Below the pieces are notes generated by a model that had not been told where the DNA came from, did no database searches, and saw only the letters and a list, made by a program, of their open reading frames with translations. Positions 1-64,000 of a stretch of DNA of 64,000 bases are shown here, in pieces. The first letter of the stretch is position 1; each line of letters begins with the position of its first letter. A program made the translations under genes and the position numbers. The stretch comes from Argopecten irradians (lineage: Eukaryota; Mollusca; Bivalvia; Pectinida; Pectinidae): assembly GCF_041381155.1 (NCBI RefSeq), contig NC_091141.1:26432828-26496827 (forward strand), in the 5' to 3' direction.

Positions 1-1196
1 CTCAAAATACTAGCCGAGTGCTCTACCGACTGAGCTACCTGGTCCACCGATGATCGACCCAGTCCAATCCCGCTACACTCCTCCCTCCTTTCTCGAAGTC
101 TTCGCCCCCGAAGACATACGAGACCCTTCCAAACACCACCACCGTGGGTTATTTAGTTGGGCGCCAATTCTGTAATAGGAGAGGAGAAAATGTAGCGGCC
201 AGACCGGGATTCGAACCCGGGACCCTCAGAATACTAGCCGAGTGCTCTACCGACTGAGCTACCTGGTCACCGATGATCGACCCAGTCCAATCCCGCTACA
301 CTCCTCCCTCCTTTCTCGAAGTCTTCGCCCCCGAAGACATACGAGACCCTTCCAAACACCACCACCGTGGGTCATTTAGTTGGGCGCCAATTCTGTAATA
401 GGAGAGGAGAGAAAATGTAGCGGCCAGACCGGGATTCGAACCCGGGACCCTCAGAATACTAGCCCCTCTACCGACTGAGCTACCTGGTCACCGATGATCG
501 ACCCAGTCCAATCCCGCTACACTCCTCCCCCTTTCTCCCTTTCTCGAAGTCTTCGCCCCCGAAGACATACGAGACCCTTCCAAACACCACCACCGTGGGT
601 TATTTAGTTGGGCGCCAATTCTGTAATAGGAGAGGAGAAAATGTAGCGGCCAGACCGGGATTCGAACCCGGGACCCAGAATACTAGCCGAGTGCTCTATC
701 GACTGAGCTACCTGGTCACCGATGATCGACCCAGTCCAATCCCGCTACACTCCTCCCTCCTTTCTCGAAGTCTTCGCCCCCGAAGACATACGAGACCCTT
801 CCAAACACCACCACCGTGGGTTATTTAGTTGGGCGCCAATTCTGTAATAGGAGAGGAGAAAATGTAGCGGCCAGACCGGGATTCGAACCCGGGACCCTCA
901 GAATACTAGCCGAGTGCTCTACCGACTGAGCTACCTGGTCACCGATGATCGACCCAGTCCAATCCCGCTACACTCCTCCCTCCTTTCTCGAAGTCTTCGC
1001 CCCCGAAGACATACGAGACCCTTCCAAACACCACCACCGTGGGTTATTTAGTTGGGCGCCAATTCTGTAATAGGAGAGGAGAAAATGTAGCGGCCAGACC
1101 GGGATTCGAACCCGGGACCCTCAGAATACTAGCCGAGTGCTCTATCGACTGAGCTACCTGGTCACCGATGATCGACCCCAGTCCAATCCCGCTACA
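1..1196 (-). mobile_element. Tandem array of TRIM-like LTR mini-elements with tRNA-like LTRs
   Basis: A unit of about 223 bp is repeated. Read on the minus strand it alternates an LTR-like block of about 130 bp (TGTAGCGGG at one end, TTACA at the other) with about 93 bp of internal sequence. LTR blocks lie at 1-77 (cut by the window edge), 171-300, 394-521, 622-749, 843-972 and 1066-1196. Each internal block starts next to TTGGCGCCCAAC, like a primer-binding site, and ends in a purine run AAAGGAGGGAGGAG directly before the next LTR, like a polypurine tract. No block codes for protein. This is the layout of TRIM elements (terminal-repeat retrotransposons in miniature), here as a head-to-tail array. 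Copies are nearly identical, so expansion is recent. The array stops exactly at an LTR end at 1196. An alternative reading is a satellite derived from such an element. Confidence 0.7.
197..268 (-). tRNA. tRNA-Thr-like sequence inside the LTR (representative copy)
   Basis: On the minus strand this 72 nt stretch folds roughly as a tRNA: acceptor GACCAGG against TCTGGCC, D arm GCTC/GAGC, a TCGAAT-type T loop with CCGGG/CCCGG stem. The A box (TAGCTCAGTCGG) and B box (GGTTCGAATCC) match Pol III consensus, and TTTT follows within about 10 nt. The anticodon stem CTCGG/CTGAG leaves an 8 nt loop, CTAGTATT, instead of 7; read from the 5' side it holds AGT (Thr). Equivalent copies lie near 422-489, 648-717, 869-940 and 1092-1163. 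It probably works as a Pol III promoter or a tRNA-derived piece of the LTR rather than as a translating tRNA. Confidence 0.5.
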
Positions 1197-2412
1197 TAAT
1201 CATATGATTAAGCTTATCACCGTTTGAACAACTTAGCTCCGAAATTGTTTTTGTTTGTTTATGAACACTTTTATGGCCCGTTTCAAGAGTCTACGACAAC
1301 ATAAATTTTCATATCGTAGTATGTAAACAAGCACAGTGTTTTCTGTAAAAAAAAAAAAACACCGTTATTTTTCATTCAAGGAATTCGATAGAAAAAATAA
1401 TCGTGTGAATTAAAACCTTTTATTTAGATAAAAGATTTCACTGACACAAAGATATAATGTAGGTTTTCCCTCTTGACACAGTCAACGATTGATTTTGATT
1501 GCAAAAGTCCATATAATTTCACAGTTGGTCGGCAATTCCTTTTGCTTATATTTTATCATTAAGAGAAAGAGAAGAAATGGGCGTAAGTATGAGGTTCCGT
1601 AATGAATAAAAGAAATTATCATAAAATTCTTACAGTGATTTAGTTAGATTTTTTTTCTAGCTTCGTTATACATAAAAATCATGTTAACCGAGTTCTTAAT
1701 ACTAATTTGGGTATGTGGTAAAGATTATTACATTTTCATGCATCTCCATCAATTGGAATAGTGTTGGCCTTCAGTATTATACTAGATATGCATTACTCTA
1801 TCCTGTATTTGCATATTACAGAGTTATCTGCACTTTCGGGTAGGTATTGCTTGTGACGTCATGTGTTTGCGAGTATAACGTCATACTTTCCGGAGAAAAT
1901 GACGTGAATTGGGCTCACAAAATAATCGATACCTAACCGCAAGGGAGCTAACTCTATAATATGCAAAGAAGGAATAGTTGACACGGAATATTGTCAAGTG
2001 ACAATGTGTCTGTAACACCAAAAGACGTTCTATAAATAATTGCCCCTTCTGCCTCAAGGTGTGTTAATATCACTATAAAGCACTTTCTTGGATCAAATTG
2101 GGTCCTTGTCTGCTACTAGCTGTGTTATTATCCAAATTATACTCCCAATACCGTCACCTTAGATCAAGCTGTTTCAGCATTCGCTAATCAGGCTAATTTT
2201 TCATTTCCTAAAAGGATGTCGTTAATGCGATATCGTGTTGTGAACAAAATGGCTCGGATATGTCTTCAGCTCCAGTTACCATGGTGACGGCAAACTCACT
2301 ATGGAGGTACAATGAACACAACACGTGACACTATACCAGCCTCCTACAAAGTGTCACTGTCTGAAGGAGCGGACGCTATAATTTCGCCGTTAAACTGAAG
2401 TTGCCTTCATTT
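1197..2412. other. Intergenic, no supported feature
   Basis: AT-rich single-copy-looking sequence. No exon with plausible splice sites or recognisable protein was seen. Confidence 0.4.
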
Positions 2413-2422
2413 TTACAAGAAC

Positions 2423-3267
2423 AATGAGAATAATTCACGTACCACGTGATATCAGATAACCTTTGTGCGGAACTATTGTTTCTATTGGTATTGGAATGAC
2501 GTCAAAAGATGATATCCCGCGTTAACGTCTTTTCAGCGTGAAGATTACTTATCTATTATGGCCTGGTTGAGAGGGCAGTATTGCCTCATAGTATTTCCGT
2601 TTTCATGCCATCGGGACTAATTCAAGTACCACGTGATACCCGATAACGTTTGTGCGGGACTAGTATCTCCAGTGGTGATAGAACGTAACTCTTTGTTATC
2701 TTCCCGCTGAAATGACGTTATCCCGCGATAACGTCATTTGACGTCATTCCATCACCAATAGAAACATTAGTCCCGCACAAACGTTATCGGGTATCACGTG
2801 GTACGTGAATGAGTCCCATAGAAGCACGTCAAGCGATACCTCGCAACGCTATCTTCATTTCCACACCACGTTGTTTCATCAAAAGTACAACATATGAATT
2901 GTCGCAGAAATATGGGATTCTATAAAAACGGGATACAGTTTCATGAAAATTAAAAGTAGATCAATATAGAACACCGATGAACTGTCTTCTGTAGAAAAGC
3001 AACATTTGCTTCCATCCACGCACACAGCAGCCTGTCCGCCATCTTGACGTCTTGGTCGAATCTGAACGTTATAATGACGTCATGTAATGGTGACGTCACA
3101 ATACATTCACGTTCAATTTCGCGCCACTTCAATAGTGCCCGCTTGCCCGGGCACTATTGCAAATAGTACCCATGTACTTAAAGTAGTTATACGTTCCATC
3201 ACCACTGGATATACTGGTCCCGCACAAACGTTATCGGGTATTACATGGTACGTGAATTAGTCCCATT
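2423..3267. mobile_element. Cluster of palindromic MITEs (GGGACTAATTCACGTACCAC termini)
   Basis: The clearest copy is 2613-2818. Its left end, starting GGGACTAATTCAAGTACC, is the inverted repeat of its right end for about 70 bp, including ACCCGATAACGTTTGTGCGG. A second palindrome of GAAATGACGTTATCCCGCG type sits at its centre (2709-2739). A related left half lies at about 2423-2520, and a related right half at about 3190-3267, so an older copy appears to have been split by newer material. A small GC hairpin (GTGCCCG/CGGGCAC) lies at about 3135-3155. No coding capacity. These look like non-autonomous DNA transposons with long terminal inverted repeats; no target duplication was resolved. Confidence 0.65.
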
Positions 3268-5784
3268 TATCATAGATTGCTATTCCGTGTTGGCATATTG
3301 CAAAGATATCTCTCTTGTGAGTAGTTATCCATATTGACATCATTACTTTGTGAACGAGTCTCACGTGATTTTCTATGAAAAGTATGACGTTACGCTCACA
3401 AACACATAACGTAGTAAACATGTGGGGACAGGACGTCACAATTAATACCTACTCGTATGGGTAGATTATAGCCCTTTAACGTGTTAATACAGGACTCTTA
3501 TTCCCAGTAAGGCGTGATCAGCACGACAGAATGTTTTCTTCGTTCGACACAACATTTTTTTTTCGTTTTCACAATGCTACAGGGATTGGTGATTTATAGC
3601 TTTAGTTGCAAAATTCGTGTCTTCTAACCAAAAACAACTTATATCCTTATATCCTTTTTTATCATCCCTAGTTAAACAACAAAAATCTCGTCTGTTATCA
3701 CTGACAGTTATCCTCAGTGCAGGCCCAACAAAAGTGTTAATGAACAGAATTAGAAATGTTAACTATCATAACTAATGCTCGACATGTATTCATCAGATAA
3801 GAGAACTGAGATTTGGTATAATTCTGATGACACGAGAAGAGAAGAAACTATGTAATATCCTTCGCATTCAGATTTAAGTTTTATCGGTCTGGTTTCTCCC
3901 CTCCCGCCCTTCTACCCCCCAGACAGGAATTAGTATCAATCCAGTAAAACTAACATAAACAGTGTGTTAGGAAATAAACAATGAAAAACGCTAGAAAGAA
4001 ATTGCTGTCTACAATGTTCAAATAGGTAAACACTATATACTTCCCTTCAACATTTTATCAACTGCAATATGCAATAACCTTACTTTTGGAGAAAAACTTG
4101 AAGCAACCTGAACGACGAAAAAGCTTTAGTTCTGTACGAAAATTTCGTATTTATTTTATTGTGTGTCATTTCCGCCTAAGCTCTCTGGTAATTTCCAGAA
4201 AACCAAAACGAATGCAAAACATAAAGACACAAAACCTATCACTATACCTTAACAAAAAGGCGTGAACCGTACAGACATCATTTGGTCTTGATCTGTTTTG
4301 TTCACACAGAGAATTGTCCTCCTTCCTTATATTGTAAATGCAACGACCAGCGTGATATGAAAGCTGTGGATTTATTTGGCGTCTTATCTTACGTGGGGAC
4401 GTTTAGATCTGATATTGCTTAGAACACCAGAAACCGATCAATGCTGCACTGACTAAAATAAAGGTACCGCTGCTAGCAAATCCCGTATTTAATGTTCTAG
4501 ACATCTGCATACAAATGACATTGTTTTGCATATTTTTTATAGTTTGTCTTGTTAAATTGATGGAAATTTAATAAAATGAGAACTGTTAGTAAATGTAAGT
4601 TAATAATACCCCCGTTACCCCTTATTTGGGCAACAGAATATCCATCCTTTATTTTTCAATTGTACATTTATCAGTTTTTGAAGCATATTTTATGTTACAT
4701 GAATTGATCAAATTTGAACGAAATTGATCAAAACTTACACTACATTATTGCACAAAACAAGCTATATTTAACACGACTAAATTCAAGAATATATTTTTTA
4801 CATTCTTATCCTGAATAATTGATGTTATCATTGTGTTTCCCTAGCCGTATAGTAATGGAACACGGTGAAATTGGCTTTTACTCATTGAGGATTCAAGTTG
4901 TCAATTTCCGCCTTACATGAAGATGTCCCTACAGTGCCCTATCTGGCACCTTGTCTGATGATATCGACATATTTACGTGACCGTCAAACAGCATTAGATG
5001 AATTAGCCTGGTATATACTAACAAAGCGACATCAATTTCGTGTACATCACGCTCATGATACCAAAAGCCGATGAAATCTATCTGAGAAGCTACAGAATAT
5101 TGAAAGAAGTGACATGCCTGTTAGATTAGATCCACCTACTGTATTTTATTTGTTTGGACACATGGTATGATGTCCTTTATGTTATAAACATCCTATATCC
5201 TATATCTAGCTTATATTTTGAACCTCATCTAGAAAAAGTAAGATATATCCTTCAAAGGGAAGGAGAAATACTATTTCGTTTGTTGATAATTGTTGTTTAT
5301 GTGTTGTTTTATACCGTAATTATTTGACTGTGGCTGTTAGCGGCACATGGATGGCTTCAACACTTGATAGGATTTTCTACCCCATCCGACAGAGATATTT
5401 GCACTTCCGGTGAGGGTAAGATTTCTCTGTCTTACACCGGGCAAGATAGCCTGTGCACGCGTAGAACATATTCGCGTGATAAATCTGAAGTTGTAAAACG
5501 TCATATACAAATAAACATTCACCTGTGCAGTCCAATCGGACAATCAATATCGCATTCGATCTCGACCTCGTGCTTCACGCGCGGAATTTCACCTATAATC
5601 TTCACATATTTTCGTTGATGTTTACCCGGTAAAAAGACGTATTTAACTGGTTTTCATGATTATTAGTATGTATTTCTATGACTTTGAATATTTCAAAATG
5701 ATTCAGTTTCTTGTTTGTCACAGTGTTACAAAATTAACAAAGTTTTTGATGAAGTAAAGTTGATTTATTGATTATTCTTAGTTT
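3268..5784. other. Intergenic, one short open stretch of unknown meaning
   Basis: Mostly AT-rich and featureless. From 4889 to 5071 one plus-strand frame stays open for 61 codons with a varied composition (it includes DVPTVPYLAPCLM and RQTALDELAWYILTKR). It has no start codon at its head and no clear splice sites. It could be a decayed coding remnant or chance. Overlapping short frames on both strands at 5337-5618 look like chance. Confidence 0.3.
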
Positions 5785-7905
5785 CAATAGGGGAAATAGA
5801 GCTAAATCCTTTAAATCGCTACTAGTCAGAGTTCTGCATGGATTGGAAACCAAATTTGGCCACAAACATCCTTGGGGGAGGGGAACAGAACTTGTATAAA
5901 TTTTGGCTCGACCCCCCAGGGGCAGGAGGGGCGGGGGGCCCAATAGGGGATATAGAGGGGATTGCTACTAGAGAGTTTGGGCATGGATTGTAATCAAAAT
6001 CAGCCACAAACATTTGGGGGAAGGGGACAGAACTTGTATAAATTTTTGGCTTGAATCCCCCAGGGGCAGGAGGGGCGGGGCCCAATAGGGGAAATAGAGG
6101 TAAATCCTTTTAAATCGCTACTTGTCGTAGAGTTCTGATGAAATGTAACCAAATTTGGCCACAAACATCCTTGGGGGAAGGGGAACAGAACTTGTATAAA
6201 TAAATTTTGGCTCTGCCCCCCGGGGGCAGAGGGGCGGGGCCCAATAGGGGAAATAGAGGTAAATCCTTTGAAAAATCGCTACTTGTCGTAGAGTTCTGAA
6301 TGAAATGTAACCAAATTTGGCCACAAACATCCTTGGGGGAAGGGGAACAGAACTTGTATAAATTTTGGCTCTGATCCCCCAGGGGCAGGAGGGGCGGGGC
6401 CAATAGGGGAAAATAGAGGTAAATCCTTTAAATCGCTACTTGTCCTAGAGTTTGGCATAGAATGTAACCAAAATCAGCCACAAACATCCTTGGGGGAAGG
6501 GGAACAGTACTTGTATAAATTTTGGCTCTGATCCCCAGGGGCAGGAGGGCGGGGCCCAATAGGGGAAATAGAGGTAAATCCTTTAAATCGCTACTAGTCA
6601 TAGAGTTGTGAATGGAATGTACCCAAATTTGGCCACAAACATCCTTGGGGGAAGGGGAACACAACTTGTATAAATTTTGGCCTCTGACCCCCCGGGGGCA
6701 GGAGGGGCGGGGCCCAATAGGGAAATAGAGGTAAATCCTTTAAATCGCTACTTGTCGTAGAGTTCTGAATGAAATGTAACCAAATTTGGCCACAGACCAT
6801 CCTTGGGGGAAGGGAACAGATCTTGTATAAATTTTGGCTCTGATCCCCCCGGGGCAGGAGGGGCGGGGCCCCAATAGGGGAAATAGAGGTAAAACCTTTA
6901 AATCGCTACTTGTCCTAGAGTTTTGGCATGGAATGTAACCAAAATCAGCCACAAACATCCTTGGGGGAAGGGGAACAGTACTTGATACATAAAAACATTG
7001 TTGGCTCTGATCACCCCAGGGGCAGGAGAGGGGCCGCGGGTACCTCCAATAGGCCGGAATAATAATTAGAGGTAATTCCTTTTAAAAATCGCCTTATAGT
7101 CTTTCGAGTTGTGAATGGACATGTACCCCAAAATCATAACAGCCAACAAACATCATTGAGGGAAGGCAGGAATCATAATAGGTAAAAAAAAAAAAAATTA
7201 AATTTGGCAGTGACTCCCCGGGGCGCAGGGGGGCCAGGGGCACCACCATAGGGACGCCAATATTGATAGGAGGTAAATCCACTTTAAAACGCGTACTAGT
7301 CCATATGAATATGTTCTGCACGGCGATTGAGAATTCTCAAAGCTTGGCACTTAATCATCCCCTTGGGGGAAGGGGAACCAGATTACTTGTATTAAAGTTT
7401 TTGCTCCTGGCCACCGGCGGGCTGAGCAGGGGCGGAGCCTCTTAAGACGGAGGGGAAATACGAGAGTGTGAATCGCACCTTTTAATCCGCTTATATAGTC
7501 AACAGTAGATACGCATTGAGAAGGTTAACCACCAAAGCTTTTGGCCAGAGATATTCACATGGGCCAAAAGATAGATATAAGAAATATGAGTATGTATTAT
7601 CATCAATTTTTGGCTATGCGGCCCCACCGGGCCAAGGCAGGAAGGGGACGATATAGAGGCGTATTAAATGCTGAGGCCCGACATAACAGTTCTGGATAGC
7701 TGTCCATCCTGGCTGCTATCGTCAGTAAGTTCTGTCTTGGCATCACCCTGTAAACCAAATTAGGCCACCAATAACCTCCTTCGGGAGCCCGCCGAAGGGG
7801 AACAGACATCTTGTCGCGGAGAATTAGTTTAGGCTCTGGCCCCCCAGGTGGCAGACGGACGTGTGGGGCCCATCAATAGGGGTCAAAAGAGGTAAAATAA
7901 TTCCT
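5785..7905. repeat. 158 bp GC-skewed tandem repeat, about 12 copies
   Basis: Monomers of about 158-163 bp carry GGCCACAAACATCCTTGGGG, then ACTTGTATAAATTTTGGCTC, a CCCCAGGGGCAGGAGGGGCG block and AAATAGAGGTAAATCC. Landmark positions are about 5852, 6150, 6311, 6468, 6627, 6783 and 6945. From about 6985 to 7905 the copies become strongly disordered, with many small insertions. The short minus-strand reading frames here arise because the unit lacks stops in one frame. They are repetitive and are not genes. Confidence 0.85.
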
Positions 7906-8095
7906 ATAAATATTGCCTCTTAGTTTTTTTTTTAACATTTACTATGGCCCATACTCCATAACCCAGGGTGCGAGCGAGACAAGGCCCTACCTGGGGCCCA
8001 CTCTTGTTTTTTTTTAAAATTGCCGTTTTTTGTAGTTTTAAACCTTTTTCGGGACTTTACAGGGGCAGAAAAAGGATGATTCCCTACCTAGAGAG

Positions 8096-8210
8096 TAGGA
8101 CAGAGAGATAACTACCCTCGAAGGAGATTCACGACAGTCTAATCATCGGCAAGCCTCGGGTTAGAAAGTCGTGAATCTCCTCCGAGGGTAGTTATTTCTC
8201 TGTCATACCC
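8096..8210. mobile_element. Hairpin MITE with CCTCGGCAAGCCTCGGG-type centre
   Basis: The left arm (GACAGAGAGATAACTACCCT to ATTCACGAC) is the inverted repeat of the right arm (GTCGTGAATCTCC to TTTCTCTGTC). The loop holds CGGCAAGCCTCGGG. The same loop motif recurs at about 15515, 16548 and 61210, so this belongs to a dispersed family of palindromic elements. Confidence 0.6.
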
Positions 8211-8239
8211 TCAAGGTAAGAAAAATCCAATTAATCACA

Positions 8240-8500
8240 AAATTGGGGTGAGGAAAAGACAGCTTGCACGCACTAGGCAGTGACGTGACAATACATGCAA
8301 CCATTGTCGATGACGTCATTAAATTTGACGTATTGTGCCGTCCATGTGACGAGAGCGCTATGAATATATTTCTAAACAAATAAATGAATTTGCACCATTT
8401 TGCGTCAAAGTGTGGGAGACAAACTATCAAACACGGGTATGCCAGGGATATCCCAATCCTCGTGAAAGATTCTGACCGTCAACCCTCGGCAGGCCTGTGA
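8240..8500. mobile_element. Copy of a GATGACGTCAT-containing MITE family, probably partial
   Basis: This shares ordered blocks with 16230-16640 and with the split copy at 57360-61300: an ACGTGACAATACATGC-like block, GATGACGTCATTAAATTTGA, a GTGACG/GCGCTATGA region, then GGGATATCCCAATCCTCGTG and GAAAGATTCTGACCGTCAAC. No coding capacity. Confidence 0.55.
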
Positions 8501-8502
8501 AA

Positions 8503-8890
8503 AAGGATTTGTCAGTAATGTTATAGACCTATTTCTTCTTTCGATGATTTGTCAGTGATGTTATTTACACCATTTCTTTACTCGAGGATTTGTCAGTGAT
8601 GTTATTTACACCATTTCTTTACTCGAGGATTTGTCATTGATGTTATTTACACCATTTCTTTACTCGAGGATTTGTCAGTGATGTTATTTACACCATTTCT
8701 TTACTCGAGGATTTGTCAGTGATGTTATTTACACCATTTCTTTACTCGAGGATTTGTCAGTGATGTTATTTACACCATTTCTTTACTCGAGGATTTGTCA
8801 GTGATGTTATTTACACCATTTCTTTACTCGAGGATTTGTCAGTGATGTTATTTACATTATTTATTTACTCGAGGATTTGTCAGTAATTTT
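8503..8890. repeat. 41 bp tandem repeat, about 9 copies
   Basis: The unit reads GAGGATTTGTCAGTGATGTT followed by ATTTACACCATTTCTTTACTC. Central copies are identical; the first and last are degraded. Confidence 0.9.
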
Positions 8891-9547
8891 TTTTAACACT
8901 TTAGAGATATGTCTTCATTCTGCAGTATGATTTGTCACTTATGTTATGGACACCATGTACCTAATGTTTGATGCGCCGTCAGGATGTGTCGTTCTCCCGT
9001 CTGAGTCAGTGGTACAGACAGTGATCAGTTGATTCATCTCTCGGGTAATCTACGTATAATACTAAGGATGTCACACACGCATACATCTGTCTCGCTTTCC
9101 AAGAAAGACCTGTTAGTGATTCGTCCAGTGGGACGTTCGGGATATCAAAACGATATTCTACGTCTCTCAAGATTCTACAGTAGCATACATGTATCTGTTC
9201 CATCCCATGAAGACCCCGATATTGAGGATACTCTGACACGGTTTCTGTCTTTTTTTAACCAAGCAGTAACGATATAGACACAATACCGATGTACAATTGG
9301 AATTAAATTTTAATAAAGTTATCGAAAATCAGTTTTACTATTTAATATTTTACCATCAGATTTTATATTTCAGAACAAATAATATATTGTGCATTATTAA
9401 CATTTCTATACCTTGTATACCTCAATTGATATACAAACTAAGCTCAGTTTACTTACCAAACTATATGATTTTATCGCTGCGTTTTAACGCGGAACGCTTG
9501 GTGGCATTTGAAGTCTAAAGCTATGTAAGTTGCTCGAGGTTAATTAA

Positions 9548-9905
9548 AGATGCTCCACCGCCGACAGAGCATAAATGATATTCATTATTTGAACAATAAT
9601 TGGTGTTTTATCGTGTATATATATGTCTAATTAACACAAAAAAATAATATAAAATAATTTATTTTGCCTTTGGTGCATGCACAATCAGTACTTCATTCCA
9701 TATACGATATAGTGCCACGGATTTTTTTCGGGATGCAATTAATTATTTTTCATATTTTTAACTTGAAGTAAAATTAGAAGCTCAAACTTTTCAATGTTGG
9801 TAATGGTGTAAAGTACCTAACTTTTGTAACTGAAGAAAAATACTAAATCGTCTGCTCCTGTTTTTAATAGTGAAAAAAATACCATATGTCGGCGGTGGAG
9901 CATCT
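9548..9905 (+). mobile_element. TTAA-flanked MITE (AGATGCTCCACCGCCGACAG termini), full copy
   Basis: A 358 bp element begins AGATGCTCCACCGCCGACAG and ends with its inverted form, GTCGGCGGTGGAGCATCT. It is bounded by TTAA at 9544-9547 and 9906-9909. The TTAA duplication fits a piggyBac-type target, but the termini alone do not prove the superfamily. Relatives lie at about 16671-17008 and 34833-35167 (reverse), and a partial one at 50225-50362. The interior is AT-rich and non-coding. Confidence 0.8.
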
Positions 9906-9909
9906 TTAA

Positions 9910-11343
9910 CTTATTTGTAAATTCTACTTTGTATTTGTTTTCAGTTGACTTTAGACCGTTGTATATAAAACAAGATTTTGGTAATTACGGGAGGGATGCA
10001 AAATGAAGCTTTACCACTTGTCAGCTACTTTTAAAAGGTGATTGTGGATAATTATCTGGCAATATCCATCAACTCGAATCACGATAACTAACAGTAGAAT
10101 CACTATGTTGATGATTTCACTTTACTTTACGATCTTGGTCTCCAAACTAAACCAATGCTGTTCATTATGTCCGACCGAGTTGTTCCATAAATGGATATCA
10201 TCGATCCGGTTTATTGACCATGTGTGGACGTGCTAAGAGAGGGACATCGACATGTTGTGTTATCAACAACTATCCCTCTGTATCATGTGGCATTTTATAG
10301 AACAAATCTCGTAGATTTTTACATATCCGCCTCGCATCCATGACGGATTACGCACGGAACCACCACCCACTGCCTTCACTTCTATACCAGCTAGCACAAA
10401 CCATTTCGACAGGCCTATTACGAGCAATGTTTATCGAACACTAGCTGTTTGTCTATGAGAGAGCGAACAATTCGAAGTAGCACCAATTACATTTGCACAA
10501 TTATAGTTGTTAATCCCTCCAGCTTAATCAACGCCACCACCTGAGTTTTAATCTAGGTTTATACGGTTTACGGCCGGATCAGTCCGTTACCAGTCACGTC
10601 TATAGCTACGTGTCTGGGAAAGTCTTGTAAAAGAGACAAATTGTGCTTTTCGTAGAGTTTAAGTGCATATGCACTATAGCTAAACCCTATTCCATGGATA
10701 TAGTTCGATCATTTGTTGTATATTGTTCAATTAACTGTAGAAAATATTCACAATAGCGTTAAATAAGTCTATAACATATCCTATAGTTATTGCTGATTAA
10801 AGACATCAACGATTCTTTATCAAATCATGACTTTTTAAATTTTTCATAATTATGTAATTTATGACTTTTTGTTGATGAAATTATCGTTGAACCTTATTTA
10901 TTTATAACAGCAAATACATATTTACATTATATCTATTTTATAAAAGCGAATACAATTGCAGTAGAACCAAGTCACACAACTCATGGGTGTTGAATATGAA
11001 ATTTATCACACACTCGTCAGTGTTTTTAAGTTTCTGCAGACACTCGCTATAGCTCATGGCTTTTGTTAAAACTAATTAATTCGTGATTGAGAAATTCCAT
11101 ATTGGACAACCACTCGTTGTGTTATAGGGATTAAAATGAAAAGATGGCTAAATACTTTATGTAGCTATATCACAAAATAAAGTGTTCTCTCATCATAAAC
11201 CGCGTCGCAAAACTTCCCAATGCTTTTAAAGTTAAAGCTTTATCTATATAATTTTGATTTATGTTTCAGTCCATTTTTGAGTCACGCTATTTACTTAAAA
11301 AAAAACACCATTGATCAGTGATTACAGAATATTCAGTACTTAC
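9910..11343. other. No recognised exon; downstream side of the GPCR gene
   Basis: If the minus-strand GPCR continues, exons for transmembrane helices 4-7 should lie here or further left. I found none with convincing splice sites and helices. Short open frames at 10042-10236 and on the minus strand near 10300-10450 have no recognisable motif. Confidence 0.3.
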
Positions 11344-14300
11344 CTTTCAAAAGCAGCCAATGCAGTAAGCCAAATTGCACACGTGACAAGCGAATAGCTT
11401 ATCAAGGCGAATAGTTGACAGAACACTTCACCAAGAACCCATGCCCCTGAAAGTTAACACATGATGAGAAATAATCATGTAAATGTATATCCCTGAAATA
11501 ACAACACACTATTATATACTATAAAAAGTTTAACCCTAATTAATAACACATAATAATACGTAGAAATAACATACCACGTATGATAAAATATTCTGTACAG
11601 GTATGCCCCTGAAAAATAACACATTTTCTCATAAACAAGGCACATTTCTGCAAAAAAAAAGTTTATTGGTTGAAAATGTTTATTTCCTTATAAATTTCGT
11701 TGAAACGACGCTTGTGATTGGCATGTGACAACCGCATCTCGTTTATTTTGCTACATGCATTTTGCTACAAAGTCATTGTTATCTACATATCAACTTATAC
11801 GAGTTGATTTTTGAATTAATGATTAACATAAATAGATGTTTTATGGAGATATGACAAAAGAGTTTTCTTTTATATGTCTACAACATAAACAATTTATTCA
11901 ATCCTTATATTCATTAATCCTTACATTCAATTTACTAAGCATAATCTCTTTAATAACCCAAATTCATTTATGACTAGTTTTTTTTACGAAATCTTAATGC
12001 CGTTATCAAAAGCGACATGACAAAGGGCGACGCCATTTTTTCATTATGGACTTGTAAATAAAATCTTTAAGCCAATGGGAATGCTTGTTACAAGTTAAAT
12101 TCGATAATGACCATATAAAGGTATACTACCATGTAGTGATAACTTCCTGTTACATCAATCATATAAATGATTATGATATAATTTATATATTTTTTCACTG
12201 ATATGTTGGATGTTACCATGTTGATGTTAAAAGTAGGTTTCGCCCAAGTAAATAAATCTTATTTTGTAAAATCCGATAAACGGAAGAAAAGGCGAAATGA
12301 CATATTAAAAATAACTCAATTTAATTTCTTAATGCGTATGAGATTGAACAAATGTGTCTTGAATGCAAAATTGAAGGAAATCCTTGATTTATTACGATGT
12401 CAGGCTGACAGAATAGTATGCAAATGAAACTGCGATGGTGATGTAGAGGTCACATTAGATGTAACAGGACGACAGTGATGTAGAAGTCACATTAGATGTA
12501 ACAGGACGACAGTGATGTAGAGGTCACATTAGATGTAACAGGACGACAGTGATGTAGAGGTCACATTAGATGTAACAGGACGACAGTGATGTAGAGGTCA
12601 CATTAGATGTAACAGGACGACAGTGATGTAGAGGTCACATTAGATGTAGCAGGACGACAGTGATGTAGAGGTCACATTAGATGTAACAGGACGACAGTGA
12701 TGTAGAGGTCACATTAGATGTAACAGGACGACAGTGATGTAGAGGTCACATTAGATGTAGCAGGACGACAGTGATGTAGAGGTCACATTAGAGGATGTAA
12801 CAGGAACGACAGTGATGTAGAGGTCACATTAGATGTAACAGGACGACAGTGATGTAGAGGTCACATTAGATGTAACAGGACGACAGTGATGTAGAGGTCA
12901 CATTAGATGTAACAGGAACGACAGTGATGTAGAGGTCACATTAGATGTAACAGGACGACAGTGATGTAGAGGTCACATTAGATGTAACAGGACGACAGTG
13001 ATGTAGAGGTCACATTAGATGTAACAGGACGACAGTGATGTAGAGGTCACATTAGATGTAACAGGACGACAGTGATGTAGAGGTCACATTAGATGTAACA
13101 GGACGACAGTGATGTAGAGGTCACATTAGATGTAACAGGACGACAGTGATGTAGAGGTCACATTAGATGTAACAGGACGACGTCACATTAGATGTGACAG
13201 TGATGTAGAGGTCACATTAGATGTAACAGGACGACAGTGATGTAGAGGTAAAGGAGGTCACATTAGATGTACAGGACGACAGTGATGTAGAGGTCACATT
13301 AGATGTAACAGGACGACAGTGATGTAGAGGTCACATTAGATGTAACAGGACGACAGTGATGTAGAGGTCACATTAGATGTAACAGGACGACAGTGATGTA
13401 GAGGTCAATTAGATGTACAGGACGACAGTGATGTAGAGGTCACATTAGATGTACAGGAGACAGTGATGTAGAGGTCACATTAGATGTAGCAGGACGACAG
13501 TGATGTAGAGGTCACATTAGATGTAGCAGGACGACAGTGATGTAGAGGTCACATTAATGTAGCAGCACATTAGACGAACAGGACGACAGTGATGAGAGGT
13601 CACATTAGATGTAACAGGACGACAGTGATGTAGAGTCACATTAGATGTAACAGGACGACAGTGATGTAGAGGTCACATTAGATGTAACAGGACGACAGTG
13701 ATGTAGAGGTCACATTAGATGTAACAGGACGACAGTGATGTAGAGGTCACATTAGATGTAACAGGACGACAGTGATGTAGAGGTCACATTAGATGTAACA
13801 GGACGACAGTGATGTAGAGGTCACATTAGATGTAACAGGACGACAGTGATGTAGAGGTCACATTAGATGTAACAGGACGACAGTGATGTAGAGGTCACAT
13901 TAGATGTAACAGGACGACAGTGATGTAGAGGTCACATTAGATGTAACAGGACGACAGTGATGTAGAGGTCACATTAGATGTAACAGGACGACAGTGATGT
14001 AGAGGTCACATTAGATGTAACAGGACGACAGTGATGTAGAGGTCACATTAGATGTAACAGGACGACAGTGATGTAGAGGTCACATTAGATGTAACAGGAC
14101 GACAGTGATGTAGAGGTCACATTAGATGTAACAGGACGACAGTGATGTAGAGGTCACATTAGATGTAACAGGACGACAGTGATGTAGAGGTCACATTAGA
14201 TGTAACAGGACGACAGTGATGTAGAGGTCACATTAGATGTAACAGGACGACAGTGATGTAGAGGTCACATTAGATGTAACAGGACGACAGTGATGTAGAG

Positions 14301-17300
14301 GTCACATTAGATGTAGCAGGACGACAGTGATGTAGAGGTCACATTAGATGTAACAGGACGACAGTGATGTAGAGGTCACATTAGATGTAACAGGACGACA
14401 GTGATGTAGAGGTCACATTAGATGTAACAGGACGACAGTGATGTAGAGGTCACATTAGATGTAAACAGGACGACAGTGATGTAGAGGTCACATTAGATGT
14501 AACAGGACGACAGTGATGTAGAGGTCACATTAGATGTAACAGGACGACAGTGATGTAGAGGTCACATTAGATGTAACAGGACGACAGTGATGTAGAGGTC
14601 ACATTAGATGTAACAGGACGACAGTGATGTAGAGGTCACATTAGATGTAACAGGACGACAGTAGATGTACATTAGATGTACAGGACACATTATGATGTCA
14701 CATTAGGACAGGAGACAGTGATGTAGAGGTCACATTAGATGTAACAGGACGACAGTGATGTAGAGGTCACATTAGATGTAACAGGACGACAGTGATGTAG
14801 AGGTCACATTAGATGTAACAGGACGACAGTGATGTAGAGGTCACATTAGATGTTATCCCTCTGTGTGAGGTTGACCCCCATGTAACCTTGGAGTAACATG
14901 AGCACCAGCGGGCTCTTTTGTTTTATTTATTATAGATTCGTGAACAACGCAAAAGAATTACGTGTCTCAATAAACATATAATGACCTATAAGAAGGACTG
15001 TATCGGCTTTATTCCATCACTCCGCTCACCCTCCGGGTTAATGATAAAACGGCGTAACGATTTTTTTTTAAGAGTTCCCTGACCCAGATGCGATTACATA
15101 GAATTATAAGGATTAGCTCAACTATTCTCTTCTCTCAAACCTACAGGTATACTCATGACGCCACTGTGTCAATACAATAGTATTTTCTCGATAATCTTTC
15201 AAGTTATTTCCAGAAACTATTATGGTTATACTAAAAAGAATGCAAATAACAGAATTTACGTTAAAATGTGACGTAATTTTATGTATGGATAAATGATTAT
15301 CAGTAGCAGTTTTCTTTGAACTTATTTCTCAAAATAGCCGACTAGAATAATTGTAAAATTGTAATAAAACGTTGAGATACTCGTATATATAATTGTCTAA
15401 TTAACACATACATGTGTAAATACATATAAAGAGAGAAAAAACTCTTTCATATGTTTATATGAAGGATAAGGATATGTTACCTTCGGAATCACAAAATGTT
15501 GTAAAACACTCGGTAAGCCTCGGGTTTAACTTCATTTTGTAACTCTCGGATACAGTATCCCTGCAATTTATATATGAAAAAGTCTTATAATCTACTGCAA
15601 TATACGCTTGTCGTCTGTAACTGTATTACATGGCTACCCAGGCAATGTTTCCTGATGTCACGGCACCAAAACATTGTTTTATAGGTATTTGAACTTTGCA
15701 AAAATAAGAACGTTATTATTGTAAAAAATGCGAACAATGGAATTGACGTTAAACTTATCGTACAATTTTACATTATTTTGGAGAATTGATCTCGCACAGT
15801 CGGGATTTCTTAGAACTTCTTATGGTTGAATATATGTAATAATAATATCAATGTATGATAGAAAATGCCCTTCATATGTGGATAGGAAGGTTAGGGGTGT
15901 ATTACATTGGGGTGTTGGTCTCTGATCACAAACAGATTCGCGATTTGTTTAGAGTACATTGTGGTGTTTTTTTGGTATATATCATAAAAATTAAACATCT
16001 TTTTAATTTTTTTTATCATTAAATAACTTCGAAACGCGTGTGGCATATATCTTGATATCTCAAGACAATGGGGCGTCCGCAGTATCTTTATCAATCCAAT
16101 AATGGTCTACCAGACTGTCAGTTGATCATGTACCATGTGTGTAAAAATGCACATGAAAGATATTATCATATTTTTTATATTTTGACAGAAGAATCAGATA
16201 AAATGTTTGGTCGAGACGGTGAAGAATTGCTTTTTCTCCCATATCACAGGGATATCCCGTGGTTGCTAGAGAAAAGATATCTCTATCTTACACAGGGGGG
16301 TGTAAGACAGCTCACACGCGCTAGACAATAACGTGACATACATGCGGCGTAACTGCGGTGCGCAATGTAGATGACGTCATCAATTTTGACGCATAACGAC
16401 GCTCCTGTGATAATGGCGCGATGAAAAACCTGGAATTCAAGTGGAATTTCATAATATTTTTACTAATTATGGAAGAAAAAGAATCAAACATGGGTCTGTG
16501 AAGTGGACAGGGATATTTCAACCATCGTGAAAGATTTTGACCGTCAACCCTCGGCAAGCCTCGGGTTGACCGGCCAAAATCTTTCACTCGGGTTGAGATA
16601 TCCCTGTACACTTCACAGACCCATGTAAGATTCTATTAGTGATCTGCTTCTAAAGTACTTTTTGTAGATTCAAAATGCTCCACCGCCGACAGAGCATAAA
16701 CGATGCTCATCATTTTAACAATAAGTTATGTTTACTTGTATATATAATTGTCTAACTAACACATGATTACATATAAAACGATTTATCATCATTTTGGTGC
16801 ATGCACAATTAGTTCTTCATCTCATATAGGGAACCACGGAGTTTTTTCGGGACACAATAAATCATTTTTAATATTTTCATCTTGGAGCAAAATTTAGAAG
16901 CTCAAACTTTTCAATTGAGGTAATGGTGTAAAGTAACTTTTGTGACTGAACAAAAATACTAATTCGTCTATTGTTTGTGTCATTCATCAGAGGTATAGCA
17001 TCTTTATGCATTACCCGCAAATAAAATGTACCCTGTACCTCGAGCCCTGCATGCGTGTTAGAATTACTGCTGCCCTATTGCATTATCGTTAAAGGCGACT
17101 AAATTTAGGATCTTATCTTTTCTCTTCTTCCTAACGGAAATGTCTCCCTTGGCACCAAAGTAAAAGTGGTAGTTTCTGCTCCTGCTTAGCGTTCAGTATA
17201 CAGGGAGTGGGACGACTGGTTCGCCAGTTGTCAGTATAGTGTGACCGGGATTGTGGGGTGTGTTGCTTGGTGTCTTCGGCGGCATGCTTCAGTCATATAG

Positions 17301-20300
17301 CACTATAAATTCCACTATACAAGAAGACACAACATGAATATATACCGCAGTCTCTCCAGACACGCACCCAGAGCAACATACACGCAACACACCGCATACA
17401 TGGGAGGCTGGCCGTCCTTATAGCATGGCACCATAAAATCTCATCTAGAGACAAATAAGTTACTATTTTTTTAATATTTCACAATTAATTTCTCAACAAC
17501 TGTTGGATTGATCTTTATAAGATTGAACCTCAAACCATAGCTGTTATACGAATATCGATTTTATATCTCCTATCCGATCGCTTTGTGATTGCATAGAGAC
17601 AAGATTGCACCCAGTAACTCATGCCTGATAAATTCAATGTCTTTATTATGTCACTGATATTTCCTTGTGATTTCATTTTTTAAACATCTGCTTCAGCTTC
17701 TCTAAAGCACGTAAACATATACAAGTTCAATATCTTATTGATTGAAACTCTCTGTAAAATTTCAAAGAGGTTTAAAAAAAACTTTCTGTGTGAGCATTAC
17801 AGGTCTGTAAACATATACGAATTCAATTTCTAATAGATTTGAACTCTTTGTAAAATTTTAAAGAGATATAATAAAAAGCTGTCTGTGTGAACATTACAGG
17901 TCTGCAAACATATACGAGTTCAATTTTTATTGATTTGAACTCTTTGTAATTTTTTAAAGAGATCTAAAAAGCTTTCTTTGTGAGCTTTGCCGTTAATCAA
18001 CTGTTCATGAGAGTCCAAAGACAACTCTTACAAAGCACTATATCACACCTGTAACCTCATGATAACATCCCAATTACTGGATAAAGCTATCAAACAATGT
18101 TTTTCTGAAGAGCATAATCCTCGATTGCATGAGATAAGAATCCAATTAGCGAATTAAATTGCATTTTCATGTATTTTTTACTTGGTGTGTTCACTCAGAG
18201 ATCACTAATCAATTTCTTTGACAGGCTGTATCACGGTGCGTTCGTTTCACGTGAAATATCACATACGAAATAAGACTATTAAATCGCCAACGACTTTACG
18301 ATTGGCTATCATAGGCATAAACAACAGTTGTCACGATGTCGGTGCGTTTTATATAGAATAGATATACATTCCTGTATATTTGCATTTGATGTCGATTCTT
18401 CACAAACTTACTTCATTTTTGTATATTTCATGGTTTGTTGAAATAATGGTCATAGCGTTAATATAAAAAACTATGAAGGCAATTAAAGTTATATGTGCCG
18501 TAACTGGGCAAAAATTTTGACATGTTATTTTTTCTTCATTAATCTAATGAAAACCACAATGTTTGACGAATTAAGCTGTGAAAGTCATTCAAATGACTTC
18601 AGATGCCTTATAAAAATTAGCTACAACACATACATTATATACTGTAAAGTTGTTGTATTTTATGCGTTATGTATCTTTAGATTTAAACATACCTGCAGAA
18701 ATCACTTTACAATTAATAATAACACTGTAAAAATGTGAAATGAAATTGTAAACCAAAAGTTGGCTTCATGGTCTGACTGTATGTACACATTTCAATTCAC
18801 TATAGATGTAAATATCATGATTTTTGGCAGTACTGCCAAAAATCATTTTCAGCTCTTATATGTGCTTGTAAAATAAAAACCTATGAATTGAAAGTAGTGT
18901 AATTATCATAATGATGGTTACTTTTGGTAATGAATAACATATTAAAAGCTCATCTCGATTCGTGAGTATGAAAAATACGGCACATATAACTTTAAAAATT
19001 ATTAACATATATATATTTATCATAAAACATATTTTAAAACCAATGGTCAATACTTAATAATCAATTAGGTCAATTAATCATACTCCAAGTTACTTTACAT
19101 ATTTTACATTACCGCAAAACTATAACATATAGAACACTGGAAAGATATATAAAAATGCGAAATATGTTTATGGAGAACGAAACTCAAACTGAGAAAAAAA
19201 TAGTAAGAAGCTATCATTAAGAAATATTCACCCTTTACTAATCATATGCTGTAAAAACAAGAAAAGAAATTGTATTCTGTATCTAAATGTATAATGGAGA
19301 CTTGCTAAACAAAACAATATCTATTCGTATTGATATTTTATCACACTAAACAATACATGCATTATCTGTACGATAAGTGACCGGGGATTTTAATAAGATA
19401 ATTTTATTTACTATGGTAATCATTAATTGATACAATAGCACATACGAAGCCAAGAAAAATCCCGATAAAGCTAATCCATTTCTTTACGATCTGAACAGAG
19501 CCACAGCGGGGAGGCAAGAACGATCCTGAATGTCAGTCTTGTAGCAGACCTCTAACTGTAGTGTATCCCCATTAACAGGAGTTGTTTATAGAGTTGTTAT
19601 AGGATTGTCTTGGTCTTCGTCCTTACATGACCCTAAAACACGACAATTAGGTCCCCTACGACCCTAAATGAACAACAAAGTATCCAGATTAAATAAAACA
19701 ATTTATTTTTGTCATTGCTGGACTGTAAAAAATTGACCTTACCACTGTACATTTGATTTACAAAAATACAAACATGTTTTCGAATATAATATCAACAGAA
19801 AACTGTAAAACCATATACAATAATGTTGCAAAGGTCTACAGTGTTAAGTTGGATGGCCGTCTATATAAATTTCTACTTGTAACCTTCTGGTTTGGTTTGA
19901 AAAGTTAAACAACTAGGGTCATATAAGGACATAGCAGGTTTAGATGCAGCAGGGAAACCACCGACAAGTGTTTAGTACCCGGCAACTGCCCTACATTAGA
20001 CTCGTACCAGAGGTGGAGGGCTTGAGCTAATATGTTGGGACATCTATTAACCACTCGGCCAACGCGATCCCTTCTTTTTACCGTCCAGTTTATTTGTATT
20101 TCCCATCGTAATAAGGAGATAAAGGTTAAGACGAATATAGGATCAACAATGTGCCTCGCGTTTAAAATACAATTATCTTCGTTACATAATGATTACGATC
20201 CGCCTACTCGTCAATGATATAAATAGTCCACAATTATCTTCAGTTCAAATGTCGTTTTCCTGTGGTATTCAGTGATTGGATACACACAAAGTATCTATAA

Positions 20301-22139
20301 CTGAGTCTATAGGCAAATGGTTTACTCGATAATCACTTGAAGTTGTCAAATGCTGACATCATATGATTTTTGTACCTGAAAATTAGGTAATGATGAGGTA
20401 AATTTTAACCCAAAATCAGATGAAAAATTCTAGTGAATTTTGGGGGAAATCCTTGCGGTTTAATTGTCAATCATCAGATCAGTTATTTAGCAGCAGGGTT
20501 TGTTGTTCCTCGTACATGCTGTCAATCACGGTTCTACTTGCACGGTTGTCAAGGACATATTAGTAACTGATTAATATGATGACAGACGTTAAGGATGTAT
20601 TCTTCTGAGGTTTCAATCCCGTTGAAGTCTCGGTTCGACATAGTGAAAAAAATATGAGATTTTCATATACAACTTATCAATATATGTAGCAAGTTGCTAA
20701 TTGCAAATTTTGTCAAAAATTACATTTCTATTCCTAGTAGATTTTTTATACGGGGATTTAAAGAAATAGCCAATTTGGCGGCCATATTGAAATTGTTTCT
20801 TTTTTGGCTTTGAGTAGAGCCAGTATTTCCATTTTTTACTTAAATTGTTTTACTTAAATTATGACTGTGTCTGCAGTTTTAGCTGTATCGAGCTAGTTTT
20901 TGCTGTAAATCTTTACTAGGTTCGTGGTAATTAAAATATTGAGCATTAATTTGTGAAATTAATTTGTGGTCATTGGAGCATTTTTATTGTTTACTTTAAA
21001 ATATTGAAAAATAACAGATATTTAAATGGGGCAAAAATTAAGCACACAGACTCCAATTTTTCTGTCTGATTTAGAAAGGACAACCATTTCCCTATTGATG
21101 GGAAAAATATTGGCAAAAGTTTACCAGAACTTTTTCTATAAAGGGTTAAATTTGGCAAAAATGCCTGAAAATGGTGCATTTTGTTGCTCAAAATAAAGGG
21201 GTAGGGGTAGCATATGTTGTTATTCTGAGAAAAAATTATGAGTCTTATTAATCATAACTGGTACATATATAAAGAAGACTACTGGAAAATAAATTCTACA
21301 AGCATTCATTCATATCAAACACCTCATTAGGAAATGTAGTCAAAACTGTAAAATTCACGTAAAATCTACTATTTTGTCAACTAGGTATCTTTGAGTGACA
21401 ATAACTCAAAAACGAGCACACGGACATATGTTTTTCTTCCATTTTCTTTTATGGTATGAACTCCTATTTCCAGTAATCTATTTAAGAAAAAAAGTTTAAC
21501 ACAAGAACATTTTGATTCTCAGAGGTGTACATCCTTAATTAAGGCGATCCTAACTATCATATGTAATACATGCCTTTGAACGGATCTGGGATATCTACCA
21601 GATGAAGAAATAACAATAAAGTCTTGTAAAGACGTATATTAAGGAGACACCAAATGTCTTCAGAAGAGGTTAAAATAACATAAAATGTGACTTCATATAC
21701 CACAACCAATAATAAGAACGGCTATCACGGAGACATATAATACTTATGTTGTTATAAAAATGTGTGTTTGCGAGACGCATATAGGCAAAGTTATGTGAAA
21801 ATGAGTAAGAAGGAGTCGTGCTTGTCACGAGCCACACATACACGTTGTCATATAGGAACGATTTTCAAGGGGTATCTGATGACCAACATATGTTTTCAAT
21901 AGTATATATTCCAGCATCTTTCTGTCTCATAATGACTAGGAAATTTCAAAATATTGATATAAAAATAGAAAAAAAAATAAGTAAATGTTTCTAAAACAAA
22001 TTGTTTTCATGTACTTACCTTGGACTGTTGAGATGCATAGGATGGTACAGTTAAATACTGAACCGACGAAAGCTACCACTGATACCACGCTCATGATGTA
22101 ACGGGATGCTCGAAGTTCCCGGTTCATTGTCGGAGACAT
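11344..22139 (-). CDS. Class A (rhodopsin-like) GPCR, partial gene: TM1 and TM3 exons
   Basis: Two minus-strand exons are visible. Exon A (22139-22019, 40 codons plus 1 nt) starts MSPTMNRELRASRY, holds one hydrophobic helix (MSVVSVVAFVGSVFNCTIL) and ends at CAAG|GTAAGT. An in-frame TAG lies just upstream of the ATG. Exon B (11446-11344, 103 nt) follows a CAG acceptor and ends GAAAG|GTAAGT. It encodes AWVLGEVFCQLFALISY...TALAAFER. Its spacing matches TM3 exactly: W3.18, G3.21, C3.25 and E3.49-R3.50, the (D/E)RY motif, cut by the intron. Class A receptors signal through G proteins at the plasma membrane. The exon phases are compatible, but TM2 is missing between them, so an exon of about 120 nt with phase 1 ends should lie in the intron; I did not find it. 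TM4-7 exons were not found either. The ligand cannot be guessed. Confidence 0.65.
12434..14853. repeat. 37 bp satellite, about 65 copies
   Basis: The unit is CACATTAGATGTAACAGGAC followed by GACAGTGATGTAGAGGT. Most copies are identical, apart from an A/G variant (GTAGCAGG). Short scrambled stretches occur at about 13180-13265, 13400-13610 and 14660-14715. The array lies between the two GPCR exons. No spacers or associated genes, so it is not a CRISPR array. Confidence 0.95.
15428..15585. mobile_element. Palindromic MITE (CTTTCATATGT termini)
   Basis: AACTCTTTCATATGTTTATA at the left pairs imperfectly with TTATATATGAAAAAGTC at the right. Internal arms ATCACAAAATGTTGTAAAAC and AACTTCATTTTGTAACTC flank CTCGGTAAGCCTCGGGT. 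It is the same family as 35305-35432 and 40223-40330. Confidence 0.55.
16230..16640. mobile_element. GATGACGTCATC-containing MITE, uninterrupted copy
   Basis: Ordered blocks: AAAAGATATCTCTATCTTAC, a CTCACACGCGCTAGACAATA block, GATGACGTCATCAATTTTGA, TATGGAAGAAAAAGAATC, GGACAGGGATATTTCAACC, then a palindrome around CCTCGGCAAGCCTCGGG with arms GAAAGATTTTGACC and CCAAAATCTTTC. It is the best available reference for the copy split by a transposon at 57572-61132. Open frames of 87 and 96 codons over it are by-products of the palindrome. Confidence 0.6.
16671..17008 (+). mobile_element. Second copy of the AGATGCTCCACCGCCGACAG MITE
   Basis: It begins AAATGCTCCACCGCCGACAG and keeps the same internal order as 9548-9905 (GGTGCATGCACAAT, TTTTTTCGGGACACAAT, GAAGCTCAAACTTTTCAATT). 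Its right end is degraded (GTATAGCATCTTTA). Confidence 0.7.
17047..17430 (+). mobile_element. SINE-like dispersed repeat
   Basis: It shares the ordered blocks CCTATTGCAT, AAGGCGACTAAATTT, TCTTTTCTCTTCTTCCTAAC, TACAGGGAGTGGGACGACT, TTGCTTGGTGTCTTCGG, ATATAGCACTATAAA and CACGCAACACACC with 62669-63145. The second copy ends in a TTAATCAATCAATC-type tail, which fits a non-LTR retroposed short element. No coding frame. Fragments of the same family appear near 30750-30790 (CTGGCTGTTAATGGACGTTA) and 40440-40510. Confidence 0.55.
17700..17995. repeat. About 100 bp tandem repeat, 3 diverged copies
   Basis: Each copy has TAAACATATACGAATTCAAT, TTTGAACTCTTTGTAA and a TTTCTGTGTGAGCATTACAG block. The copies differ by scattered substitutions. 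Confidence 0.7.
18000..20588. other. Large intron or intergenic sequence, nothing recognised
   Basis: Very AT-rich. Short open frames at 18493-18738 and 18856-19050 are hydrophobic but low in complexity and lack splice signals, and none resembles the missing TM2 exon of the GPCR. Confidence 0.35.
20593..21534. mobile_element. TTAA-flanked non-autonomous DNA transposon, 0.94 kb
   Basis: TTAA at 20589-20592 and at 21535-21538 bounds a 942 bp element. Its left end GGATGTATTCTTCTGAGG matches the inverted right end GGATGTACACCTCTGAG. The interior is AT-rich with no transposase. It lies in the GPCR intron. Confidence 0.65.
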
Positions 22140-22146
22140 GACGTCA
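22139..22146. promoter_or_regulatory. CRE-type palindrome TGACGTCA at the GPCR start codon
   Basis: TGACGTCA overlaps the A of the GPCR ATG. It is a full cAMP-response-element palindrome. The same 8-mer core also occurs in several MITEs of this window, so its presence here could be chance or element-derived. No transcription start is visible. Confidence 0.3.
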
Positions 22147-23375
22147 CGCTAAATCCGGAACCGGAAATAACTAACACAAACTAAGCACAAACACAAACAC
22201 TTATTTGCATTCCTTAGGTAATCTGAATTTGATAACCAATCCAACACAAGAAATAATCCAAATATTCAGTTGGAGATCCTCTGTTACCTGTTTTCAACTC
22301 ATCTTCATTTTTACTCGTAGATGGTTTGAAACGTATTTACCAGCTAAACCTTTCACATATTGACTTTTAGGTCACTTATGCTTATGCACTGTTGTTGGGC
22401 ATTCACTTACGTCTTGGCAAGCAATAATCGATAATGGTCTGCAAAACAATGCAATGAGTCTGTAACAAAAAAACAAAAACAAAATATAATGTTATCTCTT
22501 ATGATTTATCTCAAACATTAAAACTTATAGAATTAACATTGCTTTTCTAACAATCATGACAATGGAAGTATTTTCAAGGAATATTCTCAACCTTGGAAGC
22601 ATAAAAAAAACATATAACCGTTCACTTCTTGTGTTGTAGACAATGTCTTAACTCCATACTGCCTTCATGAATAAAACATCAACACCACTTGTCAATCTGA
22701 TATATTAAGAATATATTGCAATCACTGGGATTGATTAAAGATACTAATAATCTCTGCTTTAATCCCAGTAAAGTGGATAATGTATGCTTTCGTAGAAATA
22801 TAGGTCTTTAGGAGTCTGAGGTAAGGCATCAGGGCGAAACATTGAAAATCATCATCCGACTTAGACATTCATTACAACCGGATGTTGAGCACATCTAAAA
22901 TAGAAGCATTATCACTTAGTTCCAGAGAATCATTAAAGCAATCAGCAGAAAAAGTAGAAAATATCGTGACAATATACTATCTTGTGATCGAACAGTAAAT
23001 ATCAATTCCACACTTCCATATATGGTAACTGAGTAATCACGTAACATGATATAGTCGTGCGAGTGGTCAGTATATGGACATTTTCTGAAAAGAGTGTGGG
23101 TTCCTCATCACAGTGAAGATTTAAACTTTTTTAAGACTTAATTAAATTGTGAGGATGCTATAATTGAGTGATATTGTTACACACACATATCTCTACGTGG
23201 GAATAATGTAATTCGTGTGTTGAACAATGTTTGATAGGGCTTGAGTGCCAATAGTAGACACGATCAGGGCCTGAGTGCCATTGTTTACATATTGCCAGGC
23301 CTGGGTGTCAGTTGTCTCAGAGTCCAAGTTTTTAAAAAACTATTAGAGTCTAGATTTTACACGTAAACACACGTA
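22147..23375. other. Upstream flank of the GPCR exon, nothing else recognised
   Basis: AT-rich, with no conserved exon or clear promoter element beyond the CRE at 22139. Three loose copies of a GGCCTGAGTGCCA-like phrase lie at 23240-23310. Confidence 0.35.
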
Positions 23376-25065
23376 CAGATATGCCCCCCTCATCCATGTA
23401 AACACAAGTACAGAGTTGTCCAACTTATCCATGTAAACACTGGTACAGATCTGTTCCCCTTATCCACGTAAACACAGGTACTGATCTGTCCTTTTATCCA
23501 CGTAAAACACAGGTACAGATCTGTCTCCCCGTTTCAAGGTAAACAAACACAAGTACAGATTTGTCCCCTTATCCACGTAAGCACAGGTACAGGTCTGTCT
23601 CCCTTATCCACGTAAACACAGGTACAGATTTGTCCCCCTTATCCACGTAAACACAGGTACAGATTTGTCCCCCTTATCCACGTAAACACAGGTATAGATC
23701 TGTCCCCCTTATCCACGTAAACACAGGAACATATCTGTCCCCTTATCCACGTTAACACAGGTACAGATCTGTCTCCCCGTTTCAAGGTAAACAAACACAA
23801 GTACAGATTTGTCCCCTTATCCACGTAAACACAGGTACAGATCTGTCCCCTAATCCACGTAAACACAGGTACAGATTTGTCCCCCTTTTCCACGTAAACA
23901 CATATATAGATCTGTCCCCCTTATCCACGTACACAAAGGTGCAGATCTGTCTCCCTTATCCACGTAAACACAGGTACAGATCGGTCTCCCTTATCCACAT
24001 AAACACAGGTACAGATCTGTCTCTCTTATCCACATACACACAGGTACCTATCTGTCTCCTTTATTCGCGTAAACACAGGTACAGATCTGTCCCCCTTATC
24101 CACGTACACAAAGGTACAGTTCTGTCTCTCATCCACTTAAACACAGGAACAGATCTGTCTCTCTTATACACGTAAATACAGGTAATTATCTGTCTCCCTT
24201 ATCCACGTAAACACAGGTACAGATCTGTCTCCCTTATCCACATAAACACAGGTACAGATCTGTCTCCCTTATCCACGTACACACAGGTACATATCTGTCT
24301 CTTTCATTCACGTAAACACAGGTACATATCTGTCTTCTTTATCCACTTAAACACAGGTATAGATTTGTCCCCTTATCCACGTAAACACTGGTACAGATTT
24401 GTCCCCTTATCTACTTAAACACAGGTACAGATTCGTCTCCCTTATCCACGTAAACACATGTACAGATCTGTCTCCCTTACCCACGTAAACACAGGTACAG
24501 ATTTGTCCCCTTATCCACGTAAACACAGGTACAGATCTTACCCCCCTTATCCACGTAAACTCAGGTACAGATTTGCCCCCCTTTTCCACGTACACAAAGG
24601 TACAGATCTGTCTCCCTTATCCATGTAAACACAGGTACAGATCTGTCTCTCTTATCCACGTACACAAAGGTACAGATCTGTCTCCCTTATCCACGTAAAC
24701 ACAGGTTTAAATCTGTCCCCCTTTTCCCCGTAAACACAGGTACAGATCTGTCTCTCTCATCCACGTACACTCAGGTACATATCTGTCTCCTTTATTCACG
24801 TAAACACAGGTACAGATCTGTCCCCCTTATCCACGTACACAAAGGTACAGTTCTGTCTCTCATCCACTTAAACACAGGAACAGATCTGTCTCTCTTATAC
24901 ACGTAAATACAGGTACTTATCTGTCTCCCTTATCCACGTAAACACAGGTACAGATCTGTCTCCCTTATCCACATAAACACAGGTATAGATCTGTCTCCCC
25001 TATCCACGTACACACAGGTACATACATGTATCTGTCTCTTTTATTCACGTAAACACAGGTACATA
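23376..25065. repeat. 35 bp minisatellite, left part, about 48 copies
   Basis: The unit is TTATCCACGTAAACACAGGT followed by ACAGATCTGTCTCCC, 34-35 bp, with many variants. A block at about 24330-24700 is nearly repeated at 27885-28230 on the far side of the transposon, so blocks within the array have been copied. The open frames on both strands are repeat translations (VFTWIRG...) and not genes. Confidence 0.9.
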
Positions 25066-27877
25066 TACCTGAACCGTTTAACGTTCCCAAATTTGCGTTT
25101 CGTTTGCGTTTGCGTTATTTCCGTTAGCAATCGTTAGTGTTAGCAATCGTTTATCGTTAATCGTTATCGTTTGCGTTAGCAATCGTTAATCGTTAGTTGC
25201 GTTTACAATCGTTTGCGTTAGAAATCGTTTGCGTTAATCGTTAGCAGGACCCACTTCCGCTAACGTTAGCCACTAAAAATAGAACTAAATGCCGGTGAGA
25301 TGCTTTGACGATCCGGATATGATATTACGTCTACCGCTTCGTGTAGAAGCGATTATCATAACATCTATGAAATAAAAAAAATATGAATAAAGTGTATTGT
25401 AGATCTATTGCATTTTATATCTCTTTTGGATGTATATATGTTTGTTAGATGTGGTTGAAATAAAATCAGTACAGTAACAAGATCGCATACATGACGTACA
25501 CCCCTATCCGTGAAAACGTTCTGAAATACTCGTATTTAAATGACATTTCAAAACTTCGTGTGATTATCACTTTTTTTATTATTATTATCAGAAACATATA
25601 TCTTATATATGTTTGTAGTTACTATGATTTCTGCGAAAGCAATTCAAATATTAACGAAAATGTCTTACAGAATATTAATGTCAAAAGCATCATTTTACAA
25701 AGAATCCACGACAACTGAAAGATTACACAAGAAAATAGCTAAAACAGATAATAAAAATATAAAAATGTTATTACAGACACGCTGCATAATATTCTTCTTG
25801 TTATGTTAAATATTATCAATGTACGAAGAACGCAAAAAAAAAGACTCGGGAGATTTGTAAATAAATTCGTGAACTTTAAAAATCATTAATATGACGAGTT
25901 TGAACACGGGGAATAGGTGAGATTTGGCATTTACATGTACATATTTTTAAACGCAATTAATTAGTACTTGTATCTATATGAAAATGGAATAAAATGATGT
26001 AAATGTTTGCAATGTACGAGTATACCTACAACTACATGTAGAACACGTGTAGAGAATTAGAACTGTGCAGGGGTAGTACGTTACATTGGAAGCCTTCACA
26101 CATACTGTACGTACGCGTGTCAAATCAGGCACGGATATACGTTTAAGCTTATATCAATAAAAACTGGACAGTCACGGGCACCTTCTCACATGTGTTGGTT
26201 GTTATTTGTACCTGGAATCTTTTCAATTCCCAGCATGACGCGCACGGGTATTTTACCTGTACAGGTATATAGGTCACGACTGGTGTTACCTTGTGTCGAC
26301 CCCCTGTAGCTGGCCACGGGCGGAGTTCACCTGTAATTAACACCTTCTTGGGAGGGAGATTAACTTTATACCCAACTTACCTGTGCCCCGTGCAAAAATG
26401 TACACTGTGACAGTACATTTCACGGATATATATATGTACTGTCGTATTTCAAAGTTTTGATGTGTGCAATATGCTTTCTTATAGATTACGTTGGAATGAA
26501 TTAGCTTACACTTATACATTGTATGAAAAATTAATTTGCTTAAACTGTAAATTGAAGAGTTGCTTGGTGTGAAATGTGATCAAATAACTATATTTCTTAC
26601 ACCAGTTACAAATATACGTAAAAAATTGTCGCAATGCAATTTTACAGTTATCTTCAGTGTGCATACATGTATGCATGTGCATCACTATCTTCATCGTCGT
26701 TGTCATCAATGATTATGTATAATTGACTTAATTTGAATATAAATAACTGGAAGTGAAATATTTTCATTCTTCATCTCTTTATTATATGCATGAACTGTAA
26801 AATGAGAGAACTGCAAATGGCGAAACACGAATTCAAATGTTCAATCTTTATTTCAGTAGCTGTGGCGCGCCGGCGTATGTACATGTACGTGCATTGTAAA
26901 TGTACATGTACGACCCTAAAATCGATGTCTAGTCAATTATAAGCAATGAGCTTTTATGAATGCACACCCTAGTAATATACAGCGTGTAATCCGTTATGAA
27001 ACAAATATTCCGAGAATACAATTTTCCATGATAAGCGGAAGAGCCTTTCGACGATCTGAAAAAACCCTGAAACTTGTGATTGATGCGGGAAACACTATAA
27101 GATGTTAATTATTACCATTGTTGAGTTATGAAACATCGATAATAGAAATCAAACATATAGATGGAAATTTGATTTACAGCATTTTAAATGTGTTTGTGTG
27201 AAAATGTTTCCATTTAAAGTACATGTACCAGTATACGCCTGATCGCTTCACTAAAGTTATGACATTGTGACGGTAATATTATCAATAAAGTGTTGTTGTA
27301 ACAATTTGTTTGTTATTTCTTAAAATGTCGGACAAATATGACACTTATAATAATACAATTCTCTCTTATACATACGGTTGTACAAGTAATGTGTAAACGT
27401 ACGTGTGAAGTGGAAACTTCGTATCGAGTACAGTCGTGTTTTACTTCATTGTGTGATTACAGTTGCACATGTCATTCATTTTGTAAACGTACATTTTGTA
27501 CATGGAAACTTTGCATCGAGTACTGTCGTCTTTGACTTCATCGTGTCCATATAGTTTTCATAGGCAAATGTTTATATGATATACAGAAACTTTAATCCCG
27601 AACATACTCCAGTTTTTCTTGTACTTTCGTTTGTATTTCAAAACATCAAGATCCGTAATTCATTTACCGTCAAGCCGTGTCCGTGATTATAACAATGGTA
27701 TTTCCGGTTTATCATAGCCGATCGTTTTGCGTTTTGCATTAATCGTTAATCGTTAGCCGGTATTGCGTTAATCGTTTATCGTTAATCGTTAATCGTTAGC
27801 AATCGTTAGAGTTAGCTAACGGACGATTTTTTTGCGTTGCGTTTGCGTTAGGTTGGGAACGTTAAACGGTTCAGGTA
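25066..27877. mobile_element. 2.8 kb DNA transposon inserted in the minisatellite
   Basis: The ends are a perfect 25 bp inverted repeat beginning TACCTGAACCGTTTAACGTT. Inside each end is a block of short words such as CGTTAATCGTTAGCAATCGT (about 25094-25250 and 27720-27852). Both blocks read in the same orientation on the plus strand, although the termini are inverted. No transposase frame of useful length exists, so it is non-autonomous. An 85 bp imperfect duplication lies at about 27390-27540. The flanks suggest an 8 bp target duplication (TACATAT and TACTGTAT are similar but not equal). It could be hAT-like, but I cannot settle the superfamily. Confidence 0.8.
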
Positions 27878-29395
27878 CTGTATCTGTCTTCTTTATCCAC
27901 TTAAACACAGGTATAGATTTGTCCCCTTATCCACGTAAACACTGGTACAGATTTGTCCCCTTATCTACATAAACACAGGTACAGATTCGTCTCCCTTATC
28001 CACGTAAACACATGTACAGATCTGTCTCCCTTACCCACGTAAACACAGGTACAGATTTGTCCCCTTATCCACGTAAACACAGGTACAGATCTTACCCACC
28101 TTATCCACGTAAACTCAGGTACAGATTTGTCCCCCTTTTCCACGTACACAAAGGTACAGATCTGTCTCCCTTATCCACGTAAACACAGGTACAGGTCTGT
28201 CTCTCTTATCCACGTACACAAAGGTACAGATCTGTCTCCCTTATCCACGAAAACACAGGTATAAATCTGTCCCCCTTATCCACGTAAACACAGGTACAGA
28301 TCTGTCTCTCTCATCCACGTACACTCAGGTACATATCTGTCTCCCTTATCCACGTAAACACATGTACAGATCTGTCCCCCTTATCCACGTACACAAAGGT
28401 ACAGATCTGTCTCTCATCCACTTAAACACAGGTACATATCTGTCTCCCTTATCCACATAAACACAGGTACAGATCTGTCTGCCTTATCCACGTACACACA
28501 GGTACAGGTGTCCTTTATTCACGTAAACACAGGTACATATCTGTCTCCTTCATCCACTTAAACACAGTACAGATCTGTCTCCCTTATCCACGTAAACACT
28601 GATACGGATCTGTCTCCCTTATCCACGTAAACACAGTACAGATCTGTCCCCCTGTATCCATGTAAACACATGTACATATCTGTCTCTCTTATCCACGTAA
28701 ACACAGGTACAGATCTGTCTCCTTTGTCCACGTAAACACAGGTACAGATCTGGCCCCCGTGTATTTACGTTAACACAGGTACAGATCTGTACCCCTTATC
28801 TACGTAAACACAGGTACAGATTTGTCCCCCTTATCTACGTAAACACAGGTATATATTTTTCTCCCTTATCCACGTAAACACAGGTACAGATCTGTCCCCC
28901 TTATCCAAGCTATCACAGGTAGAGACATGTCCCCTTATCCACGTAAACACAGGTACATATTTGTCCCCTTATCCACGTAAAAACAGGAACAGATCTGTCT
29001 CCCTTATCCACGTTATCACAGGTACAGATCTGTTCCCCTTATCCACGTAAACACGGGTAGAGATATGTCCCCGTAACCACGTAAACACAGGTACAGATTT
29101 GTCCCCTTATCCACATAAAAACAGCTACAGATCTGTCCCCCTTATCCACGTAAACACAGGTACCGATCTGTCTCCCTTATCCACGTAAATACAGGTACAG
29201 ATCTGTCGCCTTATCCACTTAAACACAGGTACAGATTTGTTCCCCTTATCCACGTACACAAAGGTACAGTTCTGTCCCCCTTATCCACGTTTACACAGAT
29301 ACAAATATGTTCCCTTATCCATGTAAACAAAGGTACAGATCGGTTCCCCTTATCCACGAACACACAGGGACAAATCTGTCTCCTAAACAAAAGTT
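27878..29395. repeat. 35 bp minisatellite, right part, about 43 copies
   Basis: Continuation of the array at 23376-25065, with the same unit and the same variants. The first copies after the transposon match those at about 24330, not the copies immediately left of the insertion. Confidence 0.9.
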
Positions 29396-31350
29396 CAAAT
29401 CTGTCACTTTTAATGATGTATACATATATGCAGTTCAAACATTCTTTAATGATACATACCTATTTTCTCCTCTGTTAAATCGATGTTCAGCTATTAAGTT
29501 CCCTACCACTGCCAAACCGTACGAATTCCATCGTTTCAATTTTAAAATAGAATCCTTAACTAGCAATCAAATTATAAAAAAAAAACGAATCAAAAGTTAT
29601 TTTTATAACAAAAACAAACCATTCCTTTTACAGCGAGTAGTCACAAAGATTAATTGACCCGGATCCTATAGAAACTGATGATTATGGACATTCTTAATAA
29701 CTCCTGTTCCATATTCTTTAAAATCTTAACCTGTCGGATTATGTAATGTCTCTCCTGTTGGGATGTACGAGTATCACAGCGGATGATATCCGAGGCGTCA
29801 GTTAGCCTATACTGTAGCCTGAAAACTGCAGCAACTCTCTTCTATCACACACCGCTCTTACGATACTATAGCTTGAAAACTGCAGTAACTCTGTTCTATC
29901 ACACACCGCTCTTACGCCTTTTCTCGGGTCACAGTATTGGCAGAATATCACACTATCACTGATAATTCGCACGCACGTCTATCTCAGGCTTTGACTCTTA
30001 CGCTTAACAAGTTTTACTTTAATTGAAATGTGTAGAAAAACAGGAGAAGAAGCAAAACCAAAAATTCTACTATGGATCAGAATTGAGATCGATATTGAAG
30101 TTAGTGTGTAGATTATTTGTGTGAAGGAAGGTTTTTATGTACCAAAACTCCAAGCCAGAATACATTTCAGGAAACAGTATCAAAACCCTTAATGCATATA
30201 GTAAACATGATTATTTTCACGGATGGACTTTTTTCGATAAGTCATATTTAAAACTGTTCGCGATGTGTTAATATTTGTGAAATGCATTTATAATGAAATT
30301 ATTCGAATGTTCGTGCGTGAATATATTCGAAGAAGAAGTAAAACAAGGCAGAACTTACAGTATCTAAAAATTGCTAAGTGTAAGTCTGAAAATATATTGT
30401 AGTTTTTAAAATTTTTTTTCTGCATGATTAACAGCGTGATTTAAAAAAAAAAAGAATTTTTTTTTAATTAAGCAAAAATAGGGATAGATAAATATATTTG
30501 GTCTTAAATCAGTTGGAACATTCGGAACTTCGTATGTTCTCGTTTACGAATGGTTCCGAATGTTTCCAATTAAGTCTCTGCTACATGTAAGTAATATGGT
30601 ATATGCATTTCGATGTAATGGGCCGATTTATAAACTTGAATTAATAACTCCACAATCAATAAGTTTCCTCGATATCACGACACTTTAAGTTGATTGTGTC
30701 TTTTAAAATGATAACAATAAATCAATTAATGTCTTTTCAAAGCAAACATCCTGGCTGTTAATGGACGTTAAACTAATAAAACCAAACCAAACCTCCTTCA
30801 TATTTGATAAAGAAAAGTGGTCACTCGTAAACACTGATTTAAAACGTTAATTAAAAATCGCCTCAATGTCGATCAAAAATATTTTGATAAAGCTTTTGTT
30901 TGCTCCATCCTTTCTTCGACATAATATTTCATGATCATTTAAACACGTGGGCTACCCGATCTGATGCCTACGTATCTAAACTCACTACATGTATTTTATT
31001 CTCGTCTAATGTCATCTAGTATATTGTATATTTAACAACACGTCAAATTAAGGAACATATATCATTATTTGGCATTCTGTATACGAGTGTTTTAAAATCA
31101 ATTTTGAGCAGGACTGGCATAAATAGTATTGTGCGCAAACCTTGTACATATTACTAATATATTTTTGCAATAAATAAAACATGGTGATTACTTTGTAATG
31201 TTTTCTTTGCATGCGACACGCACTCTATGTTACCTCACTACTACATACAAGGAGATATTCCCTCAAAGTGACTTGGATGGTTCGCAAGAAAAATTTCCCA
31301 TTAAGCAAACAGCAAAAAAGCTTAGATACTAAACGTGTCGTGTTTTAGAG
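29396..31350. other. Intergenic with small duplications and a hairpin
   Basis: A 60 bp segment (CTGAAAACTGCAGCAACTCT to CACACCGCTCTTACG) is duplicated at 29811-29928. A hairpin lies at 30512-30569 with arms GTTGGAACATTCGGAAC and GTTCCGAATGTTTCCAA. A fragment of the SINE-like tail lies near 30750-30790. No gene was recognised. Confidence 0.5.
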
Positions 31351-33308
31351 GCATCTTTGTATAACTCATTGTTCGTCCCCGTCATCAAGCAGAGTGATAT
31401 CTGAGTTCCAACATCTTTGTATAACTCATTGTTCGTCCCCGTCATCAAGCAGAGTGATATCTGAGTTCCAACATCTTTGTATAACTCATTGTTCGTCCCC
31501 GTCATCAGAGTGATATCTGAGTTCCAACATCTTTGTATAACTCATTGTTCGTCCCCGTCATCAGAGTGATATCTGAGTTCCAACATCTTTGTATAACTCA
31601 TTGTTCGTCCCCGTCATCAGAGTGATATCTGAGTTCCAACATCTTTGTATAACTCATTGTTCGTCCCCGTCATCTGAGTGATATCTGAGTTCCAACATCT
31701 TTGTATAACTCATTGTTCGTCCCCGTCATCTGAGTGATATCTGAGTTCCAACATCTTTGTATAACTCATTGTTCGTCCCCGTCATCTGAGTGATATCTGA
31801 GTTCCAACATCTTTGTATAACTCATTGTTCGTCCCCGTCATCTGAGTGATATCTGAGTTCCAACATCTTTGTATAACTCATTGTTCGTGCCCGTCATCAA
31901 GCAGAGTGATATCTGAGTTCCAACATCTTTGTATAACTCATTGTTCGTGCCCGTCATCAAGCAGAGTGATATCTGAGTTCCAACATCTTTGTATAACTCA
32001 TTGTTCGTCCCCGTCATCTGAGTGATATCTGAGTTCCAACATCTTTGTATAACTCATTGTTCGTCCCCGTCATCTGAGTGATATCTGAGTTCCAACATCT
32101 TTGTATAACTCATTGTTCGTCCCCGTCATCTGAGTGATATCTGAGTTCCAACATCTTTGTATAACTCATTGTTCGTCCCCGTCATCTGAGTGATATCTGA
32201 GTTCCAACATCTTTGTATAACTCATTGTTCGTGCCCGTCATCAAGCAGAGTGATATCTGAGTTCCAACATCTTTGTATAACTCATTGTTCGTGCCCGTCA
32301 TCAAGCAGAGTGATATCTGAGTTCCAACATCTTTGTATAACTCATTGTTCGTCCCCGTCATCTGAGTGATATCTGAGTTCCAACATCTTTGTATAACTCA
32401 TTGTTCGTCCCCGTCATCTGAGTGATATCTGAGTTCCAACATCTTTGTATAACTCATTGTTCGTCCCCGTCTCATCTGAGTGATATCTGAGTTCCAACAT
32501 CTTTGTATAACTCATTGTTCGTCCCCGTCATCTGAGTGATATCTGAGTTCCAACATCTTTGTATAACTCATTGTTCGTGCCCGTCATCAAGCAGAGTGAT
32601 ATCTGAGTTCCAACATCTTTGTATAACTCATTGTTCGTGCCCGTCATCAAGCAGAGTGATATCTGAGTTCCAACATCTTTGTATAACTCATTGTTCGTCC
32701 CCGTCATCAGAGTGATATCTGAGTTCCAACATCTTTGTATAACTCATTGTTCGTCCCCGTCATCTGAGTGATATCTGAGTTCCAACATCTTTGTATAACT
32801 CATTGTTCGTCCCCGTCATCTGAGTGATATCTGAGTTCCAACATCTTTGTATAACTCATTGTTCGTCCCCGTCATCTGAGTGATATCTGAGTTCCAACAT
32901 CTTTGTATAACTCATTGTTCGTGCCCGTCATCAAGCAGAGTGATATCTGAGTTCCAACATCTTTGTATAACTCATTGTTCGTGCCCGTCATCAAGCAGAG
33001 TGATATCTGAGTTCCAACATCTTTGTATAACTCATTGTTCGTGCCCGTCATCAAGCAGAGTGATATCTGAGTTCCAACATCTTTGTATAACTCATTGTTC
33101 GTGCCCGTCATCAAGCAGAGTGATATCTGAGGTCCAACATCTTTGTATAACTCATTGTTCGTCCCCGTCATCAGAGTGATATCTGAGTTCCAACATCTTT
33201 GTATAACTCATTGTTCGTCCCCGTCATCTGAGTGATATCTGAGTTCCAACATCTTTGTATAACTCATTGTTCGTCCCCGTCATCTGAGTGATATCTGAGT
33301 TCCAACAT
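31351..33308. repeat. 56/60 bp satellite with higher-order structure, 34 copies
   Basis: All monomers share GAGTGATATCTGAGTTCCAA and CATCTTTGTATAACTCATTG. Two lengths alternate: 56 bp ending CCCCGTCATC(T/A), and 60 bp ending GCCCGTCATCAAGCA. Four 56-mers followed by two 60-mers repeat as a block of about 344 bp near 31.65, 32.0 and 32.33 kb. A run of four 60-mers at about 32885-33125 gives 99-codon open frames on both strands, because 60 is a multiple of three. These frames are not genes. Confidence 0.95.
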
Positions 33309-34832
33309 TTTGAGAAGGACATACCAGATTATCTCTGATAAACTTTTATTTTAGTGTACTAACGTAAAATCATAATTTTCAGAAAATTCAATGATAAATT
33401 GAACGCTTCCAAATAAAGATCCACTTTGACCTACATTGTACATTTTCAATATAGCGTTTTGCCCTGTGTCTGAATTTGAATTTAGTTTTAATTATGAATA
33501 GGTGAAAATAACAAAAATATGTTGCTATACGTTTTTCCCAATAAGCATTAAGCACGCAACAGTAAGTAATCCATTGTAAATTATTTTGTTCATCCTTAAG
33601 TTGCCACTGATGACCAAAAATAGGTCCCCTGTCATTTCTAATCAGGATCAAATTAGACATTGATGAAATCTCCCGATTTTCCTGGCCTTACTAAGGTACA
33701 AACTACTCGGTATGGTGAACACATTTAGGAGGATTTATATATGTCACCACATTGTAACGTGAAACCGTCAAATATCTGCGAGATATATTTATTGTTCTAT
33801 TATTCTACAATGGATTAAGGATGGCTACACTGTTAAATACCTACCACAAAGATTGTTTTATGTAAAACTATTATGGATGAGGAGACTGTTAAATATCTAC
33901 TACAACTTTTGTTATACGTAGAACTATTATGGACATGAAATCTGTACAAGAAAGGAATAAAACCAATATAAAGGAAACTTTATGTAAGTTTTTATTTTAG
34001 ATGAATATTTTATTATCCACTTGTACATATATAAATAGATTTATTCATGAAAACAATACATGGCCCGTAGATTGATCATAGCTTGATCGATTTTACTGTT
34101 ATTGTTGATAGTAAAACAAAACGCCGTTCGATAACCTTGTTACGAGAATTTTTATCATCTTGATTGTAGTTTCGTGTGTTGGTTTCCATGGTGATGTACA
34201 GATCATGTGTTTTGATCTGTGGAGACATAATAATGTTATTATCACTCATCCATATTTGACAGTGGAGTCAATGTATCGCAAAGAGTTTCGTGTACATTTA
34301 AATCCCTTCTAGCACCATTTCTCGTCATGCGTTCACAATGTAACTGACAAGCTAAACCAGCCATACAAGCCTCTGAGACACCACAAGGAGAGCGCAATTT
34401 GTTCCTATAAAACTACCAGATTGGAACGAGTGAAAATATTAATTGGTTATAGCTTCAATTTAGAGGCTTTTTTTCTTGCTTCATCCAAAACCAGAACGAA
34501 TATTGGTTTCATGTTTCCACATAAAAGACATTATCTTCTTGTCAAGAGCGACCAGCTAAATGTACTACACGTATAGCATACGGCTTTGGTTCGGTTTTAT
34601 GAATGTCAATGTGAATTTGCATCTGTATGCATGAATTTATGGAAGTCATTTGCATCTAGATGATATTAGATATTGATCGGATGAGGGATATGTTTTCTGT
34701 AATTTACATCATTTTGTGGAGATGAAGACAGGGATCGATATGTGTGAAGAAAGATTGTCGGGTCGTACAGAATTCCAAAGATATATAAAAATATATGATT
34801 GTAGATGAGAAATAAATTTTACAGAAAATAAG
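33309..34832. other. Intergenic, nothing recognised
   Basis: AT-rich. A loose two-fold duplication of about 65 bp (AAAACTATTATGGATGAGGA and a variant) lies at about 33800-33940. A 90-codon minus-strand frame at 33388-33660 has no recognisable domain. Confidence 0.35.
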
Positions 34833-35167
34833 GCCTAAATTTCACTATCAAAAACAGAAGCAGGCGATTTAGTATTTTTCTTCAGTTACAAAAGTTACTT
34901 ACTTTACACTATTACCACCATTGAAAAGTTTGAGCTTCTATTTTTACTTCAAGTTAAAAATATGAAAAATAATTAATTGCATCCCGAAAAAAATTCCGTG
35001 GCACTATATTCTATATGGAATGAAGTACTGATTGCACATGCACCACAGGCGAAATAAATTATTTTACATTATTTTTTGTGTTAATTTGGCATATATATAC
35101 ATGATTAAACACCAATTATTGTTCAAATGATGAATATCATTTCTACTCTGTCGGCGGTGGAGCATCT
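34833..35167 (-). mobile_element. AGATGCTCCACCGCCGACAG MITE, reverse copy
   Basis: The right end GTCGGCGGTGGAGCATCT is followed by TTAA at 35168-35171. Internal blocks match 9548-9905 in reverse order and orientation. The left end has lost its terminal repeat. Confidence 0.75.
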
Positions 35168-35304
35168 TTAATTATATCATAGAGCTTTTTTCATGTATGG
35201 CGGATTGACTGGCAAACGCGATTTTCTTCTAGCTTATTCAAATTGACGGGATATTATAACTGTAAAATTGTAATTAAAACATCGAGGTATGAGAAAAAAA
35301 ACAC

Positions 35305-35432
35305 CTTTTCATATATGGATATAATTCTACCATCGGGATAACAAAATTTTGTAAATGTATCGCCATTACAACAGTCTGTGACCCTCGGGTAGAATATCCC
35401 TAGTCTTCATATCCACATATGAAAGAGATTTA
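35305..35432. mobile_element. Palindromic MITE (CTTTTCATATATGGATAT termini)
   Basis: The left arm (CCTTTTCATATATGGATATA, ATTCTACCATCGGG) pairs with the right arm (CCCTCGGGTAGAATATCCCT, ATCCACATATGAAAGAG). It belongs to the same family as 15428-15585 and 40223-40330. Confidence 0.6.
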
Positions 35433-35781
35433 TAGATGCAATCTCTAGGGTTATAGGGTGAAAAAATATGCACTTTAAAAGTTTACAAAAATATTTCTTT
35501 TTAAGGTTAAAACAATGACGGTATTAACCATCTATAATAATTGTATCAACTTATATGTTCATGGTCTAAGAGAGATAACTTAAAGTAAAAGCAATCAGTG
35601 ACAAACCTTATACTGTTATTCAGAAATGCTATGCCCATCACTATTTCAGGATCCATAGGAAAACCTACATAAATGACGTTCATTATAACTATAATTTAAC
35701 ATTTATCACCGCCATAGGTACGAAATGGAGTCTTGAAATAACATTACTAAACTTGATTTCTTGCTCAAAATCTGTATGTCC

Positions 35782-37257
35782 TTAGTGTGCGTCCTTCTTC
35801 AGTAAGTTATCCTGATAATAACCATACTGCTTCAATCGAAGTTCTTTTATAAACGGTATCTCTGGTATGTTCATATAATGACAGTCCCACTCAGTCACAT
35901 CAAAGGCTGCCGTCCACCTTGATTTTACAACTTTATATGTATCGAAATCGTCTTCGTATTGCTGACAAAAGAATTCTATGTCACGTCTAAGACGTCTGAA
36001 ATAGTTCACTTCCTCGTGTATATCTGGACCTTGCGCTCGTAACAGAGCTTGTAGTTTGTTGTAAAAATGATCATATAGTGCGTAGTCTATCTCGTCCCAA
36101 ATTTGGTGACGGTACCCATCGCCTGGGTTGAAAAGAAAGTCGACCGCGCCATGTCTCTTCACATTCTTCTTAATGTATATAACATCTTTTATTTCCCAGT
36201 TCAAAAGTCTTCTTAACAGAATTAGTGATTCGTCAAAATGTTCTACAACCATTATTAGGTCGAACTCTGAATCTAGTTTATGAATATATCTTTGAATTTC
36301 TGTTTTATTTCTAGTTCGAAACACATGTGGCGGGAAATTATACTCCATTGCCATGCTGTTGTCGAGAAAACTTATGGACGAGCCATTGTTGTAAAAATGT
36401 GGATTCTCTAGGAATCTCGAAACAGGAAACGGGTCGTCGATATCAAACACTTGTTTCGGTCGGAAATAATTGAGAATAGATTTGAAGTGATCAAATGGAT
36501 CCCTCACAATACCAATATAGACAGTGTCTCGTGGCATAATCCTATCAAAGGCAGTTCTGTTGTATATCACGTGACAGCAGGTGATGTCATAGGACCTGTT
36601 CCTAGGTGCTGGAAGTATGTTCCTGCTTGTGATTGTATTCCTGAGACTTATTATGTTCGGGAAGAAAAACTTGGGAACTTTAGGCAACACGACAAGAAGG
36701 TCTCTCCGCATGGCGAACCTTAAGAAGACATTTTGGACAGTCGTGCTAGCGGCTTTGTGTACTTTCAAGAAAGCAATATGGCGTTTTTCGACATCCTTCT
36801 TCCCTCGTACAAACGTCTGTTGTGTAGATACTTTATCGTGGCGATGGGGTCCGGTGTACATCACATAGGATAGCCAGATAATGTACAATACCAGTACAAC
36901 CACCACGTAGTAGGATCTGTGAGGGAAAACAATTGGTATCGCATCAATACAAATGATCGGAACCAGGCTAAGTAATTTAGTAATCCAAATTTGATACTTG
37001 TAATAACATTTATTTACTGATGCTAGTAATACTTACGCTGTATATTTAATTTGCGACTTATAATAAAAGAAAATTACGCCAATTTACTTTTGAGATCGTT
37101 CATGAATGTCAGATCATGCAGTGTCTATCAGCTTGGTTTTACTGGAATACCCTTACTTTCCGCATTCCAATTTTAAGGAGGACATAGATAAATAAATAAA
37201 GATCGCAACATAAACATTTATATCATCTACTAGAAATACTTACCTTAATTTCTTCAT
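35782..37257 (-). CDS. GAL3ST: Galactose 3-O-sulfotransferase family protein (GAL3ST-like)
   Basis: This Golgi type II membrane enzyme family transfers sulfate from PAPS to the 3-OH of galactose on glycolipids or glycans. Exon 1 (37257-37244) gives ATG and 14 nt (MKKL plus 2 nt) before GTAAGT. After a 327 bp intron, exon 2 (36916-35782) completes an Arg codon and runs to the stop, giving 382 aa, typical for the family. Residues about 7-25 form a single hydrophobic anchor after a short basic tail. The 5'-phosphosulfate-binding motif FLKVHKAASTT lies at about 54-64 and the 3'-phosphate motif YIGIVRDPFDHFKS at about 138-151. There are several N-glycosylation sequons (NRS, NRT, NGS, NKT). Substrate and paralogue cannot be fixed by eye; galactosylceramide sulfotransferase is the closest type. 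Splice phase and motifs make the family call firm. Confidence 0.9.
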
Positions 37258-38708
37258 TGTCCTAGTTATATACATATACTTATCCGTAGTACTGTGGATT
37301 CTAAATGAATGTCACATGTTAATATATAAAATACTATGAGTATTGACTACTAGTGTATTTTACAGTGGTGCCTTCTGTCAAGTCTATGAAAACTCTGAGA
37401 TTTTCCGGATATAATCTTAGTCAGGAAATGAACTAGACTTGGGTGTATTACTTACGAGATATACACTTTGTATATAATGTGTCGTTAACGATTTTAGTCA
37501 AAAAATCTTTACAGACCGCTAAACATTTCTAGAGAAATGTTGTTGTTTTTTGGACACCAGATGGTAGGTTCAATGTATGTAAACTGTAATCAATTCTCTC
37601 AAATTCTATGGGAATTTAACCAATACAACATGTGTATGCTCATTATATGTATATTGCTACTAATTGACATTTTATTACTGTTCAAGAGATGGGCGTACAT
37701 GTAATATTTAAAGGACCAAATGCTACGTTTCTGAAACAAATAAGTTTATTCATAAAAATGTAATTTAAGAACATCTACATTTTATACATCGATGACCCGA
37801 TTCGAATAATATAGCAACAGCACCATACAAACGCTAGATAACTGGCATGGGATGTACTTGATTTGGAGTTTAAAACACTTCAAGATAGTGGCTACCTCAC
37901 AGCAAAATAGGTAGGTTTCTCCGAAAGTAAGAAATACATGTCATGCACATTTTTCTGCATTACTCCCGAGATTTTGCGAGAACTAAACAACGAACACAAA
38001 CATTCATTCATCTGGATCCATTATTACGTTTGAGGATTGTACTCCCGCTGCTCTGAGGTTGTTGTTAGTTGGGATCTAAGATTCAAAGAGTAACAACTGG
38101 TGTAAACATACATTGTACATTTGATATTTTCGAGTATATGTTGTAAGTGAATGAGTTTTCTTCTTCCTCTTGTCAAAGTACAGTTTATTTGATCAACTCG
38201 TTATTTATTAGTTATTTATCAAAAAACAATGTCTCGGTGACATGGGAGTTTTCGCGGAGTGGATTCGAAAACATTGGTATGGAGTTTTGTTTTGGATAAG
38301 GAGTGGACACATTTGGGTATTGAACGTACATTGTAATTAAATCCAGTACATTCATTTACGTCGATGTGGATGGAATCTCTATTCCCATGGTTCGTTATTT
38401 ATACTGAAATTATGTATTTGCTCCCGTTTGTCAATGTGCTGATAGAAAATCAATTTCATATAAACATATTTTAGTATTTGTATGAAATGTTCAAAATGAA
38501 TATCATAAAAGACCAACTTCGTTGTTACTATCAGGTATTCAGGGATCCCAACTGATAATCGACCACCGTTTTTTATTCAAAGTACGCTTTATCCTACAAA
38601 CTTTGACATTGATGAATCACTCGCAATAAAACATTGAAGATGAATCTTAGATACATACATTTATGTATATATGTTCCTTCAGTCGATCCAGAGAGTCTGT
38701 TTCCTAAG
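37258..38708. other. Upstream flank of the sulfotransferase, nothing recognised
   Basis: AT-rich single-copy-looking sequence without a convincing exon. The promoter of the sulfotransferase should lie near 37260-37500, but no clear element was seen. Confidence 0.35.
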
Positions 38709-38890
38709 AGACAAAAGTGTTCAAAACCATCGTCAACAAATTAAAATACCAGGTCAAGATCAACGAAAGCGACGACAAATCAGATGTTGATAATTTTGTG
38801 GATTTCATTCCGAGAGTTTTAGACGAATTAAGACCAGTTGACTATCATCACGCATGGATCAACATGATTCAGTCCATATCGAAAAAGTAA
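38709..38890 (+). CDS. Unrecognised exon-like reading frame, possibly a terminal exon
   Basis: After a pyrimidine-rich TGTTTCCTAAG acceptor-like site, one frame runs 60 codons to TAA. It has protein-like composition: KVFKTIVNKLKYQVK, an acidic stretch ESDDKSDVDN, then FVDFIPRVLDELRPVDYHHA and ending SISKK. A stop lies just upstream in the same frame, so an upstream exon with phase 1 would be needed; none was found. The acidic linker followed by an amphipathic helix faintly recalls BESS-type C-terminal helices of MADF proteins, but this is only an impression. It may instead be a decayed remnant. Confidence 0.35.
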
Positions 38891-40039
38891 TAATTTCCAC
38901 TTCGGGATATCGATCATTGACTACATATTCGTTAAATGGAACAGGTTCATTCGTGATGAACCTTGCGGCATATCTTTTCGACGGCCGGCAGGATTCGAAC
39001 TTGACTCAATTTTGATAGTAGGTTATAACAAATGACATCTATGAAAGCAGTTTGCATACGATGCAGGTCACCACGCACGGGTCATGGAGGCTGAAACCTG
39101 CGTGTGGGACTTGTTTTTTTTTTTTTTTTTTTGAAATCGGTGCTATTTTTCCCTTCCTTTTCCCTTTCTCTCTATTTTCTCTTACTTTGATATCTCTTCT
39201 ATCGTTTAAGACCATCTGCATGTCTGTTAGCTGCAATATTGTAGCTCAAAAGACTTTTTGACAGAAAATGGTGTCGTAAAGGTATAGTAGGCCGGGTACG
39301 TATATTATTTAAGCTCACAACGACAGGTTTCCGGGCACGCACTAAAATCCGGATTTCAGACCTCAATTTTTGACTTATTTGGGCATGTTCATTGGTGATT
39401 TGTGACGTTACTAATTTATAATGCAATGACCGAAATGATATTGACATGATATATATAGGGATGAACATTTTCTATTCAAAAAATTAGTATTTAGTTTTCA
39501 ACGGTCTCAGATGGGCTCCAGAAGGGTGCATTAAATGGGGCAAATGAATAATTACGCATAAATACCTTACGGCCGTCCAAAGGATATACATGTAAGCATT
39601 AAAAGTCCGAAAATCACCTGTTTACAACAATTGTTACACACCGAACCAATGCCAACTTGAGAGCAGTGAGCGATACAAGCAATAAACGTATTTATGAATA
39701 CAAAGAATACTGATGTGTTTAATCCCGGCAAAATGTAGCGATAATGTGCTACTTACTTTCAGAGAAACTTCACTTTGCACCCGACACCTACAAGCAGCGA
39801 ACTTGTTTTCAACTAGTTTGCTGTGTGGTGTAATACATATGTACTGTGGATTCCCCACCATGGTAATATATTTAGCAAAAGTTGGATTTACACATGGTTC
39901 TTAATAATAAATTGTTACCTTTGTAAGATGGCGTTTCAATTCATATGTGGCTTTAAGTTATATACATTTTGTATAAGGGTCAAAGAAGTAATATCAACAG
40001 GATTTTCTAGATGTATATACATCTTACATATATAGAGAG
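38891..40039. other. Intergenic, nothing recognised
   Basis: It contains a T20 run at 39113-39132. Short overlapping frames on both strands at 39039-39468 and 39634-40035 show no domain and shadow one another. Confidence 0.35.
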
Positions 40040-40204
40040 GTTCCCAATAAGTGACTGTTGTTTATCATATTTATCAAACTCTAGTTAATTTACAAATTTT
40101 GCAAACACACCAGCTTTTTCAAGTGCCATTTAAAAATTTAAAAATTAACTAACCATAGTTTAGATAAATATATATGATAAATAACAGTCACGCGTTGGGG
40201 AACT
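40040..40204. mobile_element. 165 bp MITE with 55 bp inverted repeats
   Basis: The left arm GTTCCCAATAAGTGACTGTT, then GTTTATCATATTTATCAAAC, is matched in reverse by TAGATAAATATATATGATAA, AACAGTCACGCGTTGGGGAAC at the right end. No coding capacity. Confidence 0.7.
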
Positions 40205-40222
40205 TGTTCATCCTATACATGT

Positions 40223-40330
40223 ATAAAACTCTTTCATATGTGGATATGAGGGATATTCTACCCGAGGGTCACATAATGTAGTACAACTCGAGGCTTGCCG
40301 ACGGGCTTGGTGACGGGGATATATTAATTA
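40223..40330. mobile_element. Palindromic MITE, short copy (CTTTCATATGTGGATATG)
   Basis: It starts ACTCTTTCATATGTGGATAT and GGGATATTCTACCCGAGGG, and has the central phrase CTCGAGGCTTGCCGACGGG. It shares arms with 35305-35432, but the right arm is largely lost. Confidence 0.5.
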
Positions 40331-41042
40331 GGTCATATTAAAAATACACTGTAGTCTGTGAACTCTGTGAGCATCATCTGGTTTTTCCATGTTTAAAGCA
40401 GATTTTTAAGTGATTTAGGATGTAGGATGCTACAATTATGCCTTCCGCCCCAATGCATGATCATAAAAGGCGACTAAATTTGGGATATTATATTGGATTC
40501 TGTCCCATGTTAAACAAACAGTAAAGATAAGGTTTCTTTCTAAGGAAAATTTCTTAACCAGTTATTTAAAGGGCCACTACCTTTCTGAAACGGTTTTTAA
40601 ATTCTAAAATAGGAATGTAAAACAAAATTGATAATTTTTTCAAGTCACAAAAGTTCTTAATTGACCGTTAATACTATGCTTACAATCACTTTATTAACAA
40701 TTTAATTTAAATAAATCTTATGCTAATTTTCATTACGAGGGTCGTTTTATGTTTCCCGCCGTCATCCTATTTTACCGTGCTTCAGTTTATTATCACTGCA
40801 TCAGATGGAAAAACAGTGAAATGAATCTCACTGTTTACAAAGTTTACAAACGGAATCTAGCATTTGGTCGGTGTTATAACATCTGATAAGTAAAAAAAAA
40901 GTTTTGCATGAAGACAACTTAGACTACTTTATAAATCGAGAAAGATAGTTTGTTTCCAACGCTGTACATGAAAATTAAGGAATTGGGAGATCTGAATTCA
41001 AAACACTCATACATGTAGGAATCAATTTACATTCATCATCAT

Positions 41043-41048
41043 TTTATT
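41043..41048 (-). terminator. Polyadenylation signal AATAAA for TMEM101
   Basis: TTTATT on the plus strand reads AATAAA on the minus strand, 76 nt beyond the TMEM101 stop codon. This is a normal distance for a short 3' UTR. Confidence 0.55.
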
Positions 41049-41123
41049 TATAGAAACAGGAATATACAATGTAGTCATTATAATGGTAATAAATCAAATA
41101 TATCATTATATCTTAGCTTACCG

Positions 41124-43740
41124 TTAGTCATTTTTAGTTTTTATTACATTGTCAAATCTTAATGTCACCATTGTAAACCCTATTATTAGAAATATATCAT
41201 CCATGACGATTCGGACTTGATTCCAATGGTGCATCCCACGTTTTCCCACCCAAAACGTGAAGTCACAGTCCACAAACACTGTATACAATGTCAATAGTAT
41301 AACTATAGAAATAGACATATCACGAAGGAAATATCCCGAGAAGAAACTCAGCGCTGCACACGCGACGATGAGCGTGAAGAAGTATCTACTCCAGTCGCCC
41401 CCTACTATGTGCGAGAGGAAGGCACTTCTATCTTCATTACTGTTATTAAGGATGTATGTCAGCCCAAGAAGGTATAATCCTATAGTTATCTCCCCTAGTC
41501 GACGAGTTGACGATGTCCTGTCCTGTAGGTAAGAATACAATACGAACATCCCCGCACATCCTAAATGTCTTATCCCCATACGGATCTGGAAAAACAAATC
41601 AAATCAGTCATTGTCAATATTATCTTTAGAGATTAAGAATATGTGACCTTATTAGTGATATCATTGTATAATGTTCTAAAAGGACACTAGAAATCATCAG
41701 TTTATATACATTAAGCCATAATGTTGAGGGATCTATTCAAGAGTGTAAAGTTCACCCAGGTTTGTTCTGTTTAATCTATAAACCATATCATTTGATTTAT
41801 TATATTGGTGTAACAGGGTGCAGGATTTACAATAAATTTAATACCTGCCTCTGCCAGGGATTGAACTCGGGACCTCTGGATTACTAGTCTGACGCTCAAC
41901 CGATCGAGCTAAAGAGAAGTTCTCTCTAGCTGAGAGATATATTGCGGCTAGTATGACCAAGGTTACATACTCCCCCTCCAGGAATCAACTCGTCCTCGAG
42001 TTTCCATGGGTCACAACGATTCCTTTGCAGGTATCGTGAAGTACCATTCCCGAGTCCCTACATGGGCGCCAATGTAACAGGGTGCAGGATTTACAATAAA
42101 TTTAATACCTGCCTCTGCCAGGGATCAAACTTGGGACCTCTGGATTACTAGTCTGACGCTCAATCGATCGAGCTAAAGAGAAGTTCTCTCTAGCCGAGCG
42201 ATATATCGCGGCTAGTATTGACCACGGTTACATTGGTCTCACCAATTTTTATCTGACCTACAATGTTCTTCACCAATGGGTGATTTTATTGGCCCTCTGT
42301 CACCAATGCTTTTAATTGGTGGCCAATTTTAAATGATGGCAAAAGGTCAATGTTATAGGGTCAAAGATTATAGAATAGCACAATGAACCATATCCATATA
42401 TACATGTATATGACTTACCCGTTGCCACTGAGAGTAGTGGAGCTGTGTATTGGTGTACATGTTGAAGGCGAAGAAAACCATTTGTCCAGCACACACTAGA
42501 GAGAGCTCTTTTCTCATCACTTTCCCTGACATTAGGAAGCCACACATCAGGAACACAGCAATGTTAGCATAGATCAGGCCAGGATGTAATGGAGGCTTTC
42601 TGTAATTATATCAAATCATAACAATACCAGTAAATTTAAACATATCGATCAGGCCAAGGTGTATGAAGCAGAGCTCGAGGCTTGCTGTATTTATATAAAA
42701 ACCTGGCAAATCGCATAGGAGAGGAAAAAATGAAGCGATTGGACCAAGATTTGAACTGCCCCGATTTCTGAAAACAAACTAAGTCAAAATTAAACCTGAC
42801 TTACATCAATGTTTTCCACTTAAGTTATATAAGCCTATTAAGAAAAAAACCTAAGCCAAGTTCTGACTTAAGTCTGCAAGTTTGTTTAGAGAAATCGGGC
42901 CTTAATTGGTCAACGATGATCAACACTGTTCAATTCCACTTTATTTATTAAAAATGTTTAATTACCCTTGTTATGCATTTGCATATACGGTATATATAAA
43001 TTATATACTGCGAAGAGCAGTACCGGAGCAACGCAGAACCTCACCATGTGTATGAAAAAATGGCGGCCGCAAACTGAAGCTGTCAGCGTCTAGGATTGAA
43101 TTTTGAAAATTGTGTTTTTTCTTACATTTTCGTGTATCCGTTACCTTAGAAGTGCTTCGCAATTCAGGCATGAATTTGAAGGGCTGTGCCCTTATAAGAA
43201 TTTACAATCAGAACTTCAAGCACCAGTTTATTTTTTATTTTTTTTTTTTACAATTTATTGCATTTAAAAGTATTTTATTTCATTTTGATCATTACAATTG
43301 CTTACATGTTTTTTTGTGTTTTTTTTTTTAACAATACACTACATCAGCTGTACAATTTACTCAAGTTGGCAAGGCTTGTTTGAGTGAATATATTGTTATG
43401 TATATTTTTTTTCAAATCCTGTTCTTTTGCTAAATCTACTTATATGCTACATGAGAGAACCGGGTATCTTATTCAACAGTCCATGACTACATCAATACGT
43501 ATATTTAAAATTAGTAGGTAGACGTTTCACTCAAGCAAGCTTTTGGGTAATCTCCCCTTGTTCAGTTCCCATTCCATGGAGCACGGCTTTTTTTAATGCA
43601 TTCCTAAACCTAGAATATGTATAAGTAACTTACGTTTCGTGCTGTGCACGTTCTGCCAGAAGCATTAAAAGAGATAAAGCATTGATAAAAGGGAATCGAG
43701 CTAAAAGAAATTCGGGCACCGCCTTCCAAGTGACAGCCAT
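41124..43740 (-). CDS. TMEM101: Transmembrane protein 101
   Basis: Three exons: 43740-43634 (35 codons plus 2 nt), 42599-42419 (60 codons) and 41585-41124 (153 codons and stop). All have GT-AG junctions (GTAAGT donors) and keep frame, giving 249 aa; human TMEM101 has 257. Matching landmarks with the human protein are RFPFINALSLLMLLAERA near the N-terminus, KPPLHPGLIYAN at the exon 1/2 junction, LGEITIGLYLLGLTYIL, NSNEDRSAFLSHIVGGD, and FWVGKRGMHHWNQV before the last helix. It is a multi-pass membrane protein with about eight hydrophobic segments and no known enzymatic activity; the human protein has been linked to NF-kappaB activation when overexpressed. Intron 2 carries an LTR mini-element and intron 1 a MITE. 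It is transcribed divergently from XRCC4. Confidence 0.93.
41809..42232 (-). mobile_element. Complete TRIM-like element with tRNA-like LTRs in TMEM101 intron 2
   Basis: Read on the minus strand: 5' LTR 42232-42073 (TGTAAC...GTTACA, 160 bp), then directly TTGGCGCCCA (primer-binding-site-like, nine bases of it as in many retroelements primed by tRNA-Lys), about 105 bp of non-coding interior, a polypurine run GGAGGGGGAG, and the 3' LTR 41967-41809 (159 bp). TTGG flanks both sides (41805-41808 and 42233-42236), consistent with a 4 bp target duplication. The two LTRs agree at roughly 93-95% of positions by eye, so the insertion is moderately old. Each LTR holds a tRNA-like stretch with GAGCTAAAGAG-side and GGGACCTCTGGATTACTAG, matching the D, anticodon and T arms of a tRNA-Thr on the minus strand. 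It looks structurally whole for a non-coding mini-element. Confidence 0.78.
42758..42901. mobile_element. MITE in TMEM101 intron 1
   Basis: CCCCGATTTCTGAAAACAAA at the left is matched in reverse by TTTGTTTAGAGAAATCGGGC at the right, with inner TAAACCTGACTTA and TCTGACTTAAGTC also pairing imperfectly. About 144 bp, non-coding. Confidence 0.6.
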
Positions 43741-44104
43741 CTCTACCAAAACAGTTTCGTCCCATACCAACCATTTCGTCATATTTGCAGCTACTTCGTC
43801 CAAATAATAAAATCAAATATATAAAAATTGATATACTTTCTTCAGCTAGATGAGAAAAAATTTATTCATCGAAAATTTGTAATAACCATCACCATTAAAT
43901 ATGTCTGTTTTGAGTCTATTAGGCCTAATTGGGAACTAAACGTACTCCATACAGTGGGACGAAATAGTTAAAGCTTTGGGCGAAATGGTTTAGACTAAAG
44001 CTTTGTACTTCCGGTTTAGATTTCTCCACCGACTACTTCCTGTTTACATTCGCGATCCAGCTACAGAGAAGTTGCACATCGTCTTTCCGACCGTGTTCCC
44101 AAAG
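43741..44104. promoter_or_regulatory. Shared bidirectional promoter of TMEM101 and XRCC4
   Basis: The two start codons face away from each other across 364 bp, so both promoters must lie here or in the 5' UTRs. ACTTCCGGT at 44007-44015 and ACTTCCTG at 44035-44042 are ETS-type sites, common in divergent housekeeping promoters. The gap has partial inverted symmetry: TTTCGTCCCATACCAACCAT near 43755 against GTGGGACGAAATAGTT and GGCGAAATGGTTT near 43955-43990. No TATA box at a usual distance was seen. Confidence 0.6.
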
Positions 44105-47100
44105 ATGGAGAGGAAAACGTTTGTAAAGCTTGATCTAAATGAAGATAAACCAGCGTTTTTGTTGACAACTTTGACAGATGAAGATGAACCTGGTTGTAAA
44201 TTTAAACTGACCCTCTGTGATGGACAGAAAGTATGGAAGGGACAAGGTAACAGTTAGGCCTACACAAATATGTACATGTACATTGTCAGAAATATATATA
44301 ATATGTTTCTGACATTGTAGAGAATACTGCTTGTAATGTAACAGTTCATTGATACTCCAGTCAATTTGAATCAAGACTGCTTCGATTCTTCTCCCCTCCA
44401 TGTAGGCCAAATGCATTACTGTAGCTATATTGAGTGTTGGATACATAATATCCAATGCAAGCTTATATTACATACATGTACGATATTTATGTCGGCGGAA
44501 CCCACTAACTTGCATATAATACACTAACATGTAATAGCATCCTCGATATGGCAGGTATTACTATCACTGCCATAATATCCACTCTTGACTTTCTACATAC
44601 AATGTCACCTGTAAATATATTTCAGAAAAAATAATACTGATCATGTGTACATACTTACAAAGTCTTCCTTTGCTGGTAATGTAGAGAGAATGACATCCAA
44701 TTGACAGAATTGACATCTAAGTCATACAGTCAGCCACAGTGTAAATACCACTATTTGTTTCTTTGATGTACAGGTGCATCAAAGGAACAAATTACCTGTT
44801 TCATCTTTTGTCATACACAAAGCCTTCAGGGTTTTTTAATTTATTTTTTTTATTTCTTTTTCAAGTGCAATCTATTAAACCAAAATAATAAATATTTTCA
44901 TTCTTATTCACTTTCAATATCACTATAACACTCATTCTCAACATCACCATCAACTCCCTCACCCTCATCATCATTCATCATCAATTTAGATTTTAGATTC
45001 TTAATTTAATGTACATAATATGTTATTTTTGATCTGATTTAATATGTTATAACGTTTTATTTTATTTTTAGTAACCCAGATCAATTTTGGAGATCAAACC
45101 AAGAAAAGTAGCAAGTACCTTCAGGAGTATCAGCGCCAAACTGTAGAAGCTTTTACAGGGGAGACAACTAGTGATAATGAGTATCGCTTCACACTTAAAA
45201 ACCAGTCTAATGCTGTGGAACTCTCCTGGAAAAGAAATGTACCTTCAAAGGAAATTGCGGTAGGAACTCTTGATTTATCTAGAGCTATTGTTCTTTTTCA
45301 ATATTTCTCCTTTACTTTTTTTTTTGGCGTTTTCTTAGAATTTCTCCTTAACTATCACAGTTTGCTATTATATTTCAAGACGTTAGTTTGATCTCAACCC
45401 TTTCATCTCTGAACATTCATGATGAACCGTTCCAGCCTCTGTAGCGGAAGAGTTCAAAAGGTGTTCTCGGGGATGAATGGAATAAATGGTTAAAAGAAAA
45501 GAGGGAAGGTTCTGAGGCTATAGTACAAACATGAGTGATTTAGCAACAACTTTTGGAATTTTTTGATATTAAGATATGTATCAGCATTATGGTTTTATTT
45601 TTCAGTTCTTGCTTGGATCCACATCCCTGAAGCTGTGCTCAGAGGAAAAGAGCCAAGAGATTCTGGCACAAATTTTCCAGTACTGCATAGACCAAGCTGT
45701 TGAATTTAAGGACCAAATTAAAACATTGAATATTGAAAATGAAAATTTGGCACAGGAACGTGTCAATGCACTGAAGGTAAAAACAAAGCAATGATGATCT
45801 CAGATTTTGATAACCTATTAGTCCTATGATAGGATATGTCCATACATGTAAAGACAAATTGTGTAAAAATATCAGTTATCTCCCTTGACTAATAAATAAC
45901 TTACATTACTCCTAAAAAATAAATTTTATGTATTAAACATCAATTATGGAACAAGTTATACAGTTTATGCAAATAAGCGAAGGGTCTTAGTGTTGGAGAA
46001 AACCGAAGTGTCCAGAGAAAACCCATGTGATTGGGTAGGTGACCCCTAACCTTTTCACATCTTTGCTGGGGTTGGAATCCAGTCGGCTACATATGCATGT
46101 AGGTGACGAACGAGAGACTTATACCACTACACCACCCAATCACCCTTCACCCTAAATTACTCTAGCATGAAGAGGATATAACTCTATACTATATAATGAT
46201 TACTACAAGTCTCTCAGTGTTTACAATTGTACATGTGTTATTTTTTATACCTGTACTAGTATTTTTTACATGTCACATGATTTGGGTGACAATAATCATA
46301 TACAGTCCCAATGACTATAATGTATCTTGCACAGAATTAAGTACCAGTCTTGCCCTTGTCCCATCAATGTTGCCACCTGATTTGCCAGAGCTGATAATTT
46401 GTTTTGATTTTTAGAGATTGGAGAAATGTGTAGTGGCAAAAGAAGAATTAGAGAAGGACTTGTACGCAAAGGTAGATATAACAGTATAATTACAGAAATG
46501 TATCAAATACATTGACAGGGCTCAAGATCATGAAATGGTCTTAAAAGTCTGAGACAATTTTAAGTTTAGACATAGCCAATCAAAGATGATGTTACTAAAA
46601 GTTTTTTTGATTTTTGATTGGCCAAGCAAAAGTTATAAGTCTAAGAATGTTTCATTATCCAGGGGCCAGAGCAGATTTCTAGAAATTGACTTAAATTAAA
46701 TTATTTACGTCTGGCTGTTAAATAGACATAATCAGATTCAAACAAAATAAACAATACTTAATATATGTAATCATTTTATTTGTTGCTAAATAAATATACG
46801 AGGTGTTAAGATTCTATCATTGGTTTGACAGACATTGAAATTCTTGTTCCACAACCAATAAGTGTTAATGATATACATACATGTATGTTCATTTAATGAC
46901 TTGTATGGTATGTAAACTGTACACATATCTGCTTTAGGATTACATATCAGCCTGTCATATGACAAACTCTAAATTTTACAGAACTGTTACAGTAATGATA
47001 TGCCATCACATTTATTAACAGTTTGTTGCAGTACTTAATGCTAAAAAGGAGAAGATTCAGAGGCTGAAAGATCAAAGTAAGCGTATTGAGGATAGTAATC

Positions 47101-50100
47101 CAATGTTATTTTGATTTTTATATTTAAAATTTCTTATCCATATTTAAGCTTGCAAACATACAACATCGCAATTGATCCCTATACCCGTGAGGGCAAATAA
47201 TTCTGTAATATGCAAGATGGAATATGACCTTTCAAAAGTGATGGGATTATAAAACAAAATGGCATGCATATCTTTTGACAAAGTTCAATGGTAATGGGAT
47301 GTCTTTGTTAATTCAGTTTAAATACATACATGTAATAATATTTTGTCCTATTGCAGTAGAAAATGGCGCTCCAACTCCTACTGTTTCAGGTGAGTATTTT
47401 CACATCATACTTAAACAAATTGAATTTTAGGTTCACATTTTGAAATTATTATCCCTTTTTTATCACTTTTAAATCGAGAAATTGACTTTTTCTCTAGAAA
47501 ACTGTAGAAATTAATGTAGTTAGCTGTTCAATTTTTAAATTCTGACTGTCTTAGAATATGTTATTCAATTAGTTTTGTTGAATGACTAGATGACTTTTTA
47601 TCGCACCTCGGACAGAAATGTCCCCAAATGATTGGCGGAGAGCTGTCACGTGGTGACCCTCTTTCACTTTATTGGGGGTCAGTAAATTTTATTTTGGTGC
47701 AATATGGCAGCTCTTGCCCTCGCTTAAAAATTTTAACACATTCTCTTCAACTAAATATACCACTTCATTAGCTTAAAACTATATATTACAATGTACTTGT
47801 TAATTTTTCTGTAAAAACTTTAATAGTTTTAATATTTCAAATTAAATGAAATGCATTTTTTTAAATACAAGTTGTTTCCCTTATGCCAGTTTGAAAGTTG
47901 ATGACGCGGCGAAAGTCAAACGTAACTATTCAAGCGTTTTCTAGACTGTGATTTACTGATCAATCCTCACTCTACAATCAATTTATTGGCATAAATTTTA
48001 AGTGATTATCTCAGCGAGAATGCACAGATGATCAAGGAGATTGCGCTTTGAATTTTGGATTGATGTTTGTGTCACTTTTGTTTGTGATGCTTTCAATATA
48101 GATTCTACAGCCAGTTTGGTGTCGTATTGAGGAAGGCCTAACTTACTGTGCACTAGGAATGTTGAAATTATTGTTGATTTATGGATATTCAGTACGTAAA
48201 CTGCAAGTTCCATCATATACAGTATATTTGCAAAGAAATACATAATTAAATATGACGTAGGTCTACTGACTAGGCCACTTCTGAATTATTTTAAAAGCGG
48301 CGATTGTTTGTATCCTTCTCCAGCATTATTCAAGTTTGATATCAGTTTCTTGACGAAACAAATAGGAAACAAAGACCTTATGAAACAAACCAAAAGTCCT
48401 CAATGCGATAAATGCATTATATAGTCAGTTACGGACCCCCTACAAAGGCATAGAGGGCCAGTAAGAAGTATAGGAGGCTCGGGCTACGTCCTCCCCCCTA
48501 TAATTCTTACTGACCCTCTATGCCTTTATAGGGGGTCTGTAACTGATTAGACAACTAATAATGTAACACTCAGGTAATAATTAACTGATTACTTAATACA
48601 TGTATTATTTTATTAATCAAACCATTGGTACATGTATGTCCTGTGAAATCTTAAAAATATAATTCCCCAAAATAACTAGTTATGCAGTATTTGAGGAAAA
48701 TGTCGATGTTTAGTCTTCTTATACTGCTGGTAAGATCACACAGTACGTTATCTAAATTCTCACATACATGTACATGTTCATGAAAACATGCTTAATTTAG
48801 CAGTCAAATTCTAGCGCAAATGCAAAACAAAAATTGTAAATATTTACAGTATCAGCATGATATGAATTAGTGATTCAATACTGGAAATATCAATTACAGG
48901 ATTTAGCGCTGAACATGAATTAGCCTTTCAAAGATAACACAAAAATCACTAAAATAAAACTACGGCTAAAATATGTACATCAACTTAGTATCTAATGTTA
49001 TTCGTTAATACTTTCTAATCTCTACCCTCAACAGACAGTGAAGATGAGCCATCGGCAGGCCCTTCAGGGACAGCGGTATCCAGTTCTACAGGTCCTGGAA
49101 AGAGGAAAGCATCTGAAGAAAGGTTTGTGGGTTCTTATCCTTCTGAATGAATCTTAATGTATCTGTTTGGAAGATCTGTTCTACTATAATCTATAGCTAT
49201 AACTATATAAACTTGAGATAATAAGAGAAAGTATACTAGGTATACAAATGTATTCCCCATACATCTGAGCAGTATTTTTCTCTTTGTTTGTTTGTGGAAT
49301 CTTAACCTGTCTTACTTATAGACCAAAACCTTACACTACCCCCTCCCCCACATGCAACAGAGTTGAGAGGTGAGGGAGCAGTATACTCCCATCAGACCAC
49401 CTATCTGTCCACTACCATCTGTAGGTACAATTAACAAAAGATAATTATTCTACTGTACTAGTGGGATTTTAACAAAACTTGGTGCCAATACTTCTTATAC
49501 AGTGAAGATGTATGTACTCTTTATCGGAACACAATACCGCCACCTTTTTTCAGAATTTTCCCCCTTTGTTGTGGATGGAATAGGTTTCCTGGACGACAGG
49601 TTCTATTTTTTTTCTAGTAATATCAAAATTCGTCTTAATATTTTGTCCTTTTAGTAAAATCAAAATTCATTGTATATTGTCTTCTTTAGTAGAATCTGTA
49701 TACATTTTTGAAGTTACTGAAAACTATATTTATTTTAATTTGTTTCATTTGACTACAGCGATGGAAAAAGTATTTATTTTGTTTCATTTGATTACAGCGA
49801 TGGAAAAAGTATTCATTTTGTTTCATTTGATTACAGCGATGGAAAAAGTATTTATTTTGTTTCATTTGTTTACAGCGATGGAGATACATCAGATGAAAAT
49901 GTGGTGAGTGTAAATAATGTAATACTATAACTATGAATGTAGAACGAATCTTAAAACATTTATATTATAAGTCCTGCTAGTTATCACAACAACTATGTCT
50001 TGTTTATATCTTCACCGGTGAAATTCTGTGTCAAAGATATTTGATTTCTTTAGTTTTTGGTCATAATAATTAGATATAAAAGATTACACACAGGTTTCTA

Positions 50101-53100
50101 TGGTGCAAGATCAACAGAACCATAAAATTATTACTGGAGTTCACTTTCCAATTGCTTTAAGAGACAATAAACAACTTTTATTCAACCAACTTAAATTTCT
50201 CATTCCCTCACAATTGTCATTTAAAGATGCCCTCTTGCCGACAGCATAAACAAAACTCATCATTTGAACAATAATTGGTGTTTAGTTTTGTGTGTATATA
50301 TATATATGTCTAATTAACTTAAAAAATAACATAAAATAATTCCTTTTGCTTTTCGTGCATGAGCATTCCATACAGGACATTCTACCACAATCTAGCGGAG
50401 ATGGCCAAATTGTCCCGCAGTCCTATCCTGAGGTTACTTCATTGTTTCTTGACGTCACAATTGTTTGGATTCTGTCCAGAATTACCTTGCCCCTCATTCA
50501 AGCTCACAGCTGTCAAATATAGCAGAAAATTACAACTACTGGATGATTTCTAATATACAATCCTTTATTTTTTAGTTGAAGAAAAGGTGAAAAAATCAGT
50601 CTATTTGATTGTTGATGTGAAACTGTTTTGCCTTACTATGTACTTTGACTGTCAATAGTCAGATGACCATGTAGGCCCATCCGCTTATTGTTTTCTCTAT
50701 TGAGGTCATGATTGTTTTACTTTGACTGTCAATAGCCAGTTGATTGTGTAAACTTTGACTGTCAATAGTCAGTTGATTGTTTAGGCCCATTGGCCAATTA
50801 TTTTTGTCATGAGGTCACAATTGTTTTCCAGCACAGCCAATAAAAATAGCGCCTACTAGTGACATACATAACCTAGGCAAAACTATTACATGGGCGGAGT
50901 TAATGGGTATCAGTCAAATTATGAGATAAATAAATTGGTATTGATTTTTATTTTCAGACACAGTCAAGTAAAAGGAAAAACAAGAAAACCCCAAAATCAG
51001 TTAAAATAGAGGATGATGATGGACTAATATTAGATGACAAGGAAAGTCCAAAGCAGTCTGGTGTTGTTAGGAGGTAAGATTAGACTTGGGGGGGGGGGGG
51101 GGGGGGGGGCGTAGTGTAGCGTTATATCTGTATAGGTCTAATATAAGGTAATTGTTAGGAATTCAATTTATCAATATATGATTGGATACAGCATTTTCAT
51201 AACAGAATGGTTTAGAAAAATTGGATATCAATGCTAAAGATAGGAAATACCACATTAGCAACCCAGAAGACAAGCTGATTTGAATCTAAAATATCAATGT
51301 CTAATGATAATATGGACCATAAGGGGGCGTGATGCCTCCAAGCATTTTGTATCTTATACAATGGCTATTCCATTATTTCCTGGATGACAAAATAGCTGTT
51401 TGATGTAACTAGACTATAGCCAGTACAGATCTATAGATGTCTTGTTGCTGTCTGTTGCCGGCCAGTGTAGCATGGTCTTTTGTTGACTGTTTTACCTTGT
51501 TTTGTTTAGACCCAGACGACCACCAGGTGGCAATAAAAAACAGACTCCATCAAAGCCTGTACTGCCTAGGGTGGACTCTGATAGCTCGTAAGTATTGCCT
51601 TCATAGATAAAATGTGCATTATTTCGAACAAATTTCTATTATAAGTTACAAGGGCTGAGTGATATGTTGTGAGTTTTATAAGGAAGGCTGTTAGCAGGAA
51701 CTTCCTTTCTCAGCAATGGTATTCAATGTCTATTTAAGGCCATGAACTCAAACCATTTGGTCAGTTTATATCGCCGAGGTAGGACACTTTATTAACTAAG
51801 GCAAGTGACTTTTGCAAAAATAGACAAGATCAGTAAGTGAGAAGTGATCAGATATAAGCATAAGAAATGTTGATGATCTGAATGATTATGCTATAGGTTT
51901 ACACTGTTCTCAGCGGCCACGGCAATTAATTATGATTCAGGCCACCATGGATTACAATGATACTGGTGTATGTATGGTACACTGTAGCGAAACACTAGCG
52001 GAAGTTATTCCCCTTCATATATGCTACATTAAAAGGATTGGCTGCAGAATACAAGGACAACAGGCAGAGTCTTGTGGATGACTGCCGTCCTGGTAGGTCT
52101 GTCACATTTACAATCCTAGATATGGTCAATTAAGTCCTTGGTGTTGTTATGACAGACAGGCAAGGTACAGAAGGATATATATTTCAAAAAGTTTGCATTT
52201 CTTAAGAAAAAGTACATTTCATTCTGACGGAATATCTTGCAGTAAATGCTTGCAGCCTGTTGGATATCAAGACCTTTTGCCAGTTGTTCAGAAGTACATC
52301 AGACTCTCTTTGCTTGTGATAATTTGAACATGTTAGATGTAGATTTTTAGAACTTTTATAGATTTGTGTACTAATTATGGATGATTTGGGTCCATCATTT
52401 CATCTCAGAAGCCAGACAACACTTTTAACAAGGACAGAAGGCATACATGTATGTTGTCCCATCAATTGGAAAGTTATGGCCTCAGGTTCCGGAATCCTGA
52501 TGATATTCTGACAGAAGATTATCTCCTCCAGAAAAAACTTTACAACCACTGGCACATGCCATGCATGACATTTAGACAGTTACATGTATGTAAAAAGATT
52601 TAAATTGTATTATGCGGAAATCTCATCAAGGTGTATTGTCCCTTACAGAAAGCTTAAGTGTGCAGCAATATTGCTGCAATATTGCTGCAATATAGCAGCT
52701 ATATTGCGGCACACTGATCTGTGTGCAGCAAGTTACTGCAGCAATTGGGCAGGTTAGTGTGACTAGCCGCACCGTTCTGGCACTATTGCCGCACTAATAC
52801 TTTGTTGCAGCTATGTTGCCGCAATATTGCAGCTTTCGTGCAAGAAACTTTTCTTTGAAAACCTGTGTGCAGGAATAGTGCCGCAAAATGTACTAGAAGC
52901 ATCATACACAGAAAACTTTAGGAAGGTTGCGGCAATATTGCGGCAATATTGCTGCTATATTGCGGCAGTATAACAAAGAATTATGGATACTCCCATAATC
53001 CTTTGCAAAGGTTAAAATCAGTTGACCTTCAATTCAAACATTGATTCAAGAGGTTGTGGTGTATGAAGGACAGAGGTAATAGAAACTTCTTCCATTGGAT

Positions 53101-54546
53101 TTATGAAAAGTTACAAGTGGCTGTAGTCTGATAGTGTTTTGGATTTGATAAGGTTTGTTGGTGAAATTTAGGCAATATAATTGTTTTTATTGGTTTATAG
53201 TCATTTTATGTCACAAACACTGAAATGTGCATGTATATATAGCTTTATTTAATTCATGTGTCCTGGAACAATAATTTTCATTTGATGCTGACAAGGTAAT
53301 TCTTTTTCAAGATTAAGACTAATTTTATCACAAAATGAATTCAAAAGGTCATAATTGCATAATGCATGTACCAAGAATCAAAAGAATGACTATTGTTATT
53401 TTTCAAACTTTTCTATTTATACCTTTGTACTTATTTAAATATAAACCAGGAAGCTAACGGCTATGGTGCCACAACTATGTGCGGCTTTGTTGCGGCAAAT
53501 GTGTGTGCTGCTTTGGTGCGGCAAGTGTGTGCAGCTATGGTGCGGCAAGTGTGTGCGGCAAACTCATTTGCATATGAAAAGTATGTATTGCAGCAATATT
53601 GCTGCAACTATGTGCGGCTTTATTGCGGCAAGTGTGTGCTGCTTTGGTGCGGCAAGTGTGTGCAGCTATGGTGCGGCAAGTGCGTGCGGCAAACTCATTT
53701 GCATACGAAAAGTATGTATTGCAGCAATATTGCTGCAATATTGCTGCAACTGTGTGCCAGAGGCCTTATATTTCTGTAAGGGGTTCCATCAGGACATTGT
53801 CACTGTTCACAAATCTGCTTTTGCCATGACTGCCATCGACGACTGTAGCTTTTAATTGATTGATCATGAGCATCCAACTAATTTGCCTGATCTTGACCAC
53901 TCAGACTTTCATCTATTTCAAAAATTGAAAACGGTTCCCAATTTTTAACCACTTAGAAGCAGATGATTAAAGTCATACATGCAGCAGAGGACTTTCTGAA
54001 TTGTCAAGAAAAGGACCTCCTTAAATGTGGTATTGGGTTGTCCATTGCTTGAAGAAGTGTAAAAATACTGAACAGGTTGAAAAATAATACATATTCTCCG
54101 AACCCTTGCATACGAGGCTCATCGCATATCAATGAGCTTTTTTGCTGGTTTTTTTTTCATTTCAGGAACATTTTAAACATAATTTTTATGTTTTAATTTT
54201 GGGTTCTAGGTACGGTGGCTTGTAAAACATATTCTGTTGATCAGCTAACTAACATTTCCATTGACAATAGACAAATGGGTATGGTGTCAATATTCAACAA
54301 AACATTGACGGGTTTAGGACAACAAGGACACCAAGTAATGCTCCATTTGCCTTTTCAGCATCATTTCCAGTTGCTGTGATGTTCAACACCGCTTGGTAAT
54401 AAGGTAATAAGCAATGTTTCTTTTGATGTTTCAGTAATAGTTCCGGCAGTAATAAGAAAGCTAGTGTAAGAAAATCTACCTCCAATCGCTCTAATCGCTC
54501 TTCAGATAACGTGGACATAGACGATTTATTAGACGGCATGGTGTGA
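44105..54546 (+). CDS. XRCC4: DNA repair protein XRCC4 (non-homologous end joining)
   Basis: XRCC4 is the nuclear scaffold that holds DNA ligase IV and pairs with XLF in end joining. Eleven exons keep frame: 44105-44246, 45072-45259, 45606-45776, 46415-46471, 47022-47076, 47357-47389, 49035-49122, 49876-49903, 50958-51073, 51510-51587, 54435-54546; 355 aa (human 336). The start MERK matches the vertebrate start. The head domain spans about 1-115, with DGQKVWKG where vertebrates have a DGHSAWTG-like turn. A coiled coil follows (about 118-204), with RLEKCVVAKEELEKDLYAK and FVAVLNAKKEKI aligning to the ligase IV-binding stalk. The tail is disordered, with basic KRK patches, acidic SDSEDE and SDGDTSDEN (CK2-type; the equivalent vertebrate motif binds PNKP), and ends DIDDLLDGMV, like the vertebrate acidic C-terminus. 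Exon 8 has tandem alternative acceptors. Start chosen at 44105 although the frame is open to 44003. Confidence 0.93.
45981..46144 (-). mobile_element. tRNA-related SINE-like repeat in XRCC4 intron 3
   Basis: On the minus strand it starts GGTGATTGGGTGGTGTAGTG (tRNA A-box-like, TGGTGTAGTGGTATAAG). A degraded B-box-like GGATTCCAACCCC follows about 70 bp later, then AAAGATGTGAAAAGGTTAGG and GGTTTTCTCCAACACTAAGA. This fits a tRNA-derived head joined to an unrelated body. No second copy lies in the window. Confidence 0.5.
46519..46667. mobile_element. MITE in XRCC4 intron 4
   Basis: Imperfect inverted repeats: GATCATGAAATGGTCTTAAA and TTTAGACATAGCCAATCAAA on the left, TTTGATTGGCCAAGCAAAAG and TCTAAGAATGTTTCATTATC on the right. 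About 149 bp, non-coding. Confidence 0.55.
48424..48547. mobile_element. Near-perfect hairpin element in XRCC4 intron 6
   Basis: CAGTTACGGACCCCCTACAA and GGCATAGAGGGCCAGTAAGA at the left mirror TTCTTACTGACCCTCTATGC and CTTTATAGGGGGTCTGTAAC at the right. The arms are about 42 bp with a 38 bp GC-rich loop. It is either a palindromic MITE or a strong RNA hairpin in the pre-mRNA. Confidence 0.65.
49747..49884 (+). repeat. 39 bp tandem repeat carrying the exon 8 splice acceptor of XRCC4
   Basis: The unit contains the branch and pyrimidine region, TACAG and the first bases of the exon (CGATGGA). Acceptors fall just before 49759, 49798, 49837 and 49876, exactly 39 bp apart. In the XRCC4 frame (exon 7 supplies AG) each extra unit reads SDGKSIYFVSFDY with no stop. 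Use of an upstream acceptor would add 13, 26 or 39 residues before SDGDTSDENV. The model above uses the last acceptor, which gives the length closest to the family. Upstream acceptors have weaker pyrimidine tracts. Confidence 0.85.
50225..50362 (+). mobile_element. Partial AGATGCTCCACCGCCGACAG MITE in XRCC4 intron 8
   Basis: TTAA then AGATGCCCTCTTGCCGACAG, followed by the family's ATTTGAACAATAATTGGTGT and TATATGTCTAATTAACTT. The right half is missing. Confidence 0.6.
51088..51109 (+). repeat. G22 homopolymer just inside XRCC4 intron 9
   Basis: A run of 22 G starts 15 nt after the 5' splice site of exon 9. G-runs near donors can bind hnRNP H-type factors and could form a G-quadruplex in RNA. 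Its length is likely to vary and to be misread by sequencing. Confidence 0.85.
52655..52980. repeat. GCAATATTGC-rich palindromic element in XRCC4 intron 10
   Basis: Both ends are built of GCAGCAATATTGCTGCAATA-like words, self-complementary and inverted relative to one another (CAGCTATATTGCGGCAC at the left, TTGCGGCAATATTGCGGC at the right). The middle has GCAGC/GCGGC words. It is probably a non-autonomous element with repetitive termini. Confidence 0.55.
53460..53760. repeat. Duplicated GTGCGGCAAGTGTGTGC block in XRCC4 intron 10
   Basis: A segment of about 130 bp (TATGTGCGGCTTTGTTGCGG to GTATGTATTGCAGCAATATT) occurs twice, at about 53474-53600 and 53608-53740. Open frames of up to 130 codons over it are rich in C, A and Q repeats (VRQVCAAMVRQVCAA) and come from the repeat, not from a gene. 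Confidence 0.7.
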
Positions 54547-54630
54547 TCCTGAGTATAGACGATTTATTAGACGGCATGGTGTGATCCTGAGTATAGACGA
54601 TTTATTAGACGGCATGGTGTGATCCTGAGT
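54517..54630 (+). repeat. 38 bp triplication over the XRCC4 stop codon
   Basis: Three identical 38 bp copies (ATAGACGATTTATTAGACGG ... GATCCTGAGT) lie head to tail. Copy 1 (54517-54554) encodes the last residues (IDDLLDGMV) and the stop. Copies 2 (54555-54592) and 3 (54593-54630) fall in the 3' UTR. Since 38 is not a multiple of three, copies 2 and 3 are out of frame with copy 1. Confidence 0.95.
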
Positions 54631-55296
54631 ATGTGTCAATGTTAACAATGGATTAAAGTATACTTATAGAGACACTTGGAGACTATTGCACCATTTTTCA
54701 TATTTTTATATAAAAGTACGTAACAGTGAACGCATCTCTCGTTACATTTTAAGCTGTTCAGACAAATCGTCGTCGTTATCATCTTCATCATTATTGTGGT
54801 AGTTTTCTAATGTTTGATATTTAAATTGGCAGCAGTGTGTAACTTGTTTTGTATGACGACAGACTGAAGTAGATTAAAACTTGTTTTTGTAATACGTGTT
54901 GCCTCTTGTACTTTATAATATCATTGTAGCAGAAAAAGCACAGAATTCTGTATACCAAATAACGTTTGTGTACGAATTGATTTCGGGACGAATCTCGCTA
55001 TCCTACATTGTACATGTAGTTAAATCAACAAAATTTATCCCCGCGAATTAACATTAGCACCATTTTTATCAATAGGAATTTCCATTCAATCTTAAAATTG
55101 TATTTTATTTCCAGTTTATTTTTTAATATATACCTTAACAAAGAATGATTATAACTCAAACTTTTTTTAAGCACTCAGGACTAAGGTCATTCTCTATGCA
55201 TATATGGTCCCAATGCGACAATGGTATATAACATATGTATATCTTTTATATATCTTTAACAATAACAAGTCTCATTGTTTCTAACAGGAATTGTTT
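54631..55296. other. XRCC4 3' flank
   Basis: Weak polyadenylation candidates ATTAAA lie at 54652-54657 and 54873-54878. No canonical AATAAA was seen at a convincing distance. No other gene. Confidence 0.4.
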
Positions 55297-55725
55297 CAGA
55301 CAGAGAAAGAGAGGAGAAGCGAGATAGAGAGGAGGGGAGTGAGAGTAAAGAGTAACGTATACGTAGAGAGAGAGGGAGTGGAGAGAAAATACAGAAAGAT
55401 AGAGAGAAATTCAGAGAGAGGGTAAGAGAAAATACATAAAGCGAGGGGGGAGGGGAGAAAAAAAGGGGAACGAGAAAAGGTAAGAGGGAAAAGACAGCGG
55501 AAGAGAAAAAAAAGAAAAAGAGAGGGGGACAGGAAAAGACAGGAAGAGGGAGTTAGAGAATAGAGAGGAAGTGGAGGCAAGCAAGACGGTCGTGGGCGCG
55601 TGTAAAATAGGACTACTATAGATGAGCGTGAAAGGTTTGAGAAAAATAGAATTTCTGGTAAAGGGAGTGAGAGGAGAGGTGAGAGTCAGGCTAGAGCAAG
55701 TGCGAAAGCTTAAGTACATTTTGTA
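55297..55725 (+). repeat. Purine-only (GA-rich) tract, about 430 bp
   Basis: The plus strand is nearly all A and G (GAGAGAGGGAGTGGAGAGAA and similar) with few interruptions. Such strand-asymmetric tracts can form triplex DNA. The minus-strand open frames of 94 and 121 codons (P, S, L, F-rich) are a by-product of low complexity. Confidence 0.85.
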
Positions 55726-56059
55726 CGCTATATATGTGAGAGTCATGAAGTCATCATCTTTCTTACAAGGATTCACATTACGCTAATATTCAATTGTAAT
55801 ACAATCATGCGGAAAGAAGAATTGTGAATATCTATATATCCTGGGGGAAAGGAAGTGAATATCTATATATCCTGTTTCGCATGTCAAGCTATATAAAATA
55901 CACAATAAAGCGTTTTCTAGTCCTTCTTTTACCAAACAAATATGACAAAAATTCTTGAATATAACAAAGTACTTAAGTAAAAAAAACAAGATGGGAAATA
56001 TCTCTGTTTGGTATCTTATTTGCTTAGCAATCCTTAAGGTTTAAACAGGGACACGCCAC

Positions 56060-56385
56060 AAATAAAATATATATGAAAATAGCTAAATTGACCCTTTTGA
56101 CCCCGCCCCTCAAGCCCCCGGGGGATCAGCCCCGTTATTTGTACAAGTTTGAATCCCCACCCCGTAAGGATGTTACCAACGCAATATTAGTGCTATCCAG
56201 TGCTTAGTTTCAGAGATGGAGTCGTTTATATGAAAACTGTCAAATTGGCTCCTTTTGGCCCCGCCCGATCAGGCCATCAGGTGGGGATTCAAAATTGTAC
56301 AAATAATGGGGCTGATCCCCCGGGGGCTTGAGGGGCGGGGTCAAAAGGGTCCATTTGGCTATTTTCATATAAATGACTTCTCTGA
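56060..56385. mobile_element. Element with 85 bp inverted repeats rich in CCCCCGGGGG
   Basis: Left arm ATATGAAAATAGCTAAATTG, ACCCTTTTGACCCCGCCCCT, CAAGCCCCCGGGGGATCAGC at 56073-56150. The inverted right arm lies at about 56300-56372, ending TTTGGCTATTTTCATATAAA. The inner part also contains a second, partial inverted copy. Its GC-rich block resembles the 158 bp tandem unit at 5785-7905 in composition, not clearly in sequence. Confidence 0.6.
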
Positions 56386-56924
56386 ATCTAAACATTGGAA
56401 TCTAAACATTTGAATTGCTCTTATGTAGGTATGGATATTCACATATAATAAAAATCGCCAGCTGTATTTTAAGAATTCCAATAAGCTAAAATGCACTTGG
56501 TTCGGGTTAAGCTCTTGCTAGTAAAGGATGCCAGATATGATAATTGCTGTTTGCCAAAAGCTCTCATCTTAAAACGCGGTGACATACGTAATTCCAATGC
56601 TAGTTATGGATCGGATGTTTTAACATTATCATATCAATCGATGAGCGATGAATGTCTCTGCTATCCGTAATGATTGCATCGCTTAGAGAAACTTGGCATC
56701 TTAAGAACGGTTCATGTCAATTATCATCCATAATTTTGTCTTAAATCACTTAGACATGGTATGGATTTAAGTGCTTCTACTTTTCACCATGGTATATTCT
56801 AAAATTAGATGTTAGAAACACAAAACTCGGCTACACTCGTGATCAGGCCATTCGAAGCGCTACTGTTCCAGATGGCTGTTATCTAGATACCAGATTTTCC
56901 ATTGATCAATAATTGATGCAGCAT

Positions 56925-57078
56925 TGTACAGAATTTATATAATAAGTTTAATATCTGCCTCTTCCAGGGATCGAAGTCAGGACCTCTGGAATACTAGTCT
57001 GACGCTCAACTGATCGAGCTAATGAGAAGTTCTCGCTAGCCGAGCGTTGCATTGCTGCCAGTATTGACCAGGGTTACA
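56925..57078 (-). mobile_element. Solo LTR of the tRNA-like TRIM family
   Basis: Read on the plus strand it begins TGTACAG and ends GGGTTACA, with TTTAATATCTGCCTCTTCCA, GACCTCTGGAATACTAGTCT and GACGCTCAACTGATCGAGCT in the same order as the LTRs at 41809-42232. No partner LTR or interior lies next to it. It is more diverged than the paired copy, so it is an older remnant. Confidence 0.7.
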
Positions 57079-57351
57079 TTTATTATGTTCATTTAAACGT
57101 GTGTTTTAGAACATAATAAGATCTATAAAACTCGACCATTTAGAGATCAAAATGACCTCATTGGGACAGCTATTTGTTTGACAACCCAGCAGTTTTCCTT
57201 TTTTTTAGCGAGACGCAGGTGTAGAACGTCACTTTGGCTTTGATAATGATATCCTACGTTAGAAGCAAACCCCGACTTTTTAAACCTTTCTCAACTTCTT
57301 CCTCACTCAGAGCCCATGGGAAACATTAGACAATCGTGTTCTTTTCTCCCA

Positions 57352-60300
57352 TACTTGACAGGGTTATTCCGCGGTTGCTAGGGAAAAGATAACTGTCTTT
57401 TACCAGGGTAGGGAAAAGATAGCTCACACACGCTAGACAATGACGTGACGTCATCATTACATGCGGTGTCTATTGTCGACGACGTCGTTGATTTTGACGC
57501 ATTGCGACGCTCCTATGATGGCGGGCTTTGGAAATGTTTCAATATAACTGTATTTTCATATTCTTTTTCGTTTAAAGCCGCATAATCCGTATCTTTCAGG
57601 GTCCGTAAATCAACAAAAGAAAATTAGGGTACATATATTATAAAAAGTTATCAACTTTCCCCTAATTACACACTCAAAAAGTCCCGAGTTCAAAAGAAAT
57701 TAATGATTAAAAATTCGATATCCAGAGTGTTTGAATATGCATTTTCAATCGTAGACGATCACGTGACTTTCCAGACCAAACGAAATGGCGTGCCCAGTCA
57801 AAAGTGTGTCGTTCATGTTAGCAGGAACTTCTACGGAAGAACTTGTTACTTATCATGAACAAGTGAATGTTTTGTTATGTGATGAAGTTAAAGAGTCCCC
57901 CAGAACAATATATATACATTATCGTCGTGTAAACAATACTTCCATTCGGTCATTTTGAGTGTTTACAATACGGCGATCGGTTGACTATGCTTTGCCTAAT
58001 TTCCGGGGGCCACCGGAGGGATTTTTGTGGGAACGGTATTACATCGTACTAGATAAGATAATAAATTGTACAAAAATGTACCAGATATATAAATAATGGT
58101 ATTGATAAATAATGAAACAGACAAGACACATCGTACTATATAGAGACGAAAATGGTTATCTACATGTAAATCTCTGGTGATATTTTTTAAAATAAATATC
58201 TCAGACGATATTTGACTTGCCTTGGATAATTATAACTTGTTTTATAAAGGTCCAAATGAAATATAATAATAAATCAAGTAAAATAAGCACGGAGAGCAAA
58301 CTTGACATAATATGCATTTTTGTTCAATGTCATATGTGTAATCATGTATACATACATATCTATTAGTTAAAAAAATCACCATGTACCGCCTTAAACGAGT
58401 ATAAAACTTAATACATGTTATTGTATGTATATTTCTGATATTTATGTTGGAAAAGCTCCATGTTCGTTAAAACATGATGATAAATTTCTGGTGAAACTAT
58501 AAACATTTGGTTATATGATTTCAAGGATTACAGAAAATATAAAAAAAATTAAAAGAAAGAATGGGGTTGAGGTTGCAATAAGGCGGTTTAATGTGTGTTA
58601 AAAGTTCTGAATGTCTAACATGCAGTTATGTATATATTTTCTGTGTAGATAATGAAGACAGCTCCCTTGGTTAAATTTGTGATGTACACGATAGCTTGCC
58701 AATGAACCATATAGCTACCATATAAAATGATGTCCAGTCGTGAATTTGCCTCTGAATCAAATGAATTAGAAACATGTATAATGAAAGACCTAGGTGTTTC
58801 TTATAAAATCATATTCATGCACAAATAGCACATTCATATACATTGTATAGTGTACATGTACACATATTGTGCATTGAATTTTAAGTCAATAAAAAAAATG
58901 ACTGGAGTTCAAAATAGCATCCAGTAGTAAATAAGCTGACCATAGCATGTGATTCTCATGTCATCACAGTAATTGCAGTAAAATTCATTTTTTAGTATGT
59001 ATATAGTCTAACCTGGTGGAAAATCTAACTTTATTAGTTGTATTTTATTAGTTTATTTTTATATATTCAAGCAATCCCATTTCCTTTAGTGTGATCTTGC
59101 TCCAAACACTAAGTGAAGTTGCTAAGAGCTAGTACATGTAGACCTTGATTGACCTGGACTAATTAGAAGTTATTGTCAGTCCATTCCTTTCTATTTCAAT
59201 CAAAACTTAAAATATAGTCAATAATGAATAATGCAATTTAACAACATGCATCACAGGCTATTGTCTCTACAGATACATGGATATTCTTATATATATGTGC
59301 AATCTGTGTATTACACAACAACAAGATTTTTTTATTACACATAGGGATATATGCATATCTATGGAGCCAAAATCTTGAGATGTGACACTGACTTTTGACC
59401 CAAATAACCTTTGATCTAGCTCCAGTCTTGTTTGCTATTTATTTCCTGTATTTGAACATTTCTAAAATGAACACTGCATAATTAAACAACTCAGACAACT
59501 GACATATATTATTTTAATTGGTTTATTGTTCATAAATTGGAATTACAGCCTTGTCCCATATAAATTATTCAAAAGTTATACATACTAGGTATGTAAACAT
59601 GCAATAAGAATTATTATTCCTTTTTTCATTTGTGTGAACAAGAAATAAATAATTTGAAAATATCCTGGTGAAAATAGTTAAGAATTATGCTAGGTTTGTT
59701 CTGTCCTTCCTTCTTGAAAATAGTTTCTTTCTGGTTCATAATGGGTACATTACAAACAGACTTTTATTTTTTACTGTCAGTTTTGATCTCAGAGATACAT
59801 GTAGTTGTTTTTCCCTTTTATTTTTGGGCGAGCTGCCATCAAATCTTGCACTTCTGTCATCTGGTTGAAGGTCCCATACATTCTATAAAGAAAATATGGA
59901 GTAAATGTCAGTTATGTACATAGATAACTACTGCATACATGCATGTACATAATCTTTCAGAGTAAGCCTACATGTAAAACAAACTAGTTCCAATTGTTTT
60001 CTGTCAAACACAAATTTATAACAATTACACATTTTTTGAACACGTTTATCAAAATCAAACCTCACTAGATACTTAGTCATTTCTTGAATTACAGGGGTCT
60101 AGGCATTTTCATGTGAAGAATAATGGTACTAATTAGTGCCAGAATTTATGTAGCCTAACTGTATTGGACATAATATATAATACATATTTTAAAAAGTCAA
60201 TTACTATTCTTTATTTACACCACTTATGATGTATTGGTGTGAATTTTATATAATTAAGACCAGCAGATAGGATAACCAGTACACACACGAGCACTGATGA

Positions 60301-61300
60301 AGTAAGTTTGAAAGTGGCTTCTTTAATACAGCAATATCCATAGCATACAGTAAAAGGATATATATCACTGATATACATAAATACACAAATAGATATCGGA
60401 AAAAAAATATCACACTCCTGACGCTGTAAGCCTGTAACAGTAGCTACATACATGTATGTACATGTATATCGTACATGTATAACACTGAAGAATGCGATCA
60501 TCTTGTATAATACGACTCTACTAATGCTTCTGTTGTAATCCAAGATTAAATCTGTTATATGTTCCCCAATTTATCAACACTTTTCCTGATTTCTAATCTC
60601 TATTTTACTATGGTACCAATTCCGAAAAGCGACCAAACACTTACAATAGAATATAACTGTTCCCCCTTCGGGGCCCCACTCACCTTATAGAGACGAAGAG
60701 AAGTCAGTTTATGTGGTTTTGGTAGATCATTCACAAATCATAGTTGTTGTCATAGCTCGAATTCTTTTCCATATAATATTCTCAGCAATTCACAACATTT
60801 CTTAGTTTAAATGATTTCCTTATTCACTTCGAATCAGCAGTTGATTCTAAGCCGGCGAGCTTTCACTGCAAAGCTCGCTCCATTGCGGTAAACAACTTTT
60901 ATTTCCGGACATGCGCAAAGTAGCATTTCTAAGCTTTGGAGGCGTTAACTTTTGACTTTCTGGCGGACCGCGCATAAGTCTAAAATAAAATTTTGTATAT
61001 TTATATCTTTGGACCTCTTAACTTTCTAGACTTGTAATTTGGGGAAAGTTCATAACTTTTTAGGGCTATTAGACCATATCTTGTCATTGTTTGTTTTACG
61101 GACCCTGAAAGATACGGATCATGCGGCTTTAAGTATGGAAGAAAAAGAATCTTACAAGGACCTGTCAGGTGGACAGGGATATTTCAACCCTCGTGAAAGA
61201 TTTTGGACGCCAAACCTCGGCAAGCCTCAGGTTGACCAGCCAAAATCTTTCACTCGGGTAGAGCTATCCCTGTCCACCTGAAAGGCCCATGTAAGATTCT
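57352..61300. mobile_element. GATGACGTCATC-type MITE split by a larger transposon
   Basis: The left part (57352-57571) and the right part (61133-61300) match successive parts of the intact relative at 16230-16640: CTCACACACGCTAGACAATG on the left, TATGGAAGAAAAAGAATC, GGACAGGGATATTTCAACC and CCTCGGCAAGCCTC on the right. Joined, they leave a single TTAA at the break. The right part also carries the family's terminal palindrome. Confidence 0.7.
57576..61128. mobile_element. 3.55 kb TTAA-flanked DNA transposon, nested
   Basis: TTAA occurs at 57572-57575 and 61129-61132. The ends are inverted repeats beginning AGCCGCATAATCCGTATCTT, nearly perfect for about 36 bp (one mismatch). They stay alignable to about 110 bp, with AAAAAGTTAT.AACTTTCC at the same offset (about 66 bp) from both ends. 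No long reading frame is present. A 57-codon frame starting at ATG 57785 (MACPVKSVSFMLAGTSTEEL...) and a GC-rich, promoter-like stretch at 60840-60980 are the only non-AT-rich parts. The target site fits piggyBac-type integration, but the termini do not show the usual CCY start, so the superfamily is open. Confidence 0.75.
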
Positions 61301-61581
61301 ATTATTCTACAATAAACCATGACCCAAATGTAGTGTCAACAGGAACTATTACTCAGTAGTGGGTAGACGCTCGAAAGCACGTGACCGCTTATTTTATGTG
61401 TTGTACGAAATAATTCACTGTGCGCTCCTTGAACATGAGACTTTCGGAAAATACAACAGCAACACCACCGGTTAGCAACCATATTGTATAACGTGAATTA
61501 GACGTTGCGTAAGAACTTTATTTGTTTTCATGGATACTATGAAATCATGAATATTAAACCGCGAAAGTTGTTTTATACATA

Positions 61582-62643
61582 ATGGAATCACAGCTTAATC
61601 GGTCAACCATGACTATTTCTAAACATGAAAGTAAGTATCCGCCAATATATCATGTAATACAGTATATGGATAATCATTTAGTATTGATATTCGAAACTTC
61701 TGCTTAATTCTAAATTGAAATGCCTCGTAATCTACAATACACATTGAGGCGCTGCGCGTCGCTTACCGCAATTACTTGTCACTACATGTATTATGGTTCA
61801 ACACCAAATCTGTAAATATATTAAATAGAATATTAAAAAATGCGATAATTCAATTTTAATATGTTAATATAAACCTTAAGTTATGACGTTAAACACGTGA
61901 GCGATTCTAGGCTAGCGATCCTTGATTTGTATCCCGCTATTAGGAGCGTAATAAAAGCGATAGCAATCTTCATGACTGTCGCTTATAACTACTGGAATTT
62001 CCACTTATCTTGTGATAAGATTCAACACGGTAAAATAACAGATGGTATCGCGTGTTTGTTCAATTTCAAACAAAACCTTATTAAATAGATTTACCACTTC
62101 ACAGTGATTTATTTACACTTTAAGTCGATATATTGAATCTCTTTAAATCGTCAAACACTCGCGATGATTTTATCCCATTTCGAGTAATACCTCCCGGTGG
62201 GTTCCGATAATTTCGCCCGAAAATCAATATCTCTAGAGTAATCCATCGCACTAGTGGTGTACTTAGCTGTTCTGTAGTATCATCTAGATCAATACGTTTC
62301 GCTTTTGTTTGGGTAGACGATAGGTGTGAATGGATTCAAACTTGTTTTATGGTGCTGAGATCAGATTGCCGTCTATTTGTTCAGTATGTGAATGCTCTTT
62401 TATAAAGTTGCTCTGCCTGTCCATTCATCGAGCTAGAATCGACAGAGCTCGGATGGGCGATGAATCTTACTGACTAATAGGTAGGTACATTACTTTTATA
62501 GTTTATATAACATCATTTCGCTTCTTTTAAAGAAGCAATACACTTTTGATAGATCCAAATGATTATATATATGTTACAGCGAGTCTGATTGTCAGCAAAA
62601 TCATGGAGGATACTTTCAATAAATTTCCATTTGCAGGGAGAAG
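61582..62643 (+). CDS. Possible 5' end of an unrecognised gene, two exons
   Basis: Exon 1 candidate 61582-61630 starts ATG and encodes MESQLNRSTMTISKHE plus 1 nt, ending at A|GTAAGTATCC, a strong donor. Exon 2 candidate 62580-62643 follows ATGTTACAG and continues in matching phase (T)SLIVSKIMEDTFNKFPF, then AGR plus 2 nt, ending at AG|GTATAA, a weaker donor. If that donor is not used, the frame stops 25 nt later. Nothing further downstream was found before a SINE-like repeat at 62669. No domain is recognised. The open, phase-matched junction is the only support. Confidence 0.3.
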
Positions 62644-62668
62644 GTATAATTTCTGTTCTTGCAAATAG

Positions 62669-63145
62669 GACGAATTGTACCTATTTCCCCTATTGCATGA
62701 TCGTAAAAGGCGACTAAATTTATAATATGATCTTTTCTCTTCTTCCTAACTATCAATGTTCTTTCTTACGTGCCCCTTGACACCGCCTCACTTTTGGCCT
62801 TCTGTTGACCACTCGCCCCTATGAGGCAGGCTGTGGGTTCTGTCCCCAGATCGAGACACATTAAAGTCTATAATAGCGGTAGTTACTGTTCCTGCTTAGC
62901 GCTCAGCATACAGGGAGTGGGACGACTAGTTCGCCCGTTGTCAGTATAATGTGAGTGTGTTGCTTGGTGTCTTCGGTGGCATGCTGCAGTGATATAGCAC
63001 TATAAAAAGGGCAACAATTCCACTATACAAGTTCCCAAAATGCACACCCGTACTTCATACACGCAACACACCACATACATGTACACGGGAGGTCGTACTT
63101 ACATGACCCTGGCTGTTAATAGGACGTTAATCAATCAATCAAACA
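62669..63145 (+). mobile_element. SINE-like dispersed repeat, longer copy
   Basis: It carries the same ordered blocks as 17047-17430 and continues into GACCCTGGCTGTTAATAGGA and a CGTTAATCAATCAATC tail. The tail of short repeated ATCA units is typical of retroposed short elements. Non-coding. Confidence 0.6.
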
Positions 63146-64000
63146 AAATGGGGTAATGTCAGTGTATCACACGAATATAGAAAGATAGATGAGGGGACAT
63201 ACAAAGCATGCCTGCTCAATTTCCATGGATAATGTTACATGAACTGCACATTTTCTGGCCATATTTAGTATTGTAATACATATATATTCTGCAAACATGG
63301 ATGTATTTTCCCTCAGTCCACTTTCAACCTCTTGGCATCTTTGATTACTTTCTGACTGTGGATCTACGTAATTGAGTTTCTTATTTTATGTGTATGCAAA
63401 TTGGTACTTTTTGGTATGTTTATTCGTAGAGATTTAAATAAAACAATATAAGCAAAAAATACTTCGCCTCGAACAATTCCATTTTGGGAGTATAAATCAT
63501 TCCATTAAAAGTATTAAACAATTAATGTGGAGCTAACGAGTGACAACAATCATTTTTTTAATCATTTTTTAAAGAATGAAATACACCATTGGCACATAAC
63601 ATCCTTATTGATACACGTATTTTAGAGGCGACATTTCGTATGTCAAAGCCGCTTTGCCATGTGCTAGCTGTTGATATATTTACTTTCTAATCCGCCATTA
63701 CTACCTATTGGTGCTATGATTTTTTTTATTGTAAAATTATTTAAATGACAGAATGAACTGTGTAAATATATAGCCGAAACATGGTTAAATGTCAGTACTT
63801 GACCTAATGTAATACTATTTTCTACTTATGTAATGTCACAAATAATACCACCAAAGCAATGTTAACAGGTATACTGGAATCACCTTGTCCGAATTTATAT
63901 CTGTCATATGCAAATTGTTCGGACTACTAATCCTAAACTCATTAACTAATCTTATACTTCACTGTAATGTTTGGGATCGTGTGTAGATGTTCAACAAATA
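63146..64000. other. Intergenic, nothing recognised
   Basis: AT-rich with no visible exon, repeat or regulatory site. Confidence 0.4.

What the first reader, a model, noticed from the sequence alone, without database searches (positions are those of the whole stretch)
1..1196. LTR mini-retroelements whose LTR contains a tRNA-like Pol III unit, in a tandem array
Seen: LTR-like blocks (TG...CA), a TTGGCGCCCAAC primer-binding-site-like motif, a purine run before the next LTR, and within each LTR a 72 nt tRNA-like sequence with consensus A and B boxes. Known: TRIM elements are non-coding LTR elements, and Cassandra TRIMs of plants carry 5S rRNA-like promoters in their LTRs. Inferred: this is an animal counterpart that has captured a tRNA promoter, so its LTR could be read by Pol III. 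I do not know whether such a family has been described in molluscs.
Basis: partly seen in the sequence, partly recalled or inferred. Interest (0 to 1): 0.9.

Follow-up and report, generated by a model that had tools for sequence, protein, structure and literature searches.

The report
Tandem Helenus-type mini-retroelement with tRNA-like LTRs
The start of this window is a tandem row of tiny non-coding LTR retroelements whose repeats carry a tRNA-like promoter segment; this kind of element was named Helenus in 2024 and is already reported from bivalves, so the find is real but mostly ordinary.

Summary
Window 1-1196 is a 5.3-copy tandem array with period about 223, read on the minus strand. Each complete unit has an LTR with a tRNA-like segment (31.8-48.4 bits in 5 of 5), a tRNA-Lys-type primer-binding site and a purine tract before the next LTR. 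I would move the LTR's 3' end from CCGCTACA about 20 nt on to ATTACA (inferred).

At 42232-41809 (minus) lies one complete element: LTRs of 160 and 159 nt (about 95% identical), a 105-nt interior, primer site, purine tract and a 4-bp target duplication, CCAA. A related solo LTR lies at 57078-56917.

The kind is known. Kojima 2024 (PMC10886601) names TRIMs with tRNA-like LTRs "Helenus" and reports 51 bivalve families, 4-bp duplications in animals, tRNA-Lys among bivalve primers, some tRNA-Thr-like segments, and tandem arrays of the zebrafish family. Bivalve TRIM arrays were reported in 2019 (PMC6934838). Whether these two families are among the 51, and the host species, could not be checked. 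Pol III transcription is inferred, not shown.

The parts
1..1196 (-). Family A: tandem array, six LTR starts and five complete LTR+interior units, open at the window's left edge
1066..1196 (-). Family A LTR, first in the minus-strand reading, with the 3' end placed at ATTACA; further LTRs at 972-843, 749-622, 521-394, 300-171 and a cut one at 77-1
   Evidence: the 3' end is inferred
868..940 (-). tRNA-like segment (48.4 bits); others at 1163-1091, 717-647, 489-421, 268-196
   Evidence: A and B boxes
1051..1061 (-). Primer-binding site TGGCGCCCAAC; others begin at 838, 617, 389 and 166
   Evidence: 11-nt match to recalled tRNA-Lys letters
973..989 (-). 17-nt purine tract before the next LTR; like tracts before 749, 300 and 77, a longer rearranged one before 521
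42073..42232 (-). Family B 5' LTR, 160 nt
41968..42072 (-). Family B interior, 105 nt: primer site at 42071-42063, GGAGGGGGAGTA before the 3' LTR
41809..41967 (-). Family B 3' LTR, 159 nt, 8 mismatches and one gap against the 5' LTR
42233..42236 (-). Target duplication CCAA, 5' side
41805..41808 (-). Target duplication CCAA, 3' side
56917..57078 (-). Family B solo LTR; flanks TAAA and TCAA (three of four bases alike)
42715..42940 (-). Probable decayed LTR of family A in two collinear pieces (42940-42903, 42757-42715), with an inverted-repeat sequence between them
   Evidence: nhmmer E 0.12 and 0.048; alignments; inverted repeat

Best explanation
The array is a tandemised Helenus-type TRIM, a non-autonomous LTR retrotransposon whose LTR carries a tRNA-derived, probably tRNA-Thr-like, segment. 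Shown here: the LTR-interior-LTR anatomy, primer site, purine tract and tRNA-like segment, and a second family in the same window with paired LTRs and a 4-bp target duplication. Inferred: the tRNA-like segment is an internal Pol III promoter; Pol III starts near its 5' end and at times reads past the TTTT behind it to make an element-length RNA; tRNA-Lys primes the minus strand and the purine tract the plus strand; a Gypsy-type element supplies the proteins in trans. Also inferred: unequal recombination between LTRs, or concatenated cDNA, turned a single copy into six or more LTRs with five or more interiors.
For: Array and units. tRNA-like segment: 5 of 5 complete units above the Rfam gathering score, exact B box in 5 of 5. 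Primer site 5 of 5. Purine tract. Complete family B element with CCAA on both sides and a solo LTR, E 4.3e-31. Families A and B are alike in the tRNA part (0 of 200 shuffles reach the score) and not in U3 (128 of 200). Element lengths, 353 nt if the family A LTR is 130 nt and 424 nt for B, fall in the Helenus range of 311-1263 bp. One unit is called tRNA-Thr(agt); Kojima reports seven bivalve families that can encode a tRNA-Thr.
Against: No target duplication can be shown for family A, since one end is outside the window. Family B's tRNA-like parts score 20.8 and 18.4 bits, below the cut-off of 29, and the box scan with two mismatches allowed per box misses them. Family B's LTRs hold no run of four T. 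Free-energy folds of three tRNA-like segments are no better than shuffles. No transcript, no helper element and no host genome was examined.
Confidence: 0.8

Rival explanations
1. A Helenus-type TRIM by descent, but now transcribed by Pol II; the tRNA-like segment is a relic or has another role.
For: Family B has a degenerate B box and low tRNA scores, no run of four T in its LTRs, and an ATTAAA motif behind the tRNA part, a possible poly(A) signal (letters; the meaning of the motif is recalled).
Against: Family A keeps an exact B box in 5 of 5 units. Families A and B are alike in the tRNA part and not in U3. [quoted passage not shown]
Confidence: 0.15
2. A plain tandem tRNA gene cluster or tRNA-derived satellite whose spacers only resemble retroelement parts.
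For: In family A itself only a tandem array is visible, no isolated copy with a duplication; ARAGORN calls four tRNA genes.
Against: Primer site and purine tract sit in the right order in every complete unit. A relative with paired LTRs, the same primer-site core and CCAA duplications lies in the same window. Three of the four ARAGORN calls have no ordinary anticodon.
Confidence: 0.04
3. A tRNA-headed SINE, or a SINE inserted once and then tandemly duplicated.
For: A tRNA-like segment with A and B boxes. Kojima proposes that Helenus arises from a SINE inserted in a TRIM LTR, so a SINE may lie in its past.
Against: The tRNA part lies inside a repeated LTR with a primer site and purine tract; the family B element has LTR-interior-LTR order and a 4-bp duplication, where SINEs usually have longer ones and a 3' tail (recalled).
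Confidence: 0.01

Closest known systems
Helenus TRIMs (Kojima 2024, PMC10886601), animal and bivalve families
   Same: tRNA-like segment in the LTR, primer site for tRNA-Lys, purine tract, 4-bp duplication (family B), lengths in range, tandem arrays known for LTR-11_DR.
   Different: No difference of kind found. The consensus sequences (supplement) could not be read, so identity with a listed family is untested.
biv-TRIM of bivalves (Satovic 2019, PMC6934838)
   Same: TRIM, tandem arrays of the form TDRx_I(x-1), solo repeats.
   Different: biv-TRIM has 202-218 bp terminal repeats, a 77-80 bp interior and no unambiguous primer site; here 130 and 160/159 nt LTRs, 93 and 105 nt interiors and a clear primer site. 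No sequence comparison was possible.
Cassandra TRIMs of plants
   Same: Small-RNA-gene promoter inside the LTR; tandem arrays.
   Different: 5S rRNA instead of tRNA; plants; transcripts from tandem copies were detected by RT-PCR, none were looked for here.

Membership tests
Helenus | tRNA-derived sequence inside the LTR | tested here: met
   Family A: 5 of 5 complete units above the gathering score. Family B: weak, 20.8 and 18.4 bits, below the cut-off, but alike to family A in this part.
Helenus | Two LTRs with a primer site and a purine tract between them, under about 1300 bp, non-coding | tested here: met
   Family B 424 nt, family A 353 nt per element as inferred. No frame of 120 aa or more lies in family B; one plus-strand stop-to-stop frame of 121 aa crosses the array.
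Helenus | 4-bp target duplication (animal families) | tested here: met
   Family B: CCAA on both sides. Family B solo LTR: TAAA and TCAA, not perfect. Family A: not testable, one end is outside the window.
Helenus | Primer site complementary to a tRNA 3' end | tested here: met
Helenus | Similarity to a listed Helenus consensus | not testable with these tools
   Supplementary data and Repbase are not held.
biv-TRIM | Terminal repeats 202-218 bp, interior 77-80 bp, no unambiguous primer site | tested here: not met
   Lengths and primer site differ.
Cassandra | 5S rRNA-derived sequence in the LTR | tested here: not met
   Rfam at gathering scores lists tRNA matches only in the window, five of them.
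Pol III-transcribed TRIM (TRIMp3) | Transcription by Pol III | not testable with these tools
   No RNA or occupancy data; only the A and B boxes.

The most novel reading that the evidence does not exclude
Family A uses the TTTT directly behind its tRNA-like segment as a leaky Pol III terminator inside the LTR. Most transcripts would stop there as free tRNA-like small RNAs; a minority would read through to give element RNA or, in arrays, multi-unit RNA. The start of the tRNA part and the TTTT would then set the R region, so that one Pol III unit governs both small-RNA output and retrotransposition.
Probability: 0.2. Interest if true: 0.4.

Novelty: new member of a known kind. Interest (0 to 1): 0.17.

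Why it matters
One window holds a tandem array of one Helenus-type family, a complete element of a second family with its target duplication, a solo LTR and a probable relic. Such copies are called as tRNA genes (four calls by ARAGORN) and can inflate tRNA counts, as Kojima discusses for rust fungi. The kind of element was described in 2024, so the surprise is small; the open point is whether Pol III really transcribes it.

Tried and rejected
Plain tRNA cluster, satellite and SINE readings were considered and set aside (see rivals). Other RNA families: at gathering scores the window shows tRNA only, five matches. Copies elsewhere: an exact pattern from the family A LTR/primer-site junction gave 0 matches in viral contigs and 0 in genome contigs; a U3/tRNA pattern gave 0 in viral contigs. 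These collections are not animal genomes, so this says little. Free-energy folding of three tRNA-like segments (one of A, two of B) gave z -0.24, 0.15 and -0.16 and no cloverleaf; this speaks against a working tRNA, less against a promoter. The A/B-box scan at up to two mismatches per box does not discriminate by count: 20 random windows gave 1-10 pairs each, the window 14, of which 8 lie in the array; the exact-match level was not counted in the random windows. Weak nhmmer matches of family B at 51981-51924 (E 1.6) and 44074-44052 (E 3) were not counted as copies. Of nine frames of 120 aa or more two were scanned against Pfam, so the window was not searched fully for a helper element. Papers: PMC5874043 and PMC10294476, passages only, showed nothing on this element; PMC3532108, listing only. 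The host was not identified.

Full report
What is there. Bases 1-1196 form a head-to-tail array, period 223, 5.3 copies, 95% matches. Read on the minus strand, six LTR starts (TGTAGCGGGATT) begin five complete units of 221-228 nt and one cut by the window edge. The five complete units differ from one another by 0-3 mismatches, indels aside. A typical unit runs: a 32-nt upstream part; the tRNA-like segment; TTTTCTCCTCTCCTATTACA; GAA; TTGGCGCCCAAC; about 60 nt; a 17-purine tract; the next LTR. Four of five units have that purine tract; the unit at 749-522 has a longer, rearranged one.

The tRNA-like segment. All five complete units pass the Rfam gathering score for tRNA, 31.8 to 48.4 bits. ARAGORN calls four of the five: three with a four-letter anticodon (agta) and no isotype, one as tRNA-Thr(agt). 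The B box is exact in 5 of 5; the A box is exact in 3 of 5 and one base off in 2 of 5. The one family A segment folded does not reach a cloverleaf at minimum energy and is no better than its shuffles. A working tRNA is therefore unlikely; a promoter remains plausible.

On the minus strand, LTR 42232-42073 (160 nt), interior 42072-41968 (105 nt) and LTR 41967-41809 (159 nt) are flanked by CCAA on both sides. The LTRs differ by 8 mismatches and one gap (alignment). The primer-site core TGGCGCCC follows the LTR after one base, and GGAGGGGGAGTA precedes the 3' LTR. A solo LTR lies at 57078-56917 (E 4.3e-31 over 57078-56920; full end by sequence); its flanks TAAA and TCAA agree in three of four bases. 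With the reversed window as control, five of six queries gave no match up to E 5 and one gave a match at E 2.7.

Results against. Family B's tRNA-like parts score only 20.8 and 18.4 bits, below the cut-off of 29, and a scan allowing two mismatches per box did not list them. Family B's LTRs hold no run of four T. For family A no target duplication can be shown, since one end is outside the window. Two family B segments folded no better than shuffles.

Where families A and B agree. With letter-shuffled controls the tRNA part is clearly alike (0 of 200 shuffles reach the score), U3 is not (128 of 200), the part behind the tRNA and the whole interior are borderline (8 of 200 each), and the interior without its primer-site end is not (79 of 200). 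They thus share the promoter-like segment and the primer site and little else. The tRNA-like segments are 55-64% identical between the families, for three family A copies against three of family B.

The LTR boundary. Three things favour an end 20 nt further on, at ATTACA. In LTR elements the LTR end lies next to the primer site (established knowledge), and the shorter LTR would leave about 24 nt. Family B has GTTACA directly before TTGGCGCCC. And a probable relic at 42940-42715 matches family A in two collinear pieces (nhmmer E 0.12 and 0.048 with the 130-nt query; blastn E 0.011 and 0.040), the second running through TTTTTTCCTCTCCTAT and stopping before the primer site. The relic's matches are weak singly; their order, strand and nearness, with an inverted-repeat sequence between them, make them credible but not certain.

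How it most likely works. Inferred from anatomy and from Helenus and Cassandra: Pol III starts at the tRNA part and reads to the next LTR, tRNA-Lys primes reverse transcription, and a Gypsy element's proteins integrate the product with a 4-bp duplication (Kojima links animal Helenus to Gypsy). Tandem growth would follow by recombination between LTRs, as discussed for biv-TRIM, or by other routes discussed for Cassandra.

Comparison with what is known. I read parts 1-5 of 6 of PMC10886601 and passages. It defines Helenus as TRIMs with tRNA-derived sequence in the LTR, found in six animal phyla, with 51 families in five orders of pteriomorph bivalves, 4-bp duplications in animals, tRNA-Lys among the bivalve primers, seven bivalve families that can encode a tRNA-Thr, and tandem arrays of LTR-11_DR. 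PMC6934838 (outline, passages, one section) reports bivalve TRIMs in tandem, up to TDR58_I57. PMC7215508 (passages) reports Cassandra arrays. A search for Helenus + LTR retrotransposon + tRNA from 2023 on found one paper; TRIM + tRNA-like + LTR + bivalve + RNA polymerase III found one; both are Kojima's. TRIMp3 found four, of which one, Kojima's, is on this subject by its title.

Verdict. Whether families A and B are among those listed, and the host species, could not be tested with what is held. Pol III transcription stays an inference.

Noticed in passing
window 41809-42232 and 56917-57078: A second Helenus-type family: one complete element with CCAA duplications and one solo LTR.
   Followed up: yes
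window 42760-42899: Inverted-repeat sequence (arms 42760-42780 and 42879-42899, 90% complementary) lying between the two pieces of the probable family A relic; it may be a small DNA transposon.
   Followed up: partly
window 2423-3267: Long inverted repeats, for instance arms 2424-2548 and 2695-2819 (85% complementary) and 2613-2687 and 3190-3264 (92%); looks like non-autonomous DNA transposons.
   Followed up: no
window 19998-20061 (minus): TGGCCGAGTGGT with a B-box-like GGTACGAGTCT behind it: possibly an old tRNA-derived SINE or pseudogene.
   Followed up: no
window 23360-25063 and 27872-29383: Two arrays of what looks like the same 35-nt unit, 48.5 and 43.5 copies, about 2.8 kb apart.
   Followed up: no
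window 31352-33312: 34-copy array of a 56-nt unit at 96% matches, with a 344-nt higher-order period.
   Followed up: no
window 35782-37032 and 41124-41603 (minus): Frames matching galactose-3-O-sulfotransferase (E 2.1e-49) and TMEM101 (E 1.3e-23): consistent with an animal host, not proof of a mollusc.
   Followed up: partly
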